DNA of 64,000 bases from Streptomyces sp. NBC_01775 (GTDB lineage: Bacteria > Actinomycetota > Actinomycetes > Streptomycetales > Streptomycetaceae). Positions 1 through 64,000 of this stretch are shown in pieces (position 1 is the first letter of the stretch; each line of letters begins with the position of its first letter). Position numbers and translations under genes: made by a program. A model generated the notes under the pieces. The model made no database searches. It saw nothing but the letters and a program-made list of their open reading frames with translations, and was not told the origin of the DNA. Location of the stretch: contig NZ_CP109104.1 of NCBI RefSeq assembly GCF_035917675.1, positions 4,650,001 to 4,714,000 on the forward strand, written 5' to 3'.

Positions 1-299
1 CGGTGGCCGTCCAGACCGCCGACCGCTACATCGACGTACGGGCGATGGAGGCCACGCTCTGGCAGGCGGCCTGGCGGCTGGCCCCCCTGGATGTGGCGGT
101 CGCCAAGATCTGGGCGTCGGAGGGGGTACGCAGGGTGGTGCAGACCGCCCAGCATCTGCACGGAGGCATGGGCGCCGACACCGACTACCCGCTGCACCGC
201 TTCCACGCCTGGGCCAAGCAACTGGAGCTGTCCATGGGCCCGGCAGCCGCCCACGAGGAAGCCCTCGGCGACCTGCTCGCCACCCACCAGCCCACCTGA
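1..299 (+). CDS. Acyl-CoA dehydrogenase, C-terminal end (cut by window edge)
   Basis: The reading frame is open from the left edge and ends in TGA at 297-299, so only the last ~98 codons of a gene are present. The peptide has the helical C-terminal domain of acyl-CoA dehydrogenases: a helix with AADRYIDV-like spacing, then VVQTAQHLHGGMGADTDYPL, the conserved 'QxxGGxG...YPxxR' region that packs near the FAD and substrate. The family oxidises acyl-CoA thioesters to enoyl-CoA using FAD. The apparent GTG at position 3 is internal, because family members are ~380 residues. Substrate cannot be deduced from this fragment. Confidence 0.8.
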   Translation, partial: VAVQTADRYIDVRAMEATLWQAAWRLAPLDVAVAKIWASEGVRRVVQTAQHLHGGMGADTDYPLHRFHAWAKQLELSMGPAAAHEEALGDLLATHQPT

Positions 300-427
300 G
301 CCCTCAGCCCTCAGCCCTGAGCCCGGCGGACACCGGTCCACACCAAGCCCGGCCAACGCCTCCCCAGGAACCGACCGGCACTCTCAGGCACCGACCGGCG
401 CTCAGGCACACGGCCGCCCGCTCCGCC

Positions 428-775
428 TCAGCGCACGAACGCCGGCTCCGCCTCCCCGACCAGGGGACGGCCCGCGCTCTCCCACGCGAGCATGCCGCCG
501 TCCACATTCACCGCGTCCAGCCCCTGCTGGAGCAGATACGCGGCGACCTGCGCCGAGCGACCGCCGACCCGGCAGACGACATACACCCGCTCGCCCTCAC
601 CGAGGCGCTCGGTCAACTCGCCCTGACGGGCGACGAAATCGCTCATCGGAATGTGCAGCGCGCCCTCGGCGTGCCCCGCCGCCCACTCGTCGTCCTCTCG
701 GACGTCCAGCAGCAGCGCTTCGGACGGCAGCGAGGCCACATCTGTCTGCGGCACCTGTCCGGGAAGGGCGTTCAT
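428..775 (-). CDS. Rhodanese-like domain protein
   Basis: 115-residue single rhodanese domain. LLLDVREDDEWAAGHAEGALHIPM is split as the CH2A-type region (DVRE..E...GH..GA.HIP), and VYVVCRVGGRSAQVAAYL gives the active-site loop with the catalytic Cys in CRVGGRS. Such proteins transfer sulfane sulfur or act as persulfide carriers; the physiological acceptor is not visible. The ATG at 773-775 overlaps the stop of the upstream J-domain gene (ATGA), so the two are translationally coupled. A longer upstream frame exists but lacks family similarity. Confidence 0.87.
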   Translation of the reverse strand: MNALPGQVPQTDVASLPSEALLLDVREDDEWAAGHAEGALHIPMSDFVARQGELTERLGEGERVYVVCRVGGRSAQVAAYLLQQGLDAVNVDGGMLAWESAGRPLVGEAEPAFVR

Positions 776-1593
776 CCCTGCTCTCCCTCTCTCAGCCGGG
801 CGAGCTCCCGCTCGCGCTCGGCCACCTGTCCGAGCAGCTGCTCGGCGATCTCTTCCAAAAGCGTGTCCGGGTCGTCCGGCGCCATCTTCAGCATGGCGCC
901 GATCGCGCTTCCCTCCAGCTCCGCGGCGGCCTCCGCGAGCATCTCCTTGCGCCGCGAGAGCCACTCCAGACGCGCGTACAGCTCCTCGCTGCGCAGCAGC
1001 GCCGCCACCGGCCCCGGCAGCGGCCCGGCCTCCCACTCCTCGGCGAGCGCGTGGAGCGTGGCCGCGTCCCCTTCCGCGTAGGCCTTGTTCACCCGTACGA
1101 GAAAAGCTTCGCGCCGCTCGCGCTCCGCGTCGTCCTGCGCGAGGTCGGGGTGGGCCTTGCGGACCAGGTCACGGAACGCCTTACGGGCCTCTTCGCTGGG
1201 CCGAACCCGGCTGGGCGGGCTGACGGGCTGCTCGTTGAGCATCGCCTGGGCCTCGGGGAGCATGCCCTCCGAGCCGATCCAGCCGAAGAACAGCTCTTCG
1301 ACCTGGGGCATCGGCAACACGGCTCCGCGGGCCTCTTCGGCCTTGCGGATGTCCTCCGGATCGCCGGTGCGCGCGGCGACGGCCTCGGCGATCTGGGCGT
1401 CCAGCTCGTCCAGGCGGGCATAGACGGGGCCGAGGCGCTGGTGGTGGAGCCGCGAGAAGTTCTCCACCTCCACCCGGAAGGTCTCGACCGCGATCTCGTA
1501 CTCGATCAGCGCGGTCTCCGCAGCCCGCACCGCCTTTTCGAGCCGCTCGGTGCCGGGCTCGTCGCTCGCGTGCGTAGGAGAGTTGGCGTTCAT
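772..1593 (-). CDS. J-domain-containing protein
   Basis: 273 residues, highly charged and mostly helical. A J-domain-like segment near residues 140-185 reads KAFRDLVRKAHPDLAQDD, with the HPD tripeptide that stimulates DnaK-type ATPases, followed by a conserved VNKAYAEGD helix. The N-terminal half is Glu/Arg-rich and probably coiled coil; the C-terminal half is also helical. No Gly/Phe or zinc-finger region is present, so this is a class III J-protein. I chose the ATG at 1591-1593; a further 9 codons upstream are possible. It forms an operon with the rhodanese gene. Client is unknown. Confidence 0.8.
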   Translation of the reverse strand: MNANSPTHASDEPGTERLEKAVRAAETALIEYEIAVETFRVEVENFSRLHHQRLGPVYARLDELDAQIAEAVAARTGDPEDIRKAEEARGAVLPMPQVEELFFGWIGSEGMLPEAQAMLNEQPVSPPSRVRPSEEARKAFRDLVRKAHPDLAQDDAERERREAFLVRVNKAYAEGDAATLHALAEEWEAGPLPGPVAALLRSEELYARLEWLSRRKEMLAEAAAELEGSAIGAMLKMAPDDPDTLLEEIAEQLLGQVAERERELARLREGEQG

Positions 1594-1632
1594 CGCCTCC
1601 ACCCTACGGCCGACCCCCACCGAGCCGTGAGC

Positions 1633-2031
1633 TCACTCCCGGAACGCCTCCGGACACGTACCGGCGTCCCGCGGAAGGTGCCCGTCCGCCCAGCGCGTCA
1701 GCTCCACCATGGCGGGTCTCAGTGCGTGGCCCGAGTCCGTGAGGCTGTAGCTGACCCGCAGCGGCGGGCCCTCCTCCACGGCGCGCGTGACCAGCCCGAG
1801 CGCCGCCAGCTCGGTCAGCCGGTCGGAGAGCATGCGCTCGCTGATGCCGGGGACCGCCCGGCGCAGCTCGGCGAAGTGTCCCGGGCCACTCATCAACGCG
1901 GCCAGTATCAGCCCCGTCCACCGCTTGCCCAGCAGGTGGAAGACCCGGGTGATGGCGGTCTCGGGAGCGGAGCAGGCCGAAGCCAGGGACCGCTCGTCCG
2001 GCGGGTCTCGCAGCTCTCCAAGCTCTGACAT
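1633..2031 (-). CDS. HxlR-family winged-helix regulator
   Basis: 132 residues. The core FHLLGKRWTGLILAAL is the first helix typical of HxlR proteins, followed by FAELRRAVPGISERMLSDRL (split recognition helix) and the wing VSYSLTDSGHALRPAM. HxlR regulators usually sense electrophiles, quinones or redox stress, sometimes through an N-terminal Cys; here a Cys lies in SACSAPETA near residue 20, as in quinone-sensing QorR/YodB-like proteins. It is divergent from the azoreductase gene, sharing a 109-bp intergenic region, so it most likely represses that gene and itself. Start ATG at 2029-2031; an in-frame upstream ATG at 2053-2055 would add 8 codons. Confidence 0.85.
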   Translation of the reverse strand: MSELGELRDPPDERSLASACSAPETAITRVFHLLGKRWTGLILAALMSGPGHFAELRRAVPGISERMLSDRLTELAALGLVTRAVEEGPPLRVSYSLTDSGHALRPAMVELTRWADGHLPRDAGTCPEAFRE

Positions 2032-2140
2032 GACTCCAGGGTACTGGTACTCCACAAGTGGGTGCAGAAAAGTAAGTGACTGTGCTAGAAATAGTTACGT
2101 AGGAAATTTCCCCTGCTTACGAAGCACTAGGAGCCCCCCA
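2032..2140. promoter_or_regulatory. Divergent promoter/operator region of the HxlR-azoreductase pair
   Basis: This 109-bp spacer is clearly AT-richer than its surroundings and must hold both promoters. Visible short symmetries include GTACtgGTAC at 2041-2050 and a GTAA (2072) / GTTAC (2094) pair of half sites. These are candidate operator elements for the adjacent regulator, but no family consensus was checked. Confidence 0.45.
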
Positions 2141-2797
2141 ATGGCCACGCTGCTGCACATCGACTCGTCCCTCTTCCCGCAGGAAGCCTCCGTCTCCCGG
2201 GACGTCACCGCCTCCTTCCGCAAGGCATGGGAGGCCGAGCACCCCGACGGCACCGTGATCTACCGCGACCTGGGCGCCAACCCGCTCCCGCACCTGGACG
2301 GCCTGGCCGCGTCGGCCGGCTTCACCGCCCCTGATGACCGTTCGCCCGAGCAGGCCGCCGCCTTCGTACTGCGGGACGAGCTGGCCGGCGAGCTGGAGCG
2401 GGCGGACGCCGTGCTGATAGGCGCCCCGATGTACAACTTCACGATCCCCTCCACGCTGAAGGCGTGGCTGGACCAGGTGATCATCATCGGCCGCACCACC
2501 GGCACCGACGCCCCCTCCGCCGCCGGCAAGCCCGCCACCGTCGTCGCCAGCCGCGGCGGCGGCTACGGGCCGGGCACTCCCCGCGAGAGCTTCGAGTTCG
2601 TGCAGAACTACCTCGGCAAGGTCCTCGGCGAGGGCGGATTCGGCCTGGACGTGGAGTTCATCGTCCCCGAGCTGACGCTCGCCGAGACGACCCCCGGCAT
2701 GGAAGAGCTCATCGACCTGGCGAAGACCTCCCGCGCCCAGGCCCACGAGGCCGCCGAGAGCCGCGCCAAGGCCCTGGCCGCGAACCTCGCGGCGTAA
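2141..2797 (+). CDS. azoR: FMN-dependent NADH-azoreductase (flavodoxin-like quinone reductase)
   Basis: 218 residues. The N-terminus MATLLHIDSS is the phosphate-binding strand-loop of the AzoR/NQO flavodoxin-like fold. PMYNFTIPSTLKAWLDQV (about residues 95-112) is the family signature contacting FMN, and SRGGGYGPGTP follows the next strand, like the AzoR 'ASGG.Y' loop. AzoR enzymes reduce quinones and azo compounds with NAD(P)H in two-electron steps, protecting against thiol-reactive quinones. The start is ATG after GGAG at 2130. The divergent HxlR gene probably controls it. Confidence 0.9.
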   Translation: MATLLHIDSSLFPQEASVSRDVTASFRKAWEAEHPDGTVIYRDLGANPLPHLDGLAASAGFTAPDDRSPEQAAAFVLRDELAGELERADAVLIGAPMYNFTIPSTLKAWLDQVIIIGRTTGTDAPSAAGKPATVVASRGGGYGPGTPRESFEFVQNYLGKVLGEGGFGLDVEFIVPELTLAETTPGMEELIDLAKTSRAQAHEAAESRAKALAANLAA

Positions 2798-3263
2798 CGG
2801 ACCTGCCACCGCCCGCCCACAGCCTGTTGTCGGCTGTCGACAGCCAGCCGACCGCCGACAGCCGGCCACCACGAGCGGGCCCGGTCGGCCCCGCGTGGCC
2901 GATCAGCCCCGCGCGGCCAACCGGAGCCGCCGGAAGCCACATTCACCAAGAGCGGCCCGTCCCACCGCAGGCTGCCGCGATGCGGCACTCGTCGTACTCC
3001 CCCTGCCCGCGGCTCAGACATCGCGGGACGTCATTCTCCGGTCACCATCCGTATGCGCGGAACCACCGGCGGCGGACGCGGCGTAGACGCGCGCCCAAGC
3101 CGGACTCCAGCCAGGCCCCGGCCGGATCCCGGCCAGGTCTCAGCAAGATCCAAGCCAGATCCAGGCCGGGCCCGACGCCGGGAGGGCTCCCCGCCGAAGC
3201 GCGTGAGAAGCGGATGAGAAGCGCCGCGGATGAGAAGCGCCCGAGAGCCGCATGGGAAACCAC
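2798..3263. other. Non-coding spacer with short palindromes
   Basis: No convincing gene. The stretch contains the perfect 14-bp palindrome GGCTGTCGACAGCC at 2832-2845, with further GCCGACAGC-type echoes to 2870, which may end azoR transcription. From 3110 to 3170 there are loosely repeated GGATCC/GATCCAGGCC units. Open frames here have no recognisable protein features. Confidence 0.5.
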
Positions 3264-3302
3264 GAAGAAGGCCCCCACCGGAACCCGGTGAGGGCCTTCT
3301 TC
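3264..3302 (-). terminator. Terminator of tRNA-Leu
   Basis: Stem GAAGAAGGCCC(C)CACCGG pairs with CCGGTGAGGGCCTTCTTC around a short loop. It lies directly downstream of the minus-strand tRNA-Leu gene. Confidence 0.8.
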
Positions 3303-3306
3303 ACTG

Positions 3307-3390
3307 TGCGCGAGGGGGGAGTTGAACCCCCACGTCCTTTCGGACACTGGAACCTGAATCCAGCGCGTCTGCCTATTCCGCCACCCGCGC
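3307..3390 (-). tRNA. tRNA-Leu (CAG)
   Basis: Read on the minus strand, the acceptor GCGCGGG (3390-3384) pairs with CTCGCGC (3314-3308, one G-U). The D-arm GGCGGAATAGGCAGACGC, anticodon stem-loop CTGGA-TTCAGGT-TCCAG with anticodon CAG, a long class II variable arm around GTCCGAAAGGAC, and the T-arm GGGGGTTCAACTCCCCC are all present. The discriminator is A; CCA is not encoded. Confidence 0.95.
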
Positions 3391-3711
3391 ATTGGGTGCT
3401 GCCGCCTGGCCCGTAGCGGGCGCCTGCCGACATCCAGAAGATTAGCACGGTGCCAGGGGTGGACTCACATCCGTATTCGGCAGCTCTGGCAGGACACTCG
3501 GCGCGAGCCCTCTACGATCCATGCGAAGGTGTGAGGCGGTGCGAGGCACTGTGAGAGGCAACACTTGACCGCGGGCCTCCACCGGGGAACCAGCCGATTT
3601 CCCCACGCGTGGATACGATCAGTAAGCAGTACCGCAGACTCGTCGTGCCCGCGCCCGGGGACACACTGGAAGTGGCACTAGGTCCGAGGGCATCTGGGAA
3701 GGAGGTGCACC
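3391..3711. other. Spacer between tRNA-Leu and the FHA operon
   Basis: 321 bp with no gene seen. It must carry the tRNA promoter on the minus strand and the promoter of the growth-control operon starting at 3712. The ribosome binding site GGAGGTG at 3701-3707 is strong. Confidence 0.45.
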
Positions 3712-4545
3712 GTGGGAGTTATGAAGCGCTTCGAGCAGCGACTCGAAGGTCTCGTCAACGGCACCTTCGCGAAGGTGTTCAAATCCGAAGTGCAGCCCGT
3801 AGAGATCGCGGGTGCCCTTCAGCGTGAGTGCGACAACAACGCCACGATCTGGAACCGTGAGCGCACCGTCGTACCCAACGACTTCATCGTCGAGCTGAGC
3901 ACTCCGGACTACGACAGGCTCAGCCCGTACTCGGGCCAGCTCGGTGACGAACTCTCCAGTATGGTGCGCGACTACGCGAAGCAGCAGCGCTACACCTTCA
4001 TGGGCCCCATCAAGGTCCACCTGGAGAAGGCCGAGGACCTCGACACGGGGCTGTACCGCGTGCGCAGCCGTACCCTCGCCTCCAGCACCTCCCAGCCCCA
4101 GGCGGAAGGGCAGCGCGGCGCCCCGAACCCCGCGGGCGGCGCGGCACCCGGTGGCTTTCCGCCCCGCCCCGCCGCGGCGCCCCCGGTGCCGTCGGGGCCT
4201 CCCGGCTCGCCTCCGGCCTTCGCGCCGGGCCCCGCGGGCTCGGCCGGTCCGCTGCCGGGGGCTGAGACCCGGCGCTGGATCGAGATCAACGGCAACAGGC
4301 ACCAGATCTCCGGTCCGACCCTCGTGCTGGGCCGCAGCACGGAGGCGGACGTACGGGTCGACGACCCCGGAGTCTCGCGGCGGCACTGCGAAATCCGGGC
4401 GGGAAACCCCTCTTCGATCGCGGATCTGGGCTCCACAAACGGAATCGTGGTAGACGGACAGCACACCACGCGCGCTACGCTCCGCGACGGCTCACGCATC
4501 GTTGTGGGCAGCACCACGATCATTTACCGGCAAGCCGAAGGGTGA
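3712..4545 (+). CDS. fhaA: FhaA-like protein: DUF3662 plus FHA domain
   Basis: 277 residues. Residues 1-~115 match the DUF3662 region (MKRFEQRLEGLVNGTFAKVF at the start); 125-180 is a Pro/Ala/Gly linker; ~185-275 is an FHA domain with LVLGRSTEADVRV, the GVSRRHCEI core that binds phosphothreonine, and LGSTNGIVVDG. In actinobacteria FhaA is a substrate and partner of the PASTA kinase and links it to peptidoglycan precursor flux (MviN). GTG at 3712 sits 5-6 bases after GGAGGTG; an ATG three codons on is the alternative. First gene of the run to pknB. Confidence 0.9.
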   Translation: MGVMKRFEQRLEGLVNGTFAKVFKSEVQPVEIAGALQRECDNNATIWNRERTVVPNDFIVELSTPDYDRLSPYSGQLGDELSSMVRDYAKQQRYTFMGPIKVHLEKAEDLDTGLYRVRSRTLASSTSQPQAEGQRGAPNPAGGAAPGGFPPRPAAAPPVPSGPPGSPPAFAPGPAGSAGPLPGAETRRWIEINGNRHQISGPTLVLGRSTEADVRVDDPGVSRRHCEIRAGNPSSIADLGSTNGIVVDGQHTTRATLRDGSRIVVGSTTIIYRQAEG

Positions 4546-4555
4546 AGCGGGGGCA

Positions 4556-5080
4556 ATGTCAGAGCTGACCCTCACGGTCATGCGGTTGGGGTTTCTCGCC
4601 GTATTGTGGCTGTTCGTCATCGTGTCCATCCAGGTCATCAGAAGTGACCTGTTCGGCACCCGGGTGACCCAGCGGACCGCGCGGCGCGCCGAAGCGCAGC
4701 GCCCGCAACAACAGCAGCGGCCCCAGCAGCCGCAGCGCCCGCCACAGGGGGGCGGTGGCCGGCGTGGGCGCGGGGGCGGACGGAACGCCCCCACCAAGCT
4801 CGTGGTCTCGGAGGGCTCGCTCACCGGAACCACCGTGGCCCTCCAGGGCCAGACCATCACCCTCGGGCGTGCCCACGATTCCACGATCGTGCTGGACGAC
4901 GACTACGCGTCCAGCAGGCATGCCAGGATCTACCCGGACCGTGACGGCCAGTGGATCGTCGAGGACCTCGGGTCGACCAACGGCACGTATCTCGACAGGA
5001 CACGGCTCACCACACCGACGCCGATCTCGCCCGGAGCGCCGATCCGTATCGGCAAGACGGTCATCGAGCTGCGGAAGTAG
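4556..5080 (+). CDS. fhaB: FhaB/FipA-like membrane-anchored FHA protein
   Basis: 174 residues. One N-terminal membrane helix (~residues 6-24, LTVMRLGFLAVLWLFVIVSI), a Gln/Pro/Gly-rich linker (~45-85), then an FHA domain with TITLGRAHDSTIVLDDDYASSRHARI and DLGSTNGTYLD, including the SSRHA phosphopeptide-binding core. The mycobacterial counterpart FipA links kinase signalling to division. The gene starts 11 bases after fhaA. The ATG at 4556 is preceded by GCGGGGGC, a weak ribosome site. Confidence 0.9.
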   Translation: MSELTLTVMRLGFLAVLWLFVIVSIQVIRSDLFGTRVTQRTARRAEAQRPQQQQRPQQPQRPPQGGGGRRGRGGGRNAPTKLVVSEGSLTGTTVALQGQTITLGRAHDSTIVLDDDYASSRHARIYPDRDGQWIVEDLGSTNGTYLDRTRLTTPTPISPGAPIRIGKTVIELRK

Positions 5081-5110
5081 TACCGACATGACGACCGGAG
5101 GGTGGGCACC

Positions 5111-6775
5111 GTGCGGATGTACCCGGAGCCGACGGGCGAGGTGCGCATGAGCCTGTCACTGCGCTTTGCCGCCGGATCACACGACGGCATGATCCGCGAG
5201 CACAACGAGGACTCGGGTTATGCCGGGCCACGGCTGCTCGCGGTCGCCGACGGCATGGGCGGCCAGGCCGCCGGCGAGGTCGCCTCCTCCGAGGTGATCT
5301 CCACCATGGTCCAGCTGGATGAGGACATTCCCGGATCCGACATCCTCACCTCCCTCGGCACGACCGTGCAGCGCGCCAACGACCAGCTTCGGGTCATGGT
5401 CGAGGAGGATCCGCAGCTGGAGGGCATGGGCACCACGCTCACCGCCCTGCTGTGGACGGGACAGCGGCTCGGGCTCGTGCATGTGGGCGACTCACGCGCC
5501 TATCTGCTGCGCGACGGCCAGCTCACCCAGATCACCCAGGACCACACCTGGGTGCAGCGGCTGGTGGACGAGGGCCGGATCACCGAGGAAGAGGCCACCA
5601 CCCACCCGCAGCGCTCCTTGCTGATGCGCGCGCTGGGCAGCGGTGACCACGTCGAGCCCGATCTGTCGATCCGCGAGGTGCGGGTCGGCGACCGTTATCT
5701 GCTGTGCTCGGACGGGCTGTCCGGCGTCGTCTCGCACCAGACGCTGGAGGACACCCTCGGCGGCTATCACGGCCCGCAGGAGACCATCCAGGAGCTGATC
5801 CAGCTCGCGCTGCGCGGCGGCGGCCCCGACAACATCACCTGCATCATCGCGGACGTCCTCGACGTCGACGCGCTGGGCAGCGAGGACACCCTCGCGGGGC
5901 AGCTCAACGACACCCCGGTCATCGTCGGCGCGGTCGCCGAGACCCAGCAGCCGCTGGGCGGCGACCCCGGCGCCCTGCGCACCCCGGCGGCCCGCGCCGC
6001 CGAGCTGGGCAAGGGTGGCGTGCCCCCGCAGGGCCAGTCCGGCCCGCCGGAGGGCTTCGGCCCGCCGGACGGCGACCCGTCCGCGCCTGCGGGAACGTTC
6101 GGGCCCTACACCGATGACGACTTCACCAAGCCGGGCGGCAAGCGCCGGTGGGTCAAGCGCTCGCTGTGGATCACGCTCGCGCTGGCCGTCGTCGCCGGCG
6201 GGCTCTACGGCGGCTACCGCTGGACGCAGACCCAGTACTACGTCAGCGACAACGACCAGCACGTGGCGCTCTACCGGGGCATCAGCCAGGAGCTGGCGGG
6301 CGTCAAGCTGAACAAGGTCCAAGAGGACCGGCCCGAGATCGAACTCAAGTACCTGCCCCTTTTCCAGCGCAACCAGGTGCGCGAGACGATCCCGCTCAAC
6401 AACCTCGACGAGGCCAAGGCCAAGATCGACGAGTTGGGCAAGCAGGCCGAGGTCTGCAAGGTCGTCGCCGAGGAGAAGCAGCACCCGAAGAAGCCGAAGC
6501 GCCCGAAGAAGCCGGACGACAAGTCCCAGGACTCCGGCAGGAGGGACAACCCGGAAGAGCAGAACAAACCGGTCGACTCGGGCGGGCAGGGCGGAGCGGA
6601 GTCCGGCACCGGTACCGCCGCCGCGGGCACCGCCGGAACCGGCTCGGTCACCCGGACCGCCTTCACCTCCGGCACCACCCACGACACCACTGACGCCGCC
6701 TCCGGCACTCCGTCTCCGAGCCCCAAGCTCACGGAGAAGCAGCAGGAGTTGGCCAAGCAGTGCACCGCGCCGTAG
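5111..6775 (+). CDS. pstP: PP2C-type Ser/Thr phosphatase of the PknB operon
   Basis: About 554 residues. The cytoplasmic catalytic domain (~12-250) has the metal-site motifs EHNEDS, VADGMGGQ, GMGTT, VGDSRAYL, SDGLSG and GGPDNITCI. A Pro/Gly linker leads to one membrane helix at ~350-370 (SLWITLALAVVAGGLYGGY), then an extracellular tail rich in Lys/Pro and Thr/Gly. It removes phosphate from PknB and its FHA, FtsW and PBP partners. GTG at 5111 has GGAGGG nine bases upstream; ATG at 5117 and 5147 are alternatives, the last beginning MSLSLRFAAGSHDG. Confidence 0.93.
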   Translation: MRMYPEPTGEVRMSLSLRFAAGSHDGMIREHNEDSGYAGPRLLAVADGMGGQAAGEVASSEVISTMVQLDEDIPGSDILTSLGTTVQRANDQLRVMVEEDPQLEGMGTTLTALLWTGQRLGLVHVGDSRAYLLRDGQLTQITQDHTWVQRLVDEGRITEEEATTHPQRSLLMRALGSGDHVEPDLSIREVRVGDRYLLCSDGLSGVVSHQTLEDTLGGYHGPQETIQELIQLALRGGGPDNITCIIADVLDVDALGSEDTLAGQLNDTPVIVGAVAETQQPLGGDPGALRTPAARAAELGKGGVPPQGQSGPPEGFGPPDGDPSAPAGTFGPYTDDDFTKPGGKRRWVKRSLWITLALAVVAGGLYGGYRWTQTQYYVSDNDQHVALYRGISQELAGVKLNKVQEDRPEIELKYLPLFQRNQVRETIPLNNLDEAKAKIDELGKQAEVCKVVAEEKQHPKKPKRPKKPDDKSQDSGRRDNPEEQNKPVDSGGQGGAESGTGTAAAGTAGTGSVTRTAFTSGTTHDTTDAASGTPSPSPKLTEKQQELAKQCTAP

Positions 6776-6790
6776 GGGGCGGCACAAGGC

Positions 6791-8230
6791 ATGAGCAGCA
6801 ACCTCACCAACACCGGCAGTAACACCACGGTGTCCTCCGGCGGACTTCCGAGCCGCCGCAACACCGAGTTGGCGATGCTCGTCTTCGCCATCCTCGTCCC
6901 GGTCTTCGCCTACGCCAACGTGGGCCTGGCCATGAATGACGAGCTCCCGTCCGGCATGCTCGGCTACGGCTTGGGGCTGACGCTGCTCGCCGGCATCGGC
7001 CACCTGGTGGTGCGGCGGTTCGCGCCGTACGCCGATCCGCTGCTGCTGCCGCTGGCCATCCTGCTCAACGGCCTCGGCCTGGTGATCATCTGGCGGCTCG
7101 ACCAGTCGGAGCGGCTGCACCAGCGCGCGAAGAGCGCCTTCGGCGCGTTCAGCCCGGACGCGCCCAAGCAGCTGCTGTACTCGGCGGTCGGGCTCGCGCT
7201 GCTGGTGGGGATCCTGGTGTTCCTCAAGGACCACCGCGTCCTTCAGCGCTACACCTACATCTCCATGGCCGTGGGCCTGGTGCTGCTGGTGCTGCCGGTC
7301 TTCTTCAAGCCGGTCAACGGCGCGCGGATCTGGGTCAACCTGGGCTTCATCAACCTCCAGCCCGGCGAGTTCGTGAAGATCATCATCGCGGTGTTCTTCG
7401 CGGGCTACCTGATGGTGAAACGCGACGCGCTCGCGCTGGCCTCGCGCCGCTTCATGGGGCTCTACCTGCCGCGCGGCCGGGACCTGGGCCCGATCCTGGT
7501 GGTCTGGGCGCTCAGCTTGATGATCCTGGTCTTCGAGACCGACCTGGGCACCTCGCTGCTCTTCTTCGGCCTCTTCGTGATCATGCTGTACGTCGCCACC
7601 GAGCGCACCAGCTGGATCGTCTTCGGTCTGCTCCTCTCCGCCGGCGGCGCCACGGCCGTGGCCACCTTCGAGCCGCACGTGCAGCAGCGTGTCGAGGCGT
7701 GGCTCGACCCGATGGCCACGTACCTCAAGGCCAGGCAGGGCATCCCCGGCAACTCGGAGCAGGCCATGGAAGCGCTGTGGGCGTTCGGCTCCGGCGGGGT
7801 GCTCGGCTCCGGCTGGGGGCAGGGCAACTCCGATCTGATCGGCTTCGCCGCCAACTCCGACTTCATCCTCGCCACGGTCGGCGAGGAGCTCGGCCTGACC
7901 GGCATGATGGCGGTCCTGATCATCTACGGCCTGATCGTCGAGCGCGGTGTCCGCATCTCGCTGGCGGCCCGCGACCCCTTCGGCAAGCTGCTCGCCGTCG
8001 GCCTCTCCGGCGCCTTCGGCCTCCAGGTCTTCGTCGTCGCAGGCGGCGTCATGGGTCTGATCCCGCTGACCGGTATGACGATGCCGTTCCTGGCCTCCGG
8101 CGGCTCTTCGGTGATCGCCAACTGGGCGCTGGTCGGCATCCTGATCCGGATCAGCGACACCGCGCGCCGCCCCGCCCCGGCCCCGGCCCCCTCACCCGAC
8201 GCCGAGATGACTCAGGTGGTCCGACCGTGA
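6791..8230 (+). CDS. rodA: FtsW/RodA/SpoVE-family peptidoglycan glycosyltransferase
   Basis: 479 residues, about ten membrane helices after a ~25-residue polar N-terminus. SEDS-family signatures are present: NGARIWVNLGFINLQPGEF, FETDLGTSLLF, the loop AFGSGGVLGSGWGQGNSDL, ATVGEELGLTG, and PLTGMTMPFLASGGSS near the end. The protein polymerises lipid II glycan strands together with a class B PBP, whose gene follows with a 4-bp GTGA overlap. Its place beside pstP and pknB suggests phospho-control of a division or spore-wall synthase; rodA versus ftsW cannot be decided here. Confidence 0.93.
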   Translation: MSSNLTNTGSNTTVSSGGLPSRRNTELAMLVFAILVPVFAYANVGLAMNDELPSGMLGYGLGLTLLAGIGHLVVRRFAPYADPLLLPLAILLNGLGLVIIWRLDQSERLHQRAKSAFGAFSPDAPKQLLYSAVGLALLVGILVFLKDHRVLQRYTYISMAVGLVLLVLPVFFKPVNGARIWVNLGFINLQPGEFVKIIIAVFFAGYLMVKRDALALASRRFMGLYLPRGRDLGPILVVWALSLMILVFETDLGTSLLFFGLFVIMLYVATERTSWIVFGLLLSAGGATAVATFEPHVQQRVEAWLDPMATYLKARQGIPGNSEQAMEALWAFGSGGVLGSGWGQGNSDLIGFAANSDFILATVGEELGLTGMMAVLIIYGLIVERGVRISLAARDPFGKLLAVGLSGAFGLQVFVVAGGVMGLIPLTGMTMPFLASGGSSVIANWALVGILIRISDTARRPAPAPAPSPDAEMTQVVRP

Positions 8231-9714
8231 ACAAGCCCCTTCGCCGGATCGCGATCTTCTGCGGCCTGCTCGTGCTCGCCCTGCTGGTGCGGACGAACTG
8301 GCTCCAGTTCGTCCAGGCCGACGACCTCAAGACCGACTCGAAGAACCGACGCGTCGACATCGCGCGGTACGCCCAGCCGCGCGGCAACATCATCGTCGAC
8401 GGCAAGTCCATCACCGACTCGACGGGCGTCAGCGACGGCGGATACTCGGACTTCAAGTACAAGCGCACCTACAAGAACGGCAAGCTGTGGGCGCCCGTCA
8501 CCGGCTACGCCTCCCAGGCGTTCGGCGCCAACCAGCTGGAGAACCTGTACGACCCGATACTCACCGGCGACGACGACCGGCTCTTCTTCAACCGCACCAT
8601 CGACATGCTCACCGGCAAGCCCCAAAAGGGCGGCAACGTCGTCACGACGCTGAACGCCAAGGCGCAGAAGGCCGCCTACGACGGGCTCGGTGACAAGAAG
8701 GGCGCGGTCGCGGCGATCAACCCGAAGACCGGCGCCATCCTCGCGCTGGCCAACAAGCCGTCCTACGACCCGTCGGTCTTCGCGGGGAACAGCGAGAAGG
8801 ACAGCAAGTCCTACAACGCCCTCCAGAAGAAGAACGACAAGGACGACCCCACCCTCAACCGGGCGCTGCGCCAGACCTACCCGCCCGGCTCGACCTTCAA
8901 GGTCGTCACGGCGGCGGCGGGCCTGGAGAGCGGCAAGTACGACCTGGACTCCAAGACCGACTCGCCCGACCCGTACAAGCTGCCCCTCTCCACCACCCCC
9001 CTCGGCAACGAGGGCAACAACCCGGAGTGCAAGAACGGCAGCATCCGCGTCGCCCTCCAGTGGTCGTGCAACACCGTCTTCGCCAAGATGAGCGACGATC
9101 TGAGCAACGACGAGATGATGAAGCAGTCGGAGAAGTTCGGCTTCAACCGTCCGCTGGAAAGCGGCGACCAGGACACCCCCGTCCGCCCGGCGGTCAGTGT
9201 CTATCCCAAGGACAACCGCCCGCAGAACGCCCAGGCCGGCATCGGCCAGGCGTCCAACCGCGCCACGCCGCTCCAGATGGCGATGGTCGCCTCGGCTGTC
9301 GCCAACGACGGCAAGCTGATGAAGCCCTACATGGTCGACCAGCTCGTCGCGCCGAACCTGAACGTCGTCGAGCAGACCAAGCCCAAGCAGCTGAGCGAGC
9401 CCGTCTCCGCCGAGAACGCCCAGAAGCTCCAGTCGGGCATGGAGACGGTCGTCAAGGAAGGCACCGGAAAGGCCGGCCAGATCCCCGGCGTCACCGTCGG
9501 AGGCAAGACCGGTACCGCACAGCACGGAGAGAACAACAAGGACAATCCGTACGCCTGGTTCATCTCCTACGCGAAGACGAGTGACGGATCTCCCGTCGCC
9601 GTCGCTGTCGTGGTGGAGAGTTCCGACACACTCCGCAGCGACATCGCGGGCGGCAAGCTCGCGGCGCCCATCGCCAAGGGCGTGATGGAAGCCGTCCTCG
9701 ACGGGAAGCAGTGA
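8227..9714 (+). CDS. pbpA: Class B penicillin-binding protein (transpeptidase)
   Basis: 495 residues. One N-terminal anchor (~7-20, IAIFCGLLVLALLVR), a dimerisation region, then the transpeptidase with S222-T-F-K in PPGSTFKVV, S280-C-N in WSCNTVF, and K427-T-G in VGGKTGTAQ. It cross-links new glycan outside the membrane and is the cognate partner of the preceding SEDS protein. The N-terminal part is short, as in mycobacterial PbpA. GTG at 8227 overlaps the upstream stop. Confidence 0.93.
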   Translation: MNKPLRRIAIFCGLLVLALLVRTNWLQFVQADDLKTDSKNRRVDIARYAQPRGNIIVDGKSITDSTGVSDGGYSDFKYKRTYKNGKLWAPVTGYASQAFGANQLENLYDPILTGDDDRLFFNRTIDMLTGKPQKGGNVVTTLNAKAQKAAYDGLGDKKGAVAAINPKTGAILALANKPSYDPSVFAGNSEKDSKSYNALQKKNDKDDPTLNRALRQTYPPGSTFKVVTAAAGLESGKYDLDSKTDSPDPYKLPLSTTPLGNEGNNPECKNGSIRVALQWSCNTVFAKMSDDLSNDEMMKQSEKFGFNRPLESGDQDTPVRPAVSVYPKDNRPQNAQAGIGQASNRATPLQMAMVASAVANDGKLMKPYMVDQLVAPNLNVVEQTKPKQLSEPVSAENAQKLQSGMETVVKEGTGKAGQIPGVTVGGKTGTAQHGENNKDNPYAWFISYAKTSDGSPVAVAVVVESSDTLRSDIAGGKLAAPIAKGVMEAVLDGKQ

Positions 9715-9865
9715 CGCGTACCAGCAGCACAGGTGACCCTGGTCACCACGGACACACCGAGCACGCAGGAGTGGCCGGGTAACGTATGCCGAGCAGCACA
9801 CCGCCGTGTCGCAGGCCGGACGTTCGACGCGCCGCGGCACGGAAGACCGGAGAGGGCTGGAGACT

Positions 9866-11815
9866 ATGGAAGAGCCGCGTCGCCTAGGCGGCCGGTACGA
9901 GCTGGGCTCGGTGCTCGGCCGGGGAGGCATGGCCGAGGTCTACCTCGCGCAGGACACCCGGCTGGGCCGCACGGTCGCGGTCAAGACGCTCCGCGTCGAC
10001 CTCGCTCGCGATCCGTCGTTCCAGGCCCGCTTCCGCCGCGAAGCCCAGTCCGCCGCCTCGCTCAACCACCCGGCGATCGTCGCGGTGTACGACACGGGCG
10101 AGGACTACGTGGACGGGGTCTCCATCCCGTACATCGTCATGGAGTACGTGGACGGCTCCACGCTCCGTGAGCTGCTCCACTCCGGCCGCAAACTGCTGCC
10201 CGAGCGCTCCATGGAGATGTGCGTCGGCATCCTCCAGGCCCTGGAGTACAGCCACCGCAACGGCATCGTCCACCGCGACATCAAGCCGGCGAACGTCATG
10301 CTGACGCGCAACGGCCAGGTCAAGGTCATGGACTTCGGCATCGCCCGCGCCATGGGCGACTCCGGCATGACCATGACGCAGACCTCGGCCGTGATCGGCA
10401 CCGCGCAATACCTCTCGCCCGAGCAGGCCAAGGGCGAGTCCGTCGATGCCCGCTCGGACCTGTATTCGACCGGCTGCCTGCTCTACGAGCTGTTGACCGT
10501 ACGGCCGCCGTTCATCGGGGACTCCCCGGTCGCGGTGGCGTACCAGCATGTGCGCGAGGAGGCGCAGCCGCCCAGCGCCTTCGATCCCGAGATCTCGCCC
10601 GAGATGGACGCGATCGTCATGCGGGCCCTGGTCAAGGACCCGGACTACCGCTACCAGAGCGCCGATGAGATGCGCGCCGACATCGAGGCCTGCCTCGACG
10701 GGCAGCCCGTCGCCGCCAGCGCGATGGGCGCCGCCGGGTACGGCTACCCCGAGGACCAGCCCACCGCGGCGATGCGCGCGCAGGACCCGCAGACCTCGAT
10801 GCTGCCGCCCATGCGCCCGGACGACGGCGGCTACTACGACGATCACCGCGGACGCCGCAAGCCGAAGAAGAGCCCGATCTCGACGATCCTGCTGGCGCTC
10901 GCGGTGATTCTGGTGCTCGTCGGCGCGATCTTCATCGGCAAGGCGCTGCTCAGCTCGCCGCCGGACTCCAACGAGGTGCCCGATGTGAAGGGGCTGTCCG
11001 TCTCGGAGGCCACCGACCGCATCGAGAACGCCGGGCTGAAGGCCAGCAAGGGCCAGAGCGAGTACTGCGGCGAGAAGAAGGAGATGGTCTGCAAGACCGA
11101 TCCCACCGCGGGCAAGGACGTCGACAAGGGCAGCACCGTCAGCCTGATCCTGTCCAAGGGTGCCGCGCCGCGCGCCGTCCCCGACGTCGAGGGCGAGGTC
11201 TACGCCGACGCCAAGCAGAAGCTGAGCGAGCAGGGCTTCAAGGTCAAGAAGAAGAAGCAGGAGTCCCAGCAGCCGGCCGGCAACGTCCTGGACCAGGACC
11301 CCGCCGCGGAGCAGAAGGTCCGGCGAGGCACCACGGTCACCCTGACGGTGGCCACCGAGTCCAAGCCGTCCGTCCCGAACGTCGTCGGCAAGAGCTTCGA
11401 CGAGGCGAACGCACAGCTCACCACGCTCGGCTTCAAGGTCAAGAAGGCGGAGGAGGAGGACGAGTCCAAGCCCGCCGGCACGGTCACCAAGCAGAACCCG
11501 GGTCCCGGCAAGCAGCCGGAGGGCACCGAGATCGAGCTGACCGTCGCCAAGGCACCTGCCGACCAGCCCGCCACCGTCCCGGACGTCACCAACAAGAAGC
11601 TCAGCGAAGCAAGGAGCGAGCTGAAGGGCGCGGGCTTCAACGTCGGCACCGTCCACGGGGACAAGAAGGGCAATGCCGTAGTCGTGTCCACCACCCCGCC
11701 CGCCAACTCCCAGGGCAAGAAGGGCGACAAGATCGACATCATCACCCGCCCGGCCGGCCCCGGTGACGGAGGGGACGACGGCGGCGGTGGCGGCTGGTTC
11801 GGCGGCGTTGGGTGA
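9866..11815 (+). CDS. pknB: PASTA-domain Ser/Thr protein kinase PknB
   Basis: 649 residues. Kinase domain ~8-275: glycine loop LGRGGMAEVY, catalytic K40 in VAVKTL, H136-R-D, D156-F-G, activation loop with MTMTQTSAVIGTAQYLSPEQ. A juxtamembrane linker precedes a membrane helix at ~338-360. Outside are four PASTA repeats (~370-436, 437-503, 504-571, 572-640), which bind muropeptides or lipid II, then a Gly-rich tail. The ATG at 9866 follows GGAG; an upstream in-frame start would add 20 unlikely residues. It ends the fhaA-pknB gene run. Confidence 0.95.
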   Translation: MEEPRRLGGRYELGSVLGRGGMAEVYLAQDTRLGRTVAVKTLRVDLARDPSFQARFRREAQSAASLNHPAIVAVYDTGEDYVDGVSIPYIVMEYVDGSTLRELLHSGRKLLPERSMEMCVGILQALEYSHRNGIVHRDIKPANVMLTRNGQVKVMDFGIARAMGDSGMTMTQTSAVIGTAQYLSPEQAKGESVDARSDLYSTGCLLYELLTVRPPFIGDSPVAVAYQHVREEAQPPSAFDPEISPEMDAIVMRALVKDPDYRYQSADEMRADIEACLDGQPVAASAMGAAGYGYPEDQPTAAMRAQDPQTSMLPPMRPDDGGYYDDHRGRRKPKKSPISTILLALAVILVLVGAIFIGKALLSSPPDSNEVPDVKGLSVSEATDRIENAGLKASKGQSEYCGEKKEMVCKTDPTAGKDVDKGSTVSLILSKGAAPRAVPDVEGEVYADAKQKLSEQGFKVKKKKQESQQPAGNVLDQDPAAEQKVRRGTTVTLTVATESKPSVPNVVGKSFDEANAQLTTLGFKVKKAEEEDESKPAGTVTKQNPGPGKQPEGTEIELTVAKAPADQPATVPDVTNKKLSEARSELKGAGFNVGTVHGDKKGNAVVVSTTPPANSQGKKGDKIDIITRPAGPGDGGDDGGGGGWFGGVG

Positions 11816-11823
11816 CCACCGTC

Positions 11824-11902
11824 GGTGACCCCCCTGGCTGAAGGCCGAAGGGGTCACCGCCCTGGCTGAAGACGGAGCCCCTCACTCTTGGTGGGGGGCT
11901 CC
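11824..11902 (+). terminator. Tandem terminator hairpins after pknB
   Basis: Two hairpins follow the pknB stop: GGTGACCCC at 11824-11832 pairs with GGGGTCACC at 11850-11858, and GGAGCCCC (11874) pairs with GGGGCTCC ending at 11902. They separate pknB from the convergent sortase operon, so they may work in both directions. The remaining ~160 bp to the sortase stop at 12064 hold no gene. Confidence 0.65.
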
Positions 11903-12063
11903 ACTCGTTGGACCTCGGGGTTCGGGGCGAGGCCCCGGAATCAATCCCGCCGCGACGGCTCGCACCCACCACGGAACAGGTTCCGGCGCCGAACAGGGTC
12001 CGGCGGAATCGGGGACGGCCTCAACCACAACGTCCGCCGGCAACCCACAACGCTCGCCGGCAA

Positions 12064-13047
12064 CTACCGAAGCTCGGCGGGGGGCGTGCGCTTGTCGTCG
12101 ACGTCCTCGGTGCGCACCAGCTCGCCCCACACCACGTAGCGGTAGCGCGAGGTGTAGACCGGGGTGCAGGTCGTCAGCGTGATGTAGCGGCCGGTCTTCT
12201 TCTTGCCCGACTCCTTGGGCACCGCGTCCAGCACATCGGTGTTGTACTTCGAGGTCTTCGGCAAGGTGGCGTAGACCTTGTAGACGAACCAGGTGTTCTT
12301 CGTCTCGAAGACGACGGAGTCACCCTTGTCGATCTTGTCGATGTTGTGGAACTTCGCGCCGTGCCCGTCGCGGTGCGCGGCGAGCGCGAAATTGCCCGAC
12401 TGGTCCTGCGGGAGCCCGGACTTGACCGGCTTCGTGTAGTAACCCGCGATGCCCTGGTTCAGCTCCTTGGGGTTGGTCCCCTTCTTGACCAGGATGTCGC
12501 GCGAGGACATCGACGGCACGTGCAGGAAGCCGATGCCGTCCTTCGTGTCCAGGTTTCCCGGGCCCCGGCCGGCGGCCCAGTGCTGGCGCACCCGGTCGCC
12601 CTCGCGCTTGGCCTGGCGGTCGGCGAGGACGTTCGTCCACCACAGCGAGTAGACGACGAACAGCGCGAGCACCAGGCCCGCGGTGATCAGCAGCTCGCCG
12701 AAGAGCCCGACGCCGATGGCGACAGCGCCCCGCCCGCCACGGGCTCCGGCCGCGGCGGGTATGCCGTCACCCCCGCTGCCGCCCTTGTCGGGGCCGCTGT
12801 CGCCGTCGCCGGGCCCGCCGTCGCCGCCGGACGCGCCGTCGTCGCCGGGTCCGCTCTCGCCGCCGGACGCGGCGGCCTCGTCGGCCTCGTCGGGCCCGCT
12901 GCCGTCTCCGGACCCGGCGGCCCCGTCCGGCGCGGAGGGCTCGTCGCCCTGGAGAGCCTCCTCCGGCCCCCGCCCCGCGGCCTCTTCATCCGCCCCGGCG
13001 GCCCGCCGGACGGCCCCCCGGGCAGACTCCCGCTCGCTCTTCGTCAC
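12064..13047 (-). CDS. srtE: Class E sortase (first of three)
   Basis: 327 residues. A long Gly/Asp/Ser-rich cytoplasmic N-terminus (~1-100), one membrane helix (~110-132, ending VVYSLWWTN), then the sortase barrel. Active-site residues are H225 in ALAAHRDGH, C294 in YITLTTCTP, and the Arg in YTSRYRYVVWG. Class E enzymes of high-GC actinobacteria cleave LAXTG motifs and attach chaplins and other proteins to the wall. GTG at 13047 follows GGAGGA by four bases. The product is probably membrane-anchored with its catalytic part outside. Confidence 0.92.
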   Translation of the reverse strand: MTKSERESARGAVRRAAGADEEAAGRGPEEALQGDEPSAPDGAAGSGDGSGPDEADEAAASGGESGPGDDGASGGDGGPGDGDSGPDKGGSGGDGIPAAAGARGGRGAVAIGVGLFGELLITAGLVLALFVVYSLWWTNVLADRQAKREGDRVRQHWAAGRGPGNLDTKDGIGFLHVPSMSSRDILVKKGTNPKELNQGIAGYYTKPVKSGLPQDQSGNFALAAHRDGHGAKFHNIDKIDKGDSVVFETKNTWFVYKVYATLPKTSKYNTDVLDAVPKESGKKKTGRYITLTTCTPVYTSRYRYVVWGELVRTEDVDDKRTPPAELR

Positions 13048-13123
13048 CAATTCCTCCCAGCCTCCGGCCGGGTGGTACCCCCAACCTCCGCCGCTTTCGT
13101 CCTGCCGCCCGCCGGCCGGTGGG

Positions 13124-14614
13124 TCAGTCGACGAGCGCGTCCGGCTTCCCCTTGCTCCGCGGACGCTCGTCGACCATTTTGCCCCAGACGATCAGACGGT
13201 ACTTCGACGTGAATTCCGGCGTGCACGTGGTCAGCGTGACGTAGCGGCCCGGCTCCGTGAAACCGGACTTCGGCGGAACCCGGTCGATCACCCCCGTATC
13301 GGACGGGGAGGTGGAGGGCAGCTGCCGGGTGACCTTGTACGTGTAGAACTTCGACTGGGTCTCGACCACGACCGTGTCGCCCGTCTCCAGCTTGTTGATG
13401 TAGCGGAACGGTTCGCCGTGGGTGTTGCGGTGGCCCGCGAGGGCGAAGTTGCCCTTGTCGTCCCAGGGCATCGCGGTCTTCAGCGGCTTCTTGTAGTAGT
13501 GCCCGACCATGCCCTTGTCCAGCACCGCGCTCTTGGAGACGCCCTCGGCGATGGGCGCGGTGACGTCGATCTTCGGGATGTGGATGATGGCGAAGCCCTG
13601 TCCCGGCTTGAAGGCGCCCGCCTTGCGCTCGGGATCCATGCCCTTCTTCTGCTGCTTGTCGTCCCACTGCTCCTGGAGGTCGTGAGTGGCCCCGCCCGCC
13701 TGCTGGTTCGCCCGTACGTTCGTCCACCACAGCTGGTAGGCGACGAAGAGCAGCATCAGCACGCCGAACGTGATGAAGACCTCACCGATGGCGCGGCTCG
13801 CGATGATCCCCGGCCCGGGCCGCAGCGCCCGTGCCGCCCTGCGGGCCTCCAGCCGGGTGGGCCCGGGCAGACGGTCGGCGTGCGCGCGGCCGGACGCCGG
13901 CGGGGCGGCAGCCGTTCGGGAGACCGCCCGGTGCGCCAGATCCGAGGCCTCGGGCCGCCGCAGCCCGACGGTCCCGCGATCCGGCTGCCCCGTCGTACGA
14001 GGAGGCGCGGGAGCGGGAGCCGGGGTGGGAGCGGGGACCGGCGCGGGTTCGGGCTCGCGCACGGGCGAAGCGGCCGGAGCGGGTGCCTGCGGCTGCTCGT
14101 ATGCCGGGGCCCCGTAGGAGGCCTGGGTCTGGGCAGGGGGCTCGTAGGACCCGTACGGCGACGGCTCGTACGTCGAGGTCTCGTACGCCTGTGTCCCGTA
14201 CCCCGACGCCCCGTAGGGGGGCTGCTGCGAGGGCTGCTGCGCGAACGCCGGGGCGTCGTACGCCTGCGCGTACGGGTCCGCCTCGGGCTGCTGTTCGTAC
14301 GGCGCCGTGGCGTGAGGCCGCGCGGCACCCTCCTGCGCCCAGTACGGCAGGTCGGAGGAGGCCTCCTCCTGCGCCCAGTACGGTATGTCGGATTCCGGCA
14401 CCGGCTCCGGCCCAGGGGCGGGCGTCGGGCCGGGGGCGCGCTGACCGGGCAGGGGGTCGGTCAGCGGATCGTAGAGCGCGTCGACAGCGGCGCGGTACGG
14501 GTCGTAGTCCTGGTCGTGCCCTGACCCGGGCTCCGCCCCGGAGGTGCCCCGACCCGACTCCGTCCGGGAGGTGCCCCCGCCGCCCTCGGCACCGTCCCCG
14601 TAGCCGGTGGTCAC
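13124..14614 (-). CDS. srtE: Class E sortase with long disordered N-terminus (second of three)
   Basis: 496 residues. Residues 1-~270 are a low-complexity cytoplasmic region rich in Tyr, Gln, Pro and Ala with repeated PYWAQE, YEQ and PYG units. A membrane helix at ~285-305 (EVFITFGVLMLLFVAYQLWW) precedes the catalytic barrel with AGHRNTHGEPF, YVTLTTCTPEF and the catalytic Arg in TSKYRLIVWG. It resembles the adjacent sortase closely over the barrel, so they are tandem paralogues. The GTG start overlaps the stop of the amidotransferase gene (GTGA at 14611-14614). Confidence 0.92.
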   Translation of the reverse strand: MTTGYGDGAEGGGGTSRTESGRGTSGAEPGSGHDQDYDPYRAAVDALYDPLTDPLPGQRAPGPTPAPGPEPVPESDIPYWAQEEASSDLPYWAQEGAARPHATAPYEQQPEADPYAQAYDAPAFAQQPSQQPPYGASGYGTQAYETSTYEPSPYGSYEPPAQTQASYGAPAYEQPQAPAPAASPVREPEPAPVPAPTPAPAPAPPRTTGQPDRGTVGLRRPEASDLAHRAVSRTAAAPPASGRAHADRLPGPTRLEARRAARALRPGPGIIASRAIGEVFITFGVLMLLFVAYQLWWTNVRANQQAGGATHDLQEQWDDKQQKKGMDPERKAGAFKPGQGFAIIHIPKIDVTAPIAEGVSKSAVLDKGMVGHYYKKPLKTAMPWDDKGNFALAGHRNTHGEPFRYINKLETGDTVVVETQSKFYTYKVTRQLPSTSPSDTGVIDRVPPKSGFTEPGRYVTLTTCTPEFTSKYRLIVWGKMVDERPRSKGKPDALVD

Positions 14615-15291
14615 CCGGTGACCGTCCCCAGCCCGGCTGCCCGTGGCGCCCCTTCCTCCAGACGTGCCGCGCGCTCGACGGCGCCGGTGTCGCCGCACCG
14701 CACCAGCCAGTTGGCCAGCATCCGGTGGCCCCACTCGGTCAGCACCGACTCGGGGTGGAACTGCACTCCCTCGACGGGCAGTTCGCGGTGGCGCAGCCCC
14801 ATCACCAGCCGGCCGCCGTCCACGGAGGTGTCCGCGGGGCTGGTCCAGGCGGTGACCTCCAGCTCGTCGGGCACCGTGCCGGGACGCACGGCCAGCGAGT
14901 GGTAGCGCGTCGCGGTGAAGGGGGAGGGCAGCCCGGTGAAGACTCCCGCGCCCTCGTGGGAGACCGCGGAGGTCTTTCCGTGCAGCAGTTCGGGGGCGCG
15001 GTCGACAACGCCGCCGTAGGCGACGGCCATCGACTGCATGCCCAGGCAGACGCCGAAGACCGGGATGCCGTTCTCCGCGCAGTGCCGCACCATGCCGAGG
15101 CACACCCCGGCCTGCTCGGGCGCCCCGGGGCCGGGGGAGAGGAGCACGCCGTCGAAACTGTCCTGCGCATGGCGCGGTTCGACCTCGTCGTTGCGCACCA
15201 CCTCGCACTCGGCGCCGAGCTGGTAGAGGTACTGGACGAGGTTGAAGACGAAGCTGTCGTAGTTGTCGACGACCAGCACACGGGCGCTCAT
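14611..15291 (-). CDS. pabA: Aminodeoxychorismate/anthranilate synthase glutamine amidotransferase subunit
   Basis: 226 residues, a class I glutamine amidotransferase. VLVVDNYDSFVFNLVQYL is the family N-terminus; LLSPGPGAPEQAG is the oxyanion strand; the nucleophile Cys is in GVCLGMQSMA; the His-Glu of the triad are in EGVQFHPESVLTEWG. It supplies ammonia to a chorismate-utilising partner for p-aminobenzoate or anthranilate. No partner gene lies nearby, and the same isolated position by the sortases is usual in Streptomyces. ATGA overlap with the upstream small membrane gene. Confidence 0.92.
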   Translation of the reverse strand: MSARVLVVDNYDSFVFNLVQYLYQLGAECEVVRNDEVEPRHAQDSFDGVLLSPGPGAPEQAGVCLGMVRHCAENGIPVFGVCLGMQSMAVAYGGVVDRAPELLHGKTSAVSHEGAGVFTGLPSPFTATRYHSLAVRPGTVPDELEVTAWTSPADTSVDGGRLVMGLRHRELPVEGVQFHPESVLTEWGHRMLANWLVRCGDTGAVERAARLEEGAPRAAGLGTVTG

Positions 15292-15512
15292 GCGACGCCT
15301 CCCGCACCGGAACCGGCCACACCGCTCGCCCCGGTCGTTCCCACGGTCCCGGCCGCGCCGTCGACGGTCACGTCGTTGAACGGAAGCATCGGCTCCGCCC
15401 ATGGGAAGACGTACTGGAAGAGCAGAAAGACGACTCCGGCGACCAGCACCAGCGAAATCAGTGCGCGCACATACCCGTTGCCCGGCAGATGCCGCCAGAT
15501 CCAGCCGTACAT
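15288..15512 (-). CDS. Small membrane protein of the sortase/pabA cluster
   Basis: 74 residues. One hydrophobic helix (~19-36, ALISLVLVAGVVFLLFQYVF) followed by a short Gly/Ala/Thr-rich tail. It starts MYGWIWRHLPGN and has a GGGAGGAGAG ribosome site about 20 bases upstream. The stop overlaps the pabA start. I cannot assign a function; its constant place next to sortase and pabA suggests an envelope role. Confidence 0.75.
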   Translation of the reverse strand: MYGWIWRHLPGNGYVRALISLVLVAGVVFLLFQYVFPWAEPMLPFNDVTVDGAAGTVGTTGASGVAGSGAGGVA

Positions 15513-15589
15513 CCCGCGATGCCGTCCTCTCTCTCCTCCCACGCACCCCGCCGGGCACGCCTGCCGTTCAGCCACCCCAGAGTACGGCG

Positions 15590-16381
15590 TCAGCGGGTGA
15601 GCGCGTCCGGCTTCCCCTCAGCCGCCGGCCGGGTCGCGTCCAGTCGTGCCCACGCGATCAGCCGGTGGCTGCTGCCCCACTCTGGATCACAGGTCGTAAG
15701 AGTGAGGTAACGGCCGGGTCTGTCGAAGGGGGTTGCGGCCTTGTCGAGGGGCGCGGGGACGGAGTTGAGTACTCCGGTGTCGCTGGGCAGCGTGCGGTAC
15801 GGCGGCTTGGTGATGGTGTACGTGTACCAGGTCGCGCCGTCGGTGACGATCACGGGATCGCCGGGCCGCAGCCGGGGGAAGTCCTTGAAGGGGTCGCCGT
15901 AGGTGCGACGGTGGCCCGCGACGGCGAAGTTGCCCTTCTGGCCCAGCCGCGCGGTGCGGGTGTAGTGGCCCAGCCCCTTGCGCAGGGTCCGGGTGCCGGT
16001 GTCCTGGAGGACGGGCTTGGACCAGTCCCGGCCGAAGCGAGGGATGTACATCACAGCGAAGGACCTGCCGTCCCGGTAGGTGCGCGCCGCCCCGGCCCGC
16101 TGCTGGTCCGCGCCGCCGCCCGCACCGCCCCGGTCCTGGCCGCCGGAGGAGCCCGAGGAGTCCGCCCCGTCCGTCCCGCCGTCGTCCCCCTGGGCGCCGC
16201 CGGCCACGGGACCGTCGGACCACTCCTTCTGGAGGCGCTCGATCTCACCGTCGGAGGCGCTGTCGGCGCGCAGTCCCGTCCAGTAGAGGACATAGACGAC
16301 GAACAGCACGATCAGGATGCCTACGGTGATGCACAGCTCACTGAAGCTTCTTACGACCGTCCGTAACGCCACCGCCGTCAC
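15590..16381 (-). CDS. Class E sortase (third of three)
   Basis: 263 residues. A short N-terminus goes straight into a membrane helix (~14-34, ELCITVGILIVLFVVYVLYW), followed by an acidic Gly/Ser linker (~45-95) and the sortase barrel. The catalytic His is in AVAGHRRTYGDPF, the Cys in YLTLTTCDPEW, and the Arg in SSHRLIAWARLD. The residue after the Cys (D instead of T-P) and the SSHR context differ from the other two sortases, so its substrate may differ. It sits between the small membrane protein and the DUF881 gene. GTG start at 16381 behind GGAAG. Confidence 0.88.
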   Translation of the reverse strand: MTAVALRTVVRSFSELCITVGILIVLFVVYVLYWTGLRADSASDGEIERLQKEWSDGPVAGGAQGDDGGTDGADSSGSSGGQDRGGAGGGADQQRAGAARTYRDGRSFAVMYIPRFGRDWSKPVLQDTGTRTLRKGLGHYTRTARLGQKGNFAVAGHRRTYGDPFKDFPRLRPGDPVIVTDGATWYTYTITKPPYRTLPSDTGVLNSVPAPLDKAATPFDRPGRYLTLTTCDPEWGSSHRLIAWARLDATRPAAEGKPDALTR

Positions 16382-16406
16382 TCACTTCCGACGCTCGCCG
16401 ACTCGC

Positions 16407-17144
16407 TCACCCCACGGGCTTGGCCTGCCGGAGATCCACTGTGCCGGAGTAACCCGGAAGAGTCACCGACTTCTTCTCATCGACTTTCCAGCCGAGGCCG
16501 TACGCGTCCACGTATTCCAGGTAGTTGCGGATCGCGGGGGCCTTGTCGAGCGCGGTGCGCAGCTTGTCCCGGTCGCCGACGGCGGTGACGGTGTAGGGCG
16601 GGGAGTAGACCCGGCCCTGGAGGATCAGGGTGTTGCCGACGCAGCGCACGGCGCTGGTGGAGATCAGCCGCTGGTCCATGACCTTGATGCCCTCGGCCCC
16701 GCCCTTCCACAGGGCGTTGACGACAGCCTGGAGATCCTGCTGGTGGATGACCAGATCGTTGGGCTCGGGGTCGGGCAGCCCGGGTACTTTGGCGGTCGCG
16801 TTGGTCGGCGCGTCGTCCAGGGTGACGGCGAGGCCGTCGCCGGAGACCTTCTTGAGGCCCGCGCGCTTCTCCAGCGAACTGAGCCTGCGCTTCTGCCCGG
16901 CCGTGCTGCCGTCGTCCCGCTGCGCGAGGGCGTCGACCTGGCGGCGCAGGGCCGCGGCCGAGCTGTCGAGGCCGGCGTTCTTCCTGCTGCGGTCCTGGAC
17001 GAGATCCGAGAGTCGCAGCATCGAATCGTCGCTGCGGATGTTCGTCCCTTGCGCCGTGTTGAAGCTGACCCAGAAGATGAGTCCTGCCAGGGCGAAAACC
17101 CCGATTGCGGCCAGCCGCGCAGGCCGGATGAGCGATCTCGTCAC
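16407..17144 (-). CDS. DUF881-family membrane protein
   Basis: 245 residues. An N-terminal membrane helix (~11-30, [18 protein letters not shown]), a coiled-coil segment (~45-95, rich in Arg/Leu/Asp), then the extracytoplasmic DUF881 domain with [35 protein letters not shown] (split) and [25 protein letters not shown]881 proteins sit beside crgA/divIVA/ftsZ-type loci in actinobacteria and Firmicutes and are thought to act in division or envelope growth. It is divergent from crgA with a 101-bp gap. GTG start at 17144. Confidence 0.87.
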
Positions 17145-17245
17145 CGTACCCTTGTCTCCCTCCGCCCTGGGGAAGCACTACGCTAACGGACCACCGTCCC
17201 GTGGGCCGTACGGCGGTCAGCAGCGCATCGACAGGAGAGTCTCTC

Positions 17246-17509
17246 GTGCCGAAGTCACGGATCCGGAAGAAAGCGGACTTCACGCCCCCGCCGGAGAAGA
17301 AGGCCACCACCATCGACCTCCGAGGTGGCGGTGGCCGCCGTTGGGTGGCCCCGCTGATGCTGGCCATGTTCGGCATCGGGCTTGCCTGGATCGTCGTGTT
17401 CTATGTCACGGACGGTTCCCTGCCCATCCACTCGCTGGGCAACTGGAACATCGTGGTCGGCTTCGGCTTCATCGCGACCGGATTCGTGGTCTCCACCCAG
17501 TGGAAATAA
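17246..17509 (+). CDS. crgA: Cell division protein CrgA
   Basis: 87 residues: a basic N-terminus ([19 protein letters not shown]), then two membrane helices (~34-53 and ~63-83). This is the compact two-helix architecture of CrgA, which in Streptomyces coordinates growth and cytokinesis in reproductive aerial hyphae and interacts with the FtsZ/PBP machinery in mycobacteria. GTG at 17246 lies behind AGGAGAG. The frame extends 15 codons upstream without family similarity. Confidence 0.93.
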
Positions 17510-17512
17510 GAG

Positions 17513-17711
17513 TTATCCACAGGCTGATCCACAGCCTTGGAAAACTCACAAGATCTGTGGATAACTTTCCGGGTGTTGACGCCGATGTGACCGGGGCTCC
17601 GCCGAAGAGAGCCCTGGTCACCCCCGTAACCCCAAGGGAAACGCACTCCTGAGCGATTGTGGGGGCGGGCGGGGCGCTCCATACACAAGATCCCGTACAC
17701 GCTGTGGACAA
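17513..17711. promoter_or_regulatory. DnaA-box group downstream of crgA
   Basis: Three strong boxes in 200 bp: TTATCCACA at 17513-17521, TGTGGATAA (its reverse) at 17556-17564, and TGTGGACAA (reverse of TTGTCCACA, the streptomycete consensus) at 17703-17711. A weaker TGATCCACA lies at 17525-17533. The 296 bp between crgA and the rhomboid gene hold no other gene. Expected role is DnaA binding outside oriC, either titration or transcriptional control. Confidence 0.6.
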
Positions 17712-17805
17712 CTCACCGGAGAACCTGCTTCCGGCAGGTCCGGAGCCCGCTCTGTCCACCGGTCAGGTGACCGCCGCCAGGGTCTTTCGTTCCAAACGAG
17801 AGGCC

Positions 17806-18699
17806 CTAGGTGAGCTGGAGCGTACGCAGCACCAGGATCAGCACCACCACCGCCACCAGCACGGCGAAGGCCGCGTACTGCACCAGCTTCCGGTGCTCCC
17901 GGGGTGCGTGCACCAGTGCGAAGGCCAGCAGCACACCCGTGACGAGCCCGCCTATGTGGGCCTCCCAGGCGATGCTCTTCCACGTGAAGGTGAAGACCAG
18001 GTTGATCGCCAGCAGGATCAGGATCGGCCGCATGTCGTAGCGCAGCCGGCGCATCAGCACCGCCGTCGCGCCGAAGAGGCCGAAGATCGCACCCGAGGCA
18101 CCCAGCGACGCCTGCTGCGGCGCGGCCAGCAGATAGGTGACGGCGCCACCGCCGAGCCCCGAGAGCAGATACAGCCCCAGGAAGCGCACCCGGCCCAGCG
18201 CCTGCTCCAGCGGCGGGCCCAGGAACCACAGCCCGAGCATGTTCATCGCGATGTGCCAGATCTCCTGGTGCAGGAACATCGAGGTGAACAGGCGGTACCA
18301 CTGCCCCTCGGCGACTCCCTCCAGCGGGCCGTAGCGCTCGGTGGCGGCCTGGCCGAACAGCAGCAGCTCGTCCAGCAGCCGGTTGCCCACCGCGAGCACC
18401 GCGACGAAGACGGCCGCATTGATACCCAGCAGCACCTTGGTGACCAGCCGGGGGTCGGACGTCAGGCTGCCGCCCGCTATCGTCCTCGGCTGATTCGCGT
18501 CCGGCGCGTGTCCGGTCCCCGAGCCGGATCTGACGCACTCGGGGCACTGGTATCCGACGGAGGCCGGGATCATGCAGTCGGTGCAGACCGGGCGTTCGCA
18601 GCGGGCGCAGGAAATCCCCGTCTCACGGTCGGGATGCCGGTAGCAGAACGCGGGCCCCCGCTGCTCCGCCCGGTCCTCGGGCTGTCCGTTCCGCTCCAT
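17806..18699 (-). CDS. Rhomboid-family intramembrane serine protease with N-terminal zinc ribbon
   Basis: 297 residues. The first ~60 carry a Cys/His-rich B-box-like zinc module (CYRHP, CARCERPVCTDC, CPEC). The rhomboid core follows with six or seven helices: GQWYRLFTSMFLHQEIWHIAMNM (split over loop 1 and TM2, with the conserved WR and HxxxN), GASGAIFGLFG with the nucleophilic Ser, and the His in AHIGGLVTGVLLA. These proteases cut substrate transmembrane helices. Substrate is unknown. ATG at 18699. Confidence 0.92.
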   Translation of the reverse strand: MERNGQPEDRAEQRGPAFCYRHPDRETGISCARCERPVCTDCMIPASVGYQCPECVRSGSGTGHAPDANQPRTIAGGSLTSDPRLVTKVLLGINAAVFVAVLAVGNRLLDELLLFGQAATERYGPLEGVAEGQWYRLFTSMFLHQEIWHIAMNMLGLWFLGPPLEQALGRVRFLGLYLLSGLGGGAVTYLLAAPQQASLGASGAIFGLFGATAVLMRRLRYDMRPILILLAINLVFTFTWKSIAWEAHIGGLVTGVLLAFALVHAPREHRKLVQYAAFAVLVAVVVLILVLRTLQLT

Positions 18700-18730
18700 C
18701 GCCTCGTCCCCTCCGTGTCCAGCACACGTC

Positions 18731-18765
18731 GCCCCGCCTGTCCTCCTTCTACGGACAGGCGGGGC
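18731..18765 (-). terminator. Terminator after the cyclophilin gene
   Basis: Perfect stem: GCCCCGCCTGTCC (18731-18743) with GGACAGGCGGGGC (18753-18765) around a nine-base loop, placed just beyond the ppiA stop on the minus strand. Confidence 0.85.
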
Positions 18766-18786
18766 TGCGTGGTTCCCCGGTTGCGC

Positions 18787-19314
18787 TCAGCGGCGCTCGA
18801 TCACGACCGACTCGACCACGACGTCCTCCAGCGGACGGTCGGTGCGCGGGTTGGTCGAGGTGCCGCCGATGGCGTCGACGACCTTCTTGCCGGCCTCGCT
18901 GGTGACCTCACCGAAAATGGTGTGCTTGCCGGTCAGCCAGGTGGTCGGCGCCAGGGTGATGAAGAACTGCGAGCCGTTCGTGCCGGGCCCGGCGTTCGCC
19001 ATGGCCAGCAGGTAGGGCTTGGTGAAGGCGAGGTCCGGGTGAATCTCGTCCTGGAACTCGTATCCCGGGCCGCCGGTGCCATTGCCCAGCGGGTCACCGC
19101 CCTGGACCATGAAACCGCTGATCACCCGGTGGAAGACGGTGCCGTCGTACAGCTTGGCCGTGGACTTCTCCCCGGTCGCGGGGTGGGTCCACTCGCGGGA
19201 GCCCTCGGCGAGCTCGACGAAGTTCTTGACCGTCTTCGGCGCGTGGTTGGGGAAAAGCTGTACCTCGATGTCGCCTTGGTTGGTCTTCAGGGTGGCGTAG
19301 AGCTGCTCGGCCAC
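18787..19314 (-). CDS. ppiA: Cyclophilin-type peptidyl-prolyl cis-trans isomerase
   Basis: 175 residues, cytoplasmic (no signal peptide). Cyclophilin signatures: NHAPKTVKNFVELA, DGTVFHRVISGFMVQGGDP (split) with the catalytic Arg in FHRVI, MANAGPGTNGSQFFITL, and WLTGKHTIFGEV. It accelerates proline isomerisation during folding. GTG start at 19314. It is transcribed toward the rhomboid gene but separated by a terminator. Confidence 0.95.
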   Translation of the reverse strand: MAEQLYATLKTNQGDIEVQLFPNHAPKTVKNFVELAEGSREWTHPATGEKSTAKLYDGTVFHRVISGFMVQGGDPLGNGTGGPGYEFQDEIHPDLAFTKPYLLAMANAGPGTNGSQFFITLAPTTWLTGKHTIFGEVTSEAGKKVVDAIGGTSTNPRTDRPLEDVVVESVVIERR

Positions 19315-19523
19315 GATCTACCTTCCATCCGTCTGCATTGACTCCCCCGATCCTCCCACGGACGCTGTGGAGGGAAGTGCGCCCCGTAATGACCCGGATG
19401 CCCGCCCGTGGCATGCCAGGTTCTGAGCTCCCGTGCATGATCTTCAAAACGGGTGGAAAACGACTTCTATCCTCTGTTCACAGAGACACGCCCCGAGCAT
19501 GAGCCACCGAAGAGGAGGAACCC

Positions 19524-20267
19524 GTGACCGCCAAGAAAAGCGTGCGCGCCGCCACCGGCACCGCCAAGGAGAGCGTGCGCCACGCCGCGGAGGTGATGGC
19601 GCCCCACGCGGAACATGCCAAGGACGCCGCCGCACGCTACGCACAGGAGGCGGGTGCGCGGCTGGGGCCCAAGGTCTCGCTGGCCGCCGAGCAGGCCCGC
19701 CACTCGGCACGCGAGGGCTACGAGCACTACGTCGGCCCCCGCGTCGCGCAGGCCCGCGAGGCGCTGCCGCCCGAGGTCGACAAGGCCGCGACCCGCGCCG
19801 GCGAGCGCGCCCGCAAGGCCGCGCACAAGGCCGCGGACTACGCGGCCCCGCGCATCGAGCACGCCGTGACGGACGCGCGGGCCGCGGCGGGCCCGGCGCG
19901 TGAAGAGGCCGCCCAGCGCGGCGCCGCCGCCGTCGCGGCGCTGCGCGGCCAGGTGACCGTCAAGGAGATCGAGAAGATCACGCGGCGCCGCCGCCGACGC
20001 TCCCGCGCCGGGCGGCTGGTCGTCCGCGCGGGTCTGGTCGGCCTGCTGGCGGGCGGCGCCTACGCCGCCTGGCGCTGGTGGGACCGGCAGGCGAACCCCG
20101 ACTGGCTCGTCGAGCCCCCGGCCGCCACCGAGGTCGGCGACCACACGCCGCTGACGTCGGTGAACGGCTCGCCCGAGGAGGAGAGCGGGAGCAAGGACGC
20201 GGGCCTCGACCCCGAGGTCCAGGCCAAGCAGGACGACGCGGAGGCCGAGGAGCGGCGCAAGAAGTAG
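19524..20267 (+). CDS. DUF5324-family membrane protein
   Basis: 247 residues. The first ~150 are Ala/Arg/Glu-rich amphipathic repeats (coiled coil or apolipoprotein-like), then a strongly basic stretch (ITRRRRRRSRAGRL), one membrane helix at ~173-190 (GLVGLLAGGAYAAWRWW), and an acidic C-terminus ending ERRKK. The ribosome site AGAGGAGG lies 9 bases before the GTG. The family is actinobacterial and uncharacterised; the shape suggests a membrane-anchored helical scaffold. Confidence 0.82.
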   Translation: MTAKKSVRAATGTAKESVRHAAEVMAPHAEHAKDAAARYAQEAGARLGPKVSLAAEQARHSAREGYEHYVGPRVAQAREALPPEVDKAATRAGERARKAAHKAADYAAPRIEHAVTDARAAAGPAREEAAQRGAAAVAALRGQVTVKEIEKITRRRRRRSRAGRLVVRAGLVGLLAGGAYAAWRWWDRQANPDWLVEPPAATEVGDHTPLTSVNGSPEEESGSKDAGLDPEVQAKQDDAEAEERRKK

Positions 20268-20311
20268 CGCGCGGCCCCGCGGGCCCGAGCGGCCCTCGCG
20301 GCCTCGCCGAA

Positions 20312-20351
20312 GGAGAAGGGGCGGGAGACTCAGATCTCCCGCCCCTTCTCC
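20312..20351. terminator. Bidirectional terminator between convergent genes
   Basis: GGAGAAGGGGCGGGAGA at 20312-20328 pairs perfectly with TCTCCCGCCCCTTCTCC at 20335-20351 over a six-base loop. It lies between the DUF5324 and STAS genes, which converge, and overlaps the last codons of the latter. Confidence 0.9.
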
Positions 20352-20908
20352 GTGCCCGGACCATCCGCACCCGGCCGGTCTGTTTCCGGCCGGTCTGTCT
20401 CCAGCCGGTCTGTTTCCGGCTCGTCCGTTACCGGGCTCTCCGTTTCGGGCCCGTCCAGGTCCTCCTCCATTTCCGGGACCGGAGCGAGCAGCGTGATCAG
20501 GCCGGTGATCCGCAACAGCCTCAGCACCCTGGGATCGGCGCACACCAGCGTGAAGTTGCCGTCGCCGGCCAGCACCCGGGAGCGGACGTCGACGAGCAGG
20601 GCCAGGCCGCTGCAATCGATGAACGTGACGGGCCGCAGGTCGGCGATCAGCTGGGGCCTGGGCGAGGCCGTGAGCGCGTACAGCTGCGGGGTCGTCGCCA
20701 GCACCACGGCCAGGTCGATCTCGCCGTGCAGCTCCAGCACCGTGCGTCCCCGCGTCGTACGGGCCAGCACGGTGCCCTCGGGGCCGCCGTCGGGTCCCGT
20801 CGGCAGGGTCGCCGACGAGAGCGAACGGCCCTCGTCCATGTGCAGTGCCATCGGTGCCATGACGTATGACCTTGTGACTTTGGAGTCCGGAAATCGGCCC
20901 GTCAGCAT
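20330..20908 (-). CDS. STAS-domain anti-sigma factor antagonist with acidic repeat tail
   Basis: 192 residues. A STAS domain spans ~45-140: LARTTRGRTVLELHGEIDL, then FIDCSGLALLVDVRSRV with the Ser in DCSGL that partner-switching kinases phosphorylate. The C-terminus (~145-190) is acidic with degenerate repeats of ETDRPETDRL type, matching DNA repeats at 20370-20430. ATG at 20908 has AGGAGG eight bases upstream; M17 is an alternative. No anti-sigma kinase gene is adjacent. Antagonists of this kind control stress or development sigma factors. Confidence 0.82.
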   Translation of the reverse strand: MLTGRFPDSKVTRSYVMAPMALHMDEGRSLSSATLPTGPDGGPEGTVLARTTRGRTVLELHGEIDLAVVLATTPQLYALTASPRPQLIADLRPVTFIDCSGLALLVDVRSRVLAGDGNFTLVCADPRVLRLLRITGLITLLAPVPEMEEDLDGPETESPVTDEPETDRLETDRPETDRPGADGPGTEKGREI

Positions 20909-21168
20909 AGGCAGCGCCTCCTGGGGTGGCGCTGCGCCACCCCTCCATAGTCACTCGATCGAGTGGAAATAGGCCGTATGACTTGCGAATTGAACAGATA
21001 GGGAATGCCGATGCGAGCTGTCCTCCGCTCTCCTCACCTCGGCCAGTTGGCGGCTGTCGCGGTTTGTGAAGAGCCGAGCGGAGTGATCCATGGTTACGGA
21101 CCCCGTCACGCGGGCCCTGATGAGGTTGACGGCGGGCGCCGTCCGACCGATGAGGAGGCGCACGAGCG

Positions 21169-21936
21169 ATGCCGGAATTCGACCGTGGACCGACGGCGCA
21201 GTTCGCCGAGCTGTTCGGACAGGTGCCCGAGCCGCCCGTCACATCGGCGTTCTGGTTCGACTGGGGGCCGATCTTCTACCGGGGCCGGCTGGACGGCTCG
21301 GCCCGTGTGCTGATCGTGGCCTCGGACCCCGGGCCGACCGAGCGGATCGCCGGGCGCAGCCTCGTCGGCAACGCCGGGCAGCGGGTGCAGGGCTTCCTCA
21401 CCAAGCTCGGATTGACCCGCTCCTACGTCTGCCTCAACGCATGGGCGTACGCGGTGCATCCGAGCCAGGCCTTCGCGATGAAGGACCGACTCGACGAGCC
21501 GGCCCAGAAGCAGTGGCGCGACGCGGTTTTCGACCGGGCGACGGACGCGACGCTGGAAGCCGTCGTCGCGATGGGGTTCATGGCCCAGGAGGCGGTCCGG
21601 CTGTGGACGACCCGGCCGCAGGCCACGCTCGTCGAGGTCCCCCACCCGTCCAGTCATGACGAGGCGGCGCTGGTGAACGCCTGGCGCGATGCCGTCACGG
21701 AACTTCGGACGATCGTGACGCCCGACGACGACGGCGACAACACCGGGCCCAACTACGGGGCCGCCTTCGAGGAGTCCGACTACACCGCGATCCCCCGCCG
21801 TGACCTGCCCTTCGGCGCGCCGTCGTTCCTGGGCGACGACTCCTGGGTGCGCGAGGGGCCGGGCGGGGCCCAGAACTCCGTCAGCCGCCCGTCGCCCGAC
21901 GACGGGCACACGCTGGTCTGGAAGGCGCCGGACTGA
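21169..21936 (+). CDS. Uracil-DNA glycosylase superfamily protein
   Basis: 255 residues. The UDG fold is indicated by VLIVASDPGPTE (motif A, strand plus D-P-G loop), GQRVQGFLTKLGL followed by YVCLNAWAY (central strand with Asn), and VEVPHPSSHD (motif with H-P-S near the C-terminal side). The catalytic loop deviates from classic families 1, 4 and 5, so activity on uracil is not assured. The last ~80 residues are an extra region. It is the first gene of a three-gene operon; its stop overlaps the next ATG by one base (TGATG). Substrate is unknown. Confidence 0.72.
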   Translation: MPEFDRGPTAQFAELFGQVPEPPVTSAFWFDWGPIFYRGRLDGSARVLIVASDPGPTERIAGRSLVGNAGQRVQGFLTKLGLTRSYVCLNAWAYAVHPSQAFAMKDRLDEPAQKQWRDAVFDRATDATLEAVVAMGFMAQEAVRLWTTRPQATLVEVPHPSSHDEAALVNAWRDAVTELRTIVTPDDDGDNTGPNYGAAFEESDYTAIPRRDLPFGAPSFLGDDSWVREGPGGAQNSVSRPSPDDGHTLVWKAPD

Positions 21937-23489
21937 TGGCGGTCGTACTCCGCGGCACGGTCGTCACCTTCGACGACGACCACCGGATCCTCGATCCCGG
22001 CGCCGTGTACGTCGGCGACGACGGCCGGCTGGCCGCGGTGCGGTCGGCCGGGCAGGATCCGCCCGCTGGGTTCTCCGGCGCGCCGCGGATCGACACGGAC
22101 GCGCTGATCCTCCCCGGCCTGATCGACCTTCACAACCACATCGGCTACAACACGCTCCCGCTGTGGGAGGCGGCCGGCGTTCCGTACCTGCACCACGATC
22201 GCTGGGTCAAGGAGGAGGATCCGCCCGACTACTCCACGTCGGTCACCTGGCCCGCCAAGGTGCTCCAGCAGGCCGCGCCCGAGGCGCTGGTCAAGTACGT
22301 CGAGGTCAAGGCGCTGATCGGCGGGACCACGGCCATCCAGGGCGCTCCCCACTCCTCACGTCCCGTGGACGGGTGGCTGCTGCGGATCATCGACAACGAG
22401 AAGCTGCCGGCGGGCGCCGACATGGTGATGACCGCGGCGCTCCAACTCGACGCCGACGAGCTGCGCGAGAAGCGGGCGGATCAGCTCGACGGCACGCGCG
22501 TGCTGATCTACCACGTCGCGGAGGGCAAGCTCGGATCGACCGTCCACGGCGAGTTCGAGGACCTTCAGCCGTGTCTGAAACCGGGCCTGATCGGCGTCCA
22601 CGGCACCGCGCTGACCGCCGCCGACTTCACCATGTGGCAGGGCGGGGTGGCGGCGGTCAACGCCGCGGAGAAGGGGACCGTCGTATGGTCGCCGTTCTCC
22701 AACTACTGGCTCTACCACGAGACGACAAAGGTGGTCGAGGCGGACAAGAAGGGGCTGCGGATCGCGCTCGGCTCCGACTGGTCGCCGTCGGGGACCAAGC
22801 ATGTGCTCGGCGAGCTCAAAGTCGCCGACGCCGTCAACCGCCACGAGCTCGGCGGGCGCTTCACCGACCGCGAGCTGTGCGACATGATCACCGCGAACCC
22901 CGGCGACGCGCTGGCGACCGCCTGGGGGCCGCAGGTGGGACGGCTGCGGCAGGGCAGCGCCGCGGACCTGCTGGTACTCGAACGCCACGACCCCGCGCAG
23001 GACGTGTACCGCAACCTCATCGACGCGACCGAGCGCCACGTACGGCTCGTGATGGTGCGCGGCCGGCCGTTCTACGGAATGCCGGGGCTGATGACCGCCG
23101 CCGGTGCGACGGACACCGACAGCATCACGGTGGCCGGGCTCAAGCGACGCGTGGCGGTACGTCAGCCGGGCCGGAGCGACGCCAAGCTCGACTGGCCGGG
23201 CGTCAAGCGCGCGCTGGAGAAGGTGCGGGCCGACCCGGTGGCCGCCTGGCGCGCCGCGCAGGACGCGCTCGCGGACTGGGGCGGGCCGCTCGACGATCCC
23301 GAAGCGCCGCTCGTCCTGTTCGGCGACATGCCGGAAGGCGATGTGGGCGCGTTCGCCGCCGCGGGCGAGGTACCGCCGGATCTGGTCATCCCGCGGCTGG
23401 ATCCGCTGACCCACGACGCGGCCTACTTCGCAGCCGTGACCCGCAGCGGCGTGCCCGAGCTCCAGCACCTCGCCGACTACTACTCATGA
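21936..23489 (+). CDS. Metal-dependent amidohydrolase
   Basis: 517 residues of the amidohydrolase superfamily (TIM-barrel deaminase/hydrolase type). H66-x-H68 in LIDLHNHIG binds the metal; further ligands are the His in YHVAEGKLG, the His in GVHGTALT, and the Asp in LGSDWSPSGTKH. An N-terminal beta-sandwich strand set (VVLRGTVVTFDDDHRI) and the C-terminal GSAADLLVLERHD complete the fold. Residues ~390-517 form an extra C-terminal region (unknown). It resembles chlorohydrolase/guanine-deaminase relatives. Substrate unknown; tightly coupled to the UDG-like gene. Confidence 0.83.
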   Translation: MAVVLRGTVVTFDDDHRILDPGAVYVGDDGRLAAVRSAGQDPPAGFSGAPRIDTDALILPGLIDLHNHIGYNTLPLWEAAGVPYLHHDRWVKEEDPPDYSTSVTWPAKVLQQAAPEALVKYVEVKALIGGTTAIQGAPHSSRPVDGWLLRIIDNEKLPAGADMVMTAALQLDADELREKRADQLDGTRVLIYHVAEGKLGSTVHGEFEDLQPCLKPGLIGVHGTALTAADFTMWQGGVAAVNAAEKGTVVWSPFSNYWLYHETTKVVEADKKGLRIALGSDWSPSGTKHVLGELKVADAVNRHELGGRFTDRELCDMITANPGDALATAWGPQVGRLRQGSAADLLVLERHDPAQDVYRNLIDATERHVRLVMVRGRPFYGMPGLMTAAGATDTDSITVAGLKRRVAVRQPGRSDAKLDWPGVKRALEKVRADPVAAWRAAQDALADWGGPLDDPEAPLVLFGDMPEGDVGAFAAAGEVPPDLVIPRLDPLTHDAAYFAAVTRSGVPELQHLADYYS

Positions 23490-23499
23490 GCGCGAAGGC

Positions 23500-25080
23500 A
23501 TGAGCGCGAAGGTGGGACAGCCGGCCCGGACGCTGCCGGATTCGATCGGCCTCGACGCGTTCATGGACCGGACCGCCGCCGATCCGCTGCCGCTCGCGGG
23601 CCGCTATCAGCTGGTGGCCGCCGCCCGGGTGCTGCTCGAGGAGCTGTACGTCCACCTTCCGCTCAAGCGGGCGATGCACGCCACCGATCCGGTCCAGCGC
23701 CTGCGGCTGCTCGAACGCCGCCTTCGGACACTCGGCGAGCAGCAGTTCCACGCCGAGCTCGCGGGCACCTTCCGCGAGCTGCGCGACCTGCACACCGTCT
23801 ACCAGCTGCCCGACCCGTACCGCGGCCACGTGGCGACGCTGGGCTTCCTCGTCGAGCGCTACGCCGACCCGGACGGGACACCGCACCACATCGTCTCCAA
23901 GATCGACCCTTCGCTGGCGCATGCGGGCTTCGACACCGGTGCCGAGCTGGAAGCCTGGAACGGCGTCCCGATCGAGCGCGCGATCGAACGCAACGCCGCC
24001 GCACAGGCGGGCTCCAACCCGGACGCGCGCCTGGCGCGCGGGCTGGAGGCGCTGACGCTGCGCCCGCTGCGCACCGGCCCTCCGCCCGACGAGCGCTGGG
24101 TGGTGCTGTCCTACCGCACGCCCGCCGGCCGCCGCCGCGAGACGCGTATCCCCTGGCGCGTGCGGGCCGCCGAGTGGCGCGCGGGGCGCGCGCAGGATCC
24201 GGTGCCCACGCTCGCGACGAGCCTCGGCATCGACGCGGGCAACGAAGCCACGCGGCAGATCAAGCGCGCGCTGTTCGCGCCGCCCCCGGCGCGGCGTCCG
24301 GCCCCGCGGGCCCTCCGCGGCGTCGTCGCCCACCGCACGCTGCGGATCCGTGGCCGCTCGTACGGGTACCTGCGCATCTTCTCCTTCAACGTGCCGGGCG
24401 CGCGGGTGTTCGCCGAGCAGTTGGCGAGGATCGTGGCGCGTGCTCCGGACGGAGGGCTGATCGTGGACATCCGCGGCAACCCGGGAGGCCATGTCCCGGC
24501 CGCGGAGTGCGTCTTGCAGGTGCTGAGCGAGCGCCCCGTCACCCCGGTGAGCTTCTCGCTGTCGACCACCCGCGCCGCGCTCGCGCTGACGCGGGCCCAC
24601 CCTGGCTTCCGCGCCTGGACGAGCTCGATCCGCGCCGCCGTGGAGACCGGTGCGGCGCACTCGCAGGGCTTCCCCCTCACCGACCCCGACGCGATCACCG
24701 CCGGGTTGCCGCGCTACACCGGCCCGAAGGTGCTGATCACCGACGCGCTGTCCTACTCGGCTGCCGACATCTTCGCCGCGGGCTTCCAGGACAACGGCCT
24801 CGGCCCCGTCCTCGGGACCGCGCGGCGGACCGGCGCCGGCGGCGCCAACGTCTGGACGCACGAACTGCTGCGCGTCTGGCTGCCCGAACTGCTCGGCGAA
24901 CTGCCGCGCGGCGCCGGTTTCCGCGTCGCCCTGCGCCGCGCCACCCGGGCACGCGGCAACGTCGACGTCCCACTGGAGGACCTCGGCGTACAGGCGGACG
25001 AGCTGCACCAGTTGACCGAGCGCGACGTCACCGGCCGCAACCAGGACCTGCTGGCCACGGCCGCCGCGCTGCTCGGCTGA
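23500..25080 (+). CDS. S41-family (tail-specific protease-like) peptidase
   Basis: 526 residues. No signal peptide is evident, unlike most CtpA-type S41 enzymes. An N-terminal helical region (~1-110) precedes a PDZ-like stretch (~115-160, FDTGAELEAWNGVPI), then the S41 catalytic core: LIVDIRGNPGGHVPAAE and TDALSYSAADIFAAGFQDNG with the putative nucleophile in SYSAAD. The general-base Lys usually found four residues on is not obvious, so activity is uncertain. Third gene of the operon, 10 bases after the amidohydrolase stop, with a duplicated start region. Confidence 0.78.
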   Translation: MSAKVGQPARTLPDSIGLDAFMDRTAADPLPLAGRYQLVAAARVLLEELYVHLPLKRAMHATDPVQRLRLLERRLRTLGEQQFHAELAGTFRELRDLHTVYQLPDPYRGHVATLGFLVERYADPDGTPHHIVSKIDPSLAHAGFDTGAELEAWNGVPIERAIERNAAAQAGSNPDARLARGLEALTLRPLRTGPPPDERWVVLSYRTPAGRRRETRIPWRVRAAEWRAGRAQDPVPTLATSLGIDAGNEATRQIKRALFAPPPARRPAPRALRGVVAHRTLRIRGRSYGYLRIFSFNVPGARVFAEQLARIVARAPDGGLIVDIRGNPGGHVPAAECVLQVLSERPVTPVSFSLSTTRAALALTRAHPGFRAWTSSIRAAVETGAAHSQGFPLTDPDAITAGLPRYTGPKVLITDALSYSAADIFAAGFQDNGLGPVLGTARRTGAGGANVWTHELLRVWLPELLGELPRGAGFRVALRRATRARGNVDVPLEDLGVQADELHQLTERDVTGRNQDLLATAAALLG

Positions 25081-25386
25081 TGTCCCGCCTCTCTCAGGCG
25101 ACCGGAAACCAGCCACTCAAGGTCGAGCAGGTCAGTCCGCCTCCACTGTCGCCGGGGCCCTGGCGCCGTAGCGGTTCGGCCCACCGGCAGAGGCAGACAG
25201 GGCATAACGACCCTGGGGCCTGTGGTGCGGAAGTTGTGAACGGGGTCGGGGGAAAGTCTGTTCCAGTTGAGCCGCGCCGTCGGGCTCGTGTAAGCAGGTA
25301 TCCGCTGGTGCGAGTGCCTGTCTCATCGTGTGGGCCCGCCGGCGTTTCCACGTCCTCCGTGCCTGGTCACGCGGGGGCACCTGTGC
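25081..25386. other. Non-coding spacer before the secreted SH3-like gene
   Basis: 306 bp. No recognisable gene; no clear hairpin terminator was found. It should hold the promoter of the gene at 25387, but I could not pick boxes with confidence. Confidence 0.4.
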
Positions 25387-25770
25387 ATGGCAGATCGGAA
25401 CACCACCCGTAGGAAGAAGTCCCTGATAGTCCCTTCCGTGCTCGCCGCCGTCTGCCTGTTCGGCGCGGCCTCGGCCTCCGCCTCCGCCGCTGAAACCGCT
25501 CCGGCGACTGCGAAGTCCGGCTCGGTCTCCGCGTCCGCGAGCTGCAAGGCCCCGGCCTTCTGGGGTACGTCCAAGGAAAACCTTGCGCTCCGTAAGGCGC
25601 CCCGCCTCTCGTCCACGTCCCAGCGCCTGGTCTACAAGAACACGAAGATGTGCATCGGCCCCGAGACCAACGGCGGCCAGTACACGAAGTGCGGTAAGAC
25701 GAGCAAGTATTGGACCAAGGTCACCTACCGCGGCACGACGGGTTACGTCGTCTCGGAGTGCCTGGGCTGA
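25387..25770 (+). CDS. Small secreted protein with SH3b-like domain
   Basis: 127 residues. A basic start (MADRNTTRRKKSL) precedes a hydrophobic signal segment (~13-32, VPSVLAAVCLFGAASASASA), probably cleaved after ASA-A. The mature part (~35-127) has four Cys and a bacterial SH3-like pattern: NLALRKAPRLSSTSQRL, WTKVTYRGTTGYVVSECLG. Such domains bind wall peptides. No catalytic domain is attached. Followed at once by a terminator, so it is monocistronic. Confidence 0.75.
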   Translation: MADRNTTRRKKSLIVPSVLAAVCLFGAASASASAAETAPATAKSGSVSASASCKAPAFWGTSKENLALRKAPRLSSTSQRLVYKNTKMCIGPETNGGQYTKCGKTSKYWTKVTYRGTTGYVVSECLG

Positions 25771-25783
25771 CGATGCGTCGCGG

Positions 25784-25814
25784 AACCCCCGGAGTCGCCG
25801 GACTCCGGGGGTTT
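25784..25814 (+). terminator. Terminator after the SH3-like gene
   Basis: Perfect stem AACCCCCGGAGTC (25784-25796) with GACTCCGGGGGTTT (25801-25814), ending in Ts. Confidence 0.9.
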
Positions 25815-26106
25815 GCGCGTTCCCTGGCCGGTCACTCGCGAGACGGTCGCACCAGGGCCGGTCGCTCCCAGGCCGGTCGCTCCCAGGGCGGATCCTCCTC
25901 CCGCACGGCCGCAACGGCGGCGAACTGGAGCCGCACGACGCGGCGCGGGCCCTCGACCGCCGTACGGGGTGGCCCGACGCACCCGCCCCCGAGCATTCGA
26001 CAACGCCACCACCAGCACGTACACCCACCACGATCTGGAACTCGGCACTGACAACGATGGCTGATTGCCGCCAGCGGGATGCGTCTTCGCCGAGCATGCT
26101 GAGGGC
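25815..26106. other. Non-coding spacer with short tandem repeats
   Basis: Contains two to three copies of a GGTCGCTCCCAG-type unit at 25858-25895. No gene is recognisable, and the long minus-strand frame across it is arginine-rich and resembles nothing known. Confidence 0.4.
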
Positions 26107-26556
26107 ATGACGGATACGCCCACAACGGACTCAGTGGCAGTACTCACCGGCATGTACGCGGCTGAGGCGGAGTACTTGGCGGCCGGAGGCCCTGGCAAGG
26201 CTTCGTTCGACCTGCTCGCCCCCTTCTTCGCGCCGAATGTCGAGCTGCACCAAGCAGATGCTCTGCCCTTCGGAGGTACTTGGCGTGGGCACGACGGCAT
26301 GGCGCGGTTCTTTCTCGTGATGGGACAGGTCTGGGAAACGTTCGACATGGTGGAGCAGGAATTTCTCGCCACCGGCGAGACCGCGGTCGTGCTCACTCAG
26401 GTCCGTGCCCGAGCTCGTGCAACCGGCCGTGAACTCAGCTTTCCGATCCTGCAAACGGTCACGGTCAAGAACGGGAGAATCACCGAGGTCCGTCCGTTCT
26501 ACTGGGACACGCAGGCCATCGCCGACGCCTGCGCCCAGTCCGCGTCGGCGGACTGA
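26107..26556 (+). CDS. NTF2/SnoaL-like protein
   Basis: 149 residues. Cone-shaped alpha+beta fold of the NTF2 superfamily: an N-terminal helix (VAVLTGMYAAEAEYLAAGG), FDLLAPFFAPNVELHQADALPFGGTWRGHDGMARFF (split) with the conserved WxGHDG turn, and the C-terminal strand GRITEVRPFYWDT. These domains act as small-molecule isomerases, hydrolases or polyketide cyclases, or only bind ligands. No neighbouring biosynthetic gene suggests a substrate. ATG at 26107. Confidence 0.8.
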   Translation: MTDTPTTDSVAVLTGMYAAEAEYLAAGGPGKASFDLLAPFFAPNVELHQADALPFGGTWRGHDGMARFFLVMGQVWETFDMVEQEFLATGETAVVLTQVRARARATGRELSFPILQTVTVKNGRITEVRPFYWDTQAIADACAQSASAD

Positions 26557-26930
26557 GATCGACCGCGGATCCCCAGTCACAGTCGTGCGTTGAGGAAGGC
26601 GAGCACCCCGGGTGCCGAGCTGCCGGCGGTTGCGGACCCGGTCGGGGGCACCCGGCTCGGCCGGGTACCCCGGCTTCTCACCGTTCGGCAGCAGCGGTGC
26701 GCACACCGCCCCCGCGCGTCCGTCAGTTCTCACGCGCTGCGAACAAATCAAACAGTTCAAGGGCCACTTCGGCACACGATGCCTACGGCTTGCGCCCCAT
26801 GGCGTGATGGAAGGCCGCCCGGCAGCCGGCCATGGGGTATGAACCAGGCCGGATCCCGTAGTGCGGCTACCAGTGCCGCATTCCCCAGAGGGCGTACGCA
26901 TATCGGAGTCGGCGGGTGGGTGGGGTCGGG
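26557..26930. other. Non-coding spacer, 374 bp
   Basis: No gene recognised between the NTF2-like gene and the end of the HTTM gene. The sequence is less codon-biased than its neighbours and may be decayed coding DNA. It contains GTGCGGCTACCAG at 26861-26873, identical to 13 bases at the 3' end of the tRNA-Ile gene. Confidence 0.4.
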
Positions 26931-28136
26931 TTACGGGGGCGGCGCCGACCCGGTCACGGGGCGGCGGTCCGCTCCAGAGGCGTCCTGTGAGACCTGCCCG
27001 CAGTCCGCCGGCCGGGGCTGCGACGGCAGGAGGGAGCCCTTCGGCGGGACGGCGGCGCCAAGTCTCCCGTCGGCATCCCGGTCCCCCTTCCGTCGCAGCA
27101 GGCGCCCCAGGGAGATGTAGAAGCGGTCGGGGAGGAACACGGCGTCGGCGACGATCATGGAAGCGGAGAAATACGGGAGCCCCATGAGTACCGCGATTCC
27201 CAAGTGCATGCCGAGGAGCATCGGGAGGAGGGCGTATTTGACTCTGCTGAACAGGAGGCACGGGAAAGCCACTTGAATCAGCACCGTCAGATATCCGACG
27301 ACGGTGAGGAACGTCGGCTGACGGTCGACCATGGCCGAGAGGGCGGGCCAGGGCCGGAACAGGTCAAGGTTGAGCACATAGTGCAGAGCGGTTCCGTCAG
27401 CCCAGAAGCTGCCCTGCACCTTGTAGAGACCCGCGGCCCCGTAGAGAAGGCAGATCTGGGCCGCGATGACCAGCATCCCGCAGTTGTGGATGAGCGTCAC
27501 CAGGCGCCGCCGCGTGATCCCGAGCTGGTGCCACCGGCTGGAGATCTCAGCGAGCGACGGCAATCCCGTACCCGCCGCACCGGAATGGAGCCGGTGCTTG
27601 CGTGCGTCGAGGGACCAGCGGCGTCCGCACGCCGTGAAACAGAGGTAGACGGACATGAGAAGGATCAGGTTGTCCCCGCCGTCCGTCATGAAGATGGTCC
27701 GGGCGTGGAGCGAGACCACGATGACCGCGAAGGCGACAGAGACGAACCTCGTCCGCCACCCCAGCATGAACAGCACGGACGTGACGAGGGCCAGGGCGTA
27801 ACAGGCCTCGAAGTACGGGCGCCCCGGGTACAGAGTGAGGATGCTGGACCAGCCGGTCTGCATGAACAACTCGTTCGCGAGAGCGGGTGTCCACGGCGAA
27901 CCGGGGCCCCAGATCTCATCGCGGTGCGGGAACTCCCGCAGGAGGAAGACCAGGTAGAGAAGCCCGTAGCCGATACGGAGCACTGCCGCGGCGTACAGGA
28001 AACCGGCCTGCTCGGTGAAGGCCGCACGACACGAACGCAGGGTGTCGAGCATCCGTCGCCTCGCGGTACCGAAGATCTGTGGGGCAGCCTGCCGACGGGG
28101 CGGGCACGGGGAATTCGGATTCTGCTCAGTTCGCAC
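26931..28136 (-). CDS. HTTM-domain membrane protein
   Basis: 401 residues. A ~40-residue polar start, then about seven or eight membrane helices in the HTTM (horizontally transferred transmembrane) pattern related to vitamin K-dependent gamma-carboxylase: LRIGYGLLYLVFLLREF, LALVTSVLFMLGWRTRF, DNLILLMSVYLCFTACG and LLYGAAGLYKVQGSFWADGTAL (split), the latter close to the conserved YxxAxxxKxxGxxW motif. The tail (~345-401) is polar. The GTG start overlaps the end of the DUF5819 gene by 11 bases. Catalytic function in bacteria is unproven. Confidence 0.83.
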   Translation of the reverse strand: MRTEQNPNSPCPPRRQAAPQIFGTARRRMLDTLRSCRAAFTEQAGFLYAAAVLRIGYGLLYLVFLLREFPHRDEIWGPGSPWTPALANELFMQTGWSSILTLYPGRPYFEACYALALVTSVLFMLGWRTRFVSVAFAVIVVSLHARTIFMTDGGDNLILLMSVYLCFTACGRRWSLDARKHRLHSGAAGTGLPSLAEISSRWHQLGITRRRLVTLIHNCGMLVIAAQICLLYGAAGLYKVQGSFWADGTALHYVLNLDLFRPWPALSAMVDRQPTFLTVVGYLTVLIQVAFPCLLFSRVKYALLPMLLGMHLGIAVLMGLPYFSASMIVADAVFLPDRFYISLGRLLRRKGDRDADGRLGAAVPPKGSLLPSQPRPADCGQVSQDASGADRRPVTGSAPPP

Positions 28137-28836
28137 GGGGGGTCACCTCCCACCACGGCAGATGCCGGGTCTCTCCCCGCGGAGGTGCGGTGGGCCGAGA
28201 ACCGCCTGTGGTCGCGGGGGCGGCGACCGGAACGGTACGCACACGTAGCTGGATTCTCTCGAATGGGCCCCGCCGATGCGCGGCGACCCGGTCCGCCGCG
28301 ATGTTGCTCAAGTACTCCTGCAACATTCGGGCCCGATCCGAATGAGGTTGATCGTCCCCACCGTGTGTTTCGAGATAAGAGGACCAGGCCCTGCGCAGGG
28401 TGTTCTGCGCGGTGTGACTCGGAAAGACGCTGTGCCTGACGGCTGCGTCATCCACGGCAGACAGATCGAACCAGTCACTGACCCTAGGGGTGCTGTTTTC
28501 CGTGGTATGCATGGTTCTCACCGAGATTTTGTGATTAAAAGATTCCGGGTTCGGAGCAAAGAGCTTCCAGTTCTGCTCGAACAACGGGAAGATCCACCCG
28601 TTGACCCGCTCCTGATAACGTTTCGAAATGGTATTCGAAGGTGCTACGTGCAGAAACACGAAGAGCAGATGAATCAGGCATGTGGCCAGGCACAGAGCGA
28701 CGGCTACGTCGATCGCTCGTCGTAGCGGACGGGAAAGTGGAGACCCCTCCCGTGGGTGCGCTTTTTCCCCACCCAAGCTCTGCGCGCTTTCCCGTTCCTC
28801 ATCGGTGGGCGCCTCATGGACCAGTCCGCTTTCCAT
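28126..28836 (-). CDS. DUF5819-family membrane protein
   Basis: 236 residues. One N-terminal membrane helix (~35-58, AIDVAVALCLATCLIHLLFVFLH), then the soluble domain with SKRYQERVNGWIFPLFEQNWKLFAPNPES (split): the W..F.QNW.LFAP pattern typical of the family. The C-terminal ~60 residues are basic. DUF5819 is regularly followed by an HTTM gene in streptomycetes, as here, so the two probably form a membrane complex. ATG at 28836 follows GAGGGA. Function unknown. Confidence 0.82.
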   Translation of the reverse strand: MESGLVHEAPTDEERESAQSLGGEKAHPREGSPLSRPLRRAIDVAVALCLATCLIHLLFVFLHVAPSNTISKRYQERVNGWIFPLFEQNWKLFAPNPESFNHKISVRTMHTTENSTPRVSDWFDLSAVDDAAVRHSVFPSHTAQNTLRRAWSSYLETHGGDDQPHSDRARMLQEYLSNIAADRVAAHRRGPFERIQLRVRTVPVAAPATTGGSRPTAPPRGETRHLPWWEVTPRAN

Positions 28837-28904
28837 TCCCTCACATCCAGAAGCTCGGTACTCCGCGCCGCCCGCTCGGCTTCTCCTGTTGGTGACCCGG
28901 GGCG

Positions 28905-28936
28905 GGTGTGGTGGGGCCCTCAAGCCCCACCACACC
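28905..28936 (-). terminator. Hairpin upstream of the DUF5819 gene
   Basis: GGTGTGGTGGGGC (28905-28917) pairs perfectly with GCCCCACCACACC (28924-28936). It lies between the ice-binding-like gene and the DUF5819 gene, so it may terminate or attenuate transcription from the former. Confidence 0.75.
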
Positions 28937-29081
28937 TCACTGCCCCATCCCGGCGCGTCATCGACCAGGCCTCTTCACCTTGTCGTGCACGCCTGGAGAA
29001 GGTTTCCATTCGACTCCCGAAACGCCCGTTCACGCGGCGGTCGGATTGCGGGTCGGCCAGAAATGTGGATTCCCACGCTGC

Positions 29082-30857
29082 CTACCGGCAGGGCGGCCCT
29101 TCACCACGAAGGCCGTTGTGCTCGCACTTCTTGCCGTGGTGGCCAGAAGGCTTGTGGTGCTCGCACTTCTTGCCGTGGTGGTGCTTGCAAGGCTTGTGGT
29201 CGTCACACTTCCCGTGGCCCTTGCAAGGCTTGTGGTGGTCACACTTCCCGTGGCCCTTGCAGGGCTTGTGGTGCTCGCACTTCTTGCCGTGGTGGTGCTT
29301 ACAGGGCTTGTGGTGGTCACACTTCCCGTGGCCCTTGCAGGGCTTGTGGTGCTCGCACTTCTTGCCGTGGTGGTGCTTACAGGGCTTGTGGTGGTCACAC
29401 TTCCCGTGGCCCTTGCAGGGCTTGTGGTGCTCGCACTTCTTGCCGTGGTGGTGCTTGCAAGGCTTGTGGTCGTCACACTTCCCGTGGCCCTTGCAAGGCT
29501 TGTGGTGGTCACACTTGCCGTGGTGCTTGCAAGGCTTGTGGTGGTCACCGTGGCCACCGCCGTGTCCGCCACCCGTGGTGTTCCCGGCCGTATTGCCCCG
29601 GGTGCTGCCCGCAGCATTGCCCTCGGTATTGCCGGAGCTGCTTCCGGCAGTAATGCCGGTTGTGTTGCCTTGAGTGTTGCCAGAACTGTTTCCGGCGGTA
29701 ATGCCGGATGTGTTGCCCTGGGTGTTGCCTCGCGTGTTGCCTTCGTTGCCTGCCGTGTTACCAGCGGTGTTCCCCTGGACACTGCCCTGGGTACCGCCGC
29801 CCACGTTGTTGCCGGCGATCGATCCGCCGCCACCCGTGATCAGGCCACCCGTGGTCAAGCCACCTGTGGTGCCGCCCGAGAGGGCGCCGCCCAGAACGCC
29901 TCCCAGAACTCCCGTGGTGGTGCCCGTGGTGGTACCGGCGGTTGTCCCGGTTGTGGTGCCGGTGGTCGTGGTGCCGGTGGTCGTCCCGGTCGTGGTGCCG
30001 GTGGTCGTGGTGCCGGTGGTCGTCCCGGTCGTAGTGCCCGTGGTCGTCCCGGTCGTAGTGCCGGTGGTCGTAGTGCCGGTGGTCGTCCCGGTCGTAGTGC
30101 CCGTAGTGGTCCCGGTCGTGGTGCTGGCGCACTCAGGCCGGGTGATCCGGTTGGTGTCCAGCGTCACGGAACCGTTGCGCGCCAGCGCCCGGCCGTCGAT
30201 GCTCGCTCCGGTGTTCGCGGTGATCGAGGTCAGGGCCAGGATGCTGCCCACGAAGGTGGTGTTGGTGCCGAGCGTGGCGGAGCTGCCCACCTGCCAGAAG
30301 ACGTTGCACGGCGATGCGCCGTTCACGAGGAGCACACGGCTGGCCGAAGCCGTTGTGAGCGATGATCCGATCTGGAAGACGAACACCGCGTTGGGATTGT
30401 TCTGGGCGTCCAGCGTCAGCGTGCCTGTCAGACCGGCGGTACTCGACGCGTTGTAGACCCCGGGAACAAGGGTCAGCCCGCCCAGGTCAGGGGGAAGGCT
30501 GGCATCCGCAGCCTGGCCCGCAGCGTTGTTGTACGCGGTGGTCAGGTCGTTCTTGGCCGTCAGGGCTGGGCCATCTGCCGAGTGAGTGGTCCCGTTGACC
30601 AGTCCGGGGGGGAACCCGCTGATAGCCGTCCCGGGGCTCACTCCGACGTCGCCGGTGATCACGGACGGGCCGGTGTTGGTGATCGACTGGCCCGCGAGAA
30701 CGGCGTAGGTGCCTGCGGTACCGAGAGGGACAGGTGTCGCGACGGCCTGCGCTCGCGAAGCGGTTACTGCGACCATGACTGCGGCGATCATCGCCACCGT
30801 CGCGAGCCAGGCGGTAATGGTGCGTCTATTGAGCGCACCCCAGAGGCTGAGTCTCAT
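29082..30857 (-). CDS. Ice-binding-like (DUF3494) surface protein with Thr/Gly and Cys/His/Lys repeat regions
   Basis: 591 residues. A signal peptide ends near residue 40 (AMIAAVMVAVTASRAQAVA). Residues ~42-230 match the ice-binding/DUF3494 beta-solenoid: LGTAGTYAVLAGQSITNTGPS, VITGDVGVSPGTAISGFPPG, NPNAVFVFQIGSSLTTASAS, VFWQVGSSATLGTNTTFVG and ASIDGRALARNGSVTLDTN (each shown in part). Then comes a (TGTT)n Thr/Gly stretch (~240-310), a Gly/Asn/Thr region with NTQGNT-type units (~340-440), and a Cys/His/Lys-rich tail (~445-585) of 26-residue repeats containing HHKPCKGHGKC. No membrane anchor or sortase motif is seen. ATG at 30857; an upstream ATG at 30893 has a GAAGGG site. Confidence 0.85.
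   Translation of the reverse strand: MRLSLWGALNRRTITAWLATVAMIAAVMVAVTASRAQAVATPVPLGTAGTYAVLAGQSITNTGPSVITGDVGVSPGTAISGFPPGLVNGTTHSADGPALTAKNDLTTAYNNAAGQAADASLPPDLGGLTLVPGVYNASSTAGLTGTLTLDAQNNPNAVFVFQIGSSLTTASASRVLLVNGASPCNVFWQVGSSATLGTNTTFVGSILALTSITANTGASIDGRALARNGSVTLDTNRITRPECASTTTGTTTGTTTGTTTGTTTTGTTTGTTTGTTTGTTTGTTTTGTTTGTTTGTTTTGTTTGTTAGTTTGTTTGVLGGVLGGALSGGTTGGLTTGGLITGGGGSIAGNNVGGGTQGSVQGNTAGNTAGNEGNTRGNTQGNTSGITAGNSSGNTQGNTTGITAGSSSGNTEGNAAGSTRGNTAGNTTGGGHGGGHGDHHKPCKHHGKCDHHKPCKGHGKCDDHKPCKHHHGKKCEHHKPCKGHGKCDHHKPCKHHHGKKCEHHKPCKGHGKCDHHKPCKHHHGKKCEHHKPCKGHGKCDHHKPCKGHGKCDDHKPCKHHHGKKCEHHKPSGHHGKKCEHNGLRGEGPPCR
29120..29545. repeat. 78-bp tandem repeats encoding the Cys/His/Lys tail
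   Basis: The block starting CTCGCACTTCTTGCCGTGG recurs at 29274, 29352 and 29430, exactly 78 bp (26 codons) apart, with partial copies at 29121 and 29160 and variant units to about 29545. The repeats keep the frame of the minus-strand protein and are almost identical, so the array is recent or is homogenised. Confidence 0.9.
29920..30120. repeat. Short tandem repeats encoding Thr/Gly
   Basis: Runs of GTGGTGCCGGTGGTCGTCCCGG-like units with a 12- to 15-bp period encode alternating TTT/TG blocks on the minus strand. This length-variable DNA separates the ice-binding-like domain from the tail. Confidence 0.85.
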
Positions 30858-31690
30858 GAAGCTTCCTACCCGTGTACGAAACTCTGCGGACATTTCACAG
30901 CCCTTCGCGCTTCATCAGGGAATCGCTGTGTCACATGCCGGCAGCATGGGTAGGGCGATACCAGAGAGCGGCGTACGGCTTTCGCTTGACGCTGACGTCG
31001 AAGCGAGGCGACTCGCACCGTTGCGCGCACCCTGAAAACTGACTGCGGCGTCTGGGCGGATCACTGGGACACCATACGCATTTCGGCCGGATGGTATCCG
31101 AAAGGAATTCATCCGACCCGACCCGCGCCTCCCCAAGGGTGAGCTGACGCCATGAACAAGAGACCGCATTTCAGCAGGGTGAAGAAGCTTCTCGTCCTGC
31201 CGCTCACCTATCGCCAGGGAGCTCTTCAGACATCCCGAAGAGAAAAACCCCCGGGCGTGGCGCCGTTCCGCGAGCCTGTCACCGCATGCTGCTCCTTCGC
31301 GATTTCTCTCGTCGCACAGTGTGGATTGCGTTTAGGCCGACCCCCGAATACCAGGATGATGTGCCTGTCGGATAATTGATCAATTTCTGCGGTGCTCGCA
31401 CGGATCGACGGCGATATCGACCCCGCCGTTTCCAAGGCAGCCTCGGAGGATCTTGCAGTTCTTCCAAGGCTCGTCCGGTGGGTCGCGGCGTGGGCGCCCA
31501 AGGCATATCCGCGGGGAGCGAGCCCGTAGGCAGCGGAGGTCGGCGCGCATCCTGAGTCTCTGAGAAGTCGGTGCGGGCCGCTGGCCGCGCGAGGCAGGAT
31601 TCCCGCATGGAGCAAGGAATATCGGCCCTGCTGGGAGCGAGTATCGAATTCTCGGTGCGCTCGGCACTTCGCTCTTCAGCCACAGGGCCG
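30858..31690. other. Non-coding or decayed region, ~830 bp
   Basis: No gene recognised. GC content and codon pattern are lower and less regular than in neighbours (for example GATAATTGATCAATTTC at 31370). The left part should hold the promoter of the ice-binding-like gene. A 75-codon frame at 31152-31379 starts with ATG but has no family similarity and a weak ribosome site. Together with the recombinase remnant on the right, this looks like eroded inserted DNA. Confidence 0.5.
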
Positions 31691-31692
31691 TC

Positions 31693-31940
31693 TCATGAGA
31701 CCAGGCCCTTGGCGCGGCTCCGCAGCCTCTGATCCGGCCTGTGCGTGATCACGAGGGTCCGGCGCGGCTTCTTGGTCTTCGGCGGGCCGAGCACACGGCC
31801 TTGCCGTCCTCGGCCTTTCCCAGGGCCCGAACCGGGGAGCCATGTTCTCGCGTACTTCTGTCCTGTACTTACTCCGAGTGCCGCCCTGGATACCGATGAG
31901 CCGGTCCACGTGAGCGAGCACGAGGGGTTCGAACATGGGC
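31693..31940 (-). pseudogene. Decayed tyrosine-recombinase (phage integrase) remnant
   Basis: Two minus-strand peptides in different frames look like pieces of one integrase. At 31936-31826 is FEPLVLAHVDRLIGIQGGTR then SKYRTEVRENMAPRFG, resembling the N-terminal core-binding domain ('..G.s..T...Yr..v..h..P.fG'). At 31785-31750 is PPKTKKPRRTLV, resembling the segment before the catalytic domain ('PKTK.SrRT'). Between them most of the domain is missing and the frame shifts; the catalytic Arg-His-Tyr part is gone. It lies 130 bp from tRNA-Ala, a common integration target. Confidence 0.5.
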
Positions 31941-32016
31941 TTCCGGCAGCGCCGGTCCAAGCCATGTGGAACCGCAGTCGAGGCACTGTGCCCGTCGCGT
32001 GCCCACCAGGGCTCAC

Positions 32017-32063
32017 AAAAAAGCCCCTCTGACCCACGTTTCCGCAGGTCAGAAGGGCTTTTC
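32017..32063 (-). terminator. Terminator of tRNA-Ala
   Basis: On the minus strand AAAAGCCCTTCTGACC pairs with GGTCAGAGGGGCTTTTTT around a 12-base loop, ending in Ts. Confidence 0.9.
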
Positions 32064-32068
32064 TTCTG

Positions 32069-32141
32069 TGGAGCCAAGGGGAGTCGAACCCCTGACATCT
32101 GCCATGCAAAGACAGCGCTCTACCAACTGAGCTATGGCCCC
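32069..32141 (-). tRNA. tRNA-Ala (TGC)
   Basis: The acceptor GGGGCCA (32141-32135) pairs with TGGCTCC (32076-32070). D-arm AGCTCAGTTGGTAGAGC, anticodon loop TTTGCAT (anticodon TGC) and T-arm AGGGGTTCGACTCCCCT are intact. Discriminator A; no encoded CCA. Confidence 0.96.
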
Positions 32142-32271
32142 TTCGCGCACCAGGGTACCGGCTCCCGGAGGCTAATTCCGACCGGGTATCGCCCCGCACC
32201 TGTCACCCTCCGTAGGATGCACGGCAAGTTCGCGCGAGCGAAGTGACGTAGGGGAGCCCAGGGGAGACGAT

Positions 32272-32823
32272 ATGGACGCAGCAGCACAGGAAGCGACCGC
32301 CAAAGCGCGCGAGCTCCAGAGTCAGTGGTACGGCGAGCCGTTGGGGAGTCTCTTCCGGCGTCTGATCGAGGATCTGGGCCTCAACCAGGCACGGCTGGCC
32401 ACCGTGCTCGGACTGTCCGCTCCTATGCTTTCGCAGCTCATGAGCGGCCAGCGCGCAAAGATCGGCAATCCGGCCGTCGTCCAGCGCGTACAGGCCCTCC
32501 AGGAGCTGGCCGCCGAGGTGGCGCGGGGCGACATCAGCGCGGCCGACGCGACCGGCCGGATGGACGAGATCCGCCGTACCGCCGGGGGCAGCGTGCTCAA
32601 CAACACCTCACAGACCGCCTCCTCCGGCGCCTCACAGACCCCCGTCAAGCGCGTGGTGCGAGAGATCCAGGCCCTGCTGCGCTCGGTCTCGGACGCCGCC
32701 GACATCATCGAGGCGTCCAACGCCCTCGCTCCCTCCCACCCGGAGCTGGCAGAGTTCCTGCGGGTCTACGGGGCGGGACGCACCTCGGACGCTGTGAAGC
32801 ACTACGAAGCACACCAGAGCTGA
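32272..32823 (+). CDS. Helix-turn-helix DNA-binding protein next to a Ser/Thr kinase
   Basis: 183 residues. A helix-turn-helix of Cro/XRE type lies at ~30-60: LIEDLGLNQARLATVLGLSAPMLSQLMSGQR (split). A linker rich in Ser/Thr/Gln (~105-125) leads to a C-terminal helical domain (~125-180) ending YGAGRTSDAVKHYEAHQS. It precedes the kinase gene by 43 bases, so it may be a phosphorylation target or a regulator of the pair. ATG at 32272 after GGGGAG. Confidence 0.85.
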   Translation: MDAAAQEATAKARELQSQWYGEPLGSLFRRLIEDLGLNQARLATVLGLSAPMLSQLMSGQRAKIGNPAVVQRVQALQELAAEVARGDISAADATGRMDEIRRTAGGSVLNNTSQTASSGASQTPVKRVVREIQALLRSVSDAADIIEASNALAPSHPELAEFLRVYGAGRTSDAVKHYEAHQS

Positions 32824-32866
32824 TCACCAGGCTCCGGAACCGGAAACAGGGGGCAGGCACAGCGCC

Positions 32867-34213
32867 ATGGGAGAGATCTTCGCCGGCCGGTACGAACTGA
32901 TCGACCCGATCGGCCGCGGCGGCGTCGGTACGGTCTGGCGCGCCTGGGACCACCGGAGACGGCGCTATGTCGCCGCCAAGGTGCTCCAGCAGAGCGACGC
33001 GTACACCCTGCTGCGCTTCGTCCGCGAACAGGCCCTCCGCATCGACCACCCGCACGTGCTCGCCCCGGCCAGCTGGGCGGCCGACGACGACAAGGTGCTG
33101 TTCACCATGGACCTGGTCAGCGGAGGTTCGCTGGCCCATCTCATCGGTGACTACGGCCCGTTGCCGCCCTCTTTCGTGTGCACCCTGCTCGACCAGCTGC
33201 TCTCGGGTCTGACGGCCGTGCACGCCGAGGACGTGATCCACCGGGACATCAAGCCCGCCAACATCCTGCTGGAGCCCACCGGCACCGGGCGCCCGCACCT
33301 GCGGCTCTCGGACTTCGGCATCTCCATGCGCAAGGGCGAGCCCCGCCTGACCGAGACCGACTACGTGGTGGGCACACCTGGATACTTCGCGCCCGAGCAG
33401 ATGCTCAACGCCGAGGCCGACTTCCCCTCGGACCTGTACGCGGTCGGCTTGGTCGCGCTCTACCTGCTGACGGGCACGAAGCCGGACGCCCAGGCGCTGT
33501 TCGAGCAGTACCAGCACGGGGTGCCGTCTGCTCCCGAGGGCGTGCCCGAGCCGCTGTGGCAGGTGCTCGGGCAGCTGTTGCAGCCCGATCCGCAGGCCCG
33601 GTTCCGCACGGCGACCGGTGCGCGCAAGGCGCTGGCGGGCGCCGCCGAGATGCTCAACGGCGAGGCGACGGCGGAGCAGGAGATCGTCGAGGTCTTCGAC
33701 CACCTCGGGCCGCTGCCCGAGGGGTTCGGCCCCGACGGGCCCGCCGGTGCGCGGGAGGCCACCACGTCCCTGGGGACGGGCCCCGGGCCCGCCGCGGCAC
33801 CGCCCTCGGCGACCGGCAGCTTCCACCTCCAGCCTCCGCAGCAGACCCCCACGCCCCCGCAGTCCGCGCAGACCCCCACGCCCCCGCAGTCCGCGCAGAC
33901 CGCCACGTCCGCCGCCGTCTCGCCGCCGCCCGTGCCCGTGCCCGGGCAGCCGAGCACCCCGCCGATCCCGGGCCCTTCGGGCTCGACCCGGCCGTACACA
34001 CCCGCCGCGACGCCCGCGCAGCCGTTCCCAGGGCCCGCTGGAGCGCCCGCGGGGCCGGCACCGGCCCCGGGAGCGCCGACGGCTCCCGGAGCGCCTACAG
34101 CGCCCGTACCCGTACGCAGGCCGGGGCCCCCGCTGAAGGTGGCGGTGCCCGTGCTGATCGTCGCGGTGCTGTGTGTGGTGGCCGGAGTGGTGGCGCTCGC
34201 CTCGATGGCCTGA
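32867..34213 (+). CDS. Membrane Ser/Thr protein kinase without PASTA domains
   Basis: 448 residues. Kinase domain ~7-265: IGRGGVGTVW, K38 in YVAAKVL, H125-R-D, D149-F-G in LSDFGISM, and GTPGYFAPEQ. A Pro/Ala/Thr-rich linker (~290-420) containing TPTPPQSAQ duplicates leads to one C-terminal membrane helix (~423-446) with almost nothing outside. It cannot sense extracellular muropeptides as PknB does. Its neighbours, an HTH protein upstream and a convergent VWA operon, are possible partners. ATG at 32867. Confidence 0.92.
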   Translation: MGEIFAGRYELIDPIGRGGVGTVWRAWDHRRRRYVAAKVLQQSDAYTLLRFVREQALRIDHPHVLAPASWAADDDKVLFTMDLVSGGSLAHLIGDYGPLPPSFVCTLLDQLLSGLTAVHAEDVIHRDIKPANILLEPTGTGRPHLRLSDFGISMRKGEPRLTETDYVVGTPGYFAPEQMLNAEADFPSDLYAVGLVALYLLTGTKPDAQALFEQYQHGVPSAPEGVPEPLWQVLGQLLQPDPQARFRTATGARKALAGAAEMLNGEATAEQEIVEVFDHLGPLPEGFGPDGPAGAREATTSLGTGPGPAAAPPSATGSFHLQPPQQTPTPPQSAQTPTPPQSAQTATSAAVSPPPVPVPGQPSTPPIPGPSGSTRPYTPAATPAQPFPGPAGAPAGPAPAPGAPTAPGAPTAPVPVRRPGPPLKVAVPVLIVAVLCVVAGVVALASMA

Positions 34214-34300
34214 CTGAGGACCCTCGACGGCCTGGCTGAGGACGCGGGGCGCGGCGCGCGGCGTACGGCGTACGCCGCGGTGGGCACGCGGAGCACGAAG

Positions 34301-34333
34301 AGGGCCCGGACGGATACGTTCCGTCCGGGCCCT
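34301..34333. terminator. Bidirectional terminator between kinase and VWA operon
   Basis: AGGGCCCGGACGGA (34301-34314) pairs perfectly with TCCGTCCGGGCCCT (34320-34333) with a five-base loop, between convergent genes. Confidence 0.9.
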
Positions 34334-34378
34334 CCTGCTCCGCTGCCGCTCTTGTTCCGCTGCTGGACGCGCCTCTCG

Positions 34379-35881
34379 TCAGCCTTGCGGATGGTGTCCG
34401 TACCCTCCGGGGCCGCCGTACTGCTGAGTCGGGGGTTGCTGGTACTGCTGAGGTTGTTGGTACTGCTCGGGTTGTTGGTGCTGGGTGGGCCACGGGCCGG
34501 GCGCCGTCACCGGGGCGGGTGCCGCCGCCCTGTGTCGTGCCAGGAGCATCCAGACCGCCAGGACGAGGATGAGCGCGGCACCGGCGCCGATACCGGTGTA
34601 TCCGACGGTGCGCAGCGTGTCGTTGTGCTCGACCTCGGCCGCCGTGAGGCCCTTCTCGGCCATTTCGCGGTCCGTGTCACTGACGCCGAATCCGGCAGCG
34701 ACGGCGTCGCCGTCGTACGCGGGCCCCTTCTTCGCCTTGCCCTTGACGGCCACCCGCACGGTGACGGGCGTGCCCTTGGGGAACGGCTCGGCCATCTCCG
34801 GCCCGGCGGTCACGGCGATGTAGTACCAGCCCGCGAAGCGGGTGCCGGAGGCCTCGTCGGCGAAGCGGTTCTCGTAGCGCACCGGGTTGCTGTAGCGGTC
34901 GAACTTGGCGCCGTCGCCGTCGTAGCTTTGGAAGTTCTCGTCGTAGAGGGCGTCGCGGGCCGGGTTGTAGACGTTCATCCGGAAGCCCTTGGAGATGTAC
35001 GTGCTGGAGATGGTGCCCTCCTCCGCCGGTGAGTTGGGCACCTCCGTGCGCGCGTACAGCCGCTGTCCCCAGTCGACCGGCACCCTGTAGTAGCGGGTCT
35101 CGCCGGGCTGGAGCCGGTCCTTCCACACTCCGCTGTCCAGGGCGCGCGCGTCGTTGAACCCGGTGCCGCCCTTGGCGGACTTCGCCGTGCCGGAAGGCGG
35201 GGTCGGACGCTTGTTGTTGTCGTCCGTCTCGTCCTCGGTGCCCGGGTAGGGGGCCGGGATGCTGCCCTTGAGGCCCGGCTCCTTCTTGAGCGACAGCTCC
35301 ACCGGCCAGGAGCCCGGACCGGAGCCGCTGCCCTCGTCGCGCTCCAGGCGGACCAGGTAGGGGCCCTTCTCCCGGCAGCTCTCGCTGTTCTCGTCGCCGA
35401 TGAGCCGGGCGGCCGACGCGGTGAGCGGGTAGGCGGTATCACCGCCGGCGCTGAGGTCCATGGAGCCGCAGGAGTCGCCGTTGGTGTTCTGGAGCGTCAG
35501 CTTGAGGCCGTCCTCATAGGTGACCTTGGTGCCCGGCGTCGGTACCGCGGTCGCGGTGACGTGCATGGAGGACTTGGCGTCCAGGTTGACGGCGTAGTAC
35601 TTCTCCTGGCCCGGCCCGATCCGGTCGTGGAAGAGGCCGGGCTTGATCTGCGGGGCGTCGGCGCTGCTGGAGGCGCCCGCCGTCTTCCTGGCGTCCCCGG
35701 AGATCTCGTACGGCTTCGGCTTGGCCAGCGCGGCGGCGCCGGGGGCCGGGGAGATCACCGCCACCGCACACAGCGCGGCGACGACGGCCCCCGCGCGCCC
35801 GGTCCACGCCCGCCCGGACCGTCCGCGCCGCTCGTACTGCTGCTGCTCGCGCCTGCGTCTGTGCCGCATGTGCGGACTCAC
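34379..35881 (-). CDS. Secreted, membrane-anchored partner of the VWA protein
   Basis: 500 residues. A basic N-terminus and signal segment (~28-50, GAVVAALCAVAVISPAPGAAA), a large extracellular part, a membrane helix near residue 435-455 (IGAGAALILVLAVWMLLARH), and a Gln/Pro/Gly-rich cytoplasmic tail with YQQPQ repeats. A domain at ~235-330 (GGTGFNDARALDSGVWKDRL, RYYRVPVDWGQRLYA) is shared with the VWA protein encoded upstream. The GTG at 35881 overlaps that gene's stop (GTGA). Function unknown; probably an envelope complex. Confidence 0.78.
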   Translation of the reverse strand: MSPHMRHRRRREQQQYERRGRSGRAWTGRAGAVVAALCAVAVISPAPGAAALAKPKPYEISGDARKTAGASSSADAPQIKPGLFHDRIGPGQEKYYAVNLDAKSSMHVTATAVPTPGTKVTYEDGLKLTLQNTNGDSCGSMDLSAGGDTAYPLTASAARLIGDENSESCREKGPYLVRLERDEGSGSGPGSWPVELSLKKEPGLKGSIPAPYPGTEDETDDNNKRPTPPSGTAKSAKGGTGFNDARALDSGVWKDRLQPGETRYYRVPVDWGQRLYARTEVPNSPAEEGTISSTYISKGFRMNVYNPARDALYDENFQSYDGDGAKFDRYSNPVRYENRFADEASGTRFAGWYYIAVTAGPEMAEPFPKGTPVTVRVAVKGKAKKGPAYDGDAVAAGFGVSDTDREMAEKGLTAAEVEHNDTLRTVGYTGIGAGAALILVLAVWMLLARHRAAAPAPVTAPGPWPTQHQQPEQYQQPQQYQQPPTQQYGGPGGYGHHPQG

Positions 35882-37866
35882 CACGTCCCACCCCTCATCA
35901 CGTTCGTGTTCCGGACCCTGCCACGCCGCCGCAGCGCGTACCAGACGCCTCCCGCGATCACCAGCACGGCCGCGGCTCCAGCGCCCGCCAGCACCGCCGG
36001 GTGCGGCCCCGGATCGTCCTCACCTGCCGCGCTGCCGGCCGTACCGCCCTTGCCGTCGTCCGCGCCGTCGCCCGTGCCGGTGTGCCGCGCCGCGGCCAGC
36101 GGGGCGTCGTGCTCGGGCCCCGTCCTCGCCTTGCCCTTGACTCCGACGCGCAGGACGATACGCACCGCGGCGTTCTCCGCGATCTGCGCGGCGTCGGCGC
36201 CCAGCGTGACGGCCAGGTAGTAGGTGCCGTCGCGCCGTACGGGCTTGACCGAACTGCTGGATTCCGCGCGGTTGTTCCAGGAGACCGGCACCGTACCCTG
36301 CGAGACCTTCACCGGGTCACCCCGGTAGAGCTGGCGCGGGGAGAACTCGGCGTTGTCCTTGAGCGGCAGCCGGCCCGGTGCGAAGGCCGTTGTCCACACG
36401 TACGAGGACTGGACGGCGTCCTCGTTCCGCTTGGGCTCGTTGGCGAATTCCACGTCGTAGCGCAGCTGCTGGTGCCAGCCGACCGGCACCCGGTACCAGC
36501 GGGTCTGCGCGGGCAGCAGGGTGTCGCGCCATACGCCCGTGCCGATCTTCTTCGCGTCGTTGAAGCCGGTGCCGCCCTGGATGTCCTTCGGGCCGCCGGC
36601 CGGCAGCGCGGAGTCCTTGCCCGCGGCGCCGTAGGAGGTTTCGGCGCGGGCCGGGGTGACGCCCTTCTTCAGCGGCTTCTCCGCGCCGAGCCGCAGCTCG
36701 ACGGGCCAGCGGGCCTGGTCGGAGTCGTCCTCGGACTCCCGCTTCAGTTCGAACGTGAAGCTCCCCGGCCTGTCGCAGTCACCCAAGGGGTGCTCGCGGG
36801 GGATCCGGCTGACGGCGGTGGTGACCGGGGCGGCGCCCTCGTCCTGCCAGAAGTAGCCGTTGTCGCTCCCGCACATGCTGCCGTCGGCGGCGCGCATGGT
36901 GAGCTTCAGCCCGTCCAGTCGGCCGACCCGGACGCCGGGGGTCGGCACCCCGGTGGCCGCCAGGTCGGTGGCGGAACTCCCGTCCAGGTGGGCGGCGTAC
37001 CAGCGGGTCTCCTCCGGACCGATGGTGTCCACGTACTGGCCGGGGGCCTTCAGCGCGGGCGCGTCGCCCGAGGAGGCCGTCCCCGTGACGCGTGTGCCCT
37101 TGAAGCGGTAGCCGTCGGCCGACAGCCGCCCGGCGCGCTCCAGTTCACGGGCCAGGTCGTCGGCGTCGGGCGCGTCGTAGTACTTGCCGTGACCCGCCTC
37201 CGCGACGCACTTGAGCTGCTTGCGGGCCGCGCCCTTCACCTGGAAGCCGATGGCGTCGATCCGCAGGTCGATGCCGTCCTTGGACAGGCTCTTGGCCACG
37301 TCGCAGGGCTTGGGCGCCCCGCAGTTGTCCTCGCCGTCGGAGATCAGCAGGATCGTGCGGCGGCCGATCGCGCTGTGCGGCGGCTTGGGCAGGTCGGCCG
37401 CGGCCTTCTTGAGCGAGTATCCGATCGGGGTGTCGCCCTTGGGCTCGACCGCGGCGACGGCCTTCTTGATGCCGGCCCTGTCCAGCGGCTCGACGGGCTG
37501 GGCGAGCCGGGTGTCGGTGCAGCTCTTGGCCTTGTCGGCGCCGTAGACCCGCAGCCCGGTCGGGAAGCCGTCGGGCAGGCTGTCGACGACGGTGCCGACG
37601 GCCTCGCGCGCCGAGGCGATACGGGTCTTGCCCGAGCCGTCCTCGTCCGCCATGGACCCGGAGGAGTCCAGCACCATCTCCATGGCGCTGTCGCTGTTCG
37701 CCGCAAGGGAACTGTTGCCACGGGCAACGCCACTTCGGCTGCCCACTTCCGTAGTCGGTGCCGTCGGCGCGGTGTTCGGCACCGCCACGGCGAGCGGGCC
37801 GGCGAGCACGGCGAGCGCCACCCCGCCCGTCAACGCCCCCGCCAGGCGGCTACGCACTGGTCGCAT
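35878..37866 (-). CDS. Secreted von Willebrand factor A (VWA) protein
   Basis: 662 residues. Signal peptide at ~1-32 (GALTGGVALAVLAGPLAVAVP), then a VWA domain (~60-250) with the MIDAS motif DSSGSMAD, and the supporting Thr in GDTPIG and Asp in ISDGEDNCG. A second region (~400-600) carries GGTGFNDAKKIGTGVWRDTL, the same domain as in the following protein. One membrane helix near the C-terminus (~628-650, AVLAGAGAAAVLVIAGGVWYAL) and a basic end. VWA MIDAS sites bind a metal and a protein ligand. ATG at 37866. Confidence 0.87.
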   Translation of the reverse strand: MRPVRSRLAGALTGGVALAVLAGPLAVAVPNTAPTAPTTEVGSRSGVARGNSSLAANSDSAMEMVLDSSGSMADEDGSGKTRIASAREAVGTVVDSLPDGFPTGLRVYGADKAKSCTDTRLAQPVEPLDRAGIKKAVAAVEPKGDTPIGYSLKKAAADLPKPPHSAIGRRTILLISDGEDNCGAPKPCDVAKSLSKDGIDLRIDAIGFQVKGAARKQLKCVAEAGHGKYYDAPDADDLARELERAGRLSADGYRFKGTRVTGTASSGDAPALKAPGQYVDTIGPEETRWYAAHLDGSSATDLAATGVPTPGVRVGRLDGLKLTMRAADGSMCGSDNGYFWQDEGAAPVTTAVSRIPREHPLGDCDRPGSFTFELKRESEDDSDQARWPVELRLGAEKPLKKGVTPARAETSYGAAGKDSALPAGGPKDIQGGTGFNDAKKIGTGVWRDTLLPAQTRWYRVPVGWHQQLRYDVEFANEPKRNEDAVQSSYVWTTAFAPGRLPLKDNAEFSPRQLYRGDPVKVSQGTVPVSWNNRAESSSSVKPVRRDGTYYLAVTLGADAAQIAENAAVRIVLRVGVKGKARTGPEHDAPLAAARHTGTGDGADDGKGGTAGSAAGEDDPGPHPAVLAGAGAAAVLVIAGGVWYALRRRGRVRNTNVMRGGTW

Positions 37867-38105
37867 GTCCTTCGTCCCCCTCGGTCCCCGTGGCCACAGC
37901 GACTCTTCCAAGCAGCTTTGCACGAGCACCGTATTGCTTTGCGTGAGCAACCCTCAAGGGAAAAAGTGTCACCGTCCGGCAACGGCGGACGCGGCGGGAC
38001 GAGGGGACGCGGCACGGGGATGACGCGAGCGAGGCGAGGAAGGGGAGCCGCCCACACCGGCGACGGGCGGGCGAAGCGGGGCGAGAGGCGGGCCGGGACA
38101 GACGA

Positions 38106-38137
38106 AGGCCCCGACCGCTCGGGGCGGTCAGGGCCTC
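38106..38137 (-). terminator. Terminator after the DLW-39 gene
   Basis: AGGCCCCGACCGC and its partner GGCGGTCAGGGCCT form a stem with one mismatch around a short loop just beyond the stop. The rest of 37867-38158 holds no gene and should carry the VWA operon promoter. Confidence 0.75.
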
Positions 38138-38158
38138 ACGTTCGCTGTTCGCTGAGCT

Positions 38159-38293
38159 TCACACACCCGAACCTGCGGGCACGGAGTCGGTCGCCTCCGT
38201 CCACAGATCCTGCTCGGCGCGGTCCGCCTGGATCTGGCGGTACACGAGGAGGCCGCCGATGGCGGCCAATGCGACCAGGAAAAGCTTCTTCAC
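38159..38293 (-). CDS. DLW-39 family small protein
   Basis: 44 residues, too short for most gene finders: MKKLFLVALAAIGGLLVYRQ then IQADRAEQDLWTEATDSVP and a short tail. An N-terminal hydrophobic helix and the invariant D-L-W triplet near residue 29-31 identify the actinobacterial DLW-39 family. GTG start at 38293 lies behind AGGACGAGG. In streptomycetes this gene sits close to gyrA. Function unknown. Confidence 0.85.
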   Translation of the reverse strand: MKKLFLVALAAIGGLLVYRQIQADRAEQDLWTEATDSVPAGSGV

Positions 38294-38535
38294 CGCGCTA
38301 CCTCGTCCTTCTTAGACATTGGGACCTCTCTGGCGCCCGATGATACCCAACCACTTCCTCGCACAAAGGGGTCGGCCCGGCCGGGTAAATAGGGGCTGGT
38401 CAGGACAATCGGCCACCCGAGCCCGCGATGCGCGCTGTCGATGTCGGTGCCGAACGGTAGCGTCCGTGACCTCGATCACTTTGATCGTCCTGATTCGTCC
38501 CGATCGCCCTTGATCACCCGTCTCACGGAGGTGCC

Positions 38536-39105
38536 ATGAACACGTACTCACCCATCCCCGAGCTGAACCTGCTCCAGGAGTTCGAGGACAGCCTGGAGGG
38601 GGAGGAGTTCTCGGAGGGCTTCGAACTCTTCGAGTACGGCCGTCCCGAGGCCGGGCTGGCCGAATGGCTGTCCTTGGAGACACCGGACCCGTCCGTCCGG
38701 CGCGCCCTGGACCAGCTCATCCCCTTCGCCCACGCCACCGGCTCCGGGTCCTTCTACGCGCTGTGGCGGTGCGACGACCGCACCGATCTCGCGACGCTGC
38801 CCGTCATCTTCTTCGGCGACGAAGGCGGCCTCGACGTCGTCGCGCAGGGCCTGCGGGACCTGTTCCAGCTGCTCGCTCTCGACGACGAGTGGCTCCTGCC
38901 ATGGGACCCCACCCGGGAACACTCCGCCGGCCACCCCGCGTACCTCGCCTGGCTGGAGAGCACCTTCGGCCTCACCATGCCCGACAGCCCCGACCCGATC
39001 GTGAACGCGGCCCGGCACGAGTACGGCCGCCGCTTCCTCGACTGGGCGCTCCAGTCCCTGTCGAGGGACCTCGAAATCGAAGGCCTGACCGCGGAGCCCG
39101 TCTGA
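38536..39105 (+). CDS. Acidic hypothetical protein
   Basis: 189 residues, strongly acidic (many Asp/Glu, few Lys). Regular alpha/beta pattern: FYALWRCDDRTDLATLPVIFFGDEGG, DVVAQGLRDLFQLLA, PAYLAWLESTFGL. The spacing of WRCDD..LPVIFFGDEG resembles SMI1/KNR4 (SUKH) immunity-like folds, but the match is weak and I do not assign it. No signal or membrane segment. ATG behind GGAGGTGCC is convincing. Confidence 0.7.
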   Translation: MNTYSPIPELNLLQEFEDSLEGEEFSEGFELFEYGRPEAGLAEWLSLETPDPSVRRALDQLIPFAHATGSGSFYALWRCDDRTDLATLPVIFFGDEGGLDVVAQGLRDLFQLLALDDEWLLPWDPTREHSAGHPAYLAWLESTFGLTMPDSPDPIVNAARHEYGRRFLDWALQSLSRDLEIEGLTAEPV

Positions 39106-39167
39106 GCCCTTCCAGCCCTCCCTCGCCCCTCAAACTGTCGGTCCCCGGGGCCAGGGGCTCCCCGACC

Positions 39168-39455
39168 GTGAGTGAACCGGCCTGCCTCCACGCCACCCGG
39201 GCCGCCTACGACGCCGTCGCCGCCGACTACACCTGGCCGGCGCGCGACGAGTTGGACACCAAGCCGCTGGACCGCGCCGTGCTCGCCGCGTTCGCCGAAC
39301 GCGCCCGGGCGGCGGACGCCGGGCCGGTCGCCGATCCCGGCTGCGGGCCCGGCCGCGTCCCGGCCCACCCCCGCGACCTCGGGCTGAACTACTCCGGCCG
39401 GCCGGGCGGGTGCGCGACGGCAGCCGCGCGCGCCTCCGCCGTGGGGGCGACGTAG
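39168..39455 (+). pseudogene. Truncated class I SAM-dependent methyltransferase
   Basis: The frame from GTG 39168 starts like a methyltransferase: an N-terminal helix ATRAAYDAVAADYTW, then VADPGCGPGRVPAHPRDLGL, which corresponds to motif I (usually DxGCGxG) but has Pro for Val/Leu. After the motif the similarity stops and about 22 unrelated residues follow before the stop at 39455. About 75 residues remain of a ~200-residue family, and its end overlaps the convergent MORN-like gene. Likely a remnant. Confidence 0.6.
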
Positions 39456-40219
39456 TCGCGCGCCAGGGCGCCGTCGTCGCCCCACCGCCGGATCAGCAGG
39501 TGCTTGCCGTCGTCGTCGAAGAGAGTCTCCTCGACCAGGTTGCCGTCGCTGTCCCACTGGCACCACCACCCCACGACCACCCCGGCGCGGCAGCTGCCCT
39601 GCTCCCGTTTGCGGCCGGTGGGCCACAGTTCGAGACGGACCCCGTCCTCGATCCCCTCCCGGTACGAGGTCGTGCCCAGAAGCCGGCCGTCCCGGTCGCA
39701 CTCGACGGCGATCCCGGTGAACGGCGCGCCCTCGTAGCCCGCCACGAACCAGTCGTAGGTGCCCAACTCATCGGTCCGGAGGCAGCGTTCCGTCGTCCGC
39801 CGTCGCCGTGCCGGATGCGTCTCGGCGGCCTTCCGGGCCTCCGGGCGGGAGGAGACGAAGTCCATCACCAGCTCGCCGTCCGCACTCCAGCGGCGGCGCA
39901 CCTGGACCTCCTCGGCCAGCAGGGATTCCTCGGCCGGCCAGCCGTCCTCGTACCACTCGCGCCACCAGCCCACGGCGACGCCGTGCCGGCGGACGCCCTC
40001 CGCCCGTATGAGCCCGCTGGGCCACCATTCGAGGTCCGGCCCGTCCTGCGCCCCCCACCAGTAGGACGTCTCGTCCAGGAGCCGGCCCTCCTCGGACACC
40101 GTGTAGTTGACTCCGGTGAACGCCGCACCATCGTGGTAGAGCATGAGGTCCGTGCACATCTCGGTCTCGTCCTGCGGGAGATGCGGCACGTTCTGTGGCC
40201 TGCTCGTCCTCGCCTCCAT
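39389..40219 (-). CDS. MORN-like repeat protein (YwqK-type)
   Basis: 276 residues with an internal duplication. Copy one (~45-125) and copy two (~170-250) share DGRLLxETSY, a W/G turn, LEWWPSGLIRAEG or LELWPTGRKREQG, and VGWWREWYEDG or VGWWCQWDSDG. These are the MORN-variant repeats seen in YwqK-type proteins, often called antitoxins next to a toxin; no toxin gene is adjacent here. Start ATG at 40219 is chosen because sequence upstream is low complexity; ATG at codon 21 (MCTDLMLYHDG) is possible. Confidence 0.7.
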   Translation of the reverse strand: MEARTSRPQNVPHLPQDETEMCTDLMLYHDGAAFTGVNYTVSEEGRLLDETSYWWGAQDGPDLEWWPSGLIRAEGVRRHGVAVGWWREWYEDGWPAEESLLAEEVQVRRRWSADGELVMDFVSSRPEARKAAETHPARRRRTTERCLRTDELGTYDWFVAGYEGAPFTGIAVECDRDGRLLGTTSYREGIEDGVRLELWPTGRKREQGSCRAGVVVGWWCQWDSDGNLVEETLFDDDGKHLLIRRWGDDGALARDYVAPTAEARAAAVAHPPGRPE

Positions 40220-40381
40220 GGCGGGCAGCCTAAACGAGCGGTGACGCCCCCGGCCCGCCTCCGCGAGGTTGGCCCGGCCCACCGGCCGCCTCGGTGCGCT
40301 CCGGACCCCGCACAACGTCCTCAACCGGGCCTGAAGGCCACCCTCCGTCACAGCCAGATCCGACGGGTCACCGATGAATGG

Positions 40382-40418
40382 AAAAGGCCCCCGGCTCTAC
40401 GGAGCCGGGGGCCTTTTC
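40382..40418 (-). terminator. Terminator of tRNA-Ile
   Basis: AAAAGGCCCCCGGCTC pairs with GAGCCGGGGGCCTTTT with a short loop, ending in Ts on the minus strand. Confidence 0.92.
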
Positions 40419-40420
40419 GC

Positions 40421-40497
40421 TGGTGCGGCTACCAGGACTTGAACCTGGGGCCTCTTCCTTATCAGGGAAGCGCTCTAACCGTCTGAGCTATAGCCGC
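40421..40497 (-). tRNA. tRNA-Ile (GAT), CCA encoded
   Basis: Acceptor GCGGCTA (40497-40491) pairs with TAGCCGC (40431-40425). Anticodon loop CTGATAA gives anticodon GAT; the T-arm has GGTTCAAGTCC. The 3' end ACCA is encoded (40424-40421), unlike the other two tRNAs here. It lies downstream of gyrA-DUF3566, the usual streptomycete place. Confidence 0.95.
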
Positions 40498-40601
40498 GCG
40501 CTGCACGGAAAGATTAGCGCACTTCAAGCCGTGCCCCAAATCGCTTTCCGCCCGGGCCGGCACCGGCCCGGGCACGCGTCAAAGAGCGCCCGGGATGGCG
40601 G

Positions 40602-41249
40602 TCACTCGTCCTCCGCCAGCGTCAGCTCCACACCGCCGACGAAGCCCGCCGACAGGTTGTAGATGAAGGAGGCCAAGGTGGCCAGCGCCGTCGCGAGTAC
40701 GACGTTGATGACCGCGATCAGGGAGGTGAACAGCAGCACCCGCGGCAGCGAGAGGAACGACTCCAGGTCGAAGCCGCCGCTGCCCTCCGCGCTGGTCGCC
40801 TCACTGACCGTGCCGCCGAGGGTGGAGAAGACGCCCATCGCGTTCATCACCATCCACAGCACGGCGACGGCCACCACCGTGCACACGCCCAGTGCCACCG
40901 CCAGCAGGAAGCTGACCTTCATCACCGACCACGGATCGGCCTTGGCCACCCGCAGCCGCGCCTTCCGGGTCCGCGGGATCGTACTCGCACCCGTGCGCGG
41001 CTTGCGCACCGCGCCTTGCCCGGCATCACCGCCATTCCCGTCACCGCCGGACCCGCCCGACCCCTCGGCTCCGGACCCGCCGGATCCGGATTTACGGGTC
41101 CCCGACCGGGCCCCGCTGCCGGATTCCGACGGCGGGGCCGGGTACGCCTGCGGCGGCCGGTGCGGCTGCTGCTCGGGCTGAGGCTGGGATGGTGGGGACG
41201 GAGGCTGTGCCTTCGGCTGCGCCTGCGGCTGAGGCTGAGCACCACTCAC
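40602..41249 (-). CDS. DUF3566-family membrane protein
   Basis: 215 residues. A long Gln/Pro then Gly/Ser N-terminus (~1-95), then the DUF3566 domain: ARLRVAKADPWSVMKVSFLLA with the first helix, LGVCTVVAVAVLWMVMNAMGVF, and a second helix pair near the end (LLFTSLIAVINVVLATALATL, split). The family always follows gyrA in actinobacteria and is thought to be an envelope/division-associated membrane protein. It starts 19 bp after the gyrA stop with a GTG. Confidence 0.9.
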   Translation of the reverse strand: MSGAQPQPQAQPKAQPPSPPSQPQPEQQPHRPPQAYPAPPSESGSGARSGTRKSGSGGSGAEGSGGSGGDGNGGDAGQGAVRKPRTGASTIPRTRKARLRVAKADPWSVMKVSFLLAVALGVCTVVAVAVLWMVMNAMGVFSTLGGTVSEATSAEGSGGFDLESFLSLPRVLLFTSLIAVINVVLATALATLASFIYNLSAGFVGGVELTLAEDE

Positions 41250-41267
41250 GCCCTGCTCCTAGTCGTC

Positions 41268-43877
<2,610 letters not shown>

Positions 43878-43933
43878 GGCTAAAGATCAAGTCCTTCTCT
43901 GTGTGCGGCGCTTCTCGGGCGAGGCCGACGACG

Positions 43934-46352
<2,419 letters not shown>

Positions 46353-46964
46353 TCACCCGTAGGTGTCGCCCGGCCCCTTGCTCCCCGGCGCCCGCAACCG
46401 CCCGTATCCGGTCCGCGGCGCCTCCGGCCCCCGCACCTTGATCAACTTAACGGTGCCCTGTCCGAGATCCTCATTCAGCCGCGCCACCAGCTTCGGCGCC
46501 AGCAACCGCAGCTGCGTCGCCCACGCCGTCGAATCGCACCGCACCACAAGCGTGCGCTCCTCCTCGTCGTAGCGCTGCGGCTCACAGTGCTGTGCCACCT
46601 CGGCACCCACCATCTGCGGCCAGCGCCCCATCACCCCGCCGACCGCGGCCGGGGCCTCCCAACCCCGTTCGGCGATCAGCCTGTTGACCGCGGCACCCAG
46701 CGGCATCGGGTCCCTGCCGTCCCGCCCGGAGCCCGAGCGCAGCCCGCCTCCGCGCCGCGCCTGCCTGCGCTGCTGCGCCTCCGCACCCCGCGCCTTCGCC
46801 TGCTCCTTGGCCGCGCGCAGCGCCACCCGCGCGAGATCCACCCCGCTGTGCTCGGGCACCTTGCCGCCCGCATCGGGCGCGCCGGCGCCCGGACCGGGCG
46901 GGTTCACCGAAGGCCCGGAGGCGTTCCGCGACGGTCCACCCGCCGGGGGTACGTCCTCGCTCAC
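46353..46964 (-). CDS. dciA: DciA-like helicase-loading protein (DUF721)
   Basis: 203 residues. A low-complexity N-terminus (~1-90), then the DUF721 core: [28 protein letters not shown], with the G..WP..VG motif, [39 protein letters not shown] (split) forming the KH-like fold. DciA-like proteins load the replicative helicase DnaB in bacteria without DnaC. GTG start overlaps the recF stop (GTGA). Streptomyces DnaB and other partners are not in the window. Confidence 0.9.
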
Positions 46965-48106
46965 AGCCGCTCCACCTCACCCTCCGCCACGGAAAACCGC
47001 GCCCCCACCAGCACTTCCGGCACGTCCTCCGGCACCGCCGCGGTCACCAGCACCTGCTCGGCCGGCGCCACCAGCTCCGCCAGGCGCTCCCGGCGCCGGG
47101 TATCCAGCTCCGCGAACACGTCATCCAGCACCAGCACCGGCTCGTGCCCCTCGCTCTTGAGCAGCTCATAGGCCGCCAGCCGCAGCGACAGCGCGAACGA
47201 CCACGACTCCCCGTGGCTCGCGTACCCCTTCGCCGGAAGCTCCCCCAGCCGCAGCAGCACATCGTCACGATGCGGCCCCACGAGCGTCACCCCGCGCTCG
47301 ATCTCCTGCTTACGCGCCTCACCCAGCGCCGCCAGCAGCTGACCGTACAGCTGCTCCTGGAGGCCCCTCCCGGCCGAAGCCTGGGGGAGCGACGAGCCGT
47401 CCACCCCGCCCCGGTACTCGAACGAGACGGGCCCGCCGCCCGGCGCCAGCCGCTCGTACGCCTTGTCCGCCAACGGCCCCAGCACGGCCAGCAGATCCAG
47501 CCGCTGCGCCAGCAACTCCGCACCCACCCGCGACAGATGCTGATCCCACACATCCAGCGTCGACAGATCCACGCCCTTGCCGCCGTGTCTTCTGGCCATC
47601 GCGGCGGACTTCAGCAGGGTGTTGCGCTGCTTGAGCACCCGCTCGTAGTCCGAGCGCACCCCCGCCATCCGCGGCGCCCGGGCCGTCACCAGCTCGTCCA
47701 CGAACCGGCGCCGCTCACCGGGATCGCCCTTGACCAGCGCCAGGTCCTCCGGCGCGAACAGCACCGTACGCACGATCCCCAGCACATCGCGGGGCCGCAC
47801 CTGCGAGGAACGGTTGATCCGTGCCCGGTTGGCCTTGCCCGGATTCAGCTCCAGCTCGACCAGCTGCTCGCGCTCCCCCTGGCGCACCTGCGCCCGCACG
47901 ATCGCCCGCTGGGCACCCATCCGCACCAGCGGCGCGTCCGAGGACACCCGGTGACTGCCCAGCGTGGCGAGATAGCCGACGGCCTCGACGAGATTCGTCT
48001 TGCCCTGGCCGTTCGGCCCGAGGAACGCCGTCACGCCCGGCCCGAGCGGCACCTCGGCCCGGGCGTACGACCGGAAATCGGCCAGCGAGAGATGCGTCAC
48101 ATGCAC
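46961..48106 (-). CDS. recF: DNA repair and recombination protein RecF
   Basis: 381 residues. Walker [14 protein letters not shown] after the N-terminal [16 protein letters not shown] signature [18 protein letters not shown], Walker [13 protein letters not shown], and the conserved R in the last segment. It binds gapped DNA and helps load RecA. A palindromic repeat-like stretch at 47362-47389 codes for ~12 residues ([12 protein letters not shown]) near residue 240, probably an in-frame insertion in a surface loop. Confidence 0.96.
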
Positions 48107-48190
48107 GGCGTCGCCGGCCTCCCCAGTCCTTCCCGAGGCTGTGCGTCCCCGGTCTCCCTCACACCATCCGGCCCTGCCCAGGCCGCCCGC

Positions 48191-49069
48191 TTACTTCGAG
48201 CCCTGGACCGCGTGCCCGCCGAACTGGTTGCGCAGCGCGGCCACCATCTTCATCTGCGGCGAGTCCTCCTGCTGCGAGGTGAACCGCGCGAACAGCGACG
48301 CCGTGATCGCGGGCAGCGGCACACCGTTGTCGATCGCCGCCTCCACCGTCCAGCGGCCCTCGCCCGAGTCCGCGGCGACCCCGCGCAGCTTCTCCAGGTG
48401 CTCGTCGTCATCCAGCGCCTTGACCGCCAGGTCCAACAGCCAGGAACGGATGACCGTGCCCTCCTGCCAGGAGCGGAAGATCTCGCGCACGTCGGTGACC
48501 GATTCGGCGGCCTCCAGCAGCTCCCAGCCCTCGGCGAAGGCCTGCATCATCGCGTACTCGACACCGTTGTGGACCATCTTCGCGAAGTGCCCGGCGCCCA
48601 CCTTGCCCGCGTGCACCGAGCCGAACTCGCTCTCCGGCTTCAGCGCGTCGAAGACCGGCTGCACCTTCGCCACGTACTCGACATCACCGCCGTACATCAG
48701 CGCGTAGCCGTTCTCCAGGCCCCAGACGCCGCCGGAGACCCCGCAGTCCACAAAGCCGATGCCCTTGGCCGCCAGCTCCTCCGCGTGCTTCTCATCGTCC
48801 GACCAGCGGGAGTTGCCGCCGTCCACGACCAGGTCCCCGGGGGAGAGCAGCTCGGCCAGCTCGTCGACCGTGGACTGGGTGGCCGCGCCCGCCGGGACCA
48901 TCACCCACACCACACGCGGCGCGCTGAGCCGGTCCACCAGCTCCTTCAGGCTGCCCACGTCCGCCACGGCCGGATTCCGGTCATAGCCGATGACCGTGTG
49001 GCCACCCCGGCGGATGCGTTCCCGCATGTTCCCGCCCATCTTGCCGAGACCGACCAGACCGAGCTCCAT
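48191..49069 (-). CDS. gnd: 6-phosphogluconate dehydrogenase (decarboxylating), NAD-type
   Basis: 292 residues, shorter than the 470-residue NADP enzyme, so of the YqeC/GntZ type. Rossmann N-terminus MELGLVGLGKMGGNMRERI; VVDGGNSRWSD and CGVSGGVWGLENGYALMYGG are the signature substrate loop; catalytic Lys/His in GHFAKMVHNGVEYAMMQAFAE. It makes ribulose 5-phosphate and NAD(P)H. ATG at 49069 has AAGGGGC five bases upstream; GTG one codon earlier is too close. The gene lies between dnaN and recF, the standard streptomycete arrangement. Confidence 0.94.
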   Translation of the reverse strand: MELGLVGLGKMGGNMRERIRRGGHTVIGYDRNPAVADVGSLKELVDRLSAPRVVWVMVPAGAATQSTVDELAELLSPGDLVVDGGNSRWSDDEKHAEELAAKGIGFVDCGVSGGVWGLENGYALMYGGDVEYVAKVQPVFDALKPESEFGSVHAGKVGAGHFAKMVHNGVEYAMMQAFAEGWELLEAAESVTDVREIFRSWQEGTVIRSWLLDLAVKALDDDEHLEKLRGVAADSGEGRWTVEAAIDNGVPLPAITASLFARFTSQQEDSPQMKMVAALRNQFGGHAVQGSK

Positions 49070-49269
49070 CACTGCCCCTTAGCTGAGTTTCTTGGCGTAT
49101 TCCGACCGAATACGACCCTACGCCTCCACAATCTGTGGGCAGGCTGCCGCCAGGGAAGGCCGCGCGGGTGCCTCCGGGCCGAAGGCCGGAGAGGGTACGG
49201 ACCGGCCACGGGCCCTCGGCCGACGGCGGCCCGCCCCCGCCGGCCCGTCGGCCGCACCGGCCGCAGGCG

Positions 49270-50400
49270 TCAGCCCGACAGGCGGACGGGCATGATCAGG
49301 TACTTGTACGCATCGTCCGCCTCGGCATCCTTGGCCGGACGGCCGCTGAGCAGGGCGGGCTTGGTCGAGGTCGTGAACGAGAGCTGCGCCACGGGGGAGT
49401 CGATGGCGCTCAGCCCCTCCAGCAGGAAGCCGGGGTTGAAGGCGATCGAGATGTCGTCGCCCTCCAGGTCGGCATCCACCCGCTCCACAGCCTGTGCGTC
49501 GTCGCTGGACCCTGCCTCCAGGGTCAGCACGCCCTGCTCGAAGCTGAGCCGTACCGGGGTGTTCCGCTCGGCGACCAGCGCGACGCGCTTGACGGCCTCC
49601 ACGAACGGCGCCGTCTCGATCACGGCGACGGAGTTGAACTCGGTCGGGAACAGGGTGCGGTACTTGGGCAGATCGCCCTCCAGCAGCCGCGTCGTCGTAC
49701 GCCGCCCCGCGCCCTCGAAACCGATCAGGCCCTCGCCGGAACCGGAGCCGGACAGCGCCAGCGTCACGTTGTCACCGCCGCTGAGCGACTTGGCGGTGTC
49801 CAGCAGCGTCTTGGCGGGCACCAGGGCCACGGCCGAGGCATCCGGCGTCTCCGGCTTCCACAGGAACTCGCGCACCGCGAAGCGGTAGCGGTCGGTGGAG
49901 GCCAGCGTGACGGTGTCGCCCTCGATCTCGATACGCACACCCGTGAGCACCGGCAGCGTGTCGTCCCGCCCCGCGGCGATGGCCACCTGCTGGGCGGCGG
50001 CGGCGAAGACCTCCCCCGGGACCGTGCCCGTGGCGGTCGGCATCTCGGGCAGCGCCGGATACTCCTCCACAGGCAGTGTGTGCAGCGTGAAGCGCGAGGA
50101 GCCGCAGACCACGGTGGCCCGTACACCGTCTGTGGAGATCTCCACCGGACGGTTGGGAAGGGCGCGGCAGATGTCGGCGAGCAGCCGCCCGGACACCAGG
50201 ACCGTGCCGTCCTCCTCCACCTCGGCCTCGACCGACACCCGGGCCGAGACCTCGTAGTCGAAGCCGGAGAGGCTCAGGGTGCCCTCCTCCGCCTTCAGCA
50301 GCAGGCCGGCGAGGACCGGCACCGGCGGACGGGCGGGGAGGCTCTTGGCAGCCCACGCCACCGCCTCCGCCAGGACATCGCGCTCTACCCGGATCTTCAC
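49270..50400 (-). CDS. dnaN: DNA polymerase III sliding clamp (beta)
   Basis: 376 residues with three clamp domains: KIRVERDVLAEAVAWAAKSL at the N-terminus, VLAGLLLKAEEGTLSLSGFDYEV, GVRIEIEGDTVTLASTDRYRFAVRE, and the C-terminal VSSxxAQ-like end KYLIMPVRLSG. It tethers the polymerase to DNA. GTG at 50400 matches the usual 376-residue length; longer frames upstream run into oriC. Confidence 0.97.
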   Translation of the reverse strand: MKIRVERDVLAEAVAWAAKSLPARPPVPVLAGLLLKAEEGTLSLSGFDYEVSARVSVEAEVEEDGTVLVSGRLLADICRALPNRPVEISTDGVRATVVCGSSRFTLHTLPVEEYPALPEMPTATGTVPGEVFAAAAQQVAIAAGRDDTLPVLTGVRIEIEGDTVTLASTDRYRFAVREFLWKPETPDASAVALVPAKTLLDTAKSLSGGDNVTLALSGSGSGEGLIGFEGAGRRTTTRLLEGDLPKYRTLFPTEFNSVAVIETAPFVEAVKRVALVAERNTPVRLSFEQGVLTLEAGSSDDAQAVERVDADLEGDDISIAFNPGFLLEGLSAIDSPVAQLSFTTSTKPALLSGRPAKDAEADDAYKYLIMPVRLSG

Positions 50401-51271
50401 CTTCAGCCGCCTCCTGCTGCTCCTGCTCGCTGTTGCCGGGCACCAGTCTGACGCACGGCACTGACAGGAGGTGCGGCTGCGGGTCAACTCGTCGCGATCC
50501 GACCCGAGGCCCGAGGAGCCGAGTTGTGCACAGCCCCCACTTCGAAGCGATTTCCGGGCTCTCTATAGGTAGTCGTAGTAGTAGGGGCTGTGGAAACGGT
50601 GGAAAAGCGCGTTTCCCCAGCTCAGACCCGGAATTTTGTCCACCGCGCCTGTGGGCGGACCGGTGGAGGAACGAGGGGTTTCTGTGGACGCAGGAAAGTT
50701 CTGCACAGCCCACCCACAGACCGGGGCGGGTTCCCCACAGCGGCGCCCACAGTTTTACCCGCCTTTCCCACAGCCCAATCCTGGCCCTCGGTGTGACCGC
50801 TTTCACTCGTACCGGTGAGAGGGCGCGTTGCCTTGCCGAACAGTGGACAGGTCTGTGGAGAAGCTGGGGAAAAGCCGCCTCTGCCTGTGGGCGGGCGGTG
50901 GACAAGCTGATGCGCGCCGCCGGGCACGCTTCCCCCTCCACACACTGTGGACGGCGGGCGCCCACAAGTACACAGGCGGATGACCTTGGTAAACCGCCTG
51001 CCGGCCGGGCCCGTTGTGGACGCAGTTGGGACAACTGACAAGGTCCCCAGGGTGTGGAAGCGGGAAACCCCATATTTCTGTGGACCGACCCCTCCCCGGC
51101 CCCCGTAATCGAACAGCGAAGAGCCCCCGGGGAGTTGCTCCCCGGGGGCCCGGTGGTCGCTGAGGGGTCTCGCGGCAGCTGGTGAGGGGCCGCGAGACAG
51201 AGGCTCAGGGACGGTGTGACAGACGCGGAGACGTCGAGTGACAGCGGCCGAGAGGCCGCACGCGGACCGTC
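50401..51271. other. oriC: Chromosomal replication origin oriC
   Basis: About 870 bp between dnaN and dnaA without genes and packed with DnaA-box-like sequences in both orientations. Clear near-consensus boxes are TTGTGCACA (50524-50532), TTGTCCACC (50636-50644), and reverse boxes at 50854-50862 (TTCTCCACA), 50897-50905 (TTGTCCACC), 50946-50954 (CCGTCCACA), 51015-51023 (GCGTCCACA) and 51079-51087. Many weaker copies lie between. Streptomyces oriC regions carry around twenty boxes. AT-richer parts occur near 50565-50585 and 51065-51080. The terminator at 51122 closes the left side. Confidence 0.95.
51122..51148 (-). terminator. Terminator of dnaA
   Basis: GCCCCCGGGGAG and CTCCCCGGGGGC form a perfect stem with a three-base loop, about 125 bp past the dnaA stop on the minus strand. 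Confidence 0.9.
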
Positions 51272-53254
51272 TCAGGCGTTCTTGATGCGGTTGGTCAGCT
51301 CGGTGACCTGGTTGTAGATGGAGCGCCGCTCGGCCATGAGGGCACGGATCTTGCGGTCGGCGTGCATCACGGTGGTGTGGTCCCTGCCGCCGAACTGGCC
51401 GCCGATCTTCGGCAGTGACAGATCCGTCAGCTCGCGGCACAGGTACATCGCGATCTGCCGTGCCGTCACCAGCACCCGGCTGCGCGAGGACCCGCACAGG
51501 TCGTCCACCGTCAGCCCGAAGTAGTCCGCCGTCGCCGCCATGATGGCCGGGGCCGTGATCTCCGGAGTGGCGTCCTCGCCGCCGGGGATGAGGTCCTTGA
51601 GCACGATCTCCGTCAGCCCGAGGTCGACCGGCTGCCGGTTGAGGCTGGCGAAGGCCGTGACCCGGATCAGCGCGCCCTCCAGCTCCCGGATGTTGCGCGA
51701 GATCCGTGAGGCGATGAACTCCAGCACCTCGGGCGGGGCGTTGAGCTGCTCCTGCACCGCCTTCTTCCGGAGGATCGCGATGCGCGTCTCCAGCTCCGGA
51801 GGCTGCACATCGGTGATCAGGCCCCACTCGAAGCGGTTGCGCAGCCGGTCCTCCAGCGTCTCCAGCGCCTTGGGCGGCCGGTCGCTGGACAGCACGATCT
51901 GCTTGTTGGCGTTGTGCAGGGTGTTGAAGGTGTGGAAGAACTCCTCCTGCGTCGACTCCTTGTCCGCCAGGAACTGGACGTCGTCGACAAGCAGGATGTC
52001 CATGTCGCGGTAGCGCTTGCGGAACGCGTCCGCCTTGCCGTCGCGGATGGAGTTGATGAACTCGTTGGTGAACTCCTCCGAGCTGACGTAGCGCACCCGC
52101 GTGCCCGGATAGAGGCTGCGCGCGTAGTGGCCGATCGCGTGGAGCAGGTGCGTCTTGCCGAGCCCGGACTCGCCGTAGATGAACAGCGGGTTGTACGCCT
52201 TGGCCGGGGCCTCGGCGACGGCGACCGCGGCGGCGTGCGCGAAGCGGTTGGAAGCACCGATCACGAAGGTGTCGAACAGGTACTTCGGATTCAGCCGCGC
52301 CGTCGGCTCCCCCGGGCCCGTGGCGGGCGCCGGCTGAGCGGCCAGCGGCCCCGGGGCCCCGCTGGGGGCGGGCAGCTGGGCGGGGCTGTCGTACTGCGCA
52401 CCTGGCGGCCGGCCCTGCTGGGGCACCTGCGGACGGTGGCGCTGGCGCTGCTGATCGTAGGTCTCGTACGGCTGCTGGTCGTAGCTCTGCTGCTCGTATC
52501 CTTGCTGGTCATAGCCCTGCTGGTCGTACGGCTGCTGCTCGTACGGCTGGCGCCGGCGGTCGTAGGGCTGATGGCGCTGGTGCTGCGGGGGATAGGGCTC
52601 GTGCGGCTGCGGCCAGGGAGAGGGGCCGGGACCGGGGCCCGGGCCCTGGCGGGGGTTCGGCGGGTAGTCCGGGTACGCGTTGCGGGCGCCGGGCAGGTCG
52701 CGGTTCTCGTACTGCTCGCGGCCGTGCTGGCCGGGCTGGCTGTGCTGCCCGGGTTGTCCGGGCTGGTTGTGAGAGGAGTGCTGGCCGCGCTGGTCGTAGC
52801 TGTCGTACGACTCATGCGGTTGGTATCCGTCATAGGTGCTGTCGTAGCCGCCCTCACGCTGCGGGGGCTGGTGGGACTGCTGCTGCTCGGGAGGCGCGGC
52901 GGGGGCCGGGATCGACGGGCCGCCCGGGGCGGAAGGTGCCGATGGGGCAGGGGAAGCGGGGGCCGGGGAGGCGGCGGGCTCGGGCGCGGGGCCGGTTACC
53001 GTGATCGCCAGGCGGATGGGCTGCTGGCACTCACGGCTGAGGGCTTCGCTGATCATCGGCGAGAGGCGGCCTTCCAGGACGCCCTTCGCGTATTCGTTCG
53101 GCACGCCGAGCAGCGCGGTGCCGGAGACCAGGACGAGGGGCTGGCAGTCGCGCAGCCAGCGCTGGTCCTTGGCTTCCACTCCCTGTCCCTCGCGCAGGAG
53201 CTGCTCCAGCACGCGCGGCCACACTGCGGCAAGATCGGCAGGCAGGTCAGCCAC
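51272..53254 (-). CDS. dnaA: Chromosomal replication initiator DnaA
   Basis: 660 residues. Domain I (~1-90) [13 protein letters not shown]; an unusually long domain II (~90-320) rich in Tyr, Gln, Pro and Asp, as in all Streptomyces DnaA; domain III AAA+ with [28 protein letters not shown] and the sensor/arginine-finger region; domain IV with the helix-turn-helix [15 protein letters not shown]. It binds boxes in the adjacent oriC. GTG at 53254; upstream frame continues without similarity. Confidence 0.98.
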
Positions 53255-53683
53255 GGGGCACGCTCTCTCACTCGCTGAATGACGGATCGTCGTGATGACG
53301 GGTCGTTCCGTGACCGACCAGATCCCACGAATGTGTGGTTCTCGGGACGGTCGGGAAGGAAGGGAAGTTCGGCCACGGTAGTCACGCGGACCTGCCCCGT
53401 TCAAGTCGTTGTCCACAGGCTGTGCACGAGTGCAGTAGCGGGGTTGCCCCGCTGACACTGGTTTGACCGGATGGCGTAAGCGCGCGTACCGTGACCAGGT
53501 CGAGTTGTCGACGGCTGCTGCCGCCTGCCTCCGATGGGCAAGATCAGCGGGTTTACCCGCTCGGTCAGGAAGCGGTGCACTCGGGCGTTGCGAGCTACTC
53601 GTGGGCGCACGGTGACAGCCGGTCGACTCCCTACACCCCGTCCCGCGAAGATCGCGGGGCCGAAGCATTCCTGGAGCCCCCGA
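53255..53683. promoter_or_regulatory. dnaA-rpmH intergenic region with a consensus DnaA box
   Basis: 429 bp of divergent promoters for dnaA (left) and rpmH (right). It contains the perfect streptomycete box TTGTCCACA at 53409-53417, followed by TGTGCACGA; binding there would let DnaA repress its own gene. No other gene seen. Confidence 0.75.
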
Positions 53684-53821
53684 GTGAGCAAGCGCACCTT
53701 CCAGCCGAACACCCGTCGCCGCGCGAAGACCCACGGCTTCCGGCTGCGCATGCGGACCCGCGCCGGCCGCGCGATCGTCGCGAACCGCCGCAGCAAGGGT
53801 CGCACCCGCCTGTCGGCCTGA
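53684..53821 (+). CDS. rpmH: Ribosomal protein L34
   Basis: 45 residues, [20 protein letters not shown] then [25 protein letters not shown] in the frame; the KRTFQPN start and RTRxGRxIxxxRRxKGR core are invariant in L34. GTG start at 53684. Divergent from dnaA and followed 24 bases later by rnpA, the usual gene pair. Confidence 0.97.
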
Positions 53822-53845
53822 GCAGCCTGATCACAGGTCCATGAC

Positions 53846-54274
53846 GTGCTGCCTACCGAGAACCGGCTGAGGCGGCGCGAGGACTTCGCGACCGCGGTAC
53901 GCCGAGGACGCAGGGCGGGTCGCCCGCTCCTCGTCGTCCACCTCCGCAGTCGAACGGACCCGCACGCGCCAGGGGAAGAGGTTCCCCCGGCACGTGCGGG
54001 TTTCGTCGTGAGCAAGGCGGTGGGCAACGCGGTGATCCGTAACCGTGTGAAGCGGCGCCTGCGGCATCTGATGCGTGACCACCTCCCGGGTCTGCCCCCG
54101 GGTAGCCTGGTTGTCGTACGGGCGCTGCCCGGCGCGGGAGAGGCGGATCACTCCGCTCTGGTCCGTGATCTGGACGCCGCGCTGCGGAGGCTGCCTGGAG
54201 GGTCCCCTCGCTGTGAGACCTCGGGGGACGGCCCCCGGACCCCCGGCCGTGAACCGGGAGGGAGTGCTCAGTGA
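53846..54274 (+). CDS. rnpA: Ribonuclease P protein component
   Basis: 142 residues. [44 protein letters not shown] (the RNR signature) and [10 protein letters not shown] are diagnostic. It binds the RNase P RNA to process tRNA 5' ends; the catalytic RNA gene is not in the window. The C-terminal ~25 residues are Gly/Pro/Arg-rich and dispensable-looking. GTG at 53846; the stop overlaps yidD (GTGA). Confidence 0.96.
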
Positions 54275-54561
54275 AGTTCCCGCTGCTGTGGCTGATCAAG
54301 CTGTACCAGTGGACCATCAGTCCGATGCTCGGGCCGGTGTGCCGTTTCTATCCGTCGTGCTCGCACTACGGATATACGGCCATCCACCGTCACGGTGCCG
54401 TGAAGGGCACGGCGCTGACCGCCTGGCGCATTCTGCGCTGCAACCCGTGGTCGCCCGGTGGTGTCGACCATGTCCCCACCCGGAAGCACCCGGTATGGCA
54501 CCAGCGGATCCGCTCGCGCTGGCAGCAGCACCGGACCCAGTCCAACGCCCAAGGAGCCTGA
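54271..54561 (+). CDS. yidD: Membrane protein insertion factor YidD
   Basis: 96 residues. [34 protein letters not shown] shows the family core in parts: [15 protein letters not shown], and the later [13 protein letters not shown]. It assists YidC in inserting proteins. GTG overlaps rnpA stop; yidC begins four bases after it ends. Confidence 0.96.
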
Positions 54562-54564
54562 TTC

Positions 54565-55797
54565 GTGGACACGATCCTGAGTCCTCTCTATACCGCTGTC
54601 TCCTGGATCATTGTCCAGTTCCATTCGCTGTTCAGCCTGGTCTTCGACGAGAACAGCGGCTGGGCCTGGGGTCTGTCCATCTTCTGTCTGGTGGTCCTGA
54701 TCCGGATCTGCCTGATCCCGCTCTTCGTGAAGCAGATCAAGTCGACCCGGAACATGCAGGCGCTCCAGCCGAAGATGAAGGCGATCCAGGAGCGCTACAA
54801 GAGCGACAAGCAGCGCCAGAGCGAAGAGATGATGAAGCTCTACAAGGAGACGGGCACCAACCCGCTCTCCAGCTGCCTGCCGATCCTGGCGCAGTCGCCG
54901 TTCTTCATCGCGCTCTTCCAGGTGCTCAACCACATCGCGGGCGACCGGGCGGTGGGTGTGCTCACCCAGTCGCAGGTCGACAGCGCCCGTAACGCGAAGA
55001 TCTTCGGCGCCCCGATCGCCGCGAAGTTCATGGACAGCGCCGGCAAGGCGCAAGAGCTGGCAGCCTCACTGACGGACATCCGCGTGGTCACGGTCATCAT
55101 GATCGTGCTGATGTCGGCTTCGCAGTTCTACACGCAGCGCCAGCTGATGACCAAGAACGTCGACCTGACGGTGAAGACGCCGTTCATGCAGCAGCAGAAG
55201 ATGCTGATGTACGTCTTCCCCATCATGTTCGCCGTCTTCGGCATCAACTTCCCCGTCGGTGTCCTCGTCTACTGGCTGACCACCAACGTGTGGACCATGG
55301 GCCAGCAGCTCTTCGTCATCAAGCGCAACCCGACGCCCGGCTCGCGGGCCTTCAATGAGCGCCAGGAGAAGCTGCGCGCGGCGGGCAAGCTGAAGGAGGA
55401 CCCCAAGGAGGTCGAGGCGCGGGAGGCCGTCGAGGCGGCGCGCGCCAGGCGTCAGCAGCCCAAGCGGCAGAGCAAGTCCCGGCGCCAGACCGGTCCGGTG
55501 ACGGGCGGCACGGCGGGCACGGAGAAGACCGGGGCCACCACTTCGCTGGAGAAGGCCGACGCACCGGGTGTGGAGGACGCCGCGCCGACCGGCCAGAAGA
55601 AGGCGGGCGCGGGCCAGAAGCAGGGCCAGAAGACGCCGCAGTCGCAGCAGAAGAGCGGCCAGAAGCCCGGCCAGAAGCAGCAGTCCGGCCAGGCCAAGTC
55701 CGGCCAGCAGAAGTCGGGCCAGAAGAAGTCGGGCCAGAAGAAGTCCGGGCAGCAGCGCAAGGGCCCGCAGCGTCCCAAGCACCCGTCCAAGAAGTGA
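54565..55797 (+). CDS. yidC: Membrane protein insertase YidC
   Basis: 410 residues with five helices: TM1 near residues 25-40, the conserved [24 protein letters not shown] (split) cytosolic hairpin after it, [23 protein letters not shown], and TM4/5 within ~190-260. The C-terminus (~290-410) is basic and Gln/Ser/Lys-rich (GQKKSGQ repeats), typical of actinobacterial YidC and probably ribosome-binding. Inserts membrane proteins with or without Sec. GTG at 54565. Confidence 0.96.
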
Positions 55798-55817
55798 GCA
55801 CCGAAGGAGTCCCCGCC

Positions 55818-56318
55818 GTGACGGACACGACTGCCCCAGAGGGCACCGACACCCTGTCCCGCCTGGAACAGGAGGGTGAGATCGCGGCCGACTATCTTGA
55901 GGCGCTTCTCGATATCGCCGACCTGGACGGCGACATCGACATGGACGTCGAGGCCGACCGAGCCGCGGTATCGATCATCAGCGAGGGCTCGTCCCGCGAC
56001 CTTCAGAAGCTGGTCGGCCGGGACGGGGAGGTCCTGGAGGCGATCCAGGAGCTGACGCGTCTCGCGGTGCACCGCGAGACCGGTGACCGCAGCCGGCTGA
56101 TGCTGGACATCGCCGGGTTCCGCGCGCGCAAGCGTGAGGAGCTGGCGGAGCTGGGCGCGAAGGCCGCGCAGGAGGCACAGAGCAGCGGTGGGCCGGTGAA
56201 GCTGCGCCCGATGACGCCCTTCGAGCGCAAGGTTGTGCACGACGCGGTGAAGGCCGCCGGGCTGCGCAGCGAGTCCGAGGGCGAGGAGCCGCAGCGCTGC
56301 GTGGTCGTTCTCCCGTGA
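55818..56318 (+). CDS. khpB: Jag/KhpB-type RNA-binding protein (KH and R3H domains)
   Basis: 166 residues. KH domain ~30-95 with GRDGEVLEAIQELTRLAVHR, and R3H domain ~105-165 with LDIAGFRARKREEL and LRPMTPFERKVVHDAV (typical R3H P.....R..H..v). No N-terminal Jag domain is present. It binds RNA and, in Firmicutes, controls cell elongation under PASTA-kinase input. I chose GTG at 55818 with GAAGGAGT eight bases upstream; GTG at 55794 overlaps the yidC stop and is possible. Confidence 0.92.
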   Translation: MTDTTAPEGTDTLSRLEQEGEIAADYLEALLDIADLDGDIDMDVEADRAAVSIISEGSSRDLQKLVGRDGEVLEAIQELTRLAVHRETGDRSRLMLDIAGFRARKREELAELGAKAAQEAQSSGGPVKLRPMTPFERKVVHDAVKAAGLRSESEGEEPQRCVVVLP

Positions 56319-57076
56319 CGGAGCTTTCGGGGGAGCCCCAGGAGCAGGAGCCGAGTCTTCCGCCCGCTCCTGAGACGGCGCGCAAGGTCTTCGGTGACAG
56401 CCTGCGGGACGTTGAGCGCTACGCGGAGCTGCTGGCGGATGTCGGGGTACGGCGCGGCCTGATCGGGCCGCGCGAGGTGCCCCGGTTGTGGGAGCGGCAC
56501 CTGCTGAACTGCGTGGTGCTTTCCGAGGTCGTGCCCGAGGAAGTGACGGTGTGCGACGTGGGCTCGGGTGCCGGGCTGCCGGGCATCCCGCTGGCGCTGG
56601 TGCGGCCCGACCTCAAGATCACGCTGCTGGAGCCGCTGCTGCGGCGTACGACCTTTCTGCAGGAGGTCGTCGAGCTGCTGGGCCTGGATCATGTGACGGT
56701 GATGCGGGGCCGGGCCGAGGAGATGCTGGGCTCGCTGACGCCGGTGCATGTGGTGACGGCCCGCGCCGTGGCTCCGCTGGAGCGGCTGGCGGGCTGGGGA
56801 GTTCCGCTGCTGCGGCCCTACGGCGAGATGGTGGCGATCAAGGGCGACACCGCCGAGGACGAGGTCCGGGCCGCCAGGGACGCGCTGCACAAGCTGGGCG
56901 TCGTGGAGACCACGGTCGAGCAGATCGGTGAGGGTGTCGTCGATCCCCTCTCGACGGTGGTGCGGGCCCGGGTGGGGGAGAGCCCCGGAGGGGTGCGGTT
57001 CGCGGCCCGGCGGGCCAAGGCGGAGAAGGCCGCCCGCTCGGGTGGCCGGACGGCACGGGGACACCGCCGACGCTGA
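56315..57076 (+). CDS. rsmG: 16S rRNA (guanine527-N7) methyltransferase RsmG
   Basis: 253 residues, class I SAM methyltransferase: VRRGLIGPREVPRLWERHLLNCVVL, then motif I VCDVGSGAGLPGIPLALVRP, TLLEPLLRRTTFL, HVVTARAVAPLERL. It methylates G527 of 16S rRNA; loss gives low-level streptomycin resistance. The GTG at 56315 overlaps the preceding stop (GTGA). The tail is Arg/Gly-rich. Confidence 0.95.
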   Translation: MTELSGEPQEQEPSLPPAPETARKVFGDSLRDVERYAELLADVGVRRGLIGPREVPRLWERHLLNCVVLSEVVPEEVTVCDVGSGAGLPGIPLALVRPDLKITLLEPLLRRTTFLQEVVELLGLDHVTVMRGRAEEMLGSLTPVHVVTARAVAPLERLAGWGVPLLRPYGEMVAIKGDTAEDEVRAARDALHKLGVVETTVEQIGEGVVDPLSTVVRARVGESPGGVRFAARRAKAEKAARSGGRTARGHRRR

Positions 57077-57155
57077 GGGCGCTACTCCATAAAAGCTCTT
57101 AAAACTACACATAGCGGAGTGTCGCGGCGTTCCGTGGACCGAGCCCATGCATCGT

Positions 57156-57169
57156 GTTTCACGTGAAAC
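57156..57169. other. parS: parS site 1
   Basis: Perfect GTTTCACGTGAAAC, between rsmG and parA. If parA begins at the more upstream GTG (57154) this site lies in its first codons (MFHVKR). Confidence 0.95.
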
Positions 57170-57306
57170 GCCGCTCTCTCTTGCACGGAATCATCAACAG
57201 AGGCCGCGCTGCCGCCGGTGCGCGCGCCCATACCGCCTATGAGCCCCGTCGGGACGTGGATTCATCCACAACTGAGCGGGGCTCGCTGGTTCACGGGACC
57301 GAAAGC

Positions 57307-58404
57307 ATGGGAGGCTCTGCTCATAGCGAGCCTGATGTTGAGGAGAGTGAACCGTTGCGGTCCGACGCCAACATCGCGGGACCGATGGCCGATCCGGTCC
57401 CCGGTCCCCGTTCAGAACCAGGGGATACCAGCGCGGGTGGGGTCGCTCCCCGCGGTGACGCGGTACGTGAGACGCCGCCACCGATGGATGACACCCCGAT
57501 CGGCCGTGCCGCCCAGCAGGCGGTCGAGGCGATGAACCGTGCTGGTGAGGGCCTCCCCCGGCCCGCACAGACGCGCGTGATGGTTGTCGCCAACCAGAAG
57601 GGGGGCGTCGGGAAGACCACGACGACGGTGAATCTCGCCGCCTCGCTGGCCCTGCACGGCGCCCGGGTCCTGGTCGTCGACCTCGACCCGCAGGGCAACG
57701 CCTCCACGGCGCTGGGGGTCGACCACCACTCCGAGGTGCCGTCGATCTATGACGTCCTGGTGGAGAGCAAACCGCTCTCCGAGGTCGTCCAGCCGGTGCC
57801 GGACGTGGAAGGTCTCTTCTGCGCGCCCGCTACCATCGATCTCGCCGGTGCGGAGATCGAGCTGGTGTCGCTGGTCGCGCGGGAGAGCCGTCTTGAGCGG
57901 GCCATCGAGGCATACGAGCAGCCGCTGGACTACATCCTCATCGACTGCCCGCCCTCACTCGGCCTGCTGACGGTGAACGCGCTGGTCGCCGGCGCCGAGG
58001 TGCTGATCCCGATCCAGTGCGAGTACTACGCGCTGGAGGGCCTCGGCCAGCTCCTGCGCAACGTCGAGCTGGTGCGAGGGCATCTCAATCCGCAGCTGCA
58101 CGTCTCGACGATCATCCTGACCATGTACGACGGGCGGACGCGGCTGGCTTCGCAGGTGGCGGAGGAGGTGCGCAGTCACTTCGGCAAGGAGGTCCTGCGG
58201 ACCAACATCCCCCGTTCGGTCAGAATCTCCGAGGCTCCCAGCTACGGGCAGACGGTGCTCACCTACGACCCGGGCTCAAGCGGTTCGCTCTCCTACCTGG
58301 AGGCGGCGCGGGAGATCGCCCTGCGCGACCCCCATGTCGAGCAGGCCCAGCAGGAACAACAACAGCTACAGCAGCACGGCACCATGGCGGAGGGGACTCA
58401 GTGA
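57307..58404 (+). CDS. parA: Chromosome partitioning ATPase ParA
   Basis: 365 residues from the ATG at 57307, which begins [20 protein letters not shown], like other streptomycete ParA proteins. Deviant Walker [15 protein letters not shown] in [15 protein letters not shown] (about residues 98-112), Walker A' [14 protein letters not shown], Walker [15 protein letters not shown] longer in-frame start at GTG 57154 would put parS within the coding region. It segregates origins along hyphae with ParB. parB overlaps by GTGA. Confidence 0.95.
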
Positions 58405-59630
58405 GCGAGCGACGTAGGGGTCTCGGGCGAGGGCTCGGTGCGCTGATCCCGGCAGCGCCGAGCGGTACGGACACGGTCGAGGCGTCGGAGGACGAACGCC
58501 AGTCGCAGGGATCCACCTCCCCCACCGCCGTCCCCGTCTTCACCCCGGACGCCGGCTCCCGGGGGGTCGCGGCGGCCAAGGTCGCCGGGCTGACCCAGGC
58601 GCCGAACGGGGATCGCCGGGCCGTTTCACGTGAAACGGAGCAGGGAGCCGGAGCGAACGGGACCGCCGCCGGGGCGGACACTGCCGGGGAGGACCGTGCG
58701 GGTGCGAAGAGCGCCGACGGTGCCGGCCCGGGGCCCGACGCAGCGGGCGACGGGGCAGCTGTCGAGGAGGTGGCCGGGGCGTTCTTCGCGGAGGTGCCGC
58801 TGGACGCGGTCACCCCCAACCCACGTCAGCCGCGTGAGGTCTTCGACGAGGACGCGCTTTCCGAGCTGGTCACCTCCATCAAGGAGGTGGGACTGCTCCA
58901 GCCGGTCGTCGTACGGCAGATCGGGCCCGACAGCTACGAGCTGATCATGGGCGAGCGCCGCTGGCGGGCCTGCCGGGAGGCCGGCCTGGAGCGGATCCCG
59001 GCCATCGTCCGGGCGACCGACGACGAGAAGCTGCTCCTGGACGCGCTGCTGGAGAACCTGCACCGCGCACAGCTCAACCCGCTGGAAGAGGCAGCCGCCT
59101 ACGACCAGCTGCTCAAGGACTTCAACTGCACCCACGACCAGCTCGCGGACCGTATCGGGCGCTCGCGCCCCCAGGTGTCCAACACCCTGCGGCTGCTGCG
59201 GCTCTCCCCCTCCGTCCAGCGGCGGGTGGCGGCGGGGGTGCTCTCCGCCGGGCATGCCAGGGCGCTGCTGTCGGTCGAGGACGGCGAGGAGCAGGACAAG
59301 CTCGCCCACCGGATCGTGGCCGAGGGGCTGTCGGTGCGGGCGGTCGAGGAGATCGTCACGCTGATGGGCTCCACGCCCAAGAGCACGCCGAAGTCCAAGG
59401 GGCCCCGGGCGGGGGCCCGGGTCTCCCCGGCGCTGAATCATCTGGCGGGTCGGCTCTCGGACCGCTTCGAGACCCGGGTGAAGGTCGACCTGGGTCAGAA
59501 GAAGGGAAAGATCGTCGTCGAGTTCGCCTCCATGGATGACCTGGAGCGGATCCTGGGGCAGCTCGCCCCGGGGGAGGGCCGGGTCCTGGAGCAGAAGCTC
59601 ACGGAGGACGACGCCGACGAGGAGTCGTAA
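58401..59630 (+). CDS. parB: Chromosome partitioning protein ParB
   Basis: 409 residues. N-terminus [16 protein letters not shown], a low-complexity region (~20-130) that includes AVSRETEQ encoded by parS 2, then NPRQPRE and [21 protein letters not shown] (the CTP-binding GERR box), helix-turn-helix [22 protein letters not shown] (split) and a C-terminal dimer domain. It spreads from parS sites and slides as a CTP-bound clamp. GTGA overlap with parA. Confidence 0.96.
58623..58636. other. parS: parS site 2
   Basis: Perfect GTTTCACGTGAAAC within parB, read there as Val-Ser-Arg-Glu-Thr. Confidence 0.95.
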
Positions 59631-59682
59631 CGGGCAGCGCTCACACCACAGAGTGTGCGCCCACAACCCAAAATGGCACCGC

Positions 59683-59729
59683 CGAGCTGTCGCCCCATGG
59701 ATACGATGGATCCATGGGGCGACAGCTCG
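59683..59729. repeat. 20-bp perfect inverted repeat over the GNAT start codon
   Basis: The arm at 59683-59702 (CGAGCTGTCGCCCCATGGAT) is the exact reverse complement of 59710-59729, with a seven-base loop. The right arm contains the ATG at 59714 and codons 2-6 of the next gene. In RNA it would bury the start codon and could also end parB transcription. Confidence 0.9.
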
Positions 59730-60334
59730 TTCCGCTCACGCTGGACAATCTTTCCGATCTGCCCAAGCGCTGTCGCGGCTGTGTGTTCTGGGAGCTGGAT
59801 CCGGTCAGCGGTGAGGCCGCGGCGACGGCCGGGCGGTCGGACCTGGAGAAGGAGGCGTGGATCTCGGCCGTGCTCCTGGAGTGGGGCTCCTGCGGGCGGG
59901 TCGTCTATGTGGACGAGGCAGCGGTGGGCTTTGTGCTGTACGCGCCGCCGGCTTATGTGCCGAGATCCTTCGCCTTTCCCACCAGCCCTGTCTCCCCCGA
60001 CGCTGTGCAGCTGATGACCGCGTTCCTCCTGCCGGAGTTCCGGGGGCAGGGGCTGGGGCGGGTGATCGTGCAGACCGTCGCCAAGGATCTGCTCCGGCGG
60101 GGCTTCAAGGCGATGGAGGCGTTCGGGGACGCCCGGTGGAGGGAGCCGGCCTGTCTGCTGCCGGCCGACCATCTGCTGGCCGTCGGCTTCAAGACCGTGC
60201 GGCCCCACCCCCGCCATCCCCGCATGCGACTGGAGCTCCGCTCGACGGTCTCCTGGCGGGAGGACATGGAACGAGCGCTGGACCAACTGCTGGGCGCCGT
60301 CCACGGTAAGGAGCCGGCGCTGAGGCCGCTCTAG
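59714..60334 (+). CDS. GNAT-family N-acetyltransferase
   Basis: 206 residues. The acetyl-CoA loop is in EFRGQGLGRVIVQTV (the R/Q-x-x-G-x-G/A motif A), following MTAFLLP; the preceding strand is VYVDEAAVGFVLYAP. N-terminus RQLVPLTLDNLSDLPKRCRGCVFWE. Substrate unknown. This gene follows parB in streptomycetes. The start codon lies in the right arm of a 20-bp inverted repeat, and no ribosome site is visible nearby, so regulation at translation is likely. Confidence 0.87.
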   Translation: MGRQLVPLTLDNLSDLPKRCRGCVFWELDPVSGEAAATAGRSDLEKEAWISAVLLEWGSCGRVVYVDEAAVGFVLYAPPAYVPRSFAFPTSPVSPDAVQLMTAFLLPEFRGQGLGRVIVQTVAKDLLRRGFKAMEAFGDARWREPACLLPADHLLAVGFKTVRPHPRHPRMRLELRSTVSWREDMERALDQLLGAVHGKEPALRPL

Positions 60335-60379
60335 TGCCCCTCCCGGCAAGCTTTGCCCTGTCGCGTCGTCCGGCACGCA

Positions 60380-60585
60380 CTCCCCCGAGCTCTCCGAGCA
60401 GGGGGTGCCCCCAGCGGTGTTGGCGAAAAGCCCTGGTAGCTCCTTCCCCAAGCTCTCAGCTTCTCCCCCGGCCTTCGGCCGGGAGGTGCCCCCAGAGCAG
60501 GGGAGGCCCCGATCAAGGGCTTCCGGCCGCCTTGCGATCGCACGCTCCCCCACGCTCGGCTCCGCTCGCGCGGGCGGTGCCCCCA
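60380..60585. repeat. Array of three short palindromic repeats (CTCCCCC...GGTGCCCCCA)
   Basis: Units at 60380-60413, 60473-60494 and 60545-60585 each begin CTCCCCC, contain a short hairpin such as GGCCTTCGGCC, and end GGTGCCCCCA. They lie in the 422-bp spacer between the GNAT gene and trxA, which has no gene. Similar units are scattered in streptomycete genomes; the copy in recF at 47362-47389 belongs to the same group. Confidence 0.75.
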
Positions 60586-60697
60586 CGACGACGCTCCTTC
60601 CGGGCAAACATTGCCGGTCACGGCACTAGTTCTCGCGCTTGCCGCTGGGCTGCGATTGGCCTGCGACAGGCTGCGGCTGGGGAGGCTCCGCATACGA

Positions 60698-60733
60698 CTG
60701 GGGGCGCGGTTTCACGTGAAACCGCGCCCCCAG
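60698..60733. other. parS: parS site 3 inside a 36-bp perfect palindrome
   Basis: parS occupies 60709-60722. The match extends 11 bases beyond it on both sides (CTGGGGGCGCG and its complement), so 60698-60733 is one perfect 18+18 palindrome. It lies 24 bp beyond the trxA stop and can act as its transcription terminator on the minus strand. Confidence 0.93.
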
Positions 60734-60756
60734 CGCCGTGCCGATGGAGTGGCTCT

Positions 60757-61086
60757 TCAGCCGATGAACTCGGCGAGGTCCTTCTCGATGGCGGCCTTCG
60801 GCTTGGCGCCGACGATGGTCTTGACGACCTCGCCGCCCTTGTAGACGTTCATGGTCGGGATCGACATGATGCCGTACTTCGCCGCCACGGCCGGGTTCTC
60901 GTCGATGTTGAGCTTGACGACCGTCAGCTTCTCGGTGTTCTCGGAGGCGATGGCCTCCAGGGACGGGGCGATCTGACGGCAGGGGCCGCACCAGGCCGCC
61001 CAGAAGTCGACCAGTACGGGCTTGTCGCTGTTGAGGACGACGTCCTCGAAGTCTGCGTCGGTCGCGGTAACGGTGGCACCGGCCAT
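60757..61086 (-). CDS. trxA: Thioredoxin
   Basis: 109 residues. The active site is WCGPCRQ in FWAAWCGPCRQIAP; the cis-Pro is in SIPTMNVYKGGE. Single cytoplasmic thioredoxin. ATG at 61086 after GAGGAGAAG. It lies 83 bp downstream of trxB, on the same strand, so they form the usual trxBA operon for disulfide reduction, controlled in S. coelicolor by SigR. Confidence 0.97.
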   Translation of the reverse strand: MAGATVTATDADFEDVVLNSDKPVLVDFWAAWCGPCRQIAPSLEAIASENTEKLTVVKLNIDENPAVAAKYGIMSIPTMNVYKGGEVVKTIVGAKPKAAIEKDLAEFIG

Positions 61087-61169
61087 GGTGCTTCTCCTCA
61101 TTCGTGGGTTGGTGCTGCTGGGGAGTGGGTCGTACGGGGAGAGGATCGGACGCCCGGGTGTGCGTCCCG

Positions 61170-62156
61170 TCAGACGGCGGCTGCGGTCTTCTCCGGTTCG
61201 GGGGTCTCTTCGGCGTCGGCGTCGGTGAGGGCGGCGAGGAAGCGCTCGGCGTCCAGGGCCGCGGAGCAGCCGGTGCCGGCGGCGGTGATCGCCTGGCGGT
61301 AGGTGTGGTCGACCACATCACCCGCGGCGAAGACGCCGGGGACGTTGGTGCGGGTGGAGGGTGCGTCGACCTTGAGGTAGCCCTCGTCGTCCATGGCCAG
61401 GACGCCCTTGAACAGCTCGACGCGGGGGTCGTGGCCGATGGCGACGAACAGGCCCGTGACGTCCAGCTCGCGGGTCTCGCCGTTCTCGGTGTCGCGCAGC
61501 GTCAGGGAGGAGAGCTTGCTCTCCTTGCTGTGGATCTCGGCGACCTCGCTGTTCCAGGCGAAGGAGATCTTCGGGTCGGCGAAGGCCCGCTCCTGCATCG
61601 CCTTGGAGGCGCGCAGGGTGTCGCGGCGGTGGACGATGGTGACCGAGTCGGCGAAGCGGGAGAGGAAGGTCGCCTCTTCCATCGCGGTGTCGCCGCCGCC
61701 GATGACGGCGATGTTCTGGCCCTTGAAGAAGAAGCCGTCACACGTGGCGCAGTACGACACACCGCGGCCGGAGAGCTCGTCCTCCATGGGCAGACCCAGC
61801 TTGCGGTGCTGGGAGCCGGTGGAGACGATCACGGTCTTGGCGCGGTGGACCGTGCCGGCGGAGTCTGTGACGGTCTTGACCGGGCCCGACAGGTCGATGG
61901 CGGTGACGTCGTCGGGGATCAGCTCGGCACCGAAGCGCTCGGCCTGGGCGCGCATGCTGTCCATCAGCTCGGGGCCCAGGATGCCTTCCTGGAACCCGGG
62001 GAAGTTCTCGACCTCCGTCGTGTTCATCAGTGCGCCACCCGCCGTGACGGAACCCTCGAACACCAGCGGCTTCAGCGACGCTCGGGCGGTATACAGCGCA
62101 GCCGTATATCCGGCCGGGCCCGAACCGATGATGATGACGTTGCGGACGTCGCTCAC
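61170..62156 (-). CDS. trxB: Thioredoxin reductase
   Basis: 328 residues. FAD site [16 protein letters not shown], redox pair in [15 protein letters not shown] site [13 protein letters not shown], and the C-terminal FAD motif [21 protein letters not shown] (split). It reduces thioredoxin with NADPH. GTG at 62156. A SigR-type promoter lies upstream. Confidence 0.97.
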
Positions 62157-62212
62157 GGGAGTCTTCCTTGTCTGCCGACTGCTTACCGGGATCTTCTGCC
62201 GAGGCTTTGCAC

Positions 62213-62250
62213 CCCGTCCAACGGATCCTACGGGGCAGACATTCCCGTGC
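62213..62250 (-). promoter_or_regulatory. SigR-type promoter of trxBA
   Basis: On the minus strand GGGAAT (62246-62241) is followed after exactly 18 bases by GTT (62222-62220). This matches the S. coelicolor SigR consensus GGAAT-N18-GTT, known to drive trxBA under thiol-oxidative stress. Transcription would start a few bases beyond. Confidence 0.85.
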
Positions 62251-62262
62251 CGCCAGGGCGTG

Positions 62263-63363
62263 TCACCCGCGCGGGTACGTCCGCTTGATGAGTACTTTCC
62301 CGGGACCCGAACGCTCGGCGCTCACACAGGAGGGGTCGACCACATAGGCGTCCACACGCCGTGGATCACCGCCCTTGTGCGGGAGGACGACCAGATAGCC
62401 CGTGTGGCCCTCGAAGGTGGCGTCGGGGTCGAAGGCGAGCGGGACCTCCGTACGGTGGATGCCGTCACGCACACAGGAGGGGACGACCGCCGCGTCTCCG
62501 GCCCGGTCGTCGCGGAGGGTGTTGTTCTCGCCGCCGGGGCTCTGCTTGGTGTCCAGGGTCGGAGTGCCGGTCGGGCGGACGGTCCCCTCGCCGCTCTCGG
62601 TGGGCGTCGTCGTCTTCTGGCCGGAGAGCAGGTGCTGTACGCGCCGGCGCAGCTTCTGGTCGTCGCTGCTGCCGCCCGTGTCGGGGGAACCGGTGGTGTC
62701 TGGTGCGGTGTTGGGGGCCTGGCGTCGCGCGTCGTCGGCGGCGCCCGAGCTGACCTCCACGGACCGTTGATCGGTGAAGCTCTGGAGTGCGATGCCACCG
62801 AGGCCGAGCGCTACGACGGAGGCCGCTGCCGCGAGGGTGACGGTACGCCAGCGCCGGCGCCGTCCGCCGGGACGGCCCCGTCCTGGGCCGGTGGAGCCTG
62901 GGCCGGTGGAGGCCGGGGCGTGTCCGGCGGGGCGGTCCTTGGGGGTCGGCCTTGTACTGGCCGGCCTTGTTTCACGTGAAACGGCGTTCTCGGAGATGGC
63001 TGTTTCACGTGAAACAGCGGCACCCTCGCCGTCCGGCGTCGTGGCATCCAGCAGCACCTCCGCCGCGAGGGCGGCGTCGATGCGGCTGGCCACCTCCTCC
63101 GGCATACGTGCCGGGCCCGGAAGAGTGCCGAGCAGCTCGCGGATGTCTGCCAGCGAGGCGTGGACGTCGGCGCACAGCTCGCACTCGGACAGGTGGGCGC
63201 GCAGCTCTGTCTGGCGTTCGACGGGGAGGATCCCCTCGCTCAGCGCGGAGAGCTCTTCGACCTCGGGGTGCGCCTCGAGCGCCTCGGGGTGTGCCTCGTG
63301 CTCGTGCGGTCCGGAGTTGCCGTCCCGCCCCGAGGTCCCGCCGGGGAAAGGAGTGGATGTCAT
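62263..63363 (-). CDS. Anti-sigma factor, membrane-anchored, partner of the ECF sigma factor
   Basis: 366 residues. A cytoplasmic zinc-finger-like anti-sigma region is at ~30-75: [15 protein letters not shown] with H-x3-C-x2-C, preceded by [13 protein letters not shown]. One membrane helix (~175-195, [20 protein letters not shown]) and an extracytoplasmic Thr/Ser-rich tail with a beta-domain at the end ([19 protein letters not shown]). Two parS sites fall in the ~120-140 region, coding [16 protein letters not shown]. The ATG overlaps the sigma stop (ATGA). It likely binds the sigma factor until a signal releases it. Confidence 0.85.
62969..62982. other. parS: parS site 4
   Basis: Perfect GTTTCACGTGAAAC within the anti-sigma gene, read as VSRET on the minus strand. 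Confidence 0.95.
63002..63015. other. parS: parS site 5
   Basis: Perfect GTTTCACGTGAAAC 33 bp from site 4 in the same frame, again coding VSRET. Confidence 0.95.
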
Positions 63364-64000
63364 GCCTGCCCCCCTCCCTTCACGGCGCCGGGTCCTGTGG
63401 TGTCCTGCCTCGCGTCCCGCGGAACGTCTCTCGCAGCTGGGACGGATGTCCCCTGAGTCCGGTTCCTTCCCCCACCGCCCTCGCCCTCGTCCTTGTCGTC
63501 GGCGCTTCCGCCGGTCCGGTGCCACAAGTGCGCGACGAGAGGGAGAAGGCGGGCGCGGCCCCGCGCGCAGCGGCTCTTGACCGTGCCGACGGCCACATCG
63601 AGCACCTCGGCCGCCTCGGCGACGGGGTAGCCCTGCATGTCGACGAGGACGAGTGCCGCGCGCTGTTCCACGGGAAGCTCGGAGAGTGCCCCGATCACCT
63701 GCCGGTGCAGATCCTCGCGCTCGGCCGGGACGGCGGCGGACTCGTGCGGCTCCAGGAGCTGTTCCAGCCGCTCCGTGTCGTCGGTGAGCGTGGCACGGCG
63801 GGAGGCGGCCTTGCGGGTGCGGTCCAGGCAGGCGTTGACGGTTATGCGGTGCAGCCAGGTGGTGACGGCGGACTGGCCCCGGAAGGTGTGGGCCGCGCGG
63901 TAGGCGGAGATGAGGGCGTCCTGCACGGCGTCGGCTGCCTCCTCGCGGTCGCCGAGGGTGCGCAGCGCGACGGCCCACAGCCGGTCGCGGTGGCGGCGGA
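63360..64000 (-). CDS. sigM: ECF RNA polymerase sigma factor (cut at window edge)
   Basis: The frame runs from the right edge to the stop at 63360-63362, so only the C-terminal ~213 residues are present. Region 2 is RHRDRLWAVALRTLGDREEAADAVQDALISAYRAAHTFRG, seen in parts (DREEAADAVQDALI is region 2.1-2.2; TTWLHRITVNACLDRTRK is 2.4). Region 4 is LSELPVEQRAALVLVDMQGYPVAEAAEVLDVAVGTVKSRCARGRARL, in parts. Place beside trxBA matches sigM of S. coelicolor. The C-terminal tail is Gly/Arg/Asp-rich. Confidence 0.9.
   Translation of the reverse strand, partial: RRHRDRLWAVALRTLGDREEAADAVQDALISAYRAAHTFRGQSAVTTWLHRITVNACLDRTRKAASRRATLTDDTERLEQLLEPHESAAVPAEREDLHRQVIGALSELPVEQRAALVLVDMQGYPVAEAAEVLDVAVGTVKSRCARGRARLLPLVAHLWHRTGGSADDKDEGEGGGGRNRTQGTSVPAARDVPRDARQDTTGPGAVKGGGQA

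Follow-up and report, generated by a model that had tools for sequence, protein, structure and literature searches.

What keeps a putative surface protein on a Streptomyces hypha when its sequence ends in nothing that resembles an anchor, and what do the two genes that follow it contribute? The question arises from a stretch of 64,000 nucleotides (the window) that encodes a protein with an ice-binding-like domain (IBP; DUF3494) and a long C-terminal tail crowded with Cys, His and Lys. A first-pass annotation drew attention to this tail and overlooked the hexads on which it is built, the two conserved genes downstream, and the minority status of Cys-rich tails. The reading developed here, to which we give about an even chance, is that an unanchored surface protein is served by a dedicated SdpB/GGCX-like maturation pair, with the tail retaining it through disulfide, metal or charge contacts.

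An ice-binding-like protein with a repetitive tail

The IBP gene lies on the minus strand (29082..30857; 591 aa, ATG at 30857), and reading of the ORF and its translation confirmed that the frame is open throughout. A putative ribosome-binding site, AGGAAG, was recognised by eye 6 nt 5' of this ATG, and Met1 is almost invariant in an alignment of 24 IBPs. The first 38 residues (30744..30857, minus strand) form a hydrophobic segment of the export type, with a helix at residues 8-30 in the structure model; the assignment draws on that model and on position counts among relatives. The protein had been described as secreted in the first pass. An export-type N-terminus is indeed present, and export itself would be its likely consequence.

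The DUF3494 domain, which had also been claimed, is well established. It spans about residues 41-243 (30129..30737, minus strand) on the combined evidence of profile, structure model and a solved relative, and the PF11999 match scores 230.7 bits against a cut-off of 28.7, covering residues 53-239 and profile positions 1-208 of 208. A scan of the protein with NCBIfam gave a single match, IBP_CFB, under its cut-off. Ten-residue pLDDT means run from 88 to 98 across residues 41-240, and the domain as modelled has the beta-solenoid with accompanying helix that defines membership of DUF3494. Among solved structures it comes closest to 6eio (52% identity where the domains align, TM-score (target) 0.87), which we take to be EfcIBP. 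The window's protein may bind ice; the Euplotes-associated EfcIBP is described as weak in recrystallisation inhibition (PMC12337378). Beyond the domain the model loses definition, with pLDDT below 50 for residues 252-591.

This poorly modelled part has two sections. Residues 244-437 (29547..30128, minus strand) are a spacer of Thr/Gly (TTG) and Gly/Asn/Thr repeats, predicted to be disordered, much as the first-pass annotation had it. Residues 438-591 (29085..29546, minus strand), delimited by TRF and residue counts, are the tail, whose reported richness in Cys, His and Lys is borne out in frame by 22 Cys, 42 His and 37 Lys, along with 20 Gly, in 154 residues. Its first 20 Cys are separated by intervals of strictly 6 or 8 residues (6,6,6,6,8,6,6,6,8,6,6,6,8,6,6,6,6,6,8), and over the whole tail the only spacings are 6, 8, 12 and 13. 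The array consists of six 12-residue and four 14-residue units, not in strict alternation, followed by a degenerate last one. At the DNA level TRF reports a 78-bp period (5.6 copies, 85% matches, 29118-29548) and also periods of 18 and 36 bp within the same interval. Two tandem copies of one 26-mer (78 bp) have identical DNA, as do two separated copies of a second version. What had been presented as a 26-residue repeat is real as a 78-bp period, while the unit proves to be a 12-mer plus a 14-mer of Cys-x5 and Cys-x7 steps in non-strict order.

Is the tail genuinely coding? GC content by codon position in its frame is 0.60/0.38/0.88, and this coding-type GC3 supports the frame as real. All three plus-strand frames are likewise open across the tail, so openness by itself is weak proof. 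The first-pass annotation had made the meaning of the tail depend on its being in frame, and it is, with GC3 at 0.88. The DNA repeats are near-identical, which marks the array as recent, and pairwise differences among units of equal length number 22 silent and 18 amino-acid changes, figures that do not reveal purifying selection within the array. An artefact of fragmentation is less likely in a host genome that is 99.97% complete and consists of 2 contigs, though the number of repeats could still be wrong.

The downstream pair and its recurrence

Two genes follow on the same strand. The DUF5819 gene (28126..28836, minus strand) matches PF19136 at 184.2 bits; its ORF is open from 28935, with a likely ATG at 28836. 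The gene for an HTTM, SdpB-like membrane protein (26931..28136, minus strand) has a GTG start, matches PF05090 at 32.2 bits and overlaps the DUF5819 stop by 11 nt. The distance from the IBP stop to the likely DUF5819 start is 245 nt, which leaves co-transcription of the IBP unproven; a simple scan of this strand found no terminator-like site between the two genes.

The arrangement is far from peculiar to this genome. Of 199 same-genus genomes, this one among them, a profile search found PF11999 in 45, yielding 54 full-length IBP loci once four fragmentary matches (in G087 and G128) had been omitted. At 35 of the 54 the IBP gene is followed on its own strand by DUF5819; 18 have none in the 0.7 to 4.5 kb downstream, and one ends at the IBP stop, its near-identical counterpart L038 carrying the pair. 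HTTM is visible at 18 of the 35 DUF5819-linked loci, and the other 17 span at most 1029 bp downstream, too short to reach it. In a larger set of 55 pair-linked loci (that is, loci where DUF5819 was seen), HTTM was seen at 38 and not reached at 17; the set of relatives drew on the best 80 of 126 IBP relatives. Five IBPs with the same type of tail (L034, L039, L041, L044, L186) are followed by no pair over the 1.9 to 3.5 kb examined. DUF5819 occurs in 197 of the 199 genomes, at just 1 to 4 copies each, so chance adjacency to an IBP gene is very unlikely. The trio was found on a 62-kb Streptomyces plasmid as well. All told, we regard the linkage of IBP, DUF5819 and HTTM in one cassette as very probable.

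The IBP-linked pair is one of several in its genome. The 30 best-scoring DUF5819 copies, termed core here, all stand beside an HTTM gene, with no IBP in the stretch examined, and an IBP-free pair of this kind seems to belong to the genus core (loci L131-L160). The own core copy (G000:C1:4643956-4644441) and the IBP-linked pair are about 34 kb apart, and a third pair brings the number in this genome to three. In a tree of HTTM proteins, which the own core copy enters twice and the own third pair three times, the 30 IBP-linked rows form one group (support 99/98) that is sister to the core; the 31 core rows form another (100/99), and 9 rows of other pairs form one group.

Other pairs keep other company. 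The third pair, at L168 (G000:C1:804500-816500, about 4.7-6.8 kb), follows a small signal-bearing peptide ORF whose product ends in FDK and resembles peptides of two Streptomyces plasmids (L171, L173). HTTM matches occur in 13 plasmid records; in the 7 examined, signal peptides being judged by eye, the gene upstream of the pair encodes a small signal-bearing peptide in four, an IBP in one and a 711-aa repeat protein in one, with none in the last; a family search with the small cargo peptides gave no match over a cut-off. The repeat protein, on a Curtobacterium plasmid (L172:923-3058), has a sortase-like C-terminus and is followed by DUF5819 and HTTM, and it is a counter-example to the notion that the pair replaces a sortase. 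The pair on a B. subtilis plasmid is a counter-example of another kind, to the association with exported cargo, since it has no cargo gene annotated upstream. At five of the seven plasmid loci (L170, L171, L173, L175, L176) a DUF393/DCC1-type thiol-disulfide oxidoreductase is annotated beside, or as, the HTTM gene, which hints at thiol chemistry.

What the pair might do is suggested mainly by the HTTM protein. The SdpB model TIGR04033 gives the window's HTTM a score of 52.3 bits (E 5.9e-14), short of the 178.4 set as cut-off, and 28 of 28 HTTMs match it at E 0.001 or better. A profile of these 28, compared with all solved structures, retrieved 8 distinct sequences, all of them vitamin-K-dependent gamma-carboxylase (GGCX), with modest scores (E 3.7e-4 to 0.012), and by this comparison the HTTM membrane core appears to be homologous to GGCX. 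Lys239 of the window's HTTM, invariant in 28 of 28, aligns with GGCX Lys218 (printed numbering shifted by 31 to the 758-residue chain), which we take to be the catalytic base, and the column of GGCX His160, presumably a catalytic residue too, is occupied by Gly154. A fold model of the HTTM was rejected as structural support: its pLDDT is 58, and although GGCX tops the list of matches the best E is 0.44. As for DUF5819, 23 of these proteins gave no match to the SdpA model (NCBIfam, E up to 10), and comparison with solved structures gave no match. We know of no defined function for bacterial HTTM/SdpB proteins. Searches of open-licence full text for DUF5819, for ice binding with HTTM, for HTTM with SdpB and for gamma-carboxylase with SdpB each found no paper; in an excerpt of one report on a peptide cluster that includes an HTTM protein, its mechanism is called unclear (PMC9927463).

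Tails, anchors and lineages

The translation of the window's IBP contains no C-terminal sorting signal or membrane segment and simply ends in its hydrophilic tail. This is the rule among its pair-linked relatives. In 116 scorable non-redundant IBPs (4 duplicates and 12 rows with short flanks or open ends omitted), a C-terminal membrane segment was scored in 1 of 55 pair-linked proteins versus 32 of 61 unlinked ones, leaving 54 and 29, respectively, without. Fisher's p of 1.7e-10 is descriptive, the rows being related, and the scoring rule is a hydrophobicity heuristic with misses, as with L055 and L053, which look sortase-like yet were scored without a segment. The pair label changes 6 times on the domain tree versus 38.6 times when shuffled. 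The contrast follows phylogeny: what is correlated is lineages, and common descent rather than function may account for it. By eye, the residues before the domain separate pair-linked from unlinked IBPs by weak differences only. Two sortase-domain ORFs (PF04203; 13124-15322 and 15590-16381, minus strand) are found in the window about 13 kb from the IBP gene.

The tail itself has few close counterparts. A DNA search of 392 same-genus genomes, own included, matched it in 6, and only one of the 391 others has a matching IBP tail (G184, locus L008/L188, 69% identity). In the other four, the tail-like DNA belongs to non-IBP, His/Lys-rich repeat proteins: judged by eye from the translations, L189 and L192 have sortase-type C-termini and L191 is another repeat protein, while L190 is presumably chaplin-like, to judge by its motif. 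A His/Lys-rich composition is common to other likely surface proteins of the genus (L189, L190, L192). A word-based protein search with the tail gave 542 candidates and none at E 0.001, although low-complexity kin may escape such a search through its composition correction. This genome is almost alone in having the exact repeat.

The hexad pattern is less so. Among 128 non-redundant IBP loci, Cys-hexads of other wording occur in the same clade (CKHHDK in L008, CRDHDK in L033), and denser or looser Cys tails occur in L032, L046, L056, L031, L040 and L006. The first-pass annotation held that the tail would lose its functional meaning were the repeats absent from close relatives. That is half the case: the exact repeat is almost confined to this genome, and L008 and L033 have hexads in another wording. 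In the window's clade of the domain tree (support 94/95), 6 of 11 members have Cys-bearing tails; two others, L015 and L121, stop right after DUF3494, show no pair in the stretch examined and are possibly decayed. At least four tail Cys were counted in 10 of 55 pair-linked IBPs (one of which, L094, looks frame-shifted) and in 5 of 61 unlinked ones (L086, L100, L101, L104, L105), where by eye the Cys belong to added domains.

Cys-rich tails are a minority form of a widespread tail rich in His, Gly and charged residues. Composition was counted over the last 80 residues in 50 of 54 pair-linked soluble, 26 of 29 unlinked soluble and 29 of 32 unlinked membrane-type rows, short, masked or apparently frame-shifted tails (L094) being omitted, and median His is 11.5, 4.5 and 1, respectively. 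All 50 scored pair-linked tails hold at least 3 Asp+Glu, and 4 of the 50 have no Glu; what they have in common is a His/Gly/acidic make-up. Since 45 of the 55 pair-linked IBPs have fewer than four tail Cys, Cys cannot be the general target of the pair.

Weighing the explanations

From these comparisons we infer export, dependence on the pair, retention at the surface, and cross-linking or metal binding, in the following arrangement. The IBP gene would be the secreted cargo gene of a three-gene cassette. Its product would be exported and its beta-solenoid displayed on the flexible Thr/Gly arm, with the disordered C-terminal tail keeping it at the wall, sheath or aerial-hypha layer independently of any sortase anchoring. 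The tail of this strain's protein, like that of a few relatives, appears to have been rebuilt from Cys-x5 hexads, which after export would form intermolecular disulfides, His/Cys metal bridges or both, its Lys and His perhaps also contacting wall polymers. DUF5819 and HTTM together would serve to mature this one cargo at the membrane, in a layout that resembles SdpA-SdpB and with an HTTM core that resembles the vitamin-K-dependent carboxylase. The metal binding, cross-linking and adhesion put forward in the first pass are candidate roles of the tail. A protein that has no C-terminal anchor could be retained by cross-linking, though for the role of the tail in retention or cross-linking our confidence falls just short of even. 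A bolder version, which we strongly doubt, would make the trio a bacterial counterpart of the vitamin-K system: HTTM, using menaquinol at the outer membrane face, would modify Glu or Asp of the tail presented by DUF5819 and so produce a metal-binding, cross-linkable surface protein, the Cys/His hexads being in that version a second cross-linking chemistry of this strain. Carboxylation of the tail was set aside as the main reading, given the four tails that lack Glu and the one presumed GGCX catalytic residue that is missing.

The composition of the tail could also be read as that of a metal buffer, its 42 His and 22 Cys binding Zn or Cu at the surface while DUF3494 merely displays the store, and the tails of L008, L032 and L046 are also dense in Cys and His. 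Metallothioneins, however, are small proteins with CxC or CC clusters, and the tail has no such pairs, every Cys spacing being at least 6. Moreover, the six neighbouring ORFs scanned include no metal transporter or regulator, and most kin tails have His but fewer than four Cys; we consider a metal store unlikely. Slippage might instead have grown a hydrophilic end under mild selection, with no specific function attached to its wording. The wording does vary between lineages, the DNA repeats are near-identical and hence recent, no homologue of the tail was scored in the protein search, and differences between units are nearly as often amino-acid changes as silent ones (18 versus 22). Such drift sits poorly with Cys spacing held strictly at 6 or 8 over 20 consecutive Cys, with the recurrence of hexads in other wording in L008 and L033, and with the likeness of pair-linked tails in His/Gly/acidic make-up, down to the 50 of 50 with at least three acidic residues, and we think it distinctly improbable.

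A different role for the pair would be to help cut a precursor and free the cationic Cys/His tail as an antimicrobial or signalling peptide, as proposed for SdpC/YitM. The SdpB matches of all 28 HTTMs and the small signal-bearing peptides of sister cassettes speak for such processing, as does the precedent of yitPOM, which makes a secreted toxin and whose authors suggest, in an excerpt of their paper, that the C-terminal part of YitM is processed through YitP and YitO (PMC6818787). Against it, none of 23 DUF5819 proteins matches SdpA, and the tail has no hydrophobic C-terminal segment of the kind described for SdpC and YitM. Release of a peptide is, to our minds, very unlikely.

If the maturation reading holds, its interest extends beyond one strain. 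HTTM/SdpB proteins are related to the carboxylase that acts on human clotting factors, and a cassette that recurs and includes a large cargo amenable to purification would supply them with a defined candidate substrate. Surface proteins could also be kept on Streptomyces hyphae in this way without sortase, and the genetically encoded Cys/His/Lys hexad tail could be used as a cross-linkable material.

The locus shares elements with several known systems and coincides with none of them. The type 1 IBP of 6eio, from an Antarctic biological consortium, has the same fold, but the window's protein comes from a streptomycete-type genome and adds a long Thr/Gly arm, a Cys-hexad tail and DUF5819-HTTM neighbours. 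Actinobacterial DUF3494 surface proteins with a sortase-type C-terminus (L061, L069) likewise join the domain to a low-complexity arm; they have a membrane segment with a sortase-type motif and no pair, whereas the window's IBP has no such segment and has the pair. Likeness to GGCX is limited to the membrane core of the HTTM protein. Comparable in layout are SdpABC and YitPOM of Bacillus subtilis, where a secreted cargo is likewise accompanied by an HTTM protein, SdpB-like here with a score under the model's cut-off, and a second accessory protein. Here, in contrast, the cargo is large and structured and is encoded by the first gene, and DUF5819 has no match to the SdpA model; where the SdpABC precursor is small and ends in a hydrophobic toxin segment, the cargo of this cassette is a 591-aa protein with a hydrophilic tail.
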